A stretch of DNA of 36,966 nucleotides from Deltaproteobacteria bacterium HGW-Deltaproteobacteria-13 (GTDB lineage Bacteria > Desulfobacterota > Syntrophia > Syntrophales > Smithellaceae): positions 1 through 36,966 of the forward strand of contig PHBJ01000021.1 of the NCBI GenBank assembly GCA_002840555.1, written 5' to 3'. The notes below the pieces were generated by a model, which did not search any database, was not told the DNA's origin, and was given only the letters and a program-made list of their open reading frames with translations. This document shows positions 1 through 36,966 of the stretch, piece by piece. Position 1 is the stretch's first letter. Each line of letters starts with the position of its first letter. The translations under genes and the position numbers were made by a program.

Positions 1-77
1 TTGAACACTCCTTTCTTTTGCATTGTATACCACTTTTCTGTATACTTTTTGAAGTGTCCGTTAAACTGGGGGAGGTT

Positions 78-154
78 CACCATACTAGTTTTCTTGCGCT
101 GGTTTAATCGTCTTTCGATTGAGAGTAAAGGGGTCAAGTCTTTGCTTGGCTCAT
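78..154. repeat. Left-edge intergenic region with dispersed repeat copy A1
   Basis: The first 184 bases hold no convincing gene. Bases 127-154 match bases 3879-3906 with one mismatch in 28 (core AAAGGGGTCAAGTCTTTGC, then TTGGCTCAT or CTGGCTCAT). A second short match, CACCATACTRGTTTTC, lies at 78-93 and 4537-4552. Short GGGGTCAAGTC-type repeats are familiar between genes in deltaproteobacterial genomes and are often associated with Y1-type (REP-associated) transposases; that link is inference, since no transposase is in view. Confidence 0.55.
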
Positions 155-184
155 ATTTTAGGTAATTAACAACAGCGCACTAGT

Positions 185-1348
185 TTAAATCTTGACAGGT
201 TTTTGCGTCAGGCCGAAGGCGAGTATCAGCGCCGAGGCGAGCGACAGGCTGGCCCCGAAAGCAAAAGGGATCACAGGGCCGAACGCTGTCCAGAGCAGTC
301 CGGCAATGATGCTTGCCGGGAGCAGGGCGATTCCCACAATGGTCGAATGAAGCCCCAGCAGAGTTCCTTTCAGATTTTCCGGAGCGATTTCCGAAACAAA
401 GGCGCGTTCAACTCCCGCCGTCATGGCGGTGAATATCCCGTAAAGCGCGAACGCGGCAATGATGACTGTCTTATCCGGCGCCCAGGCAAATCCGGCGTAC
501 GCGACCGCGAACACGGCGTAACCGGCAACCAGCAGGCGTTTTCTCCCGATGCGGTCGGACCGTTTGCCGAAAGGTATGGCAAACACAGACGAAACTATTG
601 TGTATAAAAAGTAGAGAAGCACCACGTTCGCGGCGCTGAAGCCGACGTTTCCCGCCCGAAGAAGCAGGAAGGCGTTGGATGAATTGCCGAGCGTGAACAG
701 AAAGACGACAACAAGATAAAGCTTGAGACGCGCGTCGAGATTCTTCAATCCGTTGATAAGATGAAGCGGTTTGCCTGTTTCGCATCGGCTGGCTGTTTCC
801 CTGATGAATATAAACATGAAAAGCGACAGAATTGCCGGAATACACGAAAGCAAAAAGAGCTGCTTATAGGCGTATTCTCCCTGCCACGCTGTCATGATAA
901 AGAAGGCTATCAGAATTCCCGCGGCGGAACCGGCCATGTCGAGAGCCTTGTGGATGCCGAAGGAATGTCCCAGATTGTTCGCCTCGCAACTTTCGCTGAC
1001 CAGAACATCACGGGGAGCCGTGCGGATGCCTTTACCGAAGCGGTCTATCACCCGCGCCGCAAGGACGCTCTGCCACGAACCGGCAATAAGCAGAATCAGC
1101 TTGTACACAAGACCTGCCGCGTAGCCGGCAAAGGCGACGGGTTTTTTCCTGCGGTATTTGTCGGTAATGTAGCCGCTGAAGACTTTCAGAAGACTGGCGA
1201 TGCTTTCCGCGATTCCTTCAATCAGGCCGACAAGGGCGGGCGTCGCGCCGAATACCGTCGTCAGGTAAAGCGGAATAAGCGGATAAACCATCTCGGTGCT
1301 TAAATCCGCAAAGAAACTGACTAGTCCGATTAAGATTACATTGTTCAT
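185..1348 (-). CDS. MFS transporter
   Basis: A 387-residue polytopic inner-membrane protein with about eleven or twelve hydrophobic segments, typical of the major facilitator superfamily. It carries a motif-A-like loop (SGYITDKYRRKKP, about residues 58-70) and the conserved loop with RFGKGIRTAPRD at about 103-115. Closely related proteins are annotated as drug or metabolite exporters, but the substrate cannot be read from sequence. It is the last gene of a leftward set (MarR, hydrolase, DUF523-like protein, MFS) and starts 59 bases after the preceding stop, so it is probably co-transcribed and controlled by MarR. The ribosome binding site is weak (AAGAAG). An export role for a substrate or product of the upstream hydrolase is inference. 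Confidence 0.85.
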   Translation of the reverse strand: MNNVILIGLVSFFADLSTEMVYPLIPLYLTTVFGATPALVGLIEGIAESIASLLKVFSGYITDKYRRKKPVAFAGYAAGLVYKLILLIAGSWQSVLAARVIDRFGKGIRTAPRDVLVSESCEANNLGHSFGIHKALDMAGSAAGILIAFFIMTAWQGEYAYKQLFLLSCIPAILSLFMFIFIRETASRCETGKPLHLINGLKNLDARLKLYLVVVFLFTLGNSSNAFLLLRAGNVGFSAANVVLLYFLYTIVSSVFAIPFGKRSDRIGRKRLLVAGYAVFAVAYAGFAWAPDKTVIIAAFALYGIFTAMTAGVERAFVSEIAPENLKGTLLGLHSTIVGIALLPASIIAGLLWTAFGPVIPFAFGASLSLASALILAFGLTQKPVKI

Positions 1349-1407
1349 TTTATGTCTTCTTAATACATTAGCGAAGTTTGCCTGCCGTGCCGACTTTGAG
1401 GCATACT

Positions 1408-2082
1408 TTACAGGATTTGATCAAAATTAACATTACTCTCTTTACCGCTTATTTCTCCGGGCAAATCGTGTTCAAAGAAGGTTATGTTGATATTTTGTGA
1501 GGAAAGACGCTTTTTCAATTCCTCGAAAAAAAGACCGCTTCTTTCAGCCATACACTTTTTATAACAGTTTTCATTAAAATATTCACTGCTCAAGGTTTCG
1601 ATATCCAGATCGGCGGCGAACTGAGCGGATTTTTTCAGATCCAGCGCGGCGGAAACCCCGCAGGAAGGCGAGCCTTTTATTCCGACGATTCCCGAAACCT
1701 CGAAGCCGGAATCGATGTAGTCTCTGATTTCGGACACTACTTCTTTGGCGATTATTCTGAAATAGATTTTTGTTTTCCACAGGAATAAAATCATAAACGG
1801 CTTTAAAAAGGCCTTAAGCCATGTTCCTTTAATGCAGTAGCCCATCAGCATTTCCCGCTTCAGCACGCCGCCCCATGCTTTCTGTTCGGGGCATTTCATT
1901 TGAACAATGCCGATTCCCTTTTTTTGCAGCCGGTCGACGATCTCATCCACGCAAGCCCTGCGTGAAGCTCCTCCCAAATATCGGGTGTTTTCATTGAGCA
2001 GGCAATGCGATAGGAAAATCACTTTTTTCCCTCTTTCGTCCTTTAATTTTTCCATAATATCGGCGATGGCGGGCTTTCGCAT
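1408..2082 (-). CDS. DUF523-family protein (2-thiouracil desulfidase-like)
   Basis: A 224-residue protein with the hallmarks of the DUF523 family: an N-terminal SHCLLNENTRY segment (Cys27), a CPE motif near residue 64, and the conserved GSPSCG motif at 137-142 (Cys141). Characterised relatives bind an Fe-S cluster through these cysteines and remove sulfur from thiouracil-type bases; the activity here is not proven. It is longer than the common ~150-residue form, with an extra hydrophobic stretch at about 88-112 (FLKPFMILFLW) that may be a membrane-associated insertion. The start is supported by GGAGG eight bases upstream. It begins 32 bases after the hydrolase stop and precedes the MFS gene, so it sits in the MarR-controlled set. 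Confidence 0.75.
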   Translation of the reverse strand: MRKPAIADIMEKLKDERGKKVIFLSHCLLNENTRYLGGASRRACVDEIVDRLQKKGIGIVQMKCPEQKAWGGVLKREMLMGYCIKGTWLKAFLKPFMILFLWKTKIYFRIIAKEVVSEIRDYIDSGFEVSGIVGIKGSPSCGVSAALDLKKSAQFAADLDIETLSSEYFNENCYKKCMAERSGLFFEELKKRLSSQNINITFFEHDLPGEISGKESNVNFDQIL

Positions 2083-2114
2083 GTTTCGCGCCTCCTAATT
2101 ATAGTTTGGCGTCT

Positions 2115-3287
2115 TTATGTATTATAACGACGGGAATGTTCCTTAATCCAGTTAATCATACAATCGAGCACCAGCGGCGTATTACCGAAACTCACATGAT
2201 TTTCCGCTTTTTCGTACTTTGTAAAGATCCTTCCCGTGAAAGATCTCACGTTGACAAGAGCTTTCGCCTGCCGGAAGAAATGATCCTGCGGAATAAAGTG
2301 GTCGTGAGTGCTTCCCAGAAGCAGAAAATCCTGCAAGACCAGATGCGATATTTTTTTCATGGAATAATTTTTAAGCTTACAGAAATATTCGTAAGGAGTT
2401 TTCACGCCGTAGACATAAAACCCCTGTTCAATACCCCATCGGGCGTATGTGTCCCTTTTCATTTTAAGCCCGGCAATAATATTGACAATAGCGGACGCAC
2501 GCAGAATAAGTAATGTTTTGAGAATGTATTTGAAAAATTTCCCCCTGCGGGACAATACAGTGTCAAAAAAGTCGTACATGACTCCCCAGGCGATGACCCG
2601 GCTTATTCTCTTTTCGAACGCGGCTGCCCTTGGTGCCAGATATCCGCCGAGACTTATGCCGATAAGCGTCACGTCGTTTAAATTAAAGTGATCGAGCACG
2701 GCCTTGACCGGTTTTTCCCATTCATGCGTCATCCACAGATTGCCTTTTTGCAGGGCTTCCCCCTGTCCGGGTCCTTCGAATAAATAAAAATCAATATTCG
2801 CCCTGCGAAAATAGTCAATTATAGGTATAAGTTCTTCCTTTATGGAATCATACCCAAGATGCATGACGACCGTATTTTTTACCTCTTCTGAACATGTGGC
2901 TTCATTATGCCACACCGGTATATATCCGTCGGCAAAGGGTACGTGCTTTTCCCTGATGCCGCCATTCGCAAATTCTTCTTTATAAATATCGCGTATCAGG
3001 GAGACATATTTTTCGTACGTTTCCCTTTTTCTCGAATCGTTGCAGGAGAGGTAGAAATTCGCCGCCCGGAAATAGGCTGACGCGTTCATCAATCTTCCTT
3101 CTGAAAGGGCAGTGTCCGCAAGCCGCAGGAATTCTTTTATCCAGTCGTCAATGGTTTGTATTTTTGCTGCCGCTTTCTTTATTTCATCAAGATCGCCGCC
3201 GTTGACCGCGTATATGCGGTTCAAGGCATAATTCATATTCGGCTCTTTATGAAATTGATGCGTTCCAATTTTGAAATCCGTTTTCAT
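2115..3287 (-). CDS. Alpha/beta hydrolase (FrsA / dihydroxypseudooxynicotine-hydrolase-like)
   Basis: A 390-residue serine hydrolase. A helical N-terminal cap region (about 30-110) precedes the alpha/beta core. The nucleophile elbow is GISLGG at 210-215 (Ser212), preceded by an oxyanion-type EGPGQGE motif at 171-177, and a candidate catalytic His lies near 364 (ENHVSFGN). This layout fits the DUF1100/2,6-dihydroxypseudooxynicotine hydrolase group, C-C bond or ester hydrolases with small organic substrates; the substrate here is unknown. I chose the ATG at 3287 because AGGGAGG precedes it; a longer reading to 3317 runs into the operator. The upstream copy of the MarR operator (3318-3340) implies repression by the adjacent regulator. 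No signal peptide is seen, so it is probably cytoplasmic. Confidence 0.8.
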   Translation of the reverse strand: MKTDFKIGTHQFHKEPNMNYALNRIYAVNGGDLDEIKKAAAKIQTIDDWIKEFLRLADTALSEGRLMNASAYFRAANFYLSCNDSRKRETYEKYVSLIRDIYKEEFANGGIREKHVPFADGYIPVWHNEATCSEEVKNTVVMHLGYDSIKEELIPIIDYFRRANIDFYLFEGPGQGEALQKGNLWMTHEWEKPVKAVLDHFNLNDVTLIGISLGGYLAPRAAAFEKRISRVIAWGVMYDFFDTVLSRRGKFFKYILKTLLILRASAIVNIIAGLKMKRDTYARWGIEQGFYVYGVKTPYEYFCKLKNYSMKKISHLVLQDFLLLGSTHDHFIPQDHFFRQAKALVNVRSFTGRIFTKYEKAENHVSFGNTPLVLDCMINWIKEHSRRYNT

Positions 3288-3317
3288 GGTAATTCCTCCC
3301 TGAATGTCATCGTACAT

Positions 3318-3340
3318 AACGGTATAGTAGCTAAACCGTT
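3318..3340 (-). promoter_or_regulatory. MarR operator copy 1, upstream of hydrolase gene
   Basis: The site reads AACGGT-N11-ACCGTT as an inverted repeat and contains an 18-base string (GTATAGTAGCTAAACCGT, 3322-3339) that recurs exactly at 3835-3852 before the MarR gene. A -10-like TATACC on the minus strand lies inside it. Two identical sites, one before the regulator and one before the next gene, fit autoregulation plus target repression by MarR. Confidence 0.75.
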
Positions 3341-3353
3341 ATGTTAAAAAATT

Positions 3354-3827
3354 TTATGTTTTGGGCAGATTAAGGTATTTGTCCGTATGATTCTCGATCA
3401 TTTTAAGATTATCCCTGAACTGCTCTACCTGTCTCATATTCATATTCTTTAAATTTATCGCAAAATCCTCGTCGATCGCGTTGTGCATTTTGACATGCCC
3501 CTTGTAAGCTTTAAGGCCTTTTGCGGTCAGGGAAAGTAATATTTCTTTGCCGGATTTTTCATTTTTCAGTTTATCGATATAGCCTTTACGGGATAATTTT
3601 CCGACAATCTGTGAAACGGCTCCCTTGGTCACCCCGAAACGCTTGCAAAGTTCGGTGACGGTCTGCCCCTTTTTCTTTCCTATTTCGTCAATCATGTGAA
3701 TTTCGCTTGGATACAATAAATCTCCTGTACCGAAATCGAGGGGCTTTTTCTCCAGCTTGTTAAACTTGTTCACAAGCCTTAAGAAATCAACCATCATGTC
3801 TCTTACTATATTTTTATCAATGACCAT
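3354..3827 (-). CDS. MarR-family transcriptional regulator
   Basis: A 157-residue winged-helix protein. The helix-turn-helix lies at about 55-85 (GQTVTELCKRFGVTKGAVSQIV), followed by the wing (KNEKSGKEILLSLTAKG), flanked by the helical dimerisation ends usual for MarR. The conserved LSLTAKG after the wing is strong family evidence. It is the first gene of the leftward set with the hydrolase, DUF523-like and MFS genes. No Shine-Dalgarno sequence precedes the ATG; the -10 box ends seven bases before it, so the transcript is predicted to be leaderless. The ligand is unknown; related regulators respond to phenolic or other small aromatic compounds, which would suit the hydrolase/exporter neighbours (inference). 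Confidence 0.9.
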   Translation of the reverse strand: MVIDKNIVRDMMVDFLRLVNKFNKLEKKPLDFGTGDLLYPSEIHMIDEIGKKKGQTVTELCKRFGVTKGAVSQIVGKLSRKGYIDKLKNEKSGKEILLSLTAKGLKAYKGHVKMHNAIDEDFAINLKNMNMRQVEQFRDNLKMIENHTDKYLNLPKT

Positions 3828-3833
3828 GGCGAT

Positions 3834-3862
3834 AGTATAGTAGCTAAACCGTAAAATGTCAA
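3834..3862 (-). promoter_or_regulatory. MarR promoter with operator copy 2 (leaderless start)
   Basis: On the minus strand a near-consensus sigma-70 promoter reads TTGACA (3862-3857), a 17-base spacer, TATACT (3839-3834). The predicted start is at about 3827, the A of the MarR ATG. Operator copy 2 (3835-3852) fills the spacer and -10, so bound MarR would block RNA polymerase directly. Confidence 0.75.
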
Positions 3863-3878
3863 TAAATATTTCAAAGGC

Positions 3879-3906
3879 AAAGGGGTCAAGTCTTTGCCTG
3901 GCTCAT
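3879..3906. repeat. Dispersed repeat copy A2
   Basis: This is the second copy of the repeat at 127-154, in the same orientation and 27/28 identical. The two copies bracket the whole MarR-hydrolase-DUF523-MFS block as direct repeats, which could mark a transferred or recombining unit. The rest of 3863-4068 is non-coding apart from the palindromes listed separately. Confidence 0.6.
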
Positions 3907-3957
3907 GTTCAATGCGGTATTGGAATTTGTGGAACTTATCACTTAACTAATAAAAAA

Positions 3958-4025
3958 CTGGATTGCCCAATCAAGTTGGGCAATGACAGATACAGACATT
4001 ATTAGAACGCAGCTAAAGCTGCGCA
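3958..4025. repeat. REP-like palindromes between genes
   Basis: Bases 3958-3989 read CTGGATTGCCCAA-TCAAG-TTGGGCAATGACAG, a hairpin with a stem TTGCCCAA/TTGGGCAA. The outer bases (CTGGATT...AATGACAG) match the palindromic unit at 10864-10892, whose stem has a different sequence. A further hairpin, CGCAGC-TAAA-GCTGCG, lies just downstream near 4009-4024. The shared ends with differing but base-paired stems suggest selection for the folded form. Confidence 0.55.
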
Positions 4026-4068
4026 CTACATAATTTCTTCAATCTTTGCCTTAGACATTATGTCTATA

Positions 4069-4098
4069 TTGACATATGTGGCACTTTTTGCTTATACT
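4069..4098 (+). promoter_or_regulatory. Promoter for the STAS-like gene
   Basis: TTGACA at 4069-4074 and TATACT at 4093-4098, 18 bases apart (17 if read as TTATAC), make a good sigma-70 promoter. The predicted leader before the ATG at 4177 is about 70 bases, AT-rich, and carries AAGGGGG as ribosome binding site. Confidence 0.55.
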
Positions 4099-4176
4099 TT
4101 TCTCAACAAAAAAATTGTTTTAAATAAAGTGAGGGAACAACAATTAATTTTACATAAATAAGGGGGTTTTTTTGCG

Positions 4177-4533
4177 ATGCCGGTAAAATACATACAGTAC
4201 AAAGGGAAATCGATTCTATATGTTGACTACACCAATACGACTGGAAATCAGGCCATAACAACCCTTCACGAAGAGGCAAAGGAAGTGCGAGGCTGGAAAG
4301 AACCTGGACTCGTTCTAAATGATTTTCGTAATTCCAAAGCAACACCGGAGTTTATGGCAGAGGCAAAAAAACTCGGAAAAGAATTATTCGCGATCATGGA
4401 GAAGAAAACGGCCGCTGTCGGCATTACCGGTATTCAAAGCATCCTTCTTCAGGCATATAATACTTTCAGTAAAGATAAAATTGTTCCTTTTGCCACGGAA
4501 GAAGAAGCGAAAGAGTGGCTAATAAAGGAATAA
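4177..4533 (+). CDS. STAS/SpoIIAA-like small protein
   Basis: A 118-residue soluble protein with no signal peptide or membrane segment. An N-terminal beta hairpin (KGKSILYVDYTN, about 9-20), a central NDFRNSKATPEFM segment and a C-terminal part with KTAAVGITGIQ and FATEEEAKEWL follow the pattern of SpoIIAA-like/STAS-SEC14 single-domain proteins. The function is unknown; such proteins are often stress or regulatory factors. It stands alone between palindromes and the convergent XRE/DUF2975 pair, behind its own promoter. The start is supported by AAGGGGG about eleven bases upstream. A second protein of this superfamily lies at 28721-29083. Confidence 0.6.
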   Translation: MPVKYIQYKGKSILYVDYTNTTGNQAITTLHEEAKEVRGWKEPGLVLNDFRNSKATPEFMAEAKKLGKELFAIMEKKTAAVGITGIQSILLQAYNTFSKDKIVPFATEEEAKEWLIKE

Positions 4534-4643
4534 GATCACCATACTGGTTTTCAGTTTTATCCTTTCGTCTCCTTTCCATCGATGGCGGAAAGATTATAGA
4601 GGAAACCAGGCACAGCGCTCTAATCAATATCTGACGCGGCGGT

Positions 4644-4859
4644 TTATGCCGGTTCGTCATCACTGTATTCCAGGATGTCGCCGGGCTGGCATTCAAGATG
4701 CTTGCATATGGCATCCAGTGTGGAAATGCGGATCGCCCTGGCTTTCCCCGTTTTCAGAATGGATAAATTCTGCTCGGTTATTCCCACCAGTTTGGCGAGT
4801 TCATTCGATTTCATCTTGCGCTTTGCCAAAATCACATCAAGGCTTATATTTATAGTCAT
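4644..4859 (-). CDS. XRE-family (YozG-like) helix-turn-helix regulator
   Basis: A 71-residue single-domain Cro/C1-type regulator. The helix-turn-helix spans about 16-45 (SNELAKLVGITEQNLSILKTGKARAI), followed by the family's DAICKHLECQPGDILEY end. This compact form, with the C-terminal QPGDILEY, is the YozG type that travels with DUF2975 membrane proteins. It starts 11 bases after the stop of the DUF2975 gene and is surely co-transcribed with it. The AT-rich repeats at 5452-5497 before the operon are its likely operator. The biological signal is unknown. Confidence 0.88.
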   Translation of the reverse strand: MTINISLDVILAKRKMKSNELAKLVGITEQNLSILKTGKARAIRISTLDAICKHLECQPGDILEYSDDEPA

Positions 4860-4870
4860 ATCGGCCCCGG

Positions 4871-5413
4871 TTATATGGTCAGTTCTTTTTCTTCGTTCAG
4901 GATTCTTCCTTCATCCATGACCCACGCTATGATGAGAATAATTCCTCCCACGAGAAGCGCTGTGACTTCTCCCGAGCTAAACCCGACTCTGAGTAGTCTC
5001 TGGCCGGGAGGATTCCCAAAAGTGAATATTACGCTTACGGCGGAATCGTAGATTATTTTCAGGATGACCCAGAGCATAAGGGCCGTTGCTGTCTTTTTGA
5101 AAAGGATTACATGCTCAAAAGAAAATATCACGCCTTCCTTGTAAAAGGAAAACAGCTTTCTGATATTCATGATGCAGTAAAGCAAAGCGGAAAGGGGCAG
5201 CAGGCTTATGATAAATCCGATCACCTGCAACTGAAGCGACAACTTGTTGGGAACTATCGGGCTTCCGGTAGTATTTATGTTTATCAATGTTTCCGGCAGA
5301 TAATTGATCAGCGACCAGAATCCAATATTCAATAACGGTATCACTGCAAGCAGAATAGAAAGCAGTAAATAAAATTGTTTACTGAATTTTTTAATTTTAG
5401 ATAGGTTATCCAT
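4871..5413 (-). CDS. DUF2975 membrane protein
   Basis: A 180-residue inner-membrane protein with four predicted transmembrane segments at about 15-35, 62-84, 106-128 and 150-170, and little else outside the membrane. Length and topology match DUF2975, almost always paired with a YozG-type XRE regulator, as here. The role is unknown; the pair resembles sensor- or immunity-like membrane/regulator couples. It is the first gene of the two-gene leftward operon. Its promoter reads TTGACA-N17-TAGATT at 5472-5444, giving a leader of about 25-30 bases with an AAGGGAGAAG ribosome binding site. Confidence 0.8.
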   Translation of the reverse strand: MDNLSKIKKFSKQFYLLLSILLAVIPLLNIGFWSLINYLPETLININTTGSPIVPNKLSLQLQVIGFIISLLPLSALLYCIMNIRKLFSFYKEGVIFSFEHVILFKKTATALMLWVILKIIYDSAVSVIFTFGNPPGQRLLRVGFSSGEVTALLVGGIILIIAWVMDEGRILNEEKELTI

Positions 5414-5443
5414 AATAGCTTCTCCCTTTTTGAATTTTATGGG

Positions 5444-5497
5444 AATCTAACACAATAATGATTGTTTGTCAATAACTAATTATTGTAAAACAATAAT
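5444..5497 (-). promoter_or_regulatory. DUF2975/XRE promoter with ACAAT/ATTGT operator repeats
   Basis: The minus-strand promoter is TTGACA (5472-5467), 17-base spacer, TAGATT (5449-5444). Inside the spacer is the inverted repeat ACAAT-AATG-ATTGT (5452-5465). A larger inverted repeat pairs ACAATAAT (5452-5459) with ATTATTGT (5479-5486), and another CAATAAT unit lies at 5491-5497. Repeated sites over a promoter suggest cooperative autoregulation by the XRE protein. Bases 5498-5713 hold no gene. Confidence 0.6.
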
Positions 5498-5713
5498 AAC
5501 AAGCGGTCCATATTATATAAAAGGAATGCGGGCGCTTGAAAAACTCCATCTTATTCGCTGCGTAATTCAATAATCCCCGGATTTTAAGTCTATTCTGAAT
5601 CCAAATCCTGCCGAAGAAATGGATTACAAACCTGTTGACAAAATTGATTGAGAATTATATTTACTATTGTATAAGTATAGAAACATCTAAATTAAACCGA
5701 AAGGTCGAATACT

Positions 5714-6046
5714 ATGCCGGAAAAAGCAAGCAAGAAGAACCGCGATAAAAATATGGAGCGTATGTCTGCCGCGTTTAAGGCTTTATCCAATGAAACCCGT
5801 TTGGCTGTTTTTGAAAATATCAGGCTTTGCCGGGCGCAGGCAATGCTCAATAAAGATAACCAGCCTTCCGTATGTAATGTTGCCAGTAATATTAATATTT
5901 CTCTTCCCACGATTTCTCATCACATCAAGGAACTTCGTAATGCCGGACTTGTCAGATGCGAAAGAAGGGGCCAGACAATTCTTTGAATGCCTGTAGATGA
6001 AACCATCAGGATGATGGTTGAATATCTCAACAAAGTTATAAAATAA
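5714..6046 (+). CDS. ArsR-family regulator with in-frame UGA (possible selenoprotein or truncated)
   Basis: Residues 1-90 form an ArsR/SmtB winged helix: FKALSNETRLAVFENI (about 21-36), the recognition helix in NISLPTISHHIKELRNAGLV and the wing CERRGQTIL. TGA then occurs at 5984-5986, but the frame stays open for 19 more codons to TAA at 6044-6046. That tail (VDETIRMMVEYLNKVIK) looks like the C-terminal dimerisation helix the 90-residue form would lack. Relatives often have Cys, Tyr or similar at this position. A perfect 7-bp hairpin with a 5-base loop (6001-6019) begins 14 bases after the UGA. So the full product could be 110 residues with Sec91, or the gene may simply be shortened or mutated. 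Cysteines at LCRAQ and SVCNVA could bind metal. It lies upstream of the Cys-rich operon. Confidence 0.7.
5984..6019 (+). promoter_or_regulatory. Candidate SECIS-like hairpin after UGA in the ArsR gene
   Basis: After TGA (5984-5986) come 14 bases, then AACCATC-AGGAT-GATGGTT (6001-6019), a perfect 7-bp stem with a 5-base loop. The fdhA SECIS in this window has the same 7+5+7 geometry, 11 bases after its UGA. The loop differs (AGGAU against GGUCU), so recognition by SelB is uncertain. Confidence 0.35.
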
Positions 6047-6168
6047 TAAAACAACGTGTTTGTTCAACGGATCAAACGAAGAATCCCTTGCAGATTTAAT
6101 ATTCCATAAATCGTAAATACTTAAATTATAAAGAGATATGACATTGTTATTTTTTTGTAAAAATATCC

Positions 6169-6229
6169 TTGACAAAGGCATGAGCAATATTATATTTAGA
6201 TATATATCGAAATATAGATATATCTAAAT
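6169..6229 (+). promoter_or_regulatory. Promoter with 12-bp inverted-repeat operator (ArsR target)
   Basis: TTGACA at 6169-6174 and TATATT at 6191-6196 are 16 bases apart. Overlapping the -10 is a perfect 12-bp inverted repeat, ATTTAGATATAT (6194-6205) and ATATATCTAAAT (6218-6229), with a 12-base spacer. An AT-rich imperfect dyad of this size overlapping the start region is typical of ArsR-family operators, and the ArsR gene lies immediately upstream. Confidence 0.75.
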
Positions 6230-6250
6230 ATGAAAAAAGGAGGAGGTCTT

Positions 6251-6499
6251 ATGTCAACACAGGAAGAAGCCGGCAGGAAAAAGGGGGTTGAGTTCTGTCA
6301 GTCCTTTATGAACCAATGCTGCAATCCCGGATCGGCGGAGGAAAAGGGGCAGAAGCCTGATTTTAAAGGCTGTGAACAAATGATGAAACAGTTCTGCGGA
6401 ACAAAAGACGGGAAATTTGATTTTGAAGCATGCATGTCGAAGATGGCACAATGCTGTAAAGGAATGGATGAAAAATCAAACGAAAAAGTAAATAATTAA
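6251..6499 (+). CDS. Cys-rich small protein with internal repeat
   Basis: An 82-residue soluble protein with eight cysteines: 16, 23, 24, 41, 49, 61, 68 and 69. Two segments repeat the pattern F-x-x-C-x6-CC (around 15-24 and 58-69), with GC-x7-C between. There is no signal peptide, so it is probably cytoplasmic. The pattern suggests metal or Fe-S binding, but I recognise no characterised family. I chose the ATG at 6251 because AAAAAGGAGGAGG precedes it; an upstream ATG at 6230 lies inside that ribosome binding site. It is the first gene of the ArsR-controlled operon, and 36 bases separate it from the next gene. Confidence 0.75.
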   Translation: MSTQEEAGRKKGVEFCQSFMNQCCNPGSAEEKGQKPDFKGCEQMMKQFCGTKDGKFDFEACMSKMAQCCKGMDEKSNEKVNN

Positions 6500-6535
6500 A
6501 AAGTAAATGATTTAAGGCAATACAGGAGTAAGAAC

Positions 6536-6778
6536 ATGATGGGAGAAAATAATTCAAGTGAGGCAATTAGAAAAAGATCTCACTGTTTTGGGATGTGTGG
6601 TGCGCCGGGCAACCGCGTCTTCTGTGGATTATTCTTTATTATCGTCGGGCTTTTCTGGATCGGAAAGGAAGCGCGCTGGTTTTCACCTGAAATAATGACG
6701 CTTTTCTGGCCGTTGGTGCTCGTTCTGGCCGGCACCTGGCTGGTTGCGGCGGCCCTGATTAATAAAGCGCATCGTTAA
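6536..6778 (+). CDS. Small two-helix membrane protein
   Basis: An 80-residue protein with a short hydrophilic N-terminus containing two cysteines (HCFGMCG), then two transmembrane segments at about 30-44 (FCGLFFIIVGLFWIG) and 54-74 (TLFWPLVLVLAGTWLVAAAL). The arrangement resembles LiaI/LiaF-type or DUF5668-like small membrane proteins, though the match is only structural. It is probably an inner-membrane partner of the other small proteins in this operon. A poor ribosome binding site (AGGAG about nine bases before ATG) is present. The function is unknown. Confidence 0.65.
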   Translation: MMGENNSSEAIRKRSHCFGMCGAPGNRVFCGLFFIIVGLFWIGKEARWFSPEIMTLFWPLVLVLAGTWLVAAALINKAHR

Positions 6779-6918
6779 AATGATGATGTTAAAAAAAAAG
6801 AGAGGCGTATAATCAGGCAGCGGTAAACTGCCGGTATATTAAAACGTAAGATTGATATTGCCGGCAGTGATACCGTTATTAATTAACACGATAAAATGTT
6901 CACCAGGGAGGATTTATC

Positions 6919-7092
6919 ATGGGAGAAAGTAAATGTTCCAACTGCAGCATGAAATCGCGTTATGATAAAAACCCGAATTCCATAATCAGCAAAATCTGGA
7001 AATGGCATTTAACCTGGTGTCCGGGATGGAAGTCGTATCTCAAGTCTCTGCCTGAGAATGAAAAAAATGAAATGATTAAAAAATACAGCTAA
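6919..7092 (+). CDS. Small CxxC protein (57 residues)
   Basis: A short gene with GGGAGG seven bases before the ATG. The 57-residue product begins MGESKCSNCSMKSRYD, has an aromatic centre (KIWKWHLTWCPGWKSYL) and ends with a charged helix. The CxxC pair at positions 6 and 9 and the WCPGWKSYLKSLP motif look like a conserved small-protein family, possibly a metal- or Fe-S-binding factor. It lies 22 bases before the methyltransferase-like gene and 140 bases after the small membrane protein. Codon use and the ribosome binding site support real translation; the function is unknown. Confidence 0.7.
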   Translation: MGESKCSNCSMKSRYDKNPNSIISKIWKWHLTWCPGWKSYLKSLPENEKNEMIKKYS

Positions 7093-7114
7093 AAGAAATA
7101 ACAGGTAACGTCCG

Positions 7115-7888
7115 ATGAGCGTTCTTATTAATACCTTCAATCGTGATTTAATCAGGAATCATACTAAAATTGTTATCATCATCTGGATTCTTAAGATACT
7201 TGGGCCGGTATCGGGAATCATGTTTACGCTCTTTCTTTTTTGGGGCTCCTTTACTCTGATTGATCTTGGCCTTAGCTCTGTAGATGGATTGCTGATAGAC
7301 ATCTTTTTATCGATGATGTTCTTCCTGCAACACAGTATAATGGTGCGCAGAGGATTCAAGCAATGGCTTGGGAAATACATGCCGGATATATATCATAGTG
7401 CGTTCTATGGAATAACCTCAGCCATTGCCTTACTGCTGGTCATGGCTTTCTGGCAGAAATCCGCCACTCTCGTAGCGAATGCCGACGGTATTATTTTCTG
7501 GATTCTTCGCGCTCTATTTTTTCTTTGTCTGGCTGGATTTTTCTGGGGGTCGAAAGCGCTTGGTTCATTCGACGCTCTTGGCGTCAAGCCGCTCATGCGT
7601 TATATCAGCAACAGGCAGAGTAAACCGCAGCAGATCGTGGCAAAGGGACCCTATCGATGGTCGCGTCATCCACTGTATCTGTTTGTGATCATTTTAATCT
7701 GGTCGTGTCCGGTGCTTACACTCGACAGGCTGATATTCAATATGATGTGGACGATATGGATTATTGTCGGTACATTTCTGGAGGATCGGGATCTTCACCG
7801 TGAATTCGGAAGCCAATACCGTGAATACAGCTCCAGGGTGCCGATGCTGATTCCTTATCGGATTCCTAAAAATAAGTCTGTTCGATAA
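7115..7888 (+). CDS. Isoprenylcysteine carboxyl methyltransferase-like membrane enzyme
   Basis: A 257-residue inner-membrane protein with about five or six hydrophobic segments. The C-terminal half has the ICMT/PEMT signature GPYRWSRHPLYLFV (about 178-191), followed by a membrane helix pair and EDRDLHREFGSQYREYSSRVP, the usual SAM-binding end of the family. Bacterial members methylate lipids or small isoprenoid or sulfur compounds; the substrate cannot be deduced here. It ends the ArsR-controlled operon after the Cys-rich, small-membrane and CxxC genes. Given that context, thiol or metal(loid) methylation is conceivable but speculative. Confidence 0.8.
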   Translation: MSVLINTFNRDLIRNHTKIVIIIWILKILGPVSGIMFTLFLFWGSFTLIDLGLSSVDGLLIDIFLSMMFFLQHSIMVRRGFKQWLGKYMPDIYHSAFYGITSAIALLLVMAFWQKSATLVANADGIIFWILRALFFLCLAGFFWGSKALGSFDALGVKPLMRYISNRQSKPQQIVAKGPYRWSRHPLYLFVIILIWSCPVLTLDRLIFNMMWTIWIIVGTFLEDRDLHREFGSQYREYSSRVPMLIPYRIPKNKSVR

Positions 7889-7923
7889 AAAATGATGCGA
7901 TTGATAGAAACCAGAGACAGCAC

Positions 7924-7959
7924 CCTATTTCTTTCCTTAGAGATCTTTAGGTTAGAACA
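7924..7959. repeat. Dispersed repeat copy B1
   Basis: A 36-base segment ending in TTTAGGTTAGAACA matches 10814-10849 at 33 of 36 positions in the same orientation. With copy B2 it flanks the ECH-TetR-DUF6125-thioesterase block. The rest of 7889-8118 is non-coding; I see only the strong AAAGGAGG site for the next gene. Confidence 0.7.
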
Positions 7960-8118
7960 TCGAAAAGGACGAGGCTTCGGAAATATTAAAGTACCTTATC
8001 AAAGCACTACGCGTGTGGTATAATTATTTAAAAGCTACTCACTCATTCCACCAAAGCTTCGAACGTCGCAAAGCCCGTTCTCAGCGGGTGTCATTAACTT
8101 TGAAAAAGGAGGTCAAAT

Positions 8119-8865
8119 ATGCCGATCAAAATGGAAACCAGAAACGGGGTGATGATCCTGGCGATGGACAACAGCCCGGAAAACGCCTTTAACATGGAAA
8201 TGATTCAACAGTTTAACGCGGTTTTGGACAAAGTCGAAGCTGACGATGCGGTTCGCGCCGTGGTGGTGACCGGGGCCGGAGGCCAATTCTTTTCATCCGG
8301 CATGGACCTTCAATACGTTATGAAACTGGACGCGGACGCCATGAAGGAATTTTTCAAGAAACTTTTCACCTTTTTCCACCGGGCCTTTGTGTTTCCCAAA
8401 CCCATGGTGGCCGCCATCAACGGCCATGTGGTAGCCAGCGCCCTGGCCTTCTCCATGTGCCTGGATTACCGGGTTATGCAGAAGGAAAAGGCGGTGTGCA
8501 CCTTTCCGGAAATCGATGTTTCCATTATCCCGCCCACCGGATGCCTGGCCATGGTGAAATACGTAATCGGTGAGCGCATGACCGACTTGGCTTTTTTGTC
8601 CGGCCGCAAGTTCGATGGATCCGCGGCCCTGGCCGTGGGCATGGTGGATGAACTCGCCGAAAGCAAATCGGTCATCGACCGGGCCGTGGCAGTCGCGACG
8701 GAGTTGGGCGCCAAAAAACCCCGCCTCTTTGCCGACTACAAACGGCGTTTCCGCGGCGAAACGGCAGACTGCATGCTGGCCGAAGACATACGCTATATCG
8801 AAGAAGAGCTTGACGTGACCATGTTTCAGAACTGCGACCTTTCTTGCCTGAAGTCTCTGCCATAA
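8119..8865 (+). CDS. Enoyl-CoA hydratase/isomerase family protein
   Basis: A 248-residue crotonase-fold protein. The oxyanion-hole motif GAGGQFFSSGMDL lies at about 53-65 and the second conserved segment AAINGHVVASALAFSMCLDYRVM at about 98-120, followed by the FPEIDVSIIPPTG segment. The catalytic Glu usual at the second position is not clear, so hydratase, isomerase or another crotonase activity is possible. It acts on acyl-CoA thioesters in the cytoplasm. Third codon positions are strikingly rich in C and G compared with its neighbours, suggesting recent acquisition. It has a strong AAAGGAGG site and stands as the first gene inside the B1-B2 repeat pair. Confidence 0.88.
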   Translation: MPIKMETRNGVMILAMDNSPENAFNMEMIQQFNAVLDKVEADDAVRAVVVTGAGGQFFSSGMDLQYVMKLDADAMKEFFKKLFTFFHRAFVFPKPMVAAINGHVVASALAFSMCLDYRVMQKEKAVCTFPEIDVSIIPPTGCLAMVKYVIGERMTDLAFLSGRKFDGSAALAVGMVDELAESKSVIDRAVAVATELGAKKPRLFADYKRRFRGETADCMLAEDIRYIEEELDVTMFQNCDLSCLKSLP

Positions 8866-8986
8866 TCCGAACCGGCCGTCGTGGCCCTGGCGGGTCTCAC
8901 TGACTTTAAGATTGTGTTGTAGTGTCTTTGCGAGGGAGAGTAACAAAATCAGGTTTTATAACGTGAAAGGGTCCGGAGAATTACCC

Positions 8987-9016
8987 TTGACATAATAGAA
9001 TATCTATTCCAATACT
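8987..9016 (+). promoter_or_regulatory. TetR-1 promoter and operator (leaderless start)
   Basis: TTGACA at 8987-8992 and AATACT at 9011-9016 are 18 bases apart, placing transcription start on the ATG at 9022; no ribosome binding site exists. Between them is the operator TAGAAT-ATCT-ATTCCA (8996-9011), which matches the site before the next gene. Confidence 0.65.
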
Positions 9017-9021
9017 CTTCC

Positions 9022-9600
9022 ATGGGACGCAAAGCCTATTTTAACAACGAAGAATTCATCAATTCGGCAATAAAGATAATCGCGGAGGAGGGACTCGGCG
9101 CTTTAACTATCGCGGGTCTGTCCACGCGGGTTACCGCCCCGGTGGGGTCGGTTTATCATCGCTTCCCCTCGCGCGACGCGCTTATTGCCGAACTGTGGCT
9201 GAATATCATCGAATCGTTTCAGGGCGAGTGGCTGAAAATCCTCCAGACGGACGGGCTCAAAGCAATGCTTTTCTGCATGGAGTGGGTCCGCAATCATCCG
9301 AACGAAGCCCGTGTAATGCTTTTGTACAGAATCGACGATCTCACGTCCGGCGAATGGCCGGAGAATTTGAAGAAACGCGCCCAAAAATTATCCGGTGAAT
9401 TGCAGGAAGGCGTAGCCGCTTTTACAAAAAAGCAGTTCGGCCGTGCCACCAAAGAGAACATTGACCGGACGTTTTATGCCATCCATGACGCTCCTATGGG
9501 AATCCTGCGGCGTTATCTGCAGAACAATCAGATGCCGCCCCGGTATGTTGCCGATTTCATCCTGGAAACGTATGAAGCCGTGATGAAAAAAACAAAATAA
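9022..9600 (+). CDS. TetR-family regulator 1
   Basis: A 192-residue TetR/AcrR protein. The N-terminal helix-turn-helix spans about 22-48 (ALTIAGLSTRVTAPVGSVYHRFPSRDALIAEL), with the typical GSVYHRFPSRDAL signature; the remainder is the helical ligand-binding and dimerisation domain. It shares operator TAGAAT-N4-ATTC with the gene at 9772, so it probably represses itself and the DUF6125-like/thioesterase pair. The transcript appears leaderless. Flanking genes handle acyl-CoA, so an acyl-CoA or fatty-acid ligand is a reasonable inference. Confidence 0.9.
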   Translation: MGRKAYFNNEEFINSAIKIIAEEGLGALTIAGLSTRVTAPVGSVYHRFPSRDALIAELWLNIIESFQGEWLKILQTDGLKAMLFCMEWVRNHPNEARVMLLYRIDDLTSGEWPENLKKRAQKLSGELQEGVAAFTKKQFGRATKENIDRTFYAIHDAPMGILRRYLQNNQMPPRYVADFILETYEAVMKKTK

Positions 9601-9671
9601 TATCTTTTCTGAAACTCTTTTATTTGATTTTTCGCCCTAACAATCTCCGTGTAAAGATCATAAAAATATCC

Positions 9672-9717
9672 TTGACTTGTTTTATAATAGAATCTATATT
9701 CTAATATAACAATTCTA
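9672..9717 (+). promoter_or_regulatory. Promoter and TetR-1 operator for DUF6125-like/thioesterase genes
   Basis: TTGACT (9672-9677), 17-base spacer and TATATT (9695-9700) form the promoter. A perfect inverted repeat TAGAAT-CTAT-ATTCTA (9688-9703) overlaps the -10, and a further half-site ATTCTA lies at 9712-9717. The same dyad with identical N4 spacing lies in the TetR-1 promoter. Confidence 0.75.
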
Positions 9718-9771
9718 ATATAAACTTCAGGGATACACAGCTTAATGATTAATTCCAAAAAGGAGGATGCC

Positions 9772-10293
9772 ATGGATCTGATGAATACGCTTGATAAAAA
9801 GGAAATCAGGGAATTCTTTTCCAAGGGCTGGATGACGCATGACGCAATGTGGCTGGTCGGCGCGATGCAGGAAACCGGCGTGGAAAAGGCAAACAAAATA
9901 AACAAAAACGCTGTCAAGGCAATGGCTGCCATCGAAATTAAAAGGATCATGAGGCTGATGGGCAAACCCAAAAACGCGGTGATCACTACATTTGAAGAAC
10001 TCAAAGAGATAATAGACACGACATATAAGCTGATACAGCCTGAATTCATGAAGCTGTATTACGGTTTTCCGGAAAAAAATGTGTTCAGGGGCGGGTTTCA
10101 CGAATGCTTCGCCCATCAGGGTGTTTCTCAGGCCGGGCTGATTGATGTTTATCAATGCGGTATTGTCATGAGGGTGCAGGGATGGCTTGATGCTCTTGGC
10201 GTGAAATATGAAACGACGCCCGCCGCTTTTGACGGATGCCAGATGCACAAAACCGGAAAGTGCGAGATCGAGTTCAGATTTAATCTTGATTAG
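9772..10293 (+). CDS. DUF6125-like protein
   Basis: A 173-residue cytoplasmic protein. It starts MDLMNTLDKKEIREFFSKGW and contains HDAMWLVGAMQETG near 22-35. A Cys/His-containing C-terminal part includes GGFHECFAHQGVSQ (about 107-120), YQCGIVMRVQGWLDALG and CQMHKTGKCEIEF at the end. This order fits the uncharacterised DUF6125 group, often found beside TetR regulators and acyl-CoA or aromatic-degradation genes; my family assignment is from memory of the pattern. I chose the ATG at 9772 because AAAAAGGAGG lies before it rather than the in-frame ATG at 9745. The clustered Cys and His suggest a ligand or heme/metal-binding fold. It is co-transcribed with the thioesterase. Confidence 0.6.
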   Translation: MDLMNTLDKKEIREFFSKGWMTHDAMWLVGAMQETGVEKANKINKNAVKAMAAIEIKRIMRLMGKPKNAVITTFEELKEIIDTTYKLIQPEFMKLYYGFPEKNVFRGGFHECFAHQGVSQAGLIDVYQCGIVMRVQGWLDALGVKYETTPAAFDGCQMHKTGKCEIEFRFNLD

Positions 10294-10332
10294 ACCCAAC
10301 GGAAGTAGAAATCATAATTAAAGGAGGCTCAT

Positions 10333-10752
10333 ATGTCACAGGGAAGAACGCTTAATGTTGATATGCCGATCACGGTAAAAACTTACGATATAGATTTTAT
10401 GGGTATCGTCAGCAACATTTCCTATATCCGCTGGATGGAGGACTTAAGGCTCAAATTCCTTGAAGTCCATTATTCGCTGCAGAAACTCATGGCGGACATG
10501 ATTGTACCTATACTCAATCATACACAGATAGATTACAAAAAGCCGATAAGAATACACGATGAGGTTATCGGGAGCATTTGGATGGAAAAATACGATTCCT
10601 CCGGCTGGGTCGCCAATATGGAATTTATTGTAAACGGCAAGACTGCCGCCGCAGGCGCCCAGGGCGGGGTATTTATCAATATCGCGACGATGAAGCGTTC
10701 TGATCCGCCGGAAGGCATAAAAAAGAAATACGAAGATGCGCTGCAATGCTAA
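10333..10752 (+). CDS. Hotdog-fold acyl-CoA thioesterase (YbgC-like)
   Basis: A 139-residue single-domain hotdog protein of the 4-hydroxybenzoyl-CoA thioesterase group. The signature YDIDFMGIVSNISYIRWMEDLRLKFLE (about 19-45) has the D-x-x-G-I-V-x-N pattern of YbgC-like enzymes, with Asp as likely catalytic residue. The acyl chain specificity is unknown. It follows the DUF6125-like gene by 39 bases with AAAGGAGG before its ATG, so the two are one transcript controlled by TetR-1. It would release free acids from acyl-CoA, perhaps to relieve CoA trapping. Confidence 0.85.
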   Translation: MSQGRTLNVDMPITVKTYDIDFMGIVSNISYIRWMEDLRLKFLEVHYSLQKLMADMIVPILNHTQIDYKKPIRIHDEVIGSIWMEKYDSSGWVANMEFIVNGKTAAAGAQGGVFINIATMKRSDPPEGIKKKYEDALQC

Positions 10753-10813
10753 CAGGAAAGTGGAAGAGATAATTTACAACTGATTTATTACAATGAATTA
10801 ATAGGGACCGCGA

Positions 10814-10849
10814 CCTATTTCTTACCATAGAGATATTTAGGTTAGAACA
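10814..10849. repeat. Dispersed repeat copy B2
   Basis: The second copy of repeat B (see 7924-7959), direct orientation, 33/36 identical. It lies about 60 bases after the thioesterase stop. The B1-B2 pair brackets roughly 2.9 kb of acyl-CoA genes. Confidence 0.7.
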
Positions 10850-10863
10850 CCCCCTACAGCAAA

Positions 10864-10892
10864 CTGGATTCCCGCCTTCGCGGGAATGACAG
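10864..10892. repeat. REP-like palindrome
   Basis: CTGGATTCCCGCCTTCGCGGGAATGACAG folds around a CCCGC/GCGGG stem. The unit belongs to a palindrome family widely seen between bacterial genes and shares its ends with 3958-3989. A partial copy (GCGGGAATGACAG) lies at 14003-14015. Confidence 0.65.
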
Positions 10893-10905
10893 TGGTAGAA
10901 CAAAA

Positions 10906-10930
10906 AAATGCCCCTGTTCAGGGGTATTTC
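10906..10930. terminator. Bidirectional terminator (copy of the one at 14031-14057)
   Basis: AAATGCCCC-TGTTCA-GGGGTATTT with an A run before and CTTTTT after acts as terminator for the thioesterase transcript and, reversed, for leftward transcripts. One G-T pair replaces the G-C pair of the 14031 copy, and it belongs to the duplicated fdhA 3' end. Confidence 0.75.
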
Positions 10931-10959
10931 TTTTTATTCTTTGATTGTTCTATTCGAAA

Positions 10960-11015
10960 TTAGGCGGCTTCCACTTTTACCGCGCAAACCTAACATTCTG
11001 CTGTCAATATCCCCT
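10960..11015 (-). pseudogene. Remnant of a formate dehydrogenase alpha 3' end
   Basis: Read leftward, bases 10989-10960 encode VCAVKVEAA and then TAA, identical to the last nine residues of the formate dehydrogenase at 14092. Upstream in the same frame come TAEC and a TAG stop at the place of Lys in VKVC, so it cannot be translated as the real enzyme. The downstream terminator hairpin (10906-10930) is also shared. I read it as the leftover tail of a second fdhA copy or an ectopic duplication. The remainder of 10753-11131 is non-coding. Confidence 0.8.
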
Positions 11016-11131
11016 TGACACATCAGACTGCGTTTTCTATACTCCACACACAAAAAATACAAATTATGAAAGCATTCAGAGTAATTACCACGGCTGAAAA
11101 AAGTTGAAAATAGAGGTCGTTCCCAAAGCGA

Positions 11132-11752
11132 ATGAAAAATAATAAGACTCTCTCGGAACTGAAAGCAAGCGAGAAGAACGCCCGGCGCGATATCATCATC
11201 GACGCAGCGGAGAAGGAATTCGCGACAAAGTCTTTTAACCGCGTCAACATGCGGGACATCGCCCGCAGGGCGGGCATTTCACCGGCCCTCATTTACCGCC
11301 ATTTCCCGGATCAACGATCCCTGTTTGCCGAAACTTATGTAAGGGGTATCAGTGGGATTCTGGACAGGATACGCAAAAGAATTGACGATTCCAGGGATGG
11401 CGCATTCGGGGAAGTGATCGACGATTTCATCGTTTTCTTCACGCGCAACGATCATTATTACCGGACGATGATGAATTTTTTCCTCGAGGGTCCGGTCGAA
11501 CGCGGGCTCTTCGATAAGCTCAACAGCATGGAACGTAAACTGCTTGGGCACTTCGATGCCATGTTTACAAAGATGAAGATAGAGGGCGACATCCGCTTTC
11601 ATTCGCATACGTTGTTTGCCGCGCTCATCGGAATCGTAACGACATTCAGAAGTCATCCGGATAAAAGCGATAGAGAAATTCTCAAACATCGAAGAAGAAT
11701 TGCGGCAAATCTGACTAAAGTTTACACATCATATTCCTCGCATAATAAATAA
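11132..11752 (+). CDS. TetR-family regulator 2
   Basis: A 206-residue TetR/AcrR regulator. The helix-turn-helix is at about 32-62 (KSFNRVNMRDIARRAGISPALIYRHFPDQRSLFAE), with the YRHFPDQRSLF signature; residues 75-200 form the helical effector domain. It is followed by the two-subunit NDP-forming acyl-CoA synthetase genes after 156 bases. The dyad at 11870-11884 in that gap is its probable operator. The ribosome binding site is weak (AGAGGT, some 12 bases before the ATG). The ligand may be a substrate or acyl-CoA product of the synthetase (inference). Confidence 0.88.
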   Translation: MKNNKTLSELKASEKNARRDIIIDAAEKEFATKSFNRVNMRDIARRAGISPALIYRHFPDQRSLFAETYVRGISGILDRIRKRIDDSRDGAFGEVIDDFIVFFTRNDHYYRTMMNFFLEGPVERGLFDKLNSMERKLLGHFDAMFTKMKIEGDIRFHSHTLFAALIGIVTTFRSHPDKSDREILKHRRRIAANLTKVYTSYSSHNK

Positions 11753-11843
11753 TAACCAACCGGTAGTATCCCGTTTTTCAGAGAAACTACAATATCCAAC
11801 TGTTCAGATTTATTAGAACTTAAAAATTTTTGCATAAAAATGT

Positions 11844-11884
11844 TTGACTTATAAACACTGTTCTTATAAGTAAACAGCGTTTAC
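11844..11884 (+). promoter_or_regulatory. Promoter and dyad upstream of acyl-CoA synthetase genes
   Basis: TTGACT (11844-11849) is followed by TATAAG at 11865-11870, a short 15-base spacing. Immediately after is the perfect inverted repeat GTAAAC-AGC-GTTTAC (11870-11884), with a related TAAACACTGTTCTTA segment overlapping the spacer. TetR-2 is the likely binder. Confidence 0.5.
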
Positions 11885-11908
11885 ATATTAAAGATTCGGT
11901 GGTTCGTC

Positions 11909-13297
11909 ATGAATGTCAAAACACAAAATATCCAGCTGGAAAAATTTTTCAATCCCGATTCCGTCGCCGTGATCGGCGCGTCTAACACACCGTTCAATCT
12001 CGGCGCGACCATATGCAATGCTCTAAAACATTATTTGGAATTTCCTGGGCCGGTCGTCGCGATCAATAGAAAGGCTGAGGAGGTGAGCGATTACCCCGGA
12101 TATTCCTCCGTAAAGGATGTTCCACATGACATAGACCTTGCCGTCATTATCACGCCGGCTTCGGTTGTGCCCGCGTTTGTAAAACAATGCGGAGAAAAAG
12201 GCATTCGCAATATTGTTATTGAAAGTGCCGGATTTTCCGAGCAGGGCGCTGAGGGGAAGAAACTGCAGATGGAGATAAACGATTATGCGAAGCAATATGG
12301 AATTCGCTTTTTGGGTCCGAATTGCCTCGGCGTCATGAACAATGTTTCCCGCTTCTGCTGTTTTTACGGCGCGTACGACGGAATGGTAAATGCTTTTAAT
12401 AAAGCGGGCGGCGTGTCGTATGTCATACAAAGCGGCGGTGTCGGCGTGGTGATCTTCGAGTCGCTGATGGACGACATGCAGGGAATCAACAAGATGGTGA
12501 GCATCGGCAATAAAACCGACGTGGATGAGGCGGATCTGCTGGACTATTTCAATAGCGATAACACGCAGGTCATCTCAATGTATTTGGAAAACGTCGCCAA
12601 CGGAATTAAACTGATGAATGTCGCGCGTCGGGTTAGAAAACCGATCATGATCTTCAAATCGGGCAGAACGGAGGCGGGCACTGCCGCCGCGCTATCGCAC
12701 ACCGCCGGTATGGCCAACAACGACGTTGTTTTCGACAGCATGTGCCGCCAGGCAGGCATTATCAGGCTCAAATCAATCAGCGAACTGTATTCCCTGCCGA
12801 AGATGCTTACCGAAATGCCCCTGCTCAGAGGAAACAGGATTGCGGCGTTTACCAATTCCGGCGCTTTTGGCAGTATATCGGCGGACATAATGACAGAAGC
12901 GGGATTGACCATTCCGCGTTTCTCACCGGAGACAAGGGAGAAACTTTCAAAGATAAAAGGTGTGTTCAACATCAACAACCCCGTAGACATCGGCCCCGCG
13001 CTGCCGCAGGTATATCTGGATCTCATCGACATTATTCTGGCGGCTCCGGAGATAGACGGGCTTCTTCTGATGTCGAGTATCTGGCGCGATTTCATCATCG
13101 ATGTCATCAAGGAAGTTATGAAAATGTGCAAGCACTACGATAAACCCGCCGCTATATACACGCCAAATTCTATCAGCCGGATTATCTCGGTGCGTAAGCA
13201 GTTCAATATTCCCATTTTTGATTCCCTGGAAGAAGCGGTACGGGCGCTCGTTGTGTCCTATGAGCAGTTCAGGTATCTGCGTAAAAAGGAGCGATAG
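11909..13297 (+). CDS. NDP-forming acyl-CoA synthetase, alpha subunit
   Basis: A 462-residue CoA-binding and succinyl-CoA-ligase-like subunit. The N-terminal CoA-binding Rossmann domain starts FFNPDSVAVIGASNTPFN (about 13-30), followed by LGPNCLGVMN at 135-144, and the phosphohistidine loop ALSHTAGMA places the active His at 264. The enzyme converts acyl-CoA, ADP and phosphate to acid, CoA and ATP, or the reverse, in the cytoplasm. In this split form the ATP-grasp part is a separate protein encoded immediately downstream. Acetate- or aryl/branched-acid specificity cannot be told apart. It is likely controlled by TetR-2. Confidence 0.9.
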   Translation: MNVKTQNIQLEKFFNPDSVAVIGASNTPFNLGATICNALKHYLEFPGPVVAINRKAEEVSDYPGYSSVKDVPHDIDLAVIITPASVVPAFVKQCGEKGIRNIVIESAGFSEQGAEGKKLQMEINDYAKQYGIRFLGPNCLGVMNNVSRFCCFYGAYDGMVNAFNKAGGVSYVIQSGGVGVVIFESLMDDMQGINKMVSIGNKTDVDEADLLDYFNSDNTQVISMYLENVANGIKLMNVARRVRKPIMIFKSGRTEAGTAAALSHTAGMANNDVVFDSMCRQAGIIRLKSISELYSLPKMLTEMPLLRGNRIAAFTNSGAFGSISADIMTEAGLTIPRFSPETREKLSKIKGVFNINNPVDIGPALPQVYLDLIDIILAAPEIDGLLLMSSIWRDFIIDVIKEVMKMCKHYDKPAAIYTPNSISRIISVRKQFNIPIFDSLEEAVRALVVSYEQFRYLRKKER

Positions 13298-13298
13298 A

Positions 13299-13970
13299 AT
13301 GGATCAGATCTTAAGGAAAGCAATCGAACGGGGCCAAAAGAGCCTCTCCGAATATGAATCCAAGGCGGTCATCGAATCAGCCGGAGTCTCCATCACACGC
13401 GAAAAGCTGGCACGTTCTCGTGAACAGGCCGTGACATTCGCCGAAGAGATCGGCTACCCGGTGGCTTTGAAAGGTTGCTCCGGCGCGTTGGCGCATAAGA
13501 CAGAGGCGGGTGTTGTCAAACTGAATCTCACCGACGCAGAAGCGGTGCGTGAGGCCTATGACGAGATCACCGGCAGGGTTTCGAAAATGGACGGTGTACT
13601 GGTCCAGGAAATGATCAAGGGAAACCGGGAGTTCGTCATCGGGCTTACCCGCGACCCGCAATTCGGTCCGTGCGTGATGTTCGGGATCGGCGGCATCTTC
13701 ACCGAAGTGATGAAAGACGTGAGCTTCCGCATCGCGCCCTTCACCGAATCGGATGCCGAAGAGATGATCGAAGAAATAAAAATGAAAAAACTGCTGGGCG
13801 AGTTTCGCGGCAGTCCCGCCGTTGACCGAGAAGCGCTTGTCCGCGCCCTGGTGGGTATCGGCGAACTGGCTCTCCGGCATAGCGAAATTGCGGAGATTGA
13901 TATCAATCCACTGATTATAGCAGGCAATAAACCGGTCGCTGCGGATGCGCTCGTCATCCTGACCGGATAG
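13299..13970 (+). CDS. NDP-forming acyl-CoA synthetase, beta (ATP-grasp) subunit
   Basis: A 223-residue ATP-grasp protein. LRKAIERGQKSLSEYESKAVIESAGV opens the domain, followed by YPVALKGCSGALAHKTEAGVVKLNL (about 48-72), GVLVQEMIKGNREFVIGLTRDPQFGPCVMFGIGG (about 92-126) and EIAEIDINPLI near the end, the usual ATP-grasp order. It provides the nucleotide-binding and phosphate-transfer half of the ADP-forming synthetase. The ATG at 13299 lies one base after the alpha stop and has GGAG upstream, so the two are translationally coupled. Confidence 0.9.
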   Translation: MDQILRKAIERGQKSLSEYESKAVIESAGVSITREKLARSREQAVTFAEEIGYPVALKGCSGALAHKTEAGVVKLNLTDAEAVREAYDEITGRVSKMDGVLVQEMIKGNREFVIGLTRDPQFGPCVMFGIGGIFTEVMKDVSFRIAPFTESDAEEMIEEIKMKKLLGEFRGSPAVDREALVRALVGIGELALRHSEIAEIDINPLIIAGNKPVAADALVILTG

Positions 13971-14030
13971 ATTGTGATGCAGAAATTATGACGCAGTTTC
14001 TGTGCGGGAATGACAGCGCTAGAACAAAAA

Positions 14031-14057
14031 GAAATGCCCCTGTTCAAGGGGCATTTC
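14031..14057. terminator. Bidirectional terminator between ACS-beta and fdhA
   Basis: A 10-bp perfect stem GAAATGCCCC/GGGGCATTTC with a 7-base loop sits between an A run and a T run and serves both convergent transcripts. A near copy lies at 10906-10930. Confidence 0.85.
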
Positions 14058-14091
14058 TTTTTTATTTTTGTTTTGATTATTTTATGAACGG

Positions 14092-16788
14092 TTACGCGGC
14101 TTCCACTTTCACCGCGCAGACTTTGTATTCCGGAATTTTTCCGATCGGGTCCAGAGCCGGATTGGTGAGCAGGTTCACGGATGCGTCCGCAAAATGGAAG
14201 TTCATGAAAATCGAGCCCGGAGCGCTCTTTTTGGTAATGGTGGCTTTGGCTTCCACCGTGCCGCGCCGGGAAGTGACCTTGACTTTCTGGCCTTCGGATA
14301 CTTTCAATTTATCGGCATCTGCCGGATTGATTTCCACGAGGCTTTCAGGACAGCGTTCGTTAAGACCTTCCGCGCGTGTGGTCATGGTGCCGGTGTGGTA
14401 ATGATACAGGACGCGTCCGGTGGAAAGCAGGAACGGATATTGTTTGTCCGGCAATTCATTGGGCGCGATGTATTCAATGGCGGTGAATAATCCCAGACCG
14501 CGGGAGAATTTATCCTTGTGCAGGAACTTGGTTCCCTGATGTTCCGCTGTGGGGCAGGGCCACTGAATGCCGCCTTTTTCCAGACGCTCGTAAGAGATTC
14601 CCGCGTAGCTGGGTGTGACTTTCGCCACTTCTTCAAATATCTCTTTGGCGGAAGCATATTTCATCGCGTAACCCATCTTGTTGGAGATACCGCAGATGAC
14701 TTCCCAGTCGGCTTTGGCTGCACCCGGAGCGTCAACTGCCTTGCGCACGCGCTGTACGCGGCGTTCGGTATTAGAAAACGTTCCATCCTTTTCGGCAAAG
14801 CTGGCCACCGGCAGAACGACGTCGGCCAACTGAGCTGTTTCCGTCATAAATAAATCCTGGACAATCATCAAATCCAGTTTCTTAAGTTCTTCCTTAACAT
14901 GATGTAAATCAGGATCGGAAAGCATGGGATTTTCGCCCATGATGTAAAGCGCTTTAATCGTACCCTTACCGGCCGCGTCCATCATCTCCATGATGGTCAA
15001 TCCCGGTTTGGGAGAAAGCTTGGCGTTCCAAGCCGCTTCAAATTTCTTGCGGGCATCCTCGTTGGCCACCTGCTGGTAGGCCGGATAAACATTGGGCAGG
15101 CCGCCCATGTCGCAGGCGCCCTGAACATTATTCTGGCCGCGCAACGGATTCACGCCGCCGCCCTCAATGCCGACATTGCCGCAAAGCATGGAAAGATTGG
15201 CCATGCTCTTAACGTTGTCCGTGCCGCTGATGTGCTGGGTAATGCCCATGGCGTAAAGAATGCTGGCCCTTTCGGCCTGCGCATACATTCTGGCGGCTTT
15301 CTTCAAATCTTCCGCGGGCACGCCGGAAATCTTTTCGACATATACCGGTGTGTATTTTTCAACGGCTTTCTTTAAAGCGTCGAATCCTTCGGTTCTGTCT
15401 TTCACATATTCTTTGGCATAAAGACCTTCGGCAATGATGACATTCAGTAAACCGTTGATAACGGCGACATCAGTTCCCGGATTCTGCCTCAGCCAGATAT
15501 CGGCATATTTGACCAGATCGATTTCACGCGGATCGATCACGATCAGCTTCGTTCCTTTTTTAACCGCCCTTTTTACTTTCATCCCGATGATCGGATGATT
15601 CTCAGTGGTGTTGGTGCCTGTTGCCAGAATCAAATCCGTGAATTCAATTTCATCAATAGAATTAGTCATTGCACCGCTGCCGAATGTGGCGGCCAGACCG
15701 GCCACCGTTACGGAGTGTCAGAGTCGGGCACAGTGATCGACATTGTTGGTGCCGATTGCCGCCCGCATGAATTTCTGGAACAGATAATTTTCTTCATTGG
15801 TACAGCGTGCTGAGGACAGACCGGCAATACAGTCGGCGCCGTTTTCTTTTTTAATTTTGGAAAGCTTGTCGGCAATAAACTTAAAGGCCTCATCCCAGCT
15901 CGCTTCCTTGAAGTCTTCGTTTTTCTTGTAGCGGATCATGGGAGTTTTCAGACGATCGGGATGCGCTACGAAATCCATGCCGAAACGTCCTTTGACGCAA
16001 AGGCTTCCCTGATTTGGCGAGCCGTATTCGCGATTGCCCATGACCTTGACGATTTTATTATCCTTGGTGTAGAGATCCATCTGACAGCCGACGCCGCAAT
16101 AGGTGCAGGTGGTACGGACTTTATTCAATTCCCAGGGACGGCCGCCAAATTTCGCCTGCTTGAAAGTGATGGCGCCAGTGGGACAGACCTGCAGGCATTC
16201 GCCGCAAAATACGCAGGACGAGTTGATATAGTCGTCATCGAATGCCGGCCCGACTTTTGCCTTTGAACTACGACTGGCAAAATCCAGCACTTCGTTGACC
16301 TGTATTTCGTTGCAGGCGCGAACACAGCGTCCGCAAAGGATGCATTTGTTCAGATCGCGCATAATCATGGTATTGCTGTTGTCCAGCGCGTAACCGGGAG
16401 CTTTGATTTCAAAGCGGGGCTGATCAATCTTCAACCAGTAAACCAGATTCTGTAATTCGCACTGGCCGTTTTGTTCGCAGGAAAGACAGTTATGATCGCC
16501 GGACGACCACAACAGTTCAATGATCATTTTCTGAGCGTTTCGCACTGCCTTGGTTGCGGTGCGAATAACCATATTCGGAGTCACGGGCATACAGCAGGCC
16601 GCGACGAGAGATCGGGCGTTTTCCACTTCCACGACGCATACACGGCAGGCGCCGACGTTGGTCGTTTTCTGATAATGGCAAAGGGTGGGAATAAAAATGC
16701 CGTTATCGCGGGCTAATTCTAAAATAGTCTGTCCCGGATCGGCCGAGACCTCTTTTCCATCAAGGGTAACTTTAATCTTATTTTCCAT
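14092..16788 (-). CDS. fdhA: Formate dehydrogenase alpha subunit, selenocysteine-containing
   Basis: One 898-residue gene read through an in-frame UGA at 15720-15718 (Sec357). The context CARL-U-HS with TVAGLA is the conserved FDH active site. The N-terminus has a 2Fe-2S ferredoxin-type domain (Cys37, 48, 51, 65), a His-ligated cluster region (DHNCLSCEQNGQC), two 4Fe-4S motifs (CILCGRCVRAC and CVFCGECLQVC), then the Fe-S motif CTYCGVGC and the molybdopterin domains to a NuoG-like C-terminus. It oxidises formate or reduces CO2, passing electrons to a partner that is not in this window. GGAGA before the ATG at 16788 favours this start over the TTG at 16806. No signal peptide, so cytoplasmic. 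The promoter is at 16869-16897. An ORF finder splits the gene in two. Confidence 0.95.
15688..15720 (-). promoter_or_regulatory. SECIS element for formate dehydrogenase
   Basis: Minus strand: UGA (15720-15718), 11 bases, then GGTGGCC-GGTCT-GGCCGCC (15706-15688). The 7-bp stem has one G-U pair and the GGUCU apical loop. Distance and loop match the Escherichia coli fdhF SECIS as I recall it, so SelB-dependent Sec insertion is expected. Confidence 0.9.
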
Positions 16789-16868
16789 TATTTTCTCCAT
16801 CTGCAAGGATTAATATTTATTCTCTTAAGTTAAAATCGGCGAGAGATGTATTTTTAATAAACAGAGAA

Positions 16869-16913
16869 CTTATAGAAGCAACAAGACATCTTGTCAATTC
16901 TGTCAATATTGAC
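16869..16913 (-). promoter_or_regulatory. fdhA promoter with two palindromes
   Basis: On the minus strand TTGACA (16897-16892), 17-base spacer, TATAAG (16874-16869), giving a leader of about 74 bases. The inverted repeat ACAAGA-CA-TCTTGT (16881-16894) overlaps the spacer, and the perfect 12-base palindrome GTCAATATTGAC (16902-16913) sits just upstream of the -35. Both are candidate regulator sites. Bases 16914-17172 contain no gene I can support. Confidence 0.65.
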
Positions 16914-17172
16914 TTATATCAGCACTGACATATACCGCATTCATCTTCAAGCATCCGATATATTTGTAAAAACTTGCCAAAAACAATCATGATAAAGCAC
17001 AGTTATTTTAAAATAAATTTCGCTTAGTGTTTCTCCGGCGACAGGAGTGTATGAATAATACTTTTGGCGTCCTACCTCTGCGGGTTGATATTGTCTTTGC
17101 TGAAAATGATGTCGTAAATTCGGATTAAGGCAAAGAAAAGTCGGCGATTGTTTGACAGGTTTTGCCAAAAGG

Positions 17173-19002
17173 TTATGTGTCTTCCAGAATCAAAAACATT
17201 CTGCACTGACGGCAGTCAAATTCAAGACGATAGGTATGATGAGCATCCTTCAGCTTCCAAGGCTCCTTAATGGGAAGCTCCGGATTTTGCAGTTTGGGAC
17301 ACAGGTCCAGTTGATGCCGAATGCAGTAGCGGGTGGTCATCACCGTTTTTCCGGTGATACCGGAAAGGGCTTCAAAGGCCGGTTCCGTAACGATTGCACC
17401 GTGCCGTTCATAAAATTTCCGGGCAAGGTCATTGAAAACATTGGCGCGAAAGTCAAGTTTCGTTTCCGGATACGGCGCATCACCGGGTGTAAACGGTACT
17501 TCCTGGCGGGGGTATGCCTCAGAGCGAATTTGAGTAAGCTTATCCAGAGCATCCCTCCGGATGCCGTTCAACAGGCTTGCGGAAAGGAATCCCGGTTCGT
17601 GCGGTTGAATCGTCAATCCTGCCGCCCGGAAAGATGTGTTGCCGGTGCTGGTCAGGTGTTTTTCAATCTGTTCTCTGGCCCGCTCCGGATTTCGTGAAGG
17701 TTCAAACAAAACCTCCCTGACCATTTCGGCCGTGGAGCCGTCTTCGTCTTTCACCGTCAGCTTGATGAATGTATCATTCTGGACAAAATCCATTTTCACG
17801 GTAATCAGACGTCTGGCTGATGGTTTCTTTAAAATTCCGGTAAAGGCCCTGTCAAGGTTGCGATAAACGGGTGTGCCGGTCTCCAGGCCCCTCATGCTGT
17901 TCGGGTAGATTTTTTCCTTCTCGACCCGGTTCACCCGGAAGCCGGCCAGATCTTTTTGCCTGGTGAAAAAACAAAGTCCGTCTCCATTTTGCAGATCATG
18001 GCGGGCCATTTGAAAAAAATCCTTTCCCACAGAAGTGATTTTTCCCAAATACTGTCCAATGGATTTCGGCGTGTCTATGGAGGCAATCTTTTCTCTTTTG
18101 CCCAGGATAAAGTATTGGGAATAGCCGCGGTTGAAGGTTCTGTTCACATCCGGCGTAAAGGTAATTTCACTCGTACCGGAGCTGCCGCGCCGGTAACCGG
18201 CACGGCTACTGATGAATTGATCGATGACCTGCCGGTACGCGGCCGTTACATTTTTTACATAGTCAATTCCCTTGTATCTTCCTTCAATTTTAAAGGAGGT
18301 GATTCCGGCCGCAACCAGGTCCGGCATGCGATTCATCAGATTCAGATCTTTGAGGGAAAGGAGATACTTGTTTTGCAGAATTTTGTTGCCTGCGCCATCT
18401 GTCAAGTTGTAGTGCGACCGGCAGGGCTGGGCGCAAACGCCTCGATTGCCGCTGCGGCCCGCCACGGCCTGACTCATGTAGCATTGCCCGCTGTAGGAAA
18501 CGCACAAAGCTCCGTGTACAAATGATTCCAGTTCTATTCGGCCGGTCTGCTTGCGGATTTCGGCAATTTCTTCAAGAGAAAGCTCTCTGGCCAGGATTAC
18601 CCGTTTAAAACCGACATCTTCAAGAAACTTGACTTTCTCAGGAGTGTTGTTGTGCATCTGTGTGCTGGCAATCAGCGGAATCGGGGGGAGGTCCAGTTCC
18701 AGCAAACCCACATCCTGGATAATCAGGCCGTCGGTGCCCAATTGATAAAGCTCCCGGATGATATTCAGTGACTCGGAAATCTCCTGATCCGTCAGGATGG
18801 TATTGAGCGCCACGTAAACTCTGGCAAAATAAAAGTGCGCGTGCTTGATCAGGCGGGCGATGTCGGAGAGGCTCACACCGGCGGCGGCTCTTGCTGAAAA
18901 TTTCGGCGCGCCGATATACACGGCATCCGCTCCGTGATCAATGGCGGCAATCCCGATGTCGGCATCGCCCGCCGGCGCCAGCAATTCCAGTGATGTGACC
19001 AT
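17173..19002 (-). CDS. U32 peptidase-family protein (TrhP/RlhA-like)
   Basis: A 609-residue U32 family protein. LELLAPAGDADIGIAAIDHGADAVYIG opens the TIM-barrel domain. The U32 signature ESFVHGALCVSYSGQC lies at about 159-174 with Cys167, Cys174, Cys190 and Cys194, the cluster ligands in this family. The central DUF3656-like part and the C-terminal ECDCRQC-type end follow. Characterised relatives (TrhP, RlhA) are Fe-S RNA-hydroxylation enzymes; others are called collagenases, so the function is unproven. I chose the ATG at 19002 with AGGAG before it, instead of an upstream in-frame start at 19092 that reads through a GC-rich repeat. Confidence 0.85.
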   Translation of the reverse strand: MVTSLELLAPAGDADIGIAAIDHGADAVYIGAPKFSARAAAGVSLSDIARLIKHAHFYFARVYVALNTILTDQEISESLNIIRELYQLGTDGLIIQDVGLLELDLPPIPLIASTQMHNNTPEKVKFLEDVGFKRVILARELSLEEIAEIRKQTGRIELESFVHGALCVSYSGQCYMSQAVAGRSGNRGVCAQPCRSHYNLTDGAGNKILQNKYLLSLKDLNLMNRMPDLVAAGITSFKIEGRYKGIDYVKNVTAAYRQVIDQFISSRAGYRRGSSGTSEITFTPDVNRTFNRGYSQYFILGKREKIASIDTPKSIGQYLGKITSVGKDFFQMARHDLQNGDGLCFFTRQKDLAGFRVNRVEKEKIYPNSMRGLETGTPVYRNLDRAFTGILKKPSARRLITVKMDFVQNDTFIKLTVKDEDGSTAEMVREVLFEPSRNPERAREQIEKHLTSTGNTSFRAAGLTIQPHEPGFLSASLLNGIRRDALDKLTQIRSEAYPRQEVPFTPGDAPYPETKLDFRANVFNDLARKFYERHGAIVTEPAFEALSGITGKTVMTTRYCIRHQLDLCPKLQNPELPIKEPWKLKDAHHTYRLEFDCRQCRMFLILEDT

Positions 19003-19036
19003 TTCTACTCCTAAAAAACTTCCATCTTTTATGCTT

Positions 19037-19122
19037 CCCCGCCCCTGGAGGGAGGGGATTGAGGGGCGGGGGTAGCCTGATTTTAACCTCACCCTCCCTG
19101 AATCCCTCCCCTCAAGGGAGGG
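19037..19122. repeat. GC-rich hairpin repeats between genes
   Basis: CCCCGCCCCT (19037-19046) pairs with AGGGGCGGGG (19062-19071), and CCCTCCC-CTCAA-GGGAGGG (19104-19122) is a second hairpin. The two share GGAGGGAGGGG-type elements. The GC content is unlike its surroundings, suggesting a mobile intergenic repeat; whether it acts as a terminator for the gene to its right is unclear. Confidence 0.6.
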
Positions 19123-19138
19123 ACATAAAGTTTCTTTT

Positions 19139-19570
19139 CTAAATAATTCCTTTAGAGGTCTTTTTGATGAATTCTTCCATTATTGTTTTGGCTTCATCCA
19201 TGGAGGAATAGGCGACTGTTTGTATCATGGGACTGCCGGCAATCATGGCAGACAGCGGCTGCTCCAAATGGTTCCGATAAAGGCATAAAACCGGTTTTTT
19301 CAATGCCACGGCCCATCCCAGTTCATAGCCCACCCCCAGAGACGGTATCGTCACTTCGGCCACCAAGCAGTCGCAGGACTTAAGCCAGGCCATGTCCCGA
19401 TCATGGATATACCGATCGTCGGGTCCGTCGTCGCCTTTTACCGAAAGAGCGGGACTGCCGACATGCTCGGTCAGCACCTCACCGAAAGATTTCAGCCACA
19501 CGATCATGGTTTCGTAAATCGCGGCGTCATCCCGTCCTGCCCGGATCGATCCGGCGAAATAGACTTTCAT
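19139..19570 (-). CDS. DNPH1/Rcl-like 2'-deoxynucleoside 5'-phosphate N-hydrolase
   Basis: A 143-residue nucleoside 2-deoxyribosyltransferase-fold protein closely following the Rcl/DNPH1 pattern: VYFAGSIRAGRDD at 3-15, a central TEHVG, HDRDMAWLKSCDCLVAEVT around 56-74, and the catalytic PSLGVGYELG at 76-85 with Glu83. Such enzymes hydrolyse the N-glycosidic bond of dNMPs, often removing hydroxymethyl-dUMP, and so clean up nucleotide pools in the cytoplasm. It has no obvious partner in the neighbouring genes. The gap to the U32 gene holds the GC-rich hairpins, so they are probably separately transcribed. Confidence 0.85.
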   Translation of the reverse strand: MKVYFAGSIRAGRDDAAIYETMIVWLKSFGEVLTEHVGSPALSVKGDDGPDDRYIHDRDMAWLKSCDCLVAEVTIPSLGVGYELGWAVALKKPVLCLYRNHLEQPLSAMIAGSPMIQTVAYSSMDEAKTIMEEFIKKTSKGII

Positions 19571-19727
19571 ATCCTTCTCATCCTGTGTCGCGGGAATAAT
19601 TTATTATACTGATACCACTGAAGGTCAGGCGGGTTCAACATATTTTCTGATTAAAAATTACTTTCCTGCTGTCTCCCATGCTTTGGACATCAGCGCCGGT
19701 GCCTTAACTGAACTTGATCGGGATCCT

Positions 19728-20113
19728 CTACTTCACATCTATCCTGAACTTGGTGGACACACTCTTCCCTTTATGATTGATGTTTATAGTGACATCCCAT
19801 GTTCCTTGCTTGGGGATCGCCAGGATTGCATGGTAATTGTTTTCATGCGGCTGGGCCCGTGAGTTGTACTTTTTTGCAGGCATCTACCACGTGTGCTTAC
19901 GGTAGTCCACCGTCATGATAGCGCCCTTGACATCGTTGCCGGTGGTATCTTTCAACCAAATCATCATGTTGTTGTCTCCCACGACAGGGGGGATTTCTGT
20001 CGAGCTTGACCTGCACCGTGTAATCTCCCGCCTTCTTCGTCACCTCATAGTCGATCCCATAAGCCAGCCCCACGGATAAAAAAAAACCATCAAAATAAAA
20101 AAATGCGCTTCAT
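19728..20113 (-). pseudogene. FixH/YtkA-like copper-associated domain, broken
   Basis: The leftward reading starts ATGAAGCGC (after GGAGG) at 20113 but is out of frame after seven codons. A shifted frame gives a hydrophobic signal-like segment and YEVTKKAGDYTVQVKLD. Another shift is needed to read VVGDNNMMIWLKDTTGNDVKG. An in-frame TAG then interrupts before MPAKKYNS, and the C-terminal AILAIPKQGTWDVTINI is intact to a TAG at 19728-19730. The order matches FixH/YtkA-like domains found near copper ATPases and oxidases. Two frameshifts plus a stop mean it is not functional as a whole. Bases 19571-19727 show no gene. Confidence 0.75.
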
Positions 20114-20176
20114 AATAAACCTCCTAAAGTAGGCTGCGGAACAATTGATCCCTATCATGTTTGATGCTTCTCTTTG

Positions 20177-22600
20177 TTATATCTTTACTCTCCGCAGCCC
20201 GAGGGCATTTCCGATAACGGAAACGGAGGAAAGGCTCATGGCAGCTGCACCAATGATCGGGCTTAGAAGAATACCAAAGTTGGGATAAAGTATACCCGCT
20301 GCGATGGGTACGCTGATAGCATTGTAAATAAAAGCAAAGAACAGGTTTTGCTTGATATTGTCCATGGTGGCGCGGCTCAAATGTCTCGCGCGGACGATTC
20401 CAGTGAGGTCACCCTTCACCAAAGTGACACCGGCGCTTTCCATAGCCACATCCGTACCCGTTCCCATGGCAATCCCCACTTGTGCCTGCGCCAGAGCCGG
20501 GGCATCATTGATCCCATCGCCGGCCATGGCAATAATATGTCCACCCTGTTGAAACTTTTTGACTGCATCCGCCTTTTGATCCGGCAGAACCTCGGCCATC
20601 ACTTCATCCAGATTTAGTTTTTTAGCGACTGCTTCTGCTGTTACCTTATTATCACCGGTCAACATCACAACCCTGATTCCTTCAGCGTGCAGTTGTCGGA
20701 TTGCTTCTGATGTGGTCTTTTTTATCGGATCAGCAACCGCCAGCAAGCCGGCAATCTTTCCGGCAATCCCCACCAACATGACCGTCTGTCCTTCGGACCG
20801 CAAGGTTTCGGCCTTTTCTGCCAAATAGCCGGCATCAAGCTTAAACTCTTGCAGTAATGCGCTGTTGCCGAGTAAAACAACCTGGCCGTCAACCTCGCCG
20901 GAAACACCCTTGCCGGTGTGGGAGGCAAAATTTTTCGCCTCAGTCAGGTGAAGCTTTTGATTGGTAGCGCTTTCAACAATGGCTGCCGCCAGCGGATGTT
21001 CACTGCCTTTCTCCAGAGAGGCTGCCAACAACAATACGTTGTTTTTATCAAAGCCCGGCGCCGCTACAACCTCAATGAGTTTCGGTTTGCCCTCAGTCAG
21101 GGTTCCGGTCTTATCAACCACCAGTATAGTAACTTTTTTTAAAGTCTCGATTGCTTCGGCATTTTTAAACAATACCCCCATGGTTGCTGCCTTGCCCGTT
21201 GCCACCATAATCGACATCGGCGTCGCCAAACCCAAAGCACAGGGACAGGCGATGATCAGCACGGAAACAGCGGCAATGAGTGCGTGGGCTAATCGGGGAT
21301 CAGGACCGAAGACATACCAGATGACAAAAGCGATAATAGCGACAACGATCACGGTCGGAACAAAGTATCCAGCTACAACATCGGCTAGCTTCTGACTTGG
21401 CGCGCGGCTTCGCTGGGCGTCCGCCACCATCCTGACAATTTGCGACAGAACGGTTTCAGCGCCTACCTTTTGAGTCTCCATAACCAGTGAACCGGTACCA
21501 TTAATCGTAGCGCCGATGAGTTTATCCTTCGCGTGTTTCTCAACCGGTATCGGTTCTCCGGATATCATCGATTCATCGACGCTGCTTGATCCTTCCAGAA
21601 CGACGCCATCCACAGGAATCTTTTCTCCCGGCCGGACTCGCAGGTGATCGCCTTTTACTACATGCTCCAAGGGAATATCGCTCTCATTTCCGTCGGCGTC
21701 TATTTTCCGGGCTGTCTTCGGCGCCAAACCCAAAAGCGCCTTTATGGCCGTGCCGGTCCGGCTTCTGGCCCGAAGTTCCAACACCTGTCCCAGCAATATC
21801 AAGACAACAATAACACCCGCTGCTTCAAAATACACCCCGACAGTGCCTTCCGCTGTCCGCATCGCTGCGGGGAAAAGCTGGGGAAACAACACGCCAATCA
21901 GGCTGTAGATGTAGGCTACCGAAACCCCGAGAGCAATCAGGGTAAACATGTTCAGACTTTTGTTGATGACAGACTGAACGCCCCGAACAAAAAAAGGCCA
22001 TCCCGCCCAGAGCACCACCGGCGTCGCGAGTATCAGTTCCAGCCACTGATAGGTTCTGGCAGTGGCCAGTGTGTCGAGAAAGCGGCCGCCCGGGATCATA
22101 CCGCGCATGGCAATAATCAGCAGAGGGAGTGCCAGAATGGTGCCCACAATGAACCGCTTGCGCATATCTTCATATTCTGGATTACTTTCTTCTTCCTCAA
22201 GTGAAACGGTTTTCGGTTCCAGGGCCATGCCGCATTTTGGACAACTTCCCGGTTTGTCCCGAATAATTTCCGGATGCATCGGGCAGGTATATTCTATCTT
22301 CCCCTCTGCCGGCATCGGAGTCTTTGGCTCCAGGGCCATGCCGCACTTCGGACAATTCCCCGGCGCATCCCGGATAACCTCGGGGTGCATGGGGCAGGTC
22401 CATTCGACTTTAAGTTTAACATATTGCCCTTCTTTTTTTTCGTTATCCGCTGCCACACCAAGGTATGATTCAGGATTTTTGTCGAAAGATTTTCTGCAAT
22501 GAGACGAACAGAAATGATACGTATTTCCCTTATGGGAAGAGGTTGCAACGGCGTCCTCTTTTTCGATGGTCATCTTGCATACTGGGTCAGCGATCTTCAT
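20177..22600 (-). CDS. copA: Copper/heavy-metal P1B-type ATPase (YHS-HMBD-HMBD)
   Basis: An 807-residue inner-membrane metal pump. It begins with a YHS domain (DPVCKM, FCSSHC; residues 1-48), then two HMBD repeats (CPMHPE...[11 protein letters not shown] at about 69-93 and 106-130). The ATPase body has SGEP at 347-350, the CPC metal site at 452-454 ([13 protein letters not shown]), phosphorylated Asp496 in DKTGTLT, the EHP motif near 543 and a GDGINDAP hinge. This order is typical of CopA/CopB/SilP-like exporters for Cu(I) or Ag(I). It is the first large gene after the PII-like and YHS genes and is followed by the broken FixH-like gene. The metal assignment rests on CPC and the neighbours. 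Confidence 0.92.
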
Positions 22601-22699
22601 TTTATTAAACCCCTTGCAGTGCCACCATTCGGCTCAGACTAAGAAAGGAACTTTTTTGTATATCCTGCAAAACATCAACACCGGAAACAATTTAGTTCC

Positions 22700-23026
22700 C
22701 TATGCTTTTTCAGGCTTCGCTTCGGTTTTGGTTTTGATCCGATACATCCTTTCTACTGGAATGACGACGACAATGCCGTCTCCTGTCGACCCGGTGTGAG
22801 TTGTATCCATAATGGCTTGCACGATAACGTCCGCTCGTGAAGCCTCGCAATATATTTCGAGCCGGGCATGAGTCACACACCAGTCCGATGAAAACAAGTT
22901 GGCATACTCTCCGTAGCCTGCACCGCGTGTCACGCTGATGCCTCCCACCTGGAGATCTTTCAGGCGATCTTCAACCTCTCTGAGTTTATTTTCTCGAATA
23001 ATGGCTACCACTTTCTTCCATTCCAT
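22700..23026 (-). CDS. PII-family signalling protein
   Basis: A 108-residue GlnB-fold protein. It starts KKVVAIIRENKLREVEDRLKDL, carries the T-loop region GAGYGEYANLFSSDW (no uridylylatable Tyr in the usual place) and ends TGDGIVVVIPVERMYRIKT, the PII C-terminal signature. The missing Tyr and location beside a copper ATPase suggest a PII-like protein tied to metal transport rather than nitrogen control. The CopA start lies 99 bases downstream, so co-transcription is likely. AGGAG precedes the start. Confidence 0.88.
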   Translation of the reverse strand: MEWKKVVAIIRENKLREVEDRLKDLQVGGISVTRGAGYGEYANLFSSDWCVTHARLEIYCEASRADVIVQAIMDTTHTGSTGDGIVVVIPVERMYRIKTKTEAKPEKA

Positions 23027-23141
23027 TGCGTGCGTCTCCTTCCTAATGCCTTTTCTTATCCTGCCGATGATTCATGTAATTCTCTTATTGCGCCATTTGC
23101 CGGACGCCGCGTACTATTGAAGGTTGACAAGAATGCCGTTT

Positions 23142-23324
23142 TCATCCGCAGCAGCCAGACTTGCCCTCCGGCTTAACGCCGGTGGACGTGGACAGGAACT
23201 TTTGACGGCACTGCTCGCTGCAAAAATAGAACATCTTTCCATCGCGTTCAGTGCTAGGAGCGGTTGCTTCGTCCACGGTCATTCCGCAGACGGGATCTTT
23301 CGTCTCCGATTTTGATACCTTCAT
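23142..23324 (-). CDS. Small YHS-domain protein
   Basis: A 60-residue YHS protein: DPVCGMTV near residue 10 (Cys13), FCSEQCRQKF (Cys35, Cys39) and a C-terminal GCCG (Cys58, Cys59). YHS domains bind copper and other metals and occur at the N-terminus of copper ATPases, as in the neighbouring CopA. The trailing CCG is unusual and could be a metal hand-over site. I preferred the ATG at 23324, because AGGAG is seven bases upstream, over the ATG at 23330, which is too close to it. It is probably a soluble chaperone for the pump. Confidence 0.8.
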   Translation of the reverse strand: MKVSKSETKDPVCGMTVDEATAPSTERDGKMFYFCSEQCRQKFLSTSTGVKPEGKSGCCG

Positions 23325-23405
23325 GGTCATGCTCCTTTCCTGGTTGTTGTTGAAGTTTTTTCCATGATAGTAGTGATTCCAAATAATTAAATTAGTTTGA
23401 TTACA

Positions 23406-23981
23406 TTATTCCAGCTTAAGAGTTGTTTCGCATGTTTTGCTGTCTCTATTGGTAAATATTCTCCCGGTCGCACTTTTGCCTTTGGCACTCACCGTTATTT
23501 TAATGTCCTGATTTCTGGGCAGCCAAAGATCCAAAAAACCAGTCGGAGCTGTTTTCAGGGTTTTGTTGATTAGGGTTTTACCGCCGGCAGTAACCGCTAG
23601 GATTTTTATGTTTGTGTTCTTCAATTCCGCATCGCAACTCGATATATAATGTGTTGCACACGTATGAGTTTTGTTAATGTATGGAGCGATTGAAACCATC
23701 ATTACATCATCAGGCAGCGGTATGCTTATAGTCTCTCCATCTTTGAATTTGAAATTTACCTTATCCGGTGTAACAAAAGTGACAACGTCAATTTTATCCC
23801 TGTGCCACTTGTTGGCAATTGCAACTGCTGTTTTCCCGTCAATTCCCTTTAGTTTTTCTTTTAACTGTTTATAATTGTTTTTGTTAATAAATGTCGGATT
23901 TTCACTGGAATAGGCGATGGAAAATGATAAAACCGACAATATGAGCGACAATACAATTATTTTCACGATTAAGTTTTTCAT
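23406..23981 (-). CDS. cueP: CueP-family periplasmic copper-binding protein
   Basis: A 191-residue secreted protein. A Sec signal peptide (residues 1-24, hydrophobic LSLILSVLSFSIAYSS) precedes the mature part. The core has SIAPYINKTHTCATHYISSC (Cys108, Cys116, His106, His111), GFLDLWLPRN at about 148-157 and TCETTLKLE at the end (Cys184). This closely follows Salmonella CueP, the periplasmic Cu(I) protein, including its three Cys. It lies between DUF302 and the YHS/PII/CopA genes, in accordance with copper handling. AGAGGAG precedes the ATG. Confidence 0.88.
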   Translation of the reverse strand: MKNLIVKIIVLSLILSVLSFSIAYSSENPTFINKNNYKQLKEKLKGIDGKTAVAIANKWHRDKIDVVTFVTPDKVNFKFKDGETISIPLPDDVMMVSIAPYINKTHTCATHYISSCDAELKNTNIKILAVTAGGKTLINKTLKTAPTGFLDLWLPRNQDIKITVSAKGKSATGRIFTNRDSKTCETTLKLE

Positions 23982-24067
23982 CTAAATCTCCTCTCTTTTT
24001 TATTATGAATACGGCGGCTAGTTTCTGTTGTGCCGCCATCCTCACGATATAAAAGGCGACACAGCCG

Positions 24068-24457
24068 TTATATTACTGCATCGAAAGCCTTTTTTAACTT
24101 TTCTTCAACTGCCGGGGCAATTTTTTGAAGTTCCGGATTATCAATCATCTGCATGGCCACCATTGGCCTTATAACGGATAGCACCGTGTTGCCGCCCTTT
24201 TCGTAAACAATGACATTGCAGGGAAGCAGGAGCCCGATGTTTTCCTCGGCAAGGATCGCGTTATAGGCATTTGGAGGATTACAGGCACCCAAAATGATGT
24301 ATTTATTCATATCAACGCCCAGCTTTTCTTTCATTTTTTTCTGGACATCTATCTCAGTCAGTATCCCGAATCCTTCTTTTTTCAGCGCTTCCTTTATCTG
24401 CTCAACAACTGTCTCATAAGCGATATTCAGCTCCTTGGTGAAACCGTAATTGATCAT
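24068..24457 (-). CDS. DUF302-domain protein
   Basis: A 129-residue DUF302 protein: the opening YETVVEQIKEALKKEGFGILTEIDVQ and the closing LGACNPPNAYNAILAEENIGLLLPCNVIVYEKGGNTVLSVIRP are the standard order. Cys-containing NPP and LLPCNV segments are the conserved parts. No signal peptide is seen. DUF302 genes are frequent beside heavy-metal and thiol-related genes; the activity is unknown. It has AGGAGAGC before its ATG and follows DUF2769 in the leftward cluster. Confidence 0.85.
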   Translation of the reverse strand: MINYGFTKELNIAYETVVEQIKEALKKEGFGILTEIDVQKKMKEKLGVDMNKYIILGACNPPNAYNAILAEENIGLLLPCNVIVYEKGGNTVLSVIRPMVAMQMIDNPELQKIAPAVEEKLKKAFDAVI

Positions 24458-24626
24458 ATCTGCTCTCCTTTTGGTAAATCATTTCTCTTTTCTTTTATCC
24501 CGGAGGCAGCGATTATAAAAGCTACCCCCGGAATAAAAAATTGCCAACTTGAAACAAGTTTGAAGACTCATCTAATATGTCCTGACCTATGGCCTGACGG
24601 ATGATGAATATTTTACGTGCAACTTC

Positions 24627-24905
24627 TTATTTACCGCCGGTTGTGACGCAAAAATATCCCTTTCCTAGATTGTTTTCTTTAAAGAGCTCGCATGTTGCAC
24701 AAATACAACCTTTTTCCTCTTTAATACATTTACTTTTTTCAAAAGCGCAATACATGGCTTCCAGTTCTACCTTTTTTGAAACATCACTCATCATCGCAAT
24801 CATATTTCCCGGCATATTCATCATTTTACAAGTGAATGTATAACTCGGGCATTTCATACAGATACATTTCTTAAGATTCTCATTCGTCTTAGCTACCGTT
24901 CCCAT
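24627..24905 (-). CDS. DUF2769-domain Cys-rich protein
   Basis: A 92-residue Cys-rich protein with eight cysteines in C-x-C-x2-C, FTCKM, MYC, SKC and C-x-C-x2-C (CICATC) groups. The KKCICMKCPSY start and the second CICATCELF half resemble a duplicated metal-binding module, as in DUF2769 proteins of anaerobes. It is soluble and likely cytoplasmic. Strong AGGAGG precedes the ATG. It lies between the ferritin-like gene and DUF302; a metal- or Fe-S-binding role is inferred from the cysteines alone. Confidence 0.75.
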   Translation of the reverse strand: MGTVAKTNENLKKCICMKCPSYTFTCKMMNMPGNMIAMMSDVSKKVELEAMYCAFEKSKCIKEEKGCICATCELFKENNLGKGYFCVTTGGK

Positions 24906-25047
24906 TTTAATACCTCCTTAATTTCCCCTTAATAATTATAATAAGATAATGTTTTCAACATTATTCCCCAATCATTTTTCTGTAAATGATTACTTCCCTG
25001 TGATCCTGGAGCAAGGTTGAAGGCCAACCTTTAAATATACCCTGTTT

Positions 25048-25995
25048 CTAATAAGCCGATTTTATATAGCCCGTTGCCTTGTCAATGTGAACCCTGTCAA
25101 CAAGGTCGTTTTTCTTCGTTAATATCTCCGCCTCAAAGCTGTCTCCTGCATCTTTAATCTTACCCAGCTTGAGATTGGGGTTTCTGGAAGATCTCAAATA
25201 ATCTTTCATCATGACCTCGGCTTCCTTGGCATTAACGGCTTTGCCTGTTGATCGGTAATGCCGTCCATAGCCGCGGCCAGTGTCAGAACCGTAATAACCG
25301 CCCATCATGCCGTATCCCATGCCGTATCCTGAACCATAACCGCCGCCCATCATGCCGGGGCCCATGCCCCATCCTCTGCTGTATCCGTAACCATGACCTA
25401 TGCGCAAGGCATGATCAAACATCACCAGATGCCAGCGGCTCTGAATGAGGATGAGATTCAACACCTCAGCCGTATCGCGATCCTCAGCCTTTTTTATGAG
25501 CCATTCATAACGAGGCAATAACTCATTTTCCAGTTTCACACTGAGTTCGTAGGCATCTGTCAATGTCTTATTGTCCACAACCGGGGGCGTCTTTCCATCG
25601 GCAGGCAGACCATAAGCGGCAAAGAGCTGCTCTATCCATTCAACGTGATTCTCCTCCTGAGGAATGACCATCATGTAAGGCATGTAGGTATTGAATTTTT
25701 CTTGATCTGTCTCATACTGGGCCAAAGATTCTTTTTCCAGCGTCAGAATCTCTCTGAGTTTCTGCACCCATTCTGCGTTTTTGGGCGCTGGTAATTTGTC
25801 CGGTACTTCAAGCCAGTTACCACCCATCATGCCATAACCACCCATCATTCCCGGGCCCATGCCATAGCCATAACCGTAGCCGGGTCCCATACCGTAACCA
25901 TATCCGCCTCTACCTGTCTGACTCTGTGCCGTAGCAGTGCCAAGGACAAATGCCACAGCCAGTACTAATGAAATAATATAAATTGTCTTTTTCAT
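25048..25995 (-). CDS. Secreted Gly/Tyr/Met-rich ferritin-like protein, copy 1
   Basis: A 315-residue exported protein. A signal peptide (1-23, ending TATAQS) is followed by a low-complexity GYGMGPG/GYGYG stretch to about 60, a helical core (about 75-200) and a second GYG-rich stretch. The core has E-rich segments including EENHVEWIEQLF and ENELLPRYEWLIKKAED, a four-helix bundle reminiscent of ferritin-like DUF2202 domains. The C-terminal 70 residues (KLGKIKDAGDSFEAEIL...VHIDKATGYIKSAY) look PepSY-like. Met- and Tyr-rich repeats suggest periplasmic copper or other metal binding (inference). A near-identical paralogue lies at 34109-35026, and even the untranslated leader is shared. Confidence 0.75.
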   Translation of the reverse strand: MKKTIYIISLVLAVAFVLGTATAQSQTGRGGYGYGMGPGYGYGYGMGPGMMGGYGMMGGNWLEVPDKLPAPKNAEWVQKLREILTLEKESLAQYETDQEKFNTYMPYMMVIPQEENHVEWIEQLFAAYGLPADGKTPPVVDNKTLTDAYELSVKLENELLPRYEWLIKKAEDRDTAEVLNLILIQSRWHLVMFDHALRIGHGYGYSRGWGMGPGMMGGGYGSGYGMGYGMMGGYYGSDTGRGYGRHYRSTGKAVNAKEAEVMMKDYLRSSRNPNLKLGKIKDAGDSFEAEILTKKNDLVDRVHIDKATGYIKSAY

Positions 25996-26102
25996 ATTTT
26001 TCTCCTTTAGCTTTGTTGGTTTAGAGATTAATATAGAAATTTAATTTATCCTCCTTTCCATCATAGGATATATGATGTAAACTTCATTGAGTTTTTTTCT
26101 TT

Positions 26103-28619
26103 CTATGGAGTCGTTGCAACATTAAACGGTTTCTTAACCAACAACAGGTTATCTATAGCATCGAAAATCCGATATGCGAGCAGTTTTAAGTTGTCATTCA
26201 CGAGGAACCACAGCAGCGCATATCCCCACACGAACCCGGCCCAACGCCAGCCGATGGGTGTCATGAACAGTCCGTAAACCGCTATCAACGTTGCCACGAT
26301 TTGCGTGCCGAGCACCGCTATCCACAAAATTTTCGCGGGGCGTATGGACCAGAATCGACCACGCGTGCGAGTGAGGAAGATCGTCAGATGTCCGGCCACG
26401 GATAGCTTCAAATACATCAGTGTCTGGATGTGAGCACGGTCGAGATGAAAGACGCGTTCACCAAGATAAAACAGGCAGAAGGAAGCGATGACTCCAAGAA
26501 CACCCAATACCGTGGCAATCCCCAGTACCATGCGCATGTTCCAGGCCTCGGGCTGATTCTTGTAACGAACATTGTCATAGGCAATGGACAGGATAGCCCC
26601 GTCATTAAGAAGCGCCAGGAGCACAATCATGACAGCGGTTACGGGGTAGAAGTTGAAGACAAGGATCGACAGCGTCATGAAAAACAGAACGCGCAGTGTT
26701 TCGGCAATGCGGTAGATCGCATAACTATTCATACGCTGAAAAATTTTCCGGCTTTCTTTGATCGCGTCAATGATCACGGACACGCCTGGTGTCAGCAGTA
26801 CGATGGATGCTGCTGCGCGTGCCGCGTCCGTCGCGCCCGAAACAGCAATGCCGCAGTCGGCTTTCTTCAGCGCGGGAGCATCGTTCACCCCATCGCCCGT
26901 CATACCGACAATGTGCTTGAGTTTTTGAAGGACGTCGACGATGTGGAACTTGTGTTCGGGGAATACCTGCGCAAAGCCGTCGGCCTTTTCGATGGATTCG
27001 GCCACATCCGCCGTTTCTTGCTTTTTCGAGTCGCCCAGACCGGAGGCATCGAGGATATTTGTGCCCATGTTTAATTTTTTGGCGGTTTCCTTGGCGATGG
27101 CCAGTGCATCCCCGGTAACCATCTTAATCTTCACACCCATTGTAAGCGCTGTAGCGATAGTATCCTTGGCATCCTCCCGCGGCGGATCGAACAAAGGCAA
27201 CACGCCAATAAACTGCCATGACCCTTTGTCCTCAGCCCTCGCAACACCCAGAGATCGAAAGCCCCGCTCTGCAAATTCGTTGACCGCTTTGTCGACGGAA
27301 GCCTTCACCTGTTCGGCGTTGGCCGATAATGCCAAAATAACCTGCGGCGCACCTTTTGTGACTTTGAACGTCTTTCCGTCTTTGTCTTTGACGGTGGCCT
27401 CGGTGCGCTTATGCACCGGGTCGAATGGTTGGAAATGAATAATCTCATAACCTTTCAAGTAATCTTTGTCTTTCACGCCACCCAAAATGGCCAGATCAAT
27501 GGTGTCGTTATTTTCCGCGCGTGATGCGAGCGCGCCGTTGAGGATGACTTGATCGGCGGGAATATCGTTGACGCTGAACGGATCGCCCAGCGTCAGCTTG
27601 TTCTGGGTCAGTGTGCCGGTCTTGTCGGCGCACAGCACGTCCACGCCGGCCAGTTCTTCGATGGCTACCAGCTTGCTCACAATCGCTTCTTTCTTTGCAA
27701 GGAGGCGAGCACCCACCGCCATCGTTACCGACAACACTGTAGGCATCGCCACGGGAATAGCAGCCACTGTCAGCACCAGGGCAAACTGCAACGTGGTGAG
27801 AATCGCGTCGCCGCGGAAAATCGCAACAGCAATGATCACCGCAACCAGAGCCACAGCGAGTATGATCAGATAATTGCCGATTTTCAAAACCGCCTTTTGA
27901 AAATGGCTGATGGTGTGGGCTTCCTGCACCAGTTGTGCCGTTTTACCGAAGTAGGTGTTCGCGCCCGTGGCGTAGATCAGTGCGCCGATTTCGCCCTGGC
28001 GGATGATCGAACCGGAGAATACCGCGTCGCCCGATTTACGCTCGGCGGGCAACGACTCTCCCGTCAGCGCGGATTGATCCACTTCCACGGCATCACCATC
28101 CAGCAGGCGCGCATCGGCCGGCACAATGTCGCCCAGGCGCAAGCGGATGACGTCGCCCGGCACCAATTCACGCGCGGCCGGAGTGATCCATTGGCTATCG
28201 CGTAGTACGCGAGCTTTAATGGCCAGTTTTGCCTTCAGCGCCGCTATGGCGTTCCCCGCCGTGTGTTCTTCCCAAAATCCGACTACGGCGTTGGCCAGAA
28301 GCAAAAGCAGGATGATGAAAAAATCCGGCCAGTGCCGGGCTACTGCCGAAAGAATCACCGCGACTTCGATCATCCAGGGGATGGGACCCCAAAAATAGGT
28401 CAGGAATTTCAGGAAGGGATTCGTTTCTTTCTCTTCGATCTCGTTAGGACCATATTGAGCAAGCCGCTTTTGAGCTTCGGCTTGACTTAAGCCTTCCGGC
28501 GATGACCCCAACTTTGCCTGAAGCTCAGACATGGGAAGGGATTTTAAATCGTCTTTAGCATTTGGCGCTGCTTCCTGCTTTGATTTGGAAGCGTTGGGCT
28601 GGTCGGCACTGGATTTCAT
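26103..28619 (-). CDS. P3A-type plasma-membrane proton-exporting ATPase
   Basis: An 838-residue P-type ATPase of the plant/fungal H+-pump class. It has ten predicted membrane segments, TGES at 186-189, PVAMP at 289-293, phosphorylated Asp332 in DKTGTLTQNK, and GDGVNDAPALKKAD at the hinge. A polar, Gln/Lys-rich N-terminal extension of about 60 residues precedes the cation-ATPase N-domain. There is no CPC and no calcium-type site, so H+ (or possibly Na+) export is the best call. It ends the leftward run with DUF3141, Pta and AckA, 101 bases after the STAS-like gene stop, and would spend ATP to pump protons. Confidence 0.9.
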   Translation of the reverse strand: MKSSADQPNASKSKQEAAPNAKDDLKSLPMSELQAKLGSSPEGLSQAEAQKRLAQYGPNEIEEKETNPFLKFLTYFWGPIPWMIEVAVILSAVARHWPDFFIILLLLLANAVVGFWEEHTAGNAIAALKAKLAIKARVLRDSQWITPAARELVPGDVIRLRLGDIVPADARLLDGDAVEVDQSALTGESLPAERKSGDAVFSGSIIRQGEIGALIYATGANTYFGKTAQLVQEAHTISHFQKAVLKIGNYLIILAVALVAVIIAVAIFRGDAILTTLQFALVLTVAAIPVAMPTVLSVTMAVGARLLAKKEAIVSKLVAIEELAGVDVLCADKTGTLTQNKLTLGDPFSVNDIPADQVILNGALASRAENNDTIDLAILGGVKDKDYLKGYEIIHFQPFDPVHKRTEATVKDKDGKTFKVTKGAPQVILALSANAEQVKASVDKAVNEFAERGFRSLGVARAEDKGSWQFIGVLPLFDPPREDAKDTIATALTMGVKIKMVTGDALAIAKETAKKLNMGTNILDASGLGDSKKQETADVAESIEKADGFAQVFPEHKFHIVDVLQKLKHIVGMTGDGVNDAPALKKADCGIAVSGATDAARAAASIVLLTPGVSVIIDAIKESRKIFQRMNSYAIYRIAETLRVLFFMTLSILVFNFYPVTAVMIVLLALLNDGAILSIAYDNVRYKNQPEAWNMRMVLGIATVLGVLGVIASFCLFYLGERVFHLDRAHIQTLMYLKLSVAGHLTIFLTRTRGRFWSIRPAKILWIAVLGTQIVATLIAVYGLFMTPIGWRWAGFVWGYALLWFLVNDNLKLLAYRIFDAIDNLLLVKKPFNVATTP

Positions 28620-28720
28620 AAAAGCTATTCCTCCCGTCCTTGATTTAACGCAGGATTCGTGCGTTGCGGGATACTTGTCGTCACACTCATGTCATTTTAT
28701 GCCGATCGCGGTCGGAGCCG

Positions 28721-29083
28721 CTATGTCTCGGCCAGCCACTTATGGGCACCATGGATTTCGGAGTGATCAAAGTAACGGACTTTGGCCTTCGTGAAAGGCT
28801 TAGAAAACACAGCCATGCCTTCATGCCATTTTTTATCCCCGGCTATCGCAAGTTTCAGAATATCGGAGAAATGTGTGACGGCGAACTTGGTATCCTCCCA
28901 AAATGCGCCGGCATCCCAGCCATGGAAACCGGTCATATCGAAGAGCATGTTCAACTTTCCGTACTGTCCGACAAGGCGTTCGACCTCCGGCACAAAATGT
29001 TCATAATCAGCCTTTGTCAGTTTGCCGGTGAAATGAATAACCAGCACCCTACCGCCGTTCTCTTCGTATAGTTGGATAGGCAT
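28721..29083 (-). CDS. STAS/SpoIIAA-like protein
   Basis: A 120-residue protein of the SpoIIAA-like group: GGRVLVIHFTGKLTKADYEHFVPEVERLV at the start, LNMLFDMTGFHGWDAGAFWEDTKF near 48-71, and KWHEGMAVFSKPFTKAKVRYFDH near the end. The DMTGFHGWD and KVRYFD patterns are typical. I chose the ATG at 29083 with AGGAG six bases upstream (a TTG lies at 29089). It overlaps the end of DUF3141 by 35 bases, indicating tight translational coupling. These proteins probably bind nucleotide or lipid and are linked to stress responses. The gene sits between DUF3141 and the proton pump. Confidence 0.8.
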   Translation of the reverse strand: MPIQLYEENGGRVLVIHFTGKLTKADYEHFVPEVERLVGQYGKLNMLFDMTGFHGWDAGAFWEDTKFAVTHFSDILKLAIAGDKKWHEGMAVFSKPFTKAKVRYFDHSEIHGAHKWLAET

Positions 29084-30851
29084 TCCCAACTCCTTTTCCT
29101 TTCGTTGTTTCTTTTCTGTTTTCCCGTCTTGACGCTTCGGGAAAGAGTATCTTCATCCAGGGGTTTTCATAGATGGCAAAAAATAAAGCTTCATCGAAAT
29201 GGTCCCGTACGCTCTGGTAGCTGTCAAGAATGGTCACAATGTTGTCCGAGGCATTCTTTTCAATGGTCAAAAAAGGGTTATCGGGGGAAACCGGGATGCG
29301 GTTTTTTTTCACAGCAGGGACCAGCATCTTGAAGATCTGCATGAACGGGTTTACCTTCTCGGAAAAGATATATTTATTCACCCGTAGCGGATGGAGCTGT
29401 TTCAAAATATCGGCAGACGTTGCCGTGGAAAACATCTTCACGAAGGGGCTAAGAAAGGTGTCGTATAATTGGTCATTGATTTCGGAAACAGCCGCCACCC
29501 GGCTGAAATCCGCATTTTCTTCTCTCATCTCTTCCTTGCCCTCGTTGAAGGCCATAATGTCCTTGAAATCGCGCTCCTCAAAGCGGACATCGTAATCGGA
29601 CATTCCTTCTTTTTTCCCTTTATCAACGATGATCATTTCATAGAGGCCCGGCGGCAGCGTGTCGATGATCTCAAAACTTTTAATGATCTCCATGTGCTCT
29701 TTTTTCGCCGTCTTGCTTCCAACAAATATGCCCAGATGACCGACATCCGGGGAAATCAGATAGATGATAACCTTCTTCAGCCGTTTGATTTCCGCAACCG
29801 AACTGTATGTCTTGATAATCCAGTCCAGCGCCTGCTGCGGCGGTGTGATGTTGTCCCCTTCGGATGCAAACAGCACGATCGGTTTTTTGATGTCTTTCAA
29901 ATTCAGGATTTTCCCCCTGTTCAGAGACAGCTTGCCCTGCTCCAGCTCGTCGCCAACAAAAAGATCTTCCACTATGGAATGCATCTCCTCTTTGGTCATT
30001 TCGGAATATCCATCCCACCATTTCTCAAAGGTGAGGTATCGTTCTTCATCGGTATCCACATTGGCATAGAGATTATACTGCTTTGTCCATAAAGTATTCC
30101 CGGGATTAAGGCTTTCAAAATTCTCCTCTAGCCAGGCGCCGTCAAAATTGCCGTTACCCAGGTCCGATAAGAGTGAACTAAGCCAAATTCCGCCCAGCAG
30201 TCCGCCGGCATAGCGCATCGGTTTCTTTCCCTCAACCCCTGACCAGTAGGAAAGGGGCGTGCCATTAAGCACCAGCGGACCCGTCAAGTCGGGACGGTCG
30301 GCGCCCAGCATTGCTACAGCCCAGCCGGCCTGGCAATTACCGATCAACACCGGCTTCTTCGCCTTGGGATGAAGCTTCGCAACTTCTTCAACAAAGCGGA
30401 TCTCTGCTTTTTCCACATCTCCCAGCGTTTGCCCCGGCACAGGTTCCGGATGAAAGAGAATAAAATATACCGGGTACCCCTGAGAAAGAGCATCACCGAT
30501 TTCGGAGTCCCTTTTGGAGCCGCCGATACCCGGGCCATTTCCAGCGCGGGGATCAATTATAATAATGGGTCTCTTTTCAGGGTCAATGGTGTCGGCTTTT
30601 CGAGGCAGGATAGCGGCCAGATCATAGTTCACCGGCCTGTCTAAGGTAGAGCCCGAAAGAATGATCTTGTAGTCGAAAATAAGAACAGGCGGCTCTCCTT
30701 TTTTGATTGTTACAAAATAATTATCCCCCCGTTTTCGCAGGATATCCATAAAAAGAATTGACCGCTGGCTGGCGTCGAGTAAATATTCATAAGCATCTTT
30801 CATCCAATCGAAGGCCATAATAGGATTTTCAAAACTGTTTTCTTGTTTCAT
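29049..30851 (-). CDS. DUF3141 alpha/beta hydrolase-like protein
   Basis: A 600-residue protein of the DUF3141 family, related to the PHA-synthase/PhaC-like alpha/beta-hydrolase group. The N-terminal part has YDLAAILP and IIIDPRAGNGPGIGG (about 97-111). The nucleophile-elbow region KPVLIGNCQAGWAVAMLG puts Cys or Ser near 170, as in PhaC-like GXCXG. FASEGDNITPPQQALDWI and PDVGHLGIFVG give the Asp and His of the triad. The reaction is not established; the same gene neighbours Pta and AckA in rhizobia and others. TGA of Pta overlaps its ATG (ATGA, 30848-30851). Confidence 0.8.
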   Translation of the reverse strand: MKQENSFENPIMAFDWMKDAYEYLLDASQRSILFMDILRKRGDNYFVTIKKGEPPVLIFDYKIILSGSTLDRPVNYDLAAILPRKADTIDPEKRPIIIIDPRAGNGPGIGGSKRDSEIGDALSQGYPVYFILFHPEPVPGQTLGDVEKAEIRFVEEVAKLHPKAKKPVLIGNCQAGWAVAMLGADRPDLTGPLVLNGTPLSYWSGVEGKKPMRYAGGLLGGIWLSSLLSDLGNGNFDGAWLEENFESLNPGNTLWTKQYNLYANVDTDEERYLTFEKWWDGYSEMTKEEMHSIVEDLFVGDELEQGKLSLNRGKILNLKDIKKPIVLFASEGDNITPPQQALDWIIKTYSSVAEIKRLKKVIIYLISPDVGHLGIFVGSKTAKKEHMEIIKSFEIIDTLPPGLYEMIIVDKGKKEGMSDYDVRFEERDFKDIMAFNEGKEEMREENADFSRVAAVSEINDQLYDTFLSPFVKMFSTATSADILKQLHPLRVNKYIFSEKVNPFMQIFKMLVPAVKKNRIPVSPDNPFLTIEKNASDNIVTILDSYQSVRDHFDEALFFAIYENPWMKILFPEASRRENRKETTKGKGVGNAYPTIRRERR

Positions 30852-31774
30852 AACTTACTCCCTTCTAATTCCATACGATGACTTGCTAATGCAGCTACGG
30901 CGCATGATAAAAGCCTTGTCCTGGGCGGATCGGACCGGGACGTAAGAATAATCGGCACCTTTGTGCCTACGACGAGACCGGCCATCTGAGCCGAAGCCAG
31001 ATACTCCAGGTCTTTGCCCAGAATATTGCCTGAAACCAGATCCGGCACAACCAGAATGTCAACGTCGCCTGCTACGGGGCTGTTGATCCCCTTAACTTTG
31101 GCTGACTCAGCGGAAATGGCGTTGTCAAAAGCAAGCGGCCCATCAACAATGGCCCCCGTAATCTGTCCGCGATCAGCCATCTTTGCCAGGCATGCTGCAT
31201 CAACGGTGGAGGGGATGGCCGAATTGACAACCTCCACTGCCGATAAGGCGGCAACTTTTGGTTCCGTTACTCCCAGAAGAATGGCCAGATCAACGGCGTT
31301 CTGCACAATGTACATCTTAGTCGTAAGATCAGGGCTGATGTTAATGGCGGCATCGGTAATGTACAAAAGTTTGGGATAGGTCTTCAGATCTGCCAGAAAC
31401 GCATGAGAAATGCGCTTTTCCCCTTGCAGGTGATGTGCAAGAATGGGGTGAAGAAACTGGTCTGTATGAATATGGCCTTTCATCAGGGCTTTAACCGTAC
31501 CCTTTTCGATTAACTCCACTCCTTTTTCTGCCATAGCCTCGTCAAGAGGCGCATGGATAATGCGAAATTGCTTTTTGCAGGTTATGGTCTTGAGAATACT
31601 GCGGATACTTTTTTCATCCCCGATTAAAATCGGATCGACATAACCGGCCGTTGCCGCCTCGCATGCGCCTTCCAGCACATGCTGCTCGTCCGCATCTATG
31701 ACAGCAATGGGCAAGGCGGGCAGGCCTTGGACAGCTTTAAGCATGTCATCAAAATTGCTAAATTCAACACTCAT
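30848..31774 (-). CDS. Phosphate acetyl/butyryltransferase
   Basis: A 308-residue PTA_PTB-family protein. It begins with a CoA-binding part and has the conserved ALMKGHIHTDQFLHPIL near 116-132, TDAAINISPDLTTKMYIVQNAVDLA near 155-180 and the C-terminal LVVPDLVSGNILGKDLEYLASAQMAGLVVGTKVPIILTSRSD. It interconverts acyl-CoA and phosphate with acyl phosphate and CoA. The short length fits the Pta/Ptb class rather than long Pta. Its partner acetate kinase is encoded 12 bases upstream; DUF3141 overlaps its stop. Acetyl versus butyryl or propionyl specificity is open. Confidence 0.92.
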   Translation of the reverse strand: MSVEFSNFDDMLKAVQGLPALPIAVIDADEQHVLEGACEAATAGYVDPILIGDEKSIRSILKTITCKKQFRIIHAPLDEAMAEKGVELIEKGTVKALMKGHIHTDQFLHPILAHHLQGEKRISHAFLADLKTYPKLLYITDAAINISPDLTTKMYIVQNAVDLAILLGVTEPKVAALSAVEVVNSAIPSTVDAACLAKMADRGQITGAIVDGPLAFDNAISAESAKVKGINSPVAGDVDILVVPDLVSGNILGKDLEYLASAQMAGLVVGTKVPIILTSRSDPPRTRLLSCAVAALASHRMELEGSKL

Positions 31775-31786
31775 GGTCTTTCTCGC

Positions 31787-32959
31787 TCACCGCCTTTTTA
31801 AAAGCAGTGCCCGGGTATGCCGGGCGATCATAAGATCTTCATTGGTGGGTATGACACGAACAGAACAGGCGCTGTCATTTGTGGAGATGGTATCCGCATT
31901 GGCATTGTTCTTCTTAGAATCCAGTTTTAATCCGAGATATTCAAGACCATCGCATATGCTCCAACGCACCGGTGCAGCCCTTTCACCAATACCACCGGTG
32001 AACACTAGTGTATCCAGGCCACCAAGGACAGCGGACAACGCTCCGATATCCTTGCGCGCCGTATAGCAGAAAAGCTCTATTGCCTGGGCGGCATGCGGTT
32101 CCGTGTTTTGTTGCTCCAGAAGAGTTTTCGCATCTGAGCTGATTCCGGAGACCCCGATGAGTCCAGAATGCTGGTAGAGCAGCTTTTCTAGATGACGGAG
32201 GTCGTAGCCTTTTTCATCCATGAGATACAAAATGATTCCGGGATCAAGATCACCGCATCGAGTTCCCATCATTAATCCCCCCAGAGGGGAAAATCCCATG
32301 GTCGTATCCTGAGGCGCACCGTCTTTAAGAGCCGTCATGCTGGAGCCGCTGCCCAGATGGGCAATAATAACTCTCCCATGAACTGACGCGCCGAGAATGC
32401 CGGTAATATATTCGTAGGATAGTCCGTGAAATCCGTAACGGTGTATGCCCTCCTGTTTTAAATGATAATCCAAGGGCAAAAGCTTTCCCATTTCCGGCAT
32501 CTGATGGTGAAAGAATGTATCAAAGCAAACCACCTGTGTAAGTTGAGGGTAGTGTTCACTCACGGCTTCTATGCAACTGAGTTCACCCGGCAAATGTATG
32601 GGTGCTAAAGAAATAAGGGCATTAAGTTCTTTCATCAACGACGGCGTAACAATCTCCGGCGCCAGATGATCGGGGCCACCATGAGCCAAACGATGTCCGA
32701 CCGCATCGGGGGCAGGGAAATTATGTTTTTCGATAACCTGTCTGAAGATCAACTCGATTGCCCGGTTATTATCGGGCAATTGTATCTTTAAGTCTGATAA
32801 TCTGTTTCCCGCGCCATCATTTAACCATAGCCAGCCATCCGGTAACCCGATGCCTTCAACCGCTCCTTGGGCAATAATCTCTTCATTGACTCCCAAATAA
32901 TATAGGGCAAACTTAATCGATGATGAGCCGCAGTTGATGCAAAAATAATGGTTTGGCAT
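31787..32959 (-). CDS. ackA: Acetate kinase
   Basis: A 390-residue acetate/propionate kinase. CINCGSSSIKFALY at 7-20, AHGGPDHL, VVCFDTFFHHQMP, HRYGFHGLSYEYITG, IIAHLGSGSSM, DTTMGFSPLGGLMMGTRCGDLDPG and LVFTGGIGERA are the ordered family motifs. It converts acetyl phosphate and ADP to acetate and ATP. With Pta immediately downstream it completes the substrate-level phosphorylation route from acetyl-CoA. AGGGA precedes its ATG and a universal stress gene lies 42 bases upstream. Confidence 0.95.
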   Translation of the reverse strand: MPNHYFCINCGSSSIKFALYYLGVNEEIIAQGAVEGIGLPDGWLWLNDGAGNRLSDLKIQLPDNNRAIELIFRQVIEKHNFPAPDAVGHRLAHGGPDHLAPEIVTPSLMKELNALISLAPIHLPGELSCIEAVSEHYPQLTQVVCFDTFFHHQMPEMGKLLPLDYHLKQEGIHRYGFHGLSYEYITGILGASVHGRVIIAHLGSGSSMTALKDGAPQDTTMGFSPLGGLMMGTRCGDLDPGIILYLMDEKGYDLRHLEKLLYQHSGLIGVSGISSDAKTLLEQQNTEPHAAQAIELFCYTARKDIGALSAVLGGLDTLVFTGGIGERAAPVRWSICDGLEYLGLKLDSKKNNANADTISTNDSACSVRVIPTNEDLMIARHTRALLLKRR

Positions 32960-33001
32960 ATATTATCCCTGATTGTTTAGTGGAAGAAGACCAGCCTTAT
33001 T

Positions 33002-33457
33002 TTACTCCATATCGCATACTTCCTGTTTCACAAGAAATATTGAGCAGGGCATTGCTCTGATGATTTCATCATTACTCCCCCCAACCAGCATGCGTTCCAG
33101 ACGATTTTCTTCGTGGCTGCGAAGGATAAGCAGATCAATATGCTCTTCTTTTATAAGTTTGAGAATGACCTTGGAAGGAGTACCTTCCCGAACATATTCT
33201 TTAATCTCCATGCCCTTCTTTTTTTCCGCACTGATAATTTCATGCAATTCCGCTTTACGCATTTCCATATCCCTCTTATGTTCTTGTTCAACGGACACCA
33301 TGGGTATACTCCACCCCTTAAGCCATGTCGTGTCCATAACGTGGATTACAGAAAGTTCAGCTTTATATTTTCGGGATAGTGAAATTCCAAACTGTATTGT
33401 TTTGTTGCAATGTTTGGTCAACCAACTGACAACAAGCACATGTTTGAACAAATCCAT
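33002..33457 (-). CDS. Universal stress protein
   Basis: A 151-residue UspA-fold protein. It starts MDLFKHVLVVSWLTKHCNKTI, has the KYKAELSVIHVMD strand at about 32-44 and closes with HIDLLILRSHEENRLERMLVGGSNDEIIRAMPCSIFLVK. The G-x2-G-x9-G(S/T) ATP-binding loop is replaced, so ATP binding is doubtful. It is upstream of ackA with a 42-base gap and may be the first gene of the acetate/proton-pump operon. AAGGAG precedes the ATG. Confidence 0.85.
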   Translation of the reverse strand: MDLFKHVLVVSWLTKHCNKTIQFGISLSRKYKAELSVIHVMDTTWLKGWSIPMVSVEQEHKRDMEMRKAELHEIISAEKKKGMEIKEYVREGTPSKVILKLIKEEHIDLLILRSHEENRLERMLVGGSNDEIIRAMPCSIFLVKQEVCDME

Positions 33458-33581
33458 GAATTTTCTCCTTTAACATTGTTTGCAGCATTTAATTTCCAAT
33501 TACCTTTTTGCTCCAGGAATGTTTACATCGGGGACAGCATTGCACCTATATGCCAGTAAGCAAAGGCCTCATAAGGAGTTA

Positions 33582-33644
33582 ATGTGTTGCCACTCGCAAC
33601 ACATATCCGTTTATTTATATGATAAAATAATCTTGTTTTATCAT
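33582..33644. promoter_or_regulatory. Two inverted repeats upstream of the USP gene
   Basis: ATGTGTTGC-CACTC-GCAACACAT (33582-33604) and ATGATAAAA-TAATCTTG-TTTTATCAT (33619-33644) are perfect 9-bp dyads in the 200-base gap between the USP start and the SHOCT stop. They may be operators for the leftward USP operon or a terminator for the SHOCT gene; no clear T run follows either. I see no gene in 33458-33658. Confidence 0.5.
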
Positions 33645-33658
33645 GGAAGGTCAGGGAA

Positions 33659-33982
33659 CTACCCTTCAATGTCTTTTTTCATTCTTTCATATTCTTCTTT
33701 TGTGATTTCCCCTCTGGCATAACGCTTTTTTAAAATGTCCCGGGGAGTTTCCTGTAACGTTCCGTCTGAGGTTTTAGCTCTGGCGCTTTGAATGATAAAA
33801 TAAGCAACAACGCCAATGATAATAATAAACAATATCCCCATAAACATTCCCCCGAATCCGTAACCGTAGCCGTAGTTCATCATATGATTCCATCCACCGC
33901 CCATGGGGCCGTAATATCCGTCACAGCCCGTTATTAATAATACAAAGATAGATGCGGCAGACCAAGTAAAATAATTTTTCAT
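33659..33982 (-). CDS. SHOCT-domain membrane lipoprotein-like protein, copy 1
   Basis: A 107-residue membrane protein. The N-terminus looks like a lipoprotein signal (ASIFVLLITGCDG), then GYYGPMGGGWNHMMNYGYG and a transmembrane segment near 45-65 (MFMGILFIIIIGVVAYFII). It closes with the SHOCT motif DILKKRYARGEITKEEYERMKKDIE. Such ends are thought to mediate oligomerisation. I chose the ATG at 33982 with GGGGGA upstream. It follows the second ferritin-like gene and resembles the protein at 35248. The function is unknown; the GYG-rich segment echoes its secreted neighbours. Confidence 0.8.
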   Translation of the reverse strand: MKNYFTWSAASIFVLLITGCDGYYGPMGGGWNHMMNYGYGYGFGGMFMGILFIIIIGVVAYFIIQSARAKTSDGTLQETPRDILKKRYARGEITKEEYERMKKDIEG

Positions 33983-34041
33983 GAATATTTCCCCCTCAGA
34001 CAAATTGATTGAACACTTTTTTCTTTTCCCATAAAAAACCT

Positions 34042-34097
34042 AGGGGGAAGATTAATCTTGTTCGATAGACAATGCGATTTTAAGACATCTTCCCCCT
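34042..34097 (-). terminator. Terminator after ferritin-like copy 2
   Basis: On the minus strand AGGGGGAAGAT (34097-34087) pairs with ATCTTCCCCCT (34052-34042) over a 34-base loop, followed by AGG and T6. The 11-bp stem directly follows the stop of the 34109 gene, so it probably ends that transcript or attenuates read-through to the SHOCT gene. Confidence 0.65.
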
Positions 34098-34108
34098 CAT
34101 AGATATTT

Positions 34109-35026
34109 TTAATAAGCAGACCAGATTTGACCCGTGCGTTTGTCGATGTAAACTTTGTCAACAAGGTCGTTTTTCTTCGTTAATATCTCCGCCTCAAATT
34201 TGTCTCCCGCGTCTTTTACCTTGCCCAGCTTGAGATTGGGGTTTCTGGAAGACTTCAGATAGTCTTTCATCATGGTCTCTGCTTCCTTTGCATTAATGGC
34301 TTTGCCTGTTGACTGGTAATGCCGTCCATATCCGCGGCCAGTTTCAGAACCATAATAGCCGCCCATCATGCCGGGTCCCATGCCCCAACCTCTGCCATAA
34401 CCGTAACCGTGACCCATACGTAGAGCGTGATCAAACATTACCAGATGCCAGCGGCTTTGAATGAGGATGAGATTCAACACCTCAGCCGTATCGCGATCCT
34501 CAGCCTTTTTTATGAGCCATTCATAGCGGGGCAATAATTCATTTTCCAGTTTCACGCTAAGTTCATAGGCATCAGTCAATGACTTATTGTCCACCACAGG
34601 GGGTACTTTCCCATCGGCAGTCAGACCATAGGCGGTAAACAGTTGCCCGATCCATTCAACGTGATTCTCCTCCTGGGGGATGACCATCATGTAAGGCATA
34701 TAGGCATTGAATTTTTCCTGATCGGTCTCATACTGGGCCAGAGATTCTTTTTCCAGTGTCAGAATCTCTCTGAGTTTTTGGACCCATTCCGCGTTTTTGG
34801 GTGCGGGTAATTTTGTCGGAACTTCGAGCCAGTCACCGCCCATCATACCATTGCCACCATAGCCACCCATCATTCCTGGTCCCATGCCATAGCCATAACC
34901 ATAGCCGTGTCCCATACCGTAACCATAACCATAACCGCTTCTGCCGGTCTGGCTCTGCACTGCAGTGGCACCAAGTACGAATGCTATAACCAGTACCGAT
35001 GCAATAATAGAAATTGTCTTTTTCAT
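34109..35026 (-). CDS. Secreted Gly/Tyr/Met-rich ferritin-like protein, copy 2
   Basis: A 305-residue paralogue of the protein at 25048. It has the same signal peptide (SIIASVLVIAFVLGATAVQS), GYGYGMGHGYG repeats, helical core with WVQKLREILTLEKESLAQYE and EENHVEWIGQLF, and PepSY-like C-terminus (KVYIDKRTGQIWSAY). Much of the helical core is unchanged, while the Gly/Tyr-rich segments differ in length. The leader and ribosome binding site are also alike, so the duplication is recent and includes the promoter region. It sits between two SHOCT proteins, unlike copy 1, which sits by the copper genes. Confidence 0.75.
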   Translation of the reverse strand: MKKTISIIASVLVIAFVLGATAVQSQTGRSGYGYGYGMGHGYGYGYGMGPGMMGGYGGNGMMGGDWLEVPTKLPAPKNAEWVQKLREILTLEKESLAQYETDQEKFNAYMPYMMVIPQEENHVEWIGQLFTAYGLTADGKVPPVVDNKSLTDAYELSVKLENELLPRYEWLIKKAEDRDTAEVLNLILIQSRWHLVMFDHALRMGHGYGYGRGWGMGPGMMGGYYGSETGRGYGRHYQSTGKAINAKEAETMMKDYLKSSRNPNLKLGKVKDAGDKFEAEILTKKNDLVDKVYIDKRTGQIWSAY

Positions 35027-35186
35027 ATGTTTCTCCTTTAGTTTTTTACTGGTTTAAAGATTAAAATAAAATTTTAATTTATCCTCTTTTTAGCATATAT
35101 GACATTGCTGAGTTTACAATAATAGTTGTTCTAGAGGTTAGTAGGAGGATAAACCTACCTTCTTTGGTTATCTGTTTTTTACAACG

Positions 35187-35229
35187 CACTAAATACTGCC
35201 CAAGCAGAAAGGCTGGTTAGTATTTAGTG
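35187..35229. repeat. Long inverted repeat between SHOCT and ferritin-like genes
   Basis: CACTAAATACT (35187-35197) and AGTATTTAGTG (35219-35229) form a perfect 11-bp stem with a 21-base loop. It follows the 35248 gene stop on the minus strand without a T run, so it may be an RNA stabiliser, operator or weak terminator. The rest of 35027-35247 holds no gene. Confidence 0.55.
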
Positions 35230-35247
35230 ATGAAGACCGATTCAATT

Positions 35248-35571
35248 TCATTGTAAATCGTTTTTCATTCGATCAAAGTCTTCTTTTGTTATTTCACCCT
35301 TGGCATAACGCTTTTTTAGAATGTCTAAAGGAAGCTCCCTGGCCTGCCCAATTTCATTCTTCGATCTTACATTTTGAACAATAAAGTAAATCACTACACC
35401 GAGAATAATTAAAAACAATATCCCCATAAACATACCTCCATATCCAAAGCCAAACGGACATCCATAATTTCCAGTGCGATCCCAACCACCCATCATGGGA
35501 CCATAAGGTCCTGAACACATGGTTAAGAGTGGCACCAATGCTAAAACAACAAACAAATAAATTTTCTTCAT
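35248..35571 (-). CDS. SHOCT-domain membrane lipoprotein-like protein, copy 2
   Basis: A 107-residue protein of the same design as the one at 33659: lipoprotein-like signal (LALVPLLTMCSG), GPYGPMMGGWDRTGNYG, one membrane span (MFMGILFLIILGVVIYFIV) and a SHOCT end (DILKKRYAKGEITKEDFDRMKNDLQ). The pair is clearly paralogous. It precedes ferritin-like copy 2 in the leftward direction, so a SHOCT/ferritin-like/SHOCT array may be one transcriptional unit. The function is unknown. Confidence 0.8.
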   Translation of the reverse strand: MKKIYLFVVLALVPLLTMCSGPYGPMMGGWDRTGNYGCPFGFGYGGMFMGILFLIILGVVIYFIVQNVRSKNEIGQARELPLDILKKRYAKGEITKEDFDRMKNDLQ

Positions 35572-35587
35572 TAGCTTTTACTCCTCC

Positions 35588-35750
35588 ACAGGTCATCGTC
35601 TGACATGACCTGTTTAGCTTTAAGCCACCTTTCTCAATCAACGTGAAAAGCTCTTCTTTCATCGTAATTAAATAACCCATTCTCTCCGTGTCAATAGCCC
35701 ACCGACCTTGACTTTTTGACAATGGGAGTATATATTATTTGTAAACAAAT
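35588..35750. promoter_or_regulatory. Divergent intergenic region with operator-like dyads
   Basis: ACAGGTCA-N10-TGACCTGT (35588-35613) lies just before the leftward SHOCT gene. ATTTGT-AA-ACAAAT (35737-35750), followed by another ATTTGT, lies further up beside TTGACA (35716-35721). Rightward and leftward promoters probably share this gap; the regulator is unknown. No gene is seen in 35572-35874. Confidence 0.4.
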
Positions 35751-35874
35751 GATTTGTATAGCATTTAATTAGGGTGGTGATAGCAATCAGTTAGTAAAAA
35801 ATAATTAAATATGAAAGGGTTGGTATGAGTCAACGAATCAATTATAGTGATAATACATGAAAGGAGGGATTGTT

Positions 35875-36321
35875 ATGTTTGCACCAAAGAGAATTCTGGT
35901 ACCGACGGACTTTTCTGATTCCTCGGATGAAGCATTAAGGCAGGCATTAGAATTGGCAAAGCAATACAACGCCAAAGTCTATCTACTGCATGTTGCAGAA
36001 CCGATTACACAATGTGTTGGAGATTATTGCCTGGATTCATCGACAGTAAAGCAGGCTGAGGATGCCGAAATCCTTATAGCGAAGGAGAAGATGCAAAAAG
36101 AACTGAAGAAATATTCCGAATTCCAAGAGGTCGAAGTTATCAACGATATCAGAGAAGGAAAACCTGTTGATGAAATCATCAAGGAACAGGAAGAGAAAGG
36201 CGTCGATTTAATTGTTATGCCTTCTCATGGCAAGACAGGATTTATCAAGCGTCTGATGGGCCAGATTTCTGAAAAGATAATAGAGGAGGCCGAGAGTTCT
36301 ATTCTGCTCGTCAGGCATTAG
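35875..36321 (+). CDS. Universal stress protein
   Basis: A 148-residue UspA-fold protein: KRILVPTDFSDSSDEALRQALELAKQYNAKVYLLHVAEP at the start and GVDLIVMPSHGKTGFIKRLMGQISEKIIEEAESSILLVRH at the end. The HGKTGFIKRLMG loop matches the Usp nucleotide-binding region with an imperfect third Gly. The ATG at 35875 has AAAGGAGGG upstream; an earlier in-frame ATG at 35857 sits before that site and is less likely. It is monocistronic, rightward, and divergent from the SHOCT gene. Confidence 0.88.
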   Translation: MFAPKRILVPTDFSDSSDEALRQALELAKQYNAKVYLLHVAEPITQCVGDYCLDSSTVKQAEDAEILIAKEKMQKELKKYSEFQEVEVINDIREGKPVDEIIKEQEEKGVDLIVMPSHGKTGFIKRLMGQISEKIIEEAESSILLVRH

Positions 36322-36340
36322 TTGGAATATAATAATAAAA

Positions 36341-36371
36341 AGAAGGCAGCGTTTATCTGGCGCTGCCTTCT
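36341..36371 (-). terminator. Strong hairpin with T run on the minus strand
   Basis: AGAAGGCAGCG-TTTATCTGG-CGCTGCCTTCT is a perfect 11-bp stem. The T run (TTTTTATTATT) follows it only when read leftward. On the plus strand it lies 19 bases after the USP stop but without a T tract, so it could still weakly end that transcript. Confidence 0.55.
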
Positions 36372-36501
36372 CCGATCAGCAAACAATCAGCCTATATTTG
36401 TCGTAACGGAAATATCGGGGCAGAACAAAGCTTCAAAGAATATCACTGTCTGTGGGACACCCGTCAATCCGGAATTATGATATTTTTAATTGGTAGAAGG
36501 C

Positions 36502-36966
36502 ATGTGGTTTAGAATAACACAACTCGTAAAAGGATGGCTTGGCGGGACAAGTTCCCTTCCGGCAATGGACATGAACCTTTTGCGGACGTTTTTAATATTG
36601 CTGACTTTAACACTATTGTCATATGAGACAATCAATCTTTTCTACAAAATTATCAGTGTTCTCCTGACAAAACAAACTGCCGTCGTCAAGAGTCATGTTT
36701 CTTCGCCTTTTGTTACTGATTCCCGTTCCGTCGACGATTATGGGATCATCACAGAACGCAATCTCTTTCGTTCCACTTTGAAAGCTGTTGAAGGTAATGA
36801 ATTGGATGGAGGGTTTCCTGCGTCTGGAGAAGAATTCACAGACTATGACTTGAAAGGAACGGTAGCCGGCAATTCTTCATTTGGTTTTATTTTTATCGAA
36901 GATCACAAAAGCAAAAAACAGAAATTCTACCGGTTAGGAGACATGATCGGTTCTAGCAAACTGATT
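36502..36966 (+). CDS. gspC: GspC, type II secretion inner-membrane protein (5' part)
   Basis: The window ends inside this gene after 155 codons, so the C-terminus is missing. A cytoplasmic N-terminus is followed by one membrane span (LLRTFLILLTLTLLSYETINLF, about 25-46), a linker and the GspC signature DYGIITERNLFRST near 80-93, then the HR domain start (DLKGTVAGNSSFGFIFIED, about 118-136). GspC links the inner-membrane platform of the type II secretion system to the outer-membrane secretin GspD. A gsp cluster should continue to the right. No strong ribosome binding site is visible (GTAGAAGG lies 5-10 bases before the ATG). Confidence 0.85.
   Translation, partial: MWFRITQLVKGWLGGTSSLPAMDMNLLRTFLILLTLTLLSYETINLFYKIISVLLTKQTAVVKSHVSSPFVTDSRSVDDYGIITERNLFRSTLKAVEGNELDGGFPASGEEFTDYDLKGTVAGNSSFGFIFIEDHKSKKQKFYRLGDMIGSSKLI

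Follow-up and report, generated by a model that had tools for sequence, protein, structure and literature searches.

The window, by which we mean the whole stretch of 36,966 nucleotides analysed here, spans positions 1 to 36,966 of contig PHBJ01000021.1 (assembly GCA_002840555.1) from Deltaproteobacteria bacterium HGW-Deltaproteobacteria-13. It carries a gene for an ArsR-family regulator with an in-frame UGA codon, followed by a hairpin, two probable promoters, a candidate operator and four further genes on the same strand. The features are listed below.

5635..5661, plus strand: probable promoter of the regulator gene, read from the sequence (TTGACA 5635-5640, TATATT 5656-5661)
5714..6046, plus strand: the regulator gene, here called Sec-ArsR, 110 residues with the proposed selenocysteine (Sec) at codon 91 (ATG 5714, TAA 6044-6046)
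5984..5986, plus strand: UGA codon 91, proposed selenocysteine on the basis of UGA in 14 genomes and Cys in relatives
6001..6019, plus strand: SECIS-like apical hairpin, loop AGGAU at 6008-6012 with a conserved G at 6009, model rules met
6169..6196, plus strand: probable promoter of the downstream operon, read from the sequence (TTGACA 6169-6174, TATATT 6191-6196)
6191..6216, plus strand: palindromic operator candidate, TATATTTAGATA-ta-TATCGAAATATA, covering the -10 box, 11 of 12 pairs, no binding data
6251..6499, plus strand: Cys-rich protein of 82 residues (ATG 6251), same cluster in 10 of 16 loci
6536..6778, plus strand: small LiaI-like membrane protein (PF18917, 30.9 bits, cut-off 27), cluster in 14 of 16 loci
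6919..7092, plus strand: Cys-containing protein of 57 residues, also in L049, L050 and L051
7115..7888, plus strand: MddA-like or ICMT-like membrane methyltransferase (NCBIfam MddA, 132.5 bits), cluster in 7 of 16 loci

Past the in-frame TGA at 5984-5986, the regulator frame continues for 19 sense codons to the TAA at 6044-6046, and this TGA is the only one in the open frame. An earlier sequence-only reading had described a frame open for 19 codons beyond the UGA, and its coordinates and frame agree with the sequence. The gene product matched the Pfam family HTH_5 at 32 bits (cut-off 22) as well as HTH_20, and it passed the NCBIfam HTH_metalloreg profile with 60.4 bits (cut-off 55). AlphaFold2 predicted a winged helix with a mean pLDDT of 80.5, including strands at residues 80-85 and 88-93 and a C-terminal helix at residues 95-109. 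The C-terminal helix serves as the dimer helix in the ArsR family. The model places such a helix in the tail after the UGA, in agreement with the earlier proposal that this tail supplies the missing dimerisation helix. The best PDB structure matches were ArsR-family proteins, namely CzrA, HlyU, CadC and an As(III)-responsive ArsR, and the sequence matches agree. The structural matches also include the thiol-based SqrR, BigR and HlyU. The UGA, the frame and the hairpin in an ArsR-family gene are confirmed.

The UGA is widely retained. It stands at codon 91, followed by a conserved tail, in 14 distinct genomes including the window's own, and two close relatives carry TGT at this codon with the tail intact. 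Both outcomes, UGA kept as UGA and TGT or TGC with an intact tail, had been named beforehand as support for selenocysteine. Within a set of 60 genomes (own included), six further close orthologues were found, of which five have TGA at codon 91 and that of G002 has none. At the family level (51 genomes), ten genomes carry an orthologue, eight with TGA and two with TGT (G002 and G063); at the order level (155 genomes), 14 carry one, 12 with TGA and two with Cys. An even draw of 395 genomes from the phylum yielded 14 matches at 1e-18, three of them with TGA at this codon (G000, G007 and the newly found G507). Public species genomes yielded 147 relatives. The best 80 of these 147 have TGC (43), TGT (22), TGA (12) or another codon (3) at the aligned position, giving Cys in 65 of the 80. 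The full aligned-codon comparison covers 96 loci, 80 of them from this set, and some genomes are present twice. The UGA genomes are G000, G007, G010, G014, G015, G022, G064 and G074, together with six that also bear locus numbers (G089/L075, G090/L076, G104/L077, G094/L078, G507/L079 and G534/L080). G534 is a MAG labelled Spirochaetes; the remaining named UGA-form records carry the labels Syntrophaceae, Smithella or Deltaproteobacteria. Of 316 candidate stretches in the viral contigs searched, none was confirmed, and a plasmid search returned 135 records, every one below 60% identity. The gene appears to encode an ArsR-family regulator with selenocysteine where relatives have cysteine.

A separate observation concerns L160 (G455:C11:114011-114322), a Cys-form ArsR relative with an in-frame TGA at a different Cys column. 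This column corresponds to the Cys of a CPPGTxC motif in relatives, and the genome has selB. L160 may hold a second Sec site, although the fold downstream of its TGA is unconvincing.

Both selB and tRNA-Sec are present in the window's genome. They scored over the cut-off in all of the first eight genomes tested, which comprised six UGA genomes (own included), the Cys-form genome G002 and the orthologue-less G023. Overall, the two genes were found together in 11 of the 14 UGA genomes. With the thresholds used (selB at 1e-80; tRNA-Sec at 1e-9 with 150 candidates scored per genome), G507 gave selB and no tRNA-Sec, G534 gave tRNA-Sec and no selB, and G064 (83% complete) gave neither. In G074, a tRNA-Sec gene (G074:C162:4583-4676) lies about 1 kb from Sec-ArsR (beside L059/L071), on the opposite strand of the same contig. 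General or stop-codon readthrough, in which UGA is decoded without selenium as another amino acid such as Trp, would equally keep the frame open with TGA taken as sense, but it has next to no standing: the regulator gene itself terminates with TGA in three of the 14 UGA forms (L051, L076 and L080), so UGA is not generally reassigned, the organism has its own selB and tRNA-Sec, and the aligned residue of relatives is Cys rather than Trp.

The hairpin after the UGA has the form that had been claimed for it, a perfect 7-bp Watson-Crick stem with a 5-nt loop starting 14 bases after the UGA. The bacterial SECIS model, as given in the available part of PMC13188914, specifies a loop of 3-9 nt, a stem of 4-16 bp, a G in the first two loop bases, a spacing of 16-37 nt and an MFE of at most -7.5. 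The ArsR hairpin conforms to this model in stem, loop, G position and spacing. Such a hairpin can form in all 14 UGA forms at a distance of 20-22 nt from the UGA. The MFE of the 60 bases from the UGA ranges from -9.1 to -22.1 across them. The MFE fold of these 60 bases is different from the SECIS-like hairpin in L075 and L080. In L059 and L060, the isolated hairpin gets no lower than -5.1 kcal/mol. The loop G (alignment column 26) is retained in 14 of 14 UGA forms. Its codon is AGG, GGG, GGT or AGT, and the encoded residue thus varies among Arg, Gly and Ser while the G stays. Both close Cys forms have A at this position, and of 77 Cys homologues, 6 have G at the aligned base. Of the two close Cys forms, L050 retains the stem and still passes a loose SECIS model; L064 has lost the stem.

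Covariation had been proposed as a further check on the hairpin, and here the outcome was divided. The six core stem pairs are almost invariant and show no two-sided change; only the flanking pair 18-36 shows two-sided changes. The earlier reading would have taken a lack of covariation as refutation. This outcome was nearly met, yet it is not counted as a refutation because the stem is also coding and almost invariant, with third codon bases that are unusually fixed. The Thr97 codon is ACC in all 14 UGA forms. Across 48 other conserved codons, the commonest third base has a mean frequency of 0.64 and only one codon of the 48 is fixed. The synonymous difference is also smaller in the tail (0.42) than in the head (0.69, codons 53-90 compared).

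In a shuffle test, 17 of 200 shuffled sequences folded as well as the ArsR hairpin or better (z -1.47). The window contains 1399 TGA triplets on both strands and in all frames, of which 10 are followed by a 7-bp Watson-Crick stem satisfying the loop-G rule, 42 by a 6-bp stem and 354 by a structure passing the loose SECIS model. Judged without the relatives, the hairpin stands out only moderately and does not decide the matter. On the evidence of the alignment, it is the conservation over 14 genomes that raises it above chance. An Rfam scan of the window gave nothing at the gathering score. The window also holds a formate dehydrogenase gene (14092-16806, minus strand, UGA 15718-15720; TIGR01591, 909 bits, cut-off 666). 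Its hairpin has the loop sequence GGUCU and lies 3-4 nt nearer to the UGA than that of the ArsR gene. This alpha subunit is an ordinary selenoprotein.

The tail after the UGA has a dN/dS of 0.35, indicating purifying selection that is weaker than in the head (0.07). This value bears on the reading of the UGA as a plain stop, with a protein that ends at residue 90 and downstream similarity that is a relic of a nonsense mutation or sequencing error. A 90-residue product would already contain the helix-turn-helix part, and chance matching of any single hairpin is expected to some degree. A relic does not account for a selected tail, for a fixed loop G, or for UGA in 14 genomes with a conserved tail and TGT in two, and we leave this reading only a very slight chance. 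The occurrence of UGA at the same codon in 14 genomes makes it very unlikely that the gene is simply truncated or that the UGA arose by a sequencing error or by a point mutation private to this genome. Having passed its main comparative tests, the selenoprotein reading of the regulator is supported. Insertion of Sec at codon 91 is nevertheless argued from comparative genomics and not from chemistry, and there is no peptide or selenium evidence for it.

In a tree of 95 proteins, the 14 Sec and two Cys rows group together (97/94). Two changes are required for the Sec label on this tree, and the two Cys rows pair with each other (98/90). The topology therefore fits one putative gain of Sec from a Cys ancestor, then one return to Cys. 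With the root at the midpoint, the Sec clade falls into the same half of the tree as the Cys-form ArsR relatives. The tree rests on few columns, its bootstrap had not settled and its root is a midpoint. Same-genome duplicates, L082, L160 and L165 were left out, and internal-stop letters were removed in some Cys rows.

The likely target of the regulator lies directly downstream. A TTGAC box is present at the position of the downstream-operon promoter in 15 of 16 loci examined. The palindrome at 6191-6216 reached p ~0.016, the minimum attainable with 60 shuffles. The downstream promoter occurs in 15 loci; its palindrome matches in 10 or more of the 12 pairs at ten of these and in 9 pairs at the other five, with p <=0.05 in 8 of the 15. 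The promoter arrangement of the regulator gene is also found upstream of the regulator in close relatives. In the window, this promoter has no significant palindrome, with 8 of 12 pairs matching (p ~0.82). Since the palindrome at the regulator promoter is significant in only 2 of 16 loci, autoregulation is inferred as a weaker claim than downstream repression. Both are inferred from the operator position and the family. A search of the own genome with the operator returned the window site as the sole full match and two sites with 3 mismatches; the reversed control pattern gave one match. With one full match in the genome, the regulon there looks local.

The Cys-rich protein (6251-6499) has no Pfam family over the cut-off, and a family search with the 57-residue protein (6919-7092) gave none. 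The membrane methyltransferase (7115-7888) was considered as a true MddA; its 132.5 bits fall below the equivalog cut-off of 270, and it is related to MddA without that identity having been shown.

In the proposed model, SelB bound to the hairpin at 6001-6019 would bring Sec-tRNA to UGA91, and the end of the wing together with the C-terminal helix would be produced only where the cell has both selenium and the Sec machinery. If Sec is not inserted, translation would yield a protein of 90 residues without the C-terminal helix. The Sec-ArsR dimer would probably bind the palindrome at 6191-6216 over the -10 box, perhaps also its own promoter. Bound there, it would repress the small operon encoding the Cys-rich protein, the small membrane protein and the MddA-like methyltransferase.

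The gene neighbourhood provides hints about the inducer. Neighbour clusters were built by single linkage over 73 loci (L075-L147), and one representative per cluster was profiled. A cluster whose representative is an arsenite methyltransferase (351.8 bits, cut-off 263) lies near the regulator in 19 of the 73 loci, and an Acr3 cluster in 7 of the 73 (representative 392.5 bits, cut-off 282.8). A cluster whose representative is an EFR1-family ferredoxin also lies near the Cys-form ArsR in 17 of the 73 loci, among them L090, L103, L112, L113 and other Bacillota.

Mercury enters through L078, where the mercury-methylation genes hgcA (463.8 bits, cut-off 275) and hgcB (103.4 bits, cut-off 99) lie directly downstream of Sec-ArsR. 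L078 was the only locus with hgcA among the set of regulator loci compared. Across genomes, hgcA scored over the cut-off in 15 of 16 clade genomes. Within the order, it did so in 75 of 155 genomes, divided into 13 of 14 clade genomes and 62 of 141 others (Fisher p 0.0004). Within the genus, the counts were 6 of 6 clade genomes and 3 of 11 others (p 0.009). These co-occurrence tests ignore relatedness. An hgcA-like stretch under the cut-off, with an in-frame TGA, was also seen at G132:C56:20526-21065; HgcA with Sec is among the entries of the 2026 table of PMC13188914.

On this evidence, the main task of Sec-ArsR could be mercury sensing, with hgcAB or the handling of mercury under its control; the adjacency in L078 and the enrichment of hgcA in clade genomes are in favour. 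We regard this as rather unlikely, as the adjacency was seen once and the hgcA of the own genome is found on a separate contig, where a different regulator precedes it and no matching operator is present. At 14 hgcA loci inspected (seven clade genomes and seven others), the preceding gene encodes a conserved Cys-rich regulator and never the ArsR (L172, which is the own locus on G000:C21, L173, L174, L176-L180, L182, L187, L188, L196, L199 and L202). The best profile of the own copy was BilQ, at 41.8 bits under a cut-off of 125. We read this Cys-rich protein as MarR-like and as a candidate hgcAB regulator. The hgcAB link of Sec-ArsR is one adjacent case plus co-occurrence, and in the window's organism it is co-occurrence only because the gene before hgcA is this MarR-like regulator. 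The broader proposal, that Sec is the sensing residue for mercury or a very thiophilic metal(loid), mostly in bacteria with mercury-methylation genes and, in a single lineage, sited immediately ahead of hgcAB, is possible and remains doubtful.

Cys54, Cys82 and residue 91 show no variation across the 16 clade members (14 Sec and two Cys). Outside the Sec clade, Cys54 occurs in 1 of 82 loci and Cys82 in 4 of 82 (14 clade loci subtracted). Judging from the strand limits of the model and not from coordinates, Sec91, in the second strand of the wing, probably faces Cys82 in the first. Classical As(III)-type ArsR proteins carry a CxC motif in helix 3. Membership in this CxC type was considered and rejected; the window protein has S52-V53-C54, and CxC occurs only in L050 and L076 among the 16. 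Sec91 and Cys82, with the clade-invariant Cys54, would make up the sensing site. A thiophilic metal(loid), such as As(III), Hg(II) or an alkylated form, would react at Sec91 and Cys82 and cause release of the DNA; alternatively, an oxidant would form an Se-S bond at the same pair with the same effect.

The second of these routes is also a competing explanation. Here Sec-ArsR is accepted, and Sec91-Cys82 acts as a redox switch, sensing through a selenenylsulfide, a persulfide or peroxide, without any metal site. The likely cross-strand C82-U91 pair (predicted strands 80-85 and 88-93) suits such a switch, as does the presence of the thiol-based SqrR, BigR and HlyU among the structural matches. 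Arsenic genes often adjoin Cys relatives and hgcAB adjoins one Sec form, both of which speak against a purely redox role, and membership in BigR (NF040642) failed at 24 bits against an equivalog cut-off of 155. A pure redox switch is a tentative possibility to which we give less than an even chance. Metal(loid) and redox sensing remain undecided, and we favour the metal(loid). Our inference is that a thiophilic metal(loid) or an oxidant probably acts as the inducer by reacting with Sec91 and Cys82; its nature is the least certain step. The sensor role as a whole, including metal binding and derepression, is likewise an inference. With these steps combined, we hold with good confidence that the gene at 5714-6046 encodes a Sec-containing ArsR-family repressor of a small operon, with a metal(loid) or an oxidant as inducer.

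A Sec-bearing ArsR would be a case of selenium chemistry put to use in gene control. The protein is likely annotated as a truncated product of 90 residues, and with natural Sec and Cys versions it offers a testable sensor. A Sec sensor, if true, would link control of metal handling, and perhaps of methylmercury-related genes, to the selenium supply. How mercury methylation is controlled is an open question, to which the genomic link to hgcAB is relevant.

It is very likely that these proteins form a real selenoprotein family among the ArsR/SmtB regulators, and a new one as judged from the literature only. The 2026 review PMC13188914, so far as its text was available, covers 119 prokaryotic selenoprotein families and includes no ArsR and no other named DNA-binding repressor; the terms ArsR, HTH, DNA-binding and sensor have zero occurrences each in that text. 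ArsR is also absent from the accessible portions of the deep-Sep (PMC12013277), Sargasso Sea (PMC1088965) and ocean-sampling (PMC2398784) selenoprotein papers, and a literature search confined to open-licence papers listed no Sec-containing ArsR. The sole entry termed regulatory in the 119-family table, in the portion of PMC13188914 at hand, is FmdB. The FmdB-family putative regulatory selenoprotein, as far as PMC2398784 could be consulted, is an uncharacterised COG2331 protein with a CxxU motif and is not an ArsR. TsoR (NF045707) shares the ArsR family with the window protein, which was rejected as a member at 42.6 bits, far under the equivalog cut-off of 115. TsoR is named after the tso genes, and the available part of PMC13188914 lists TsoA, B, C, X and Y as selenoproteins, with TsoR absent.

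Three further known groups are comparable. ArsR-like proteins upstream of hgcAB in Pseudodesulfovibrio and others have been described, in the sections available of PMC7438021 and PMC10349881, as arsenic-responsive and controlling hgcAB. They belong to the same family and have the same placement as Sec-ArsR in L078; the present protein differs in having Sec for Cys, and most Sec forms are not beside hgcAB. The Cys-form ArsR proteins beside arsenite methyltransferase or Acr3 genes in Desulfobacterales, Chloroflexi and others share the domain and have Cys at the aligned codon, but they carry a different Cys set (often C39-C40 and C52), mostly without C54 or C82. Finally, the ArsR/SmtB structures (CzrA, HlyU, CadC, SmtB and ArsR 6j05) are alike in their winged helix, C-terminal dimer helix and size, whereas the window protein is distinguished by Sec at wing residue 91 and by the invariant set Cys54, Cys82 and Sec91.
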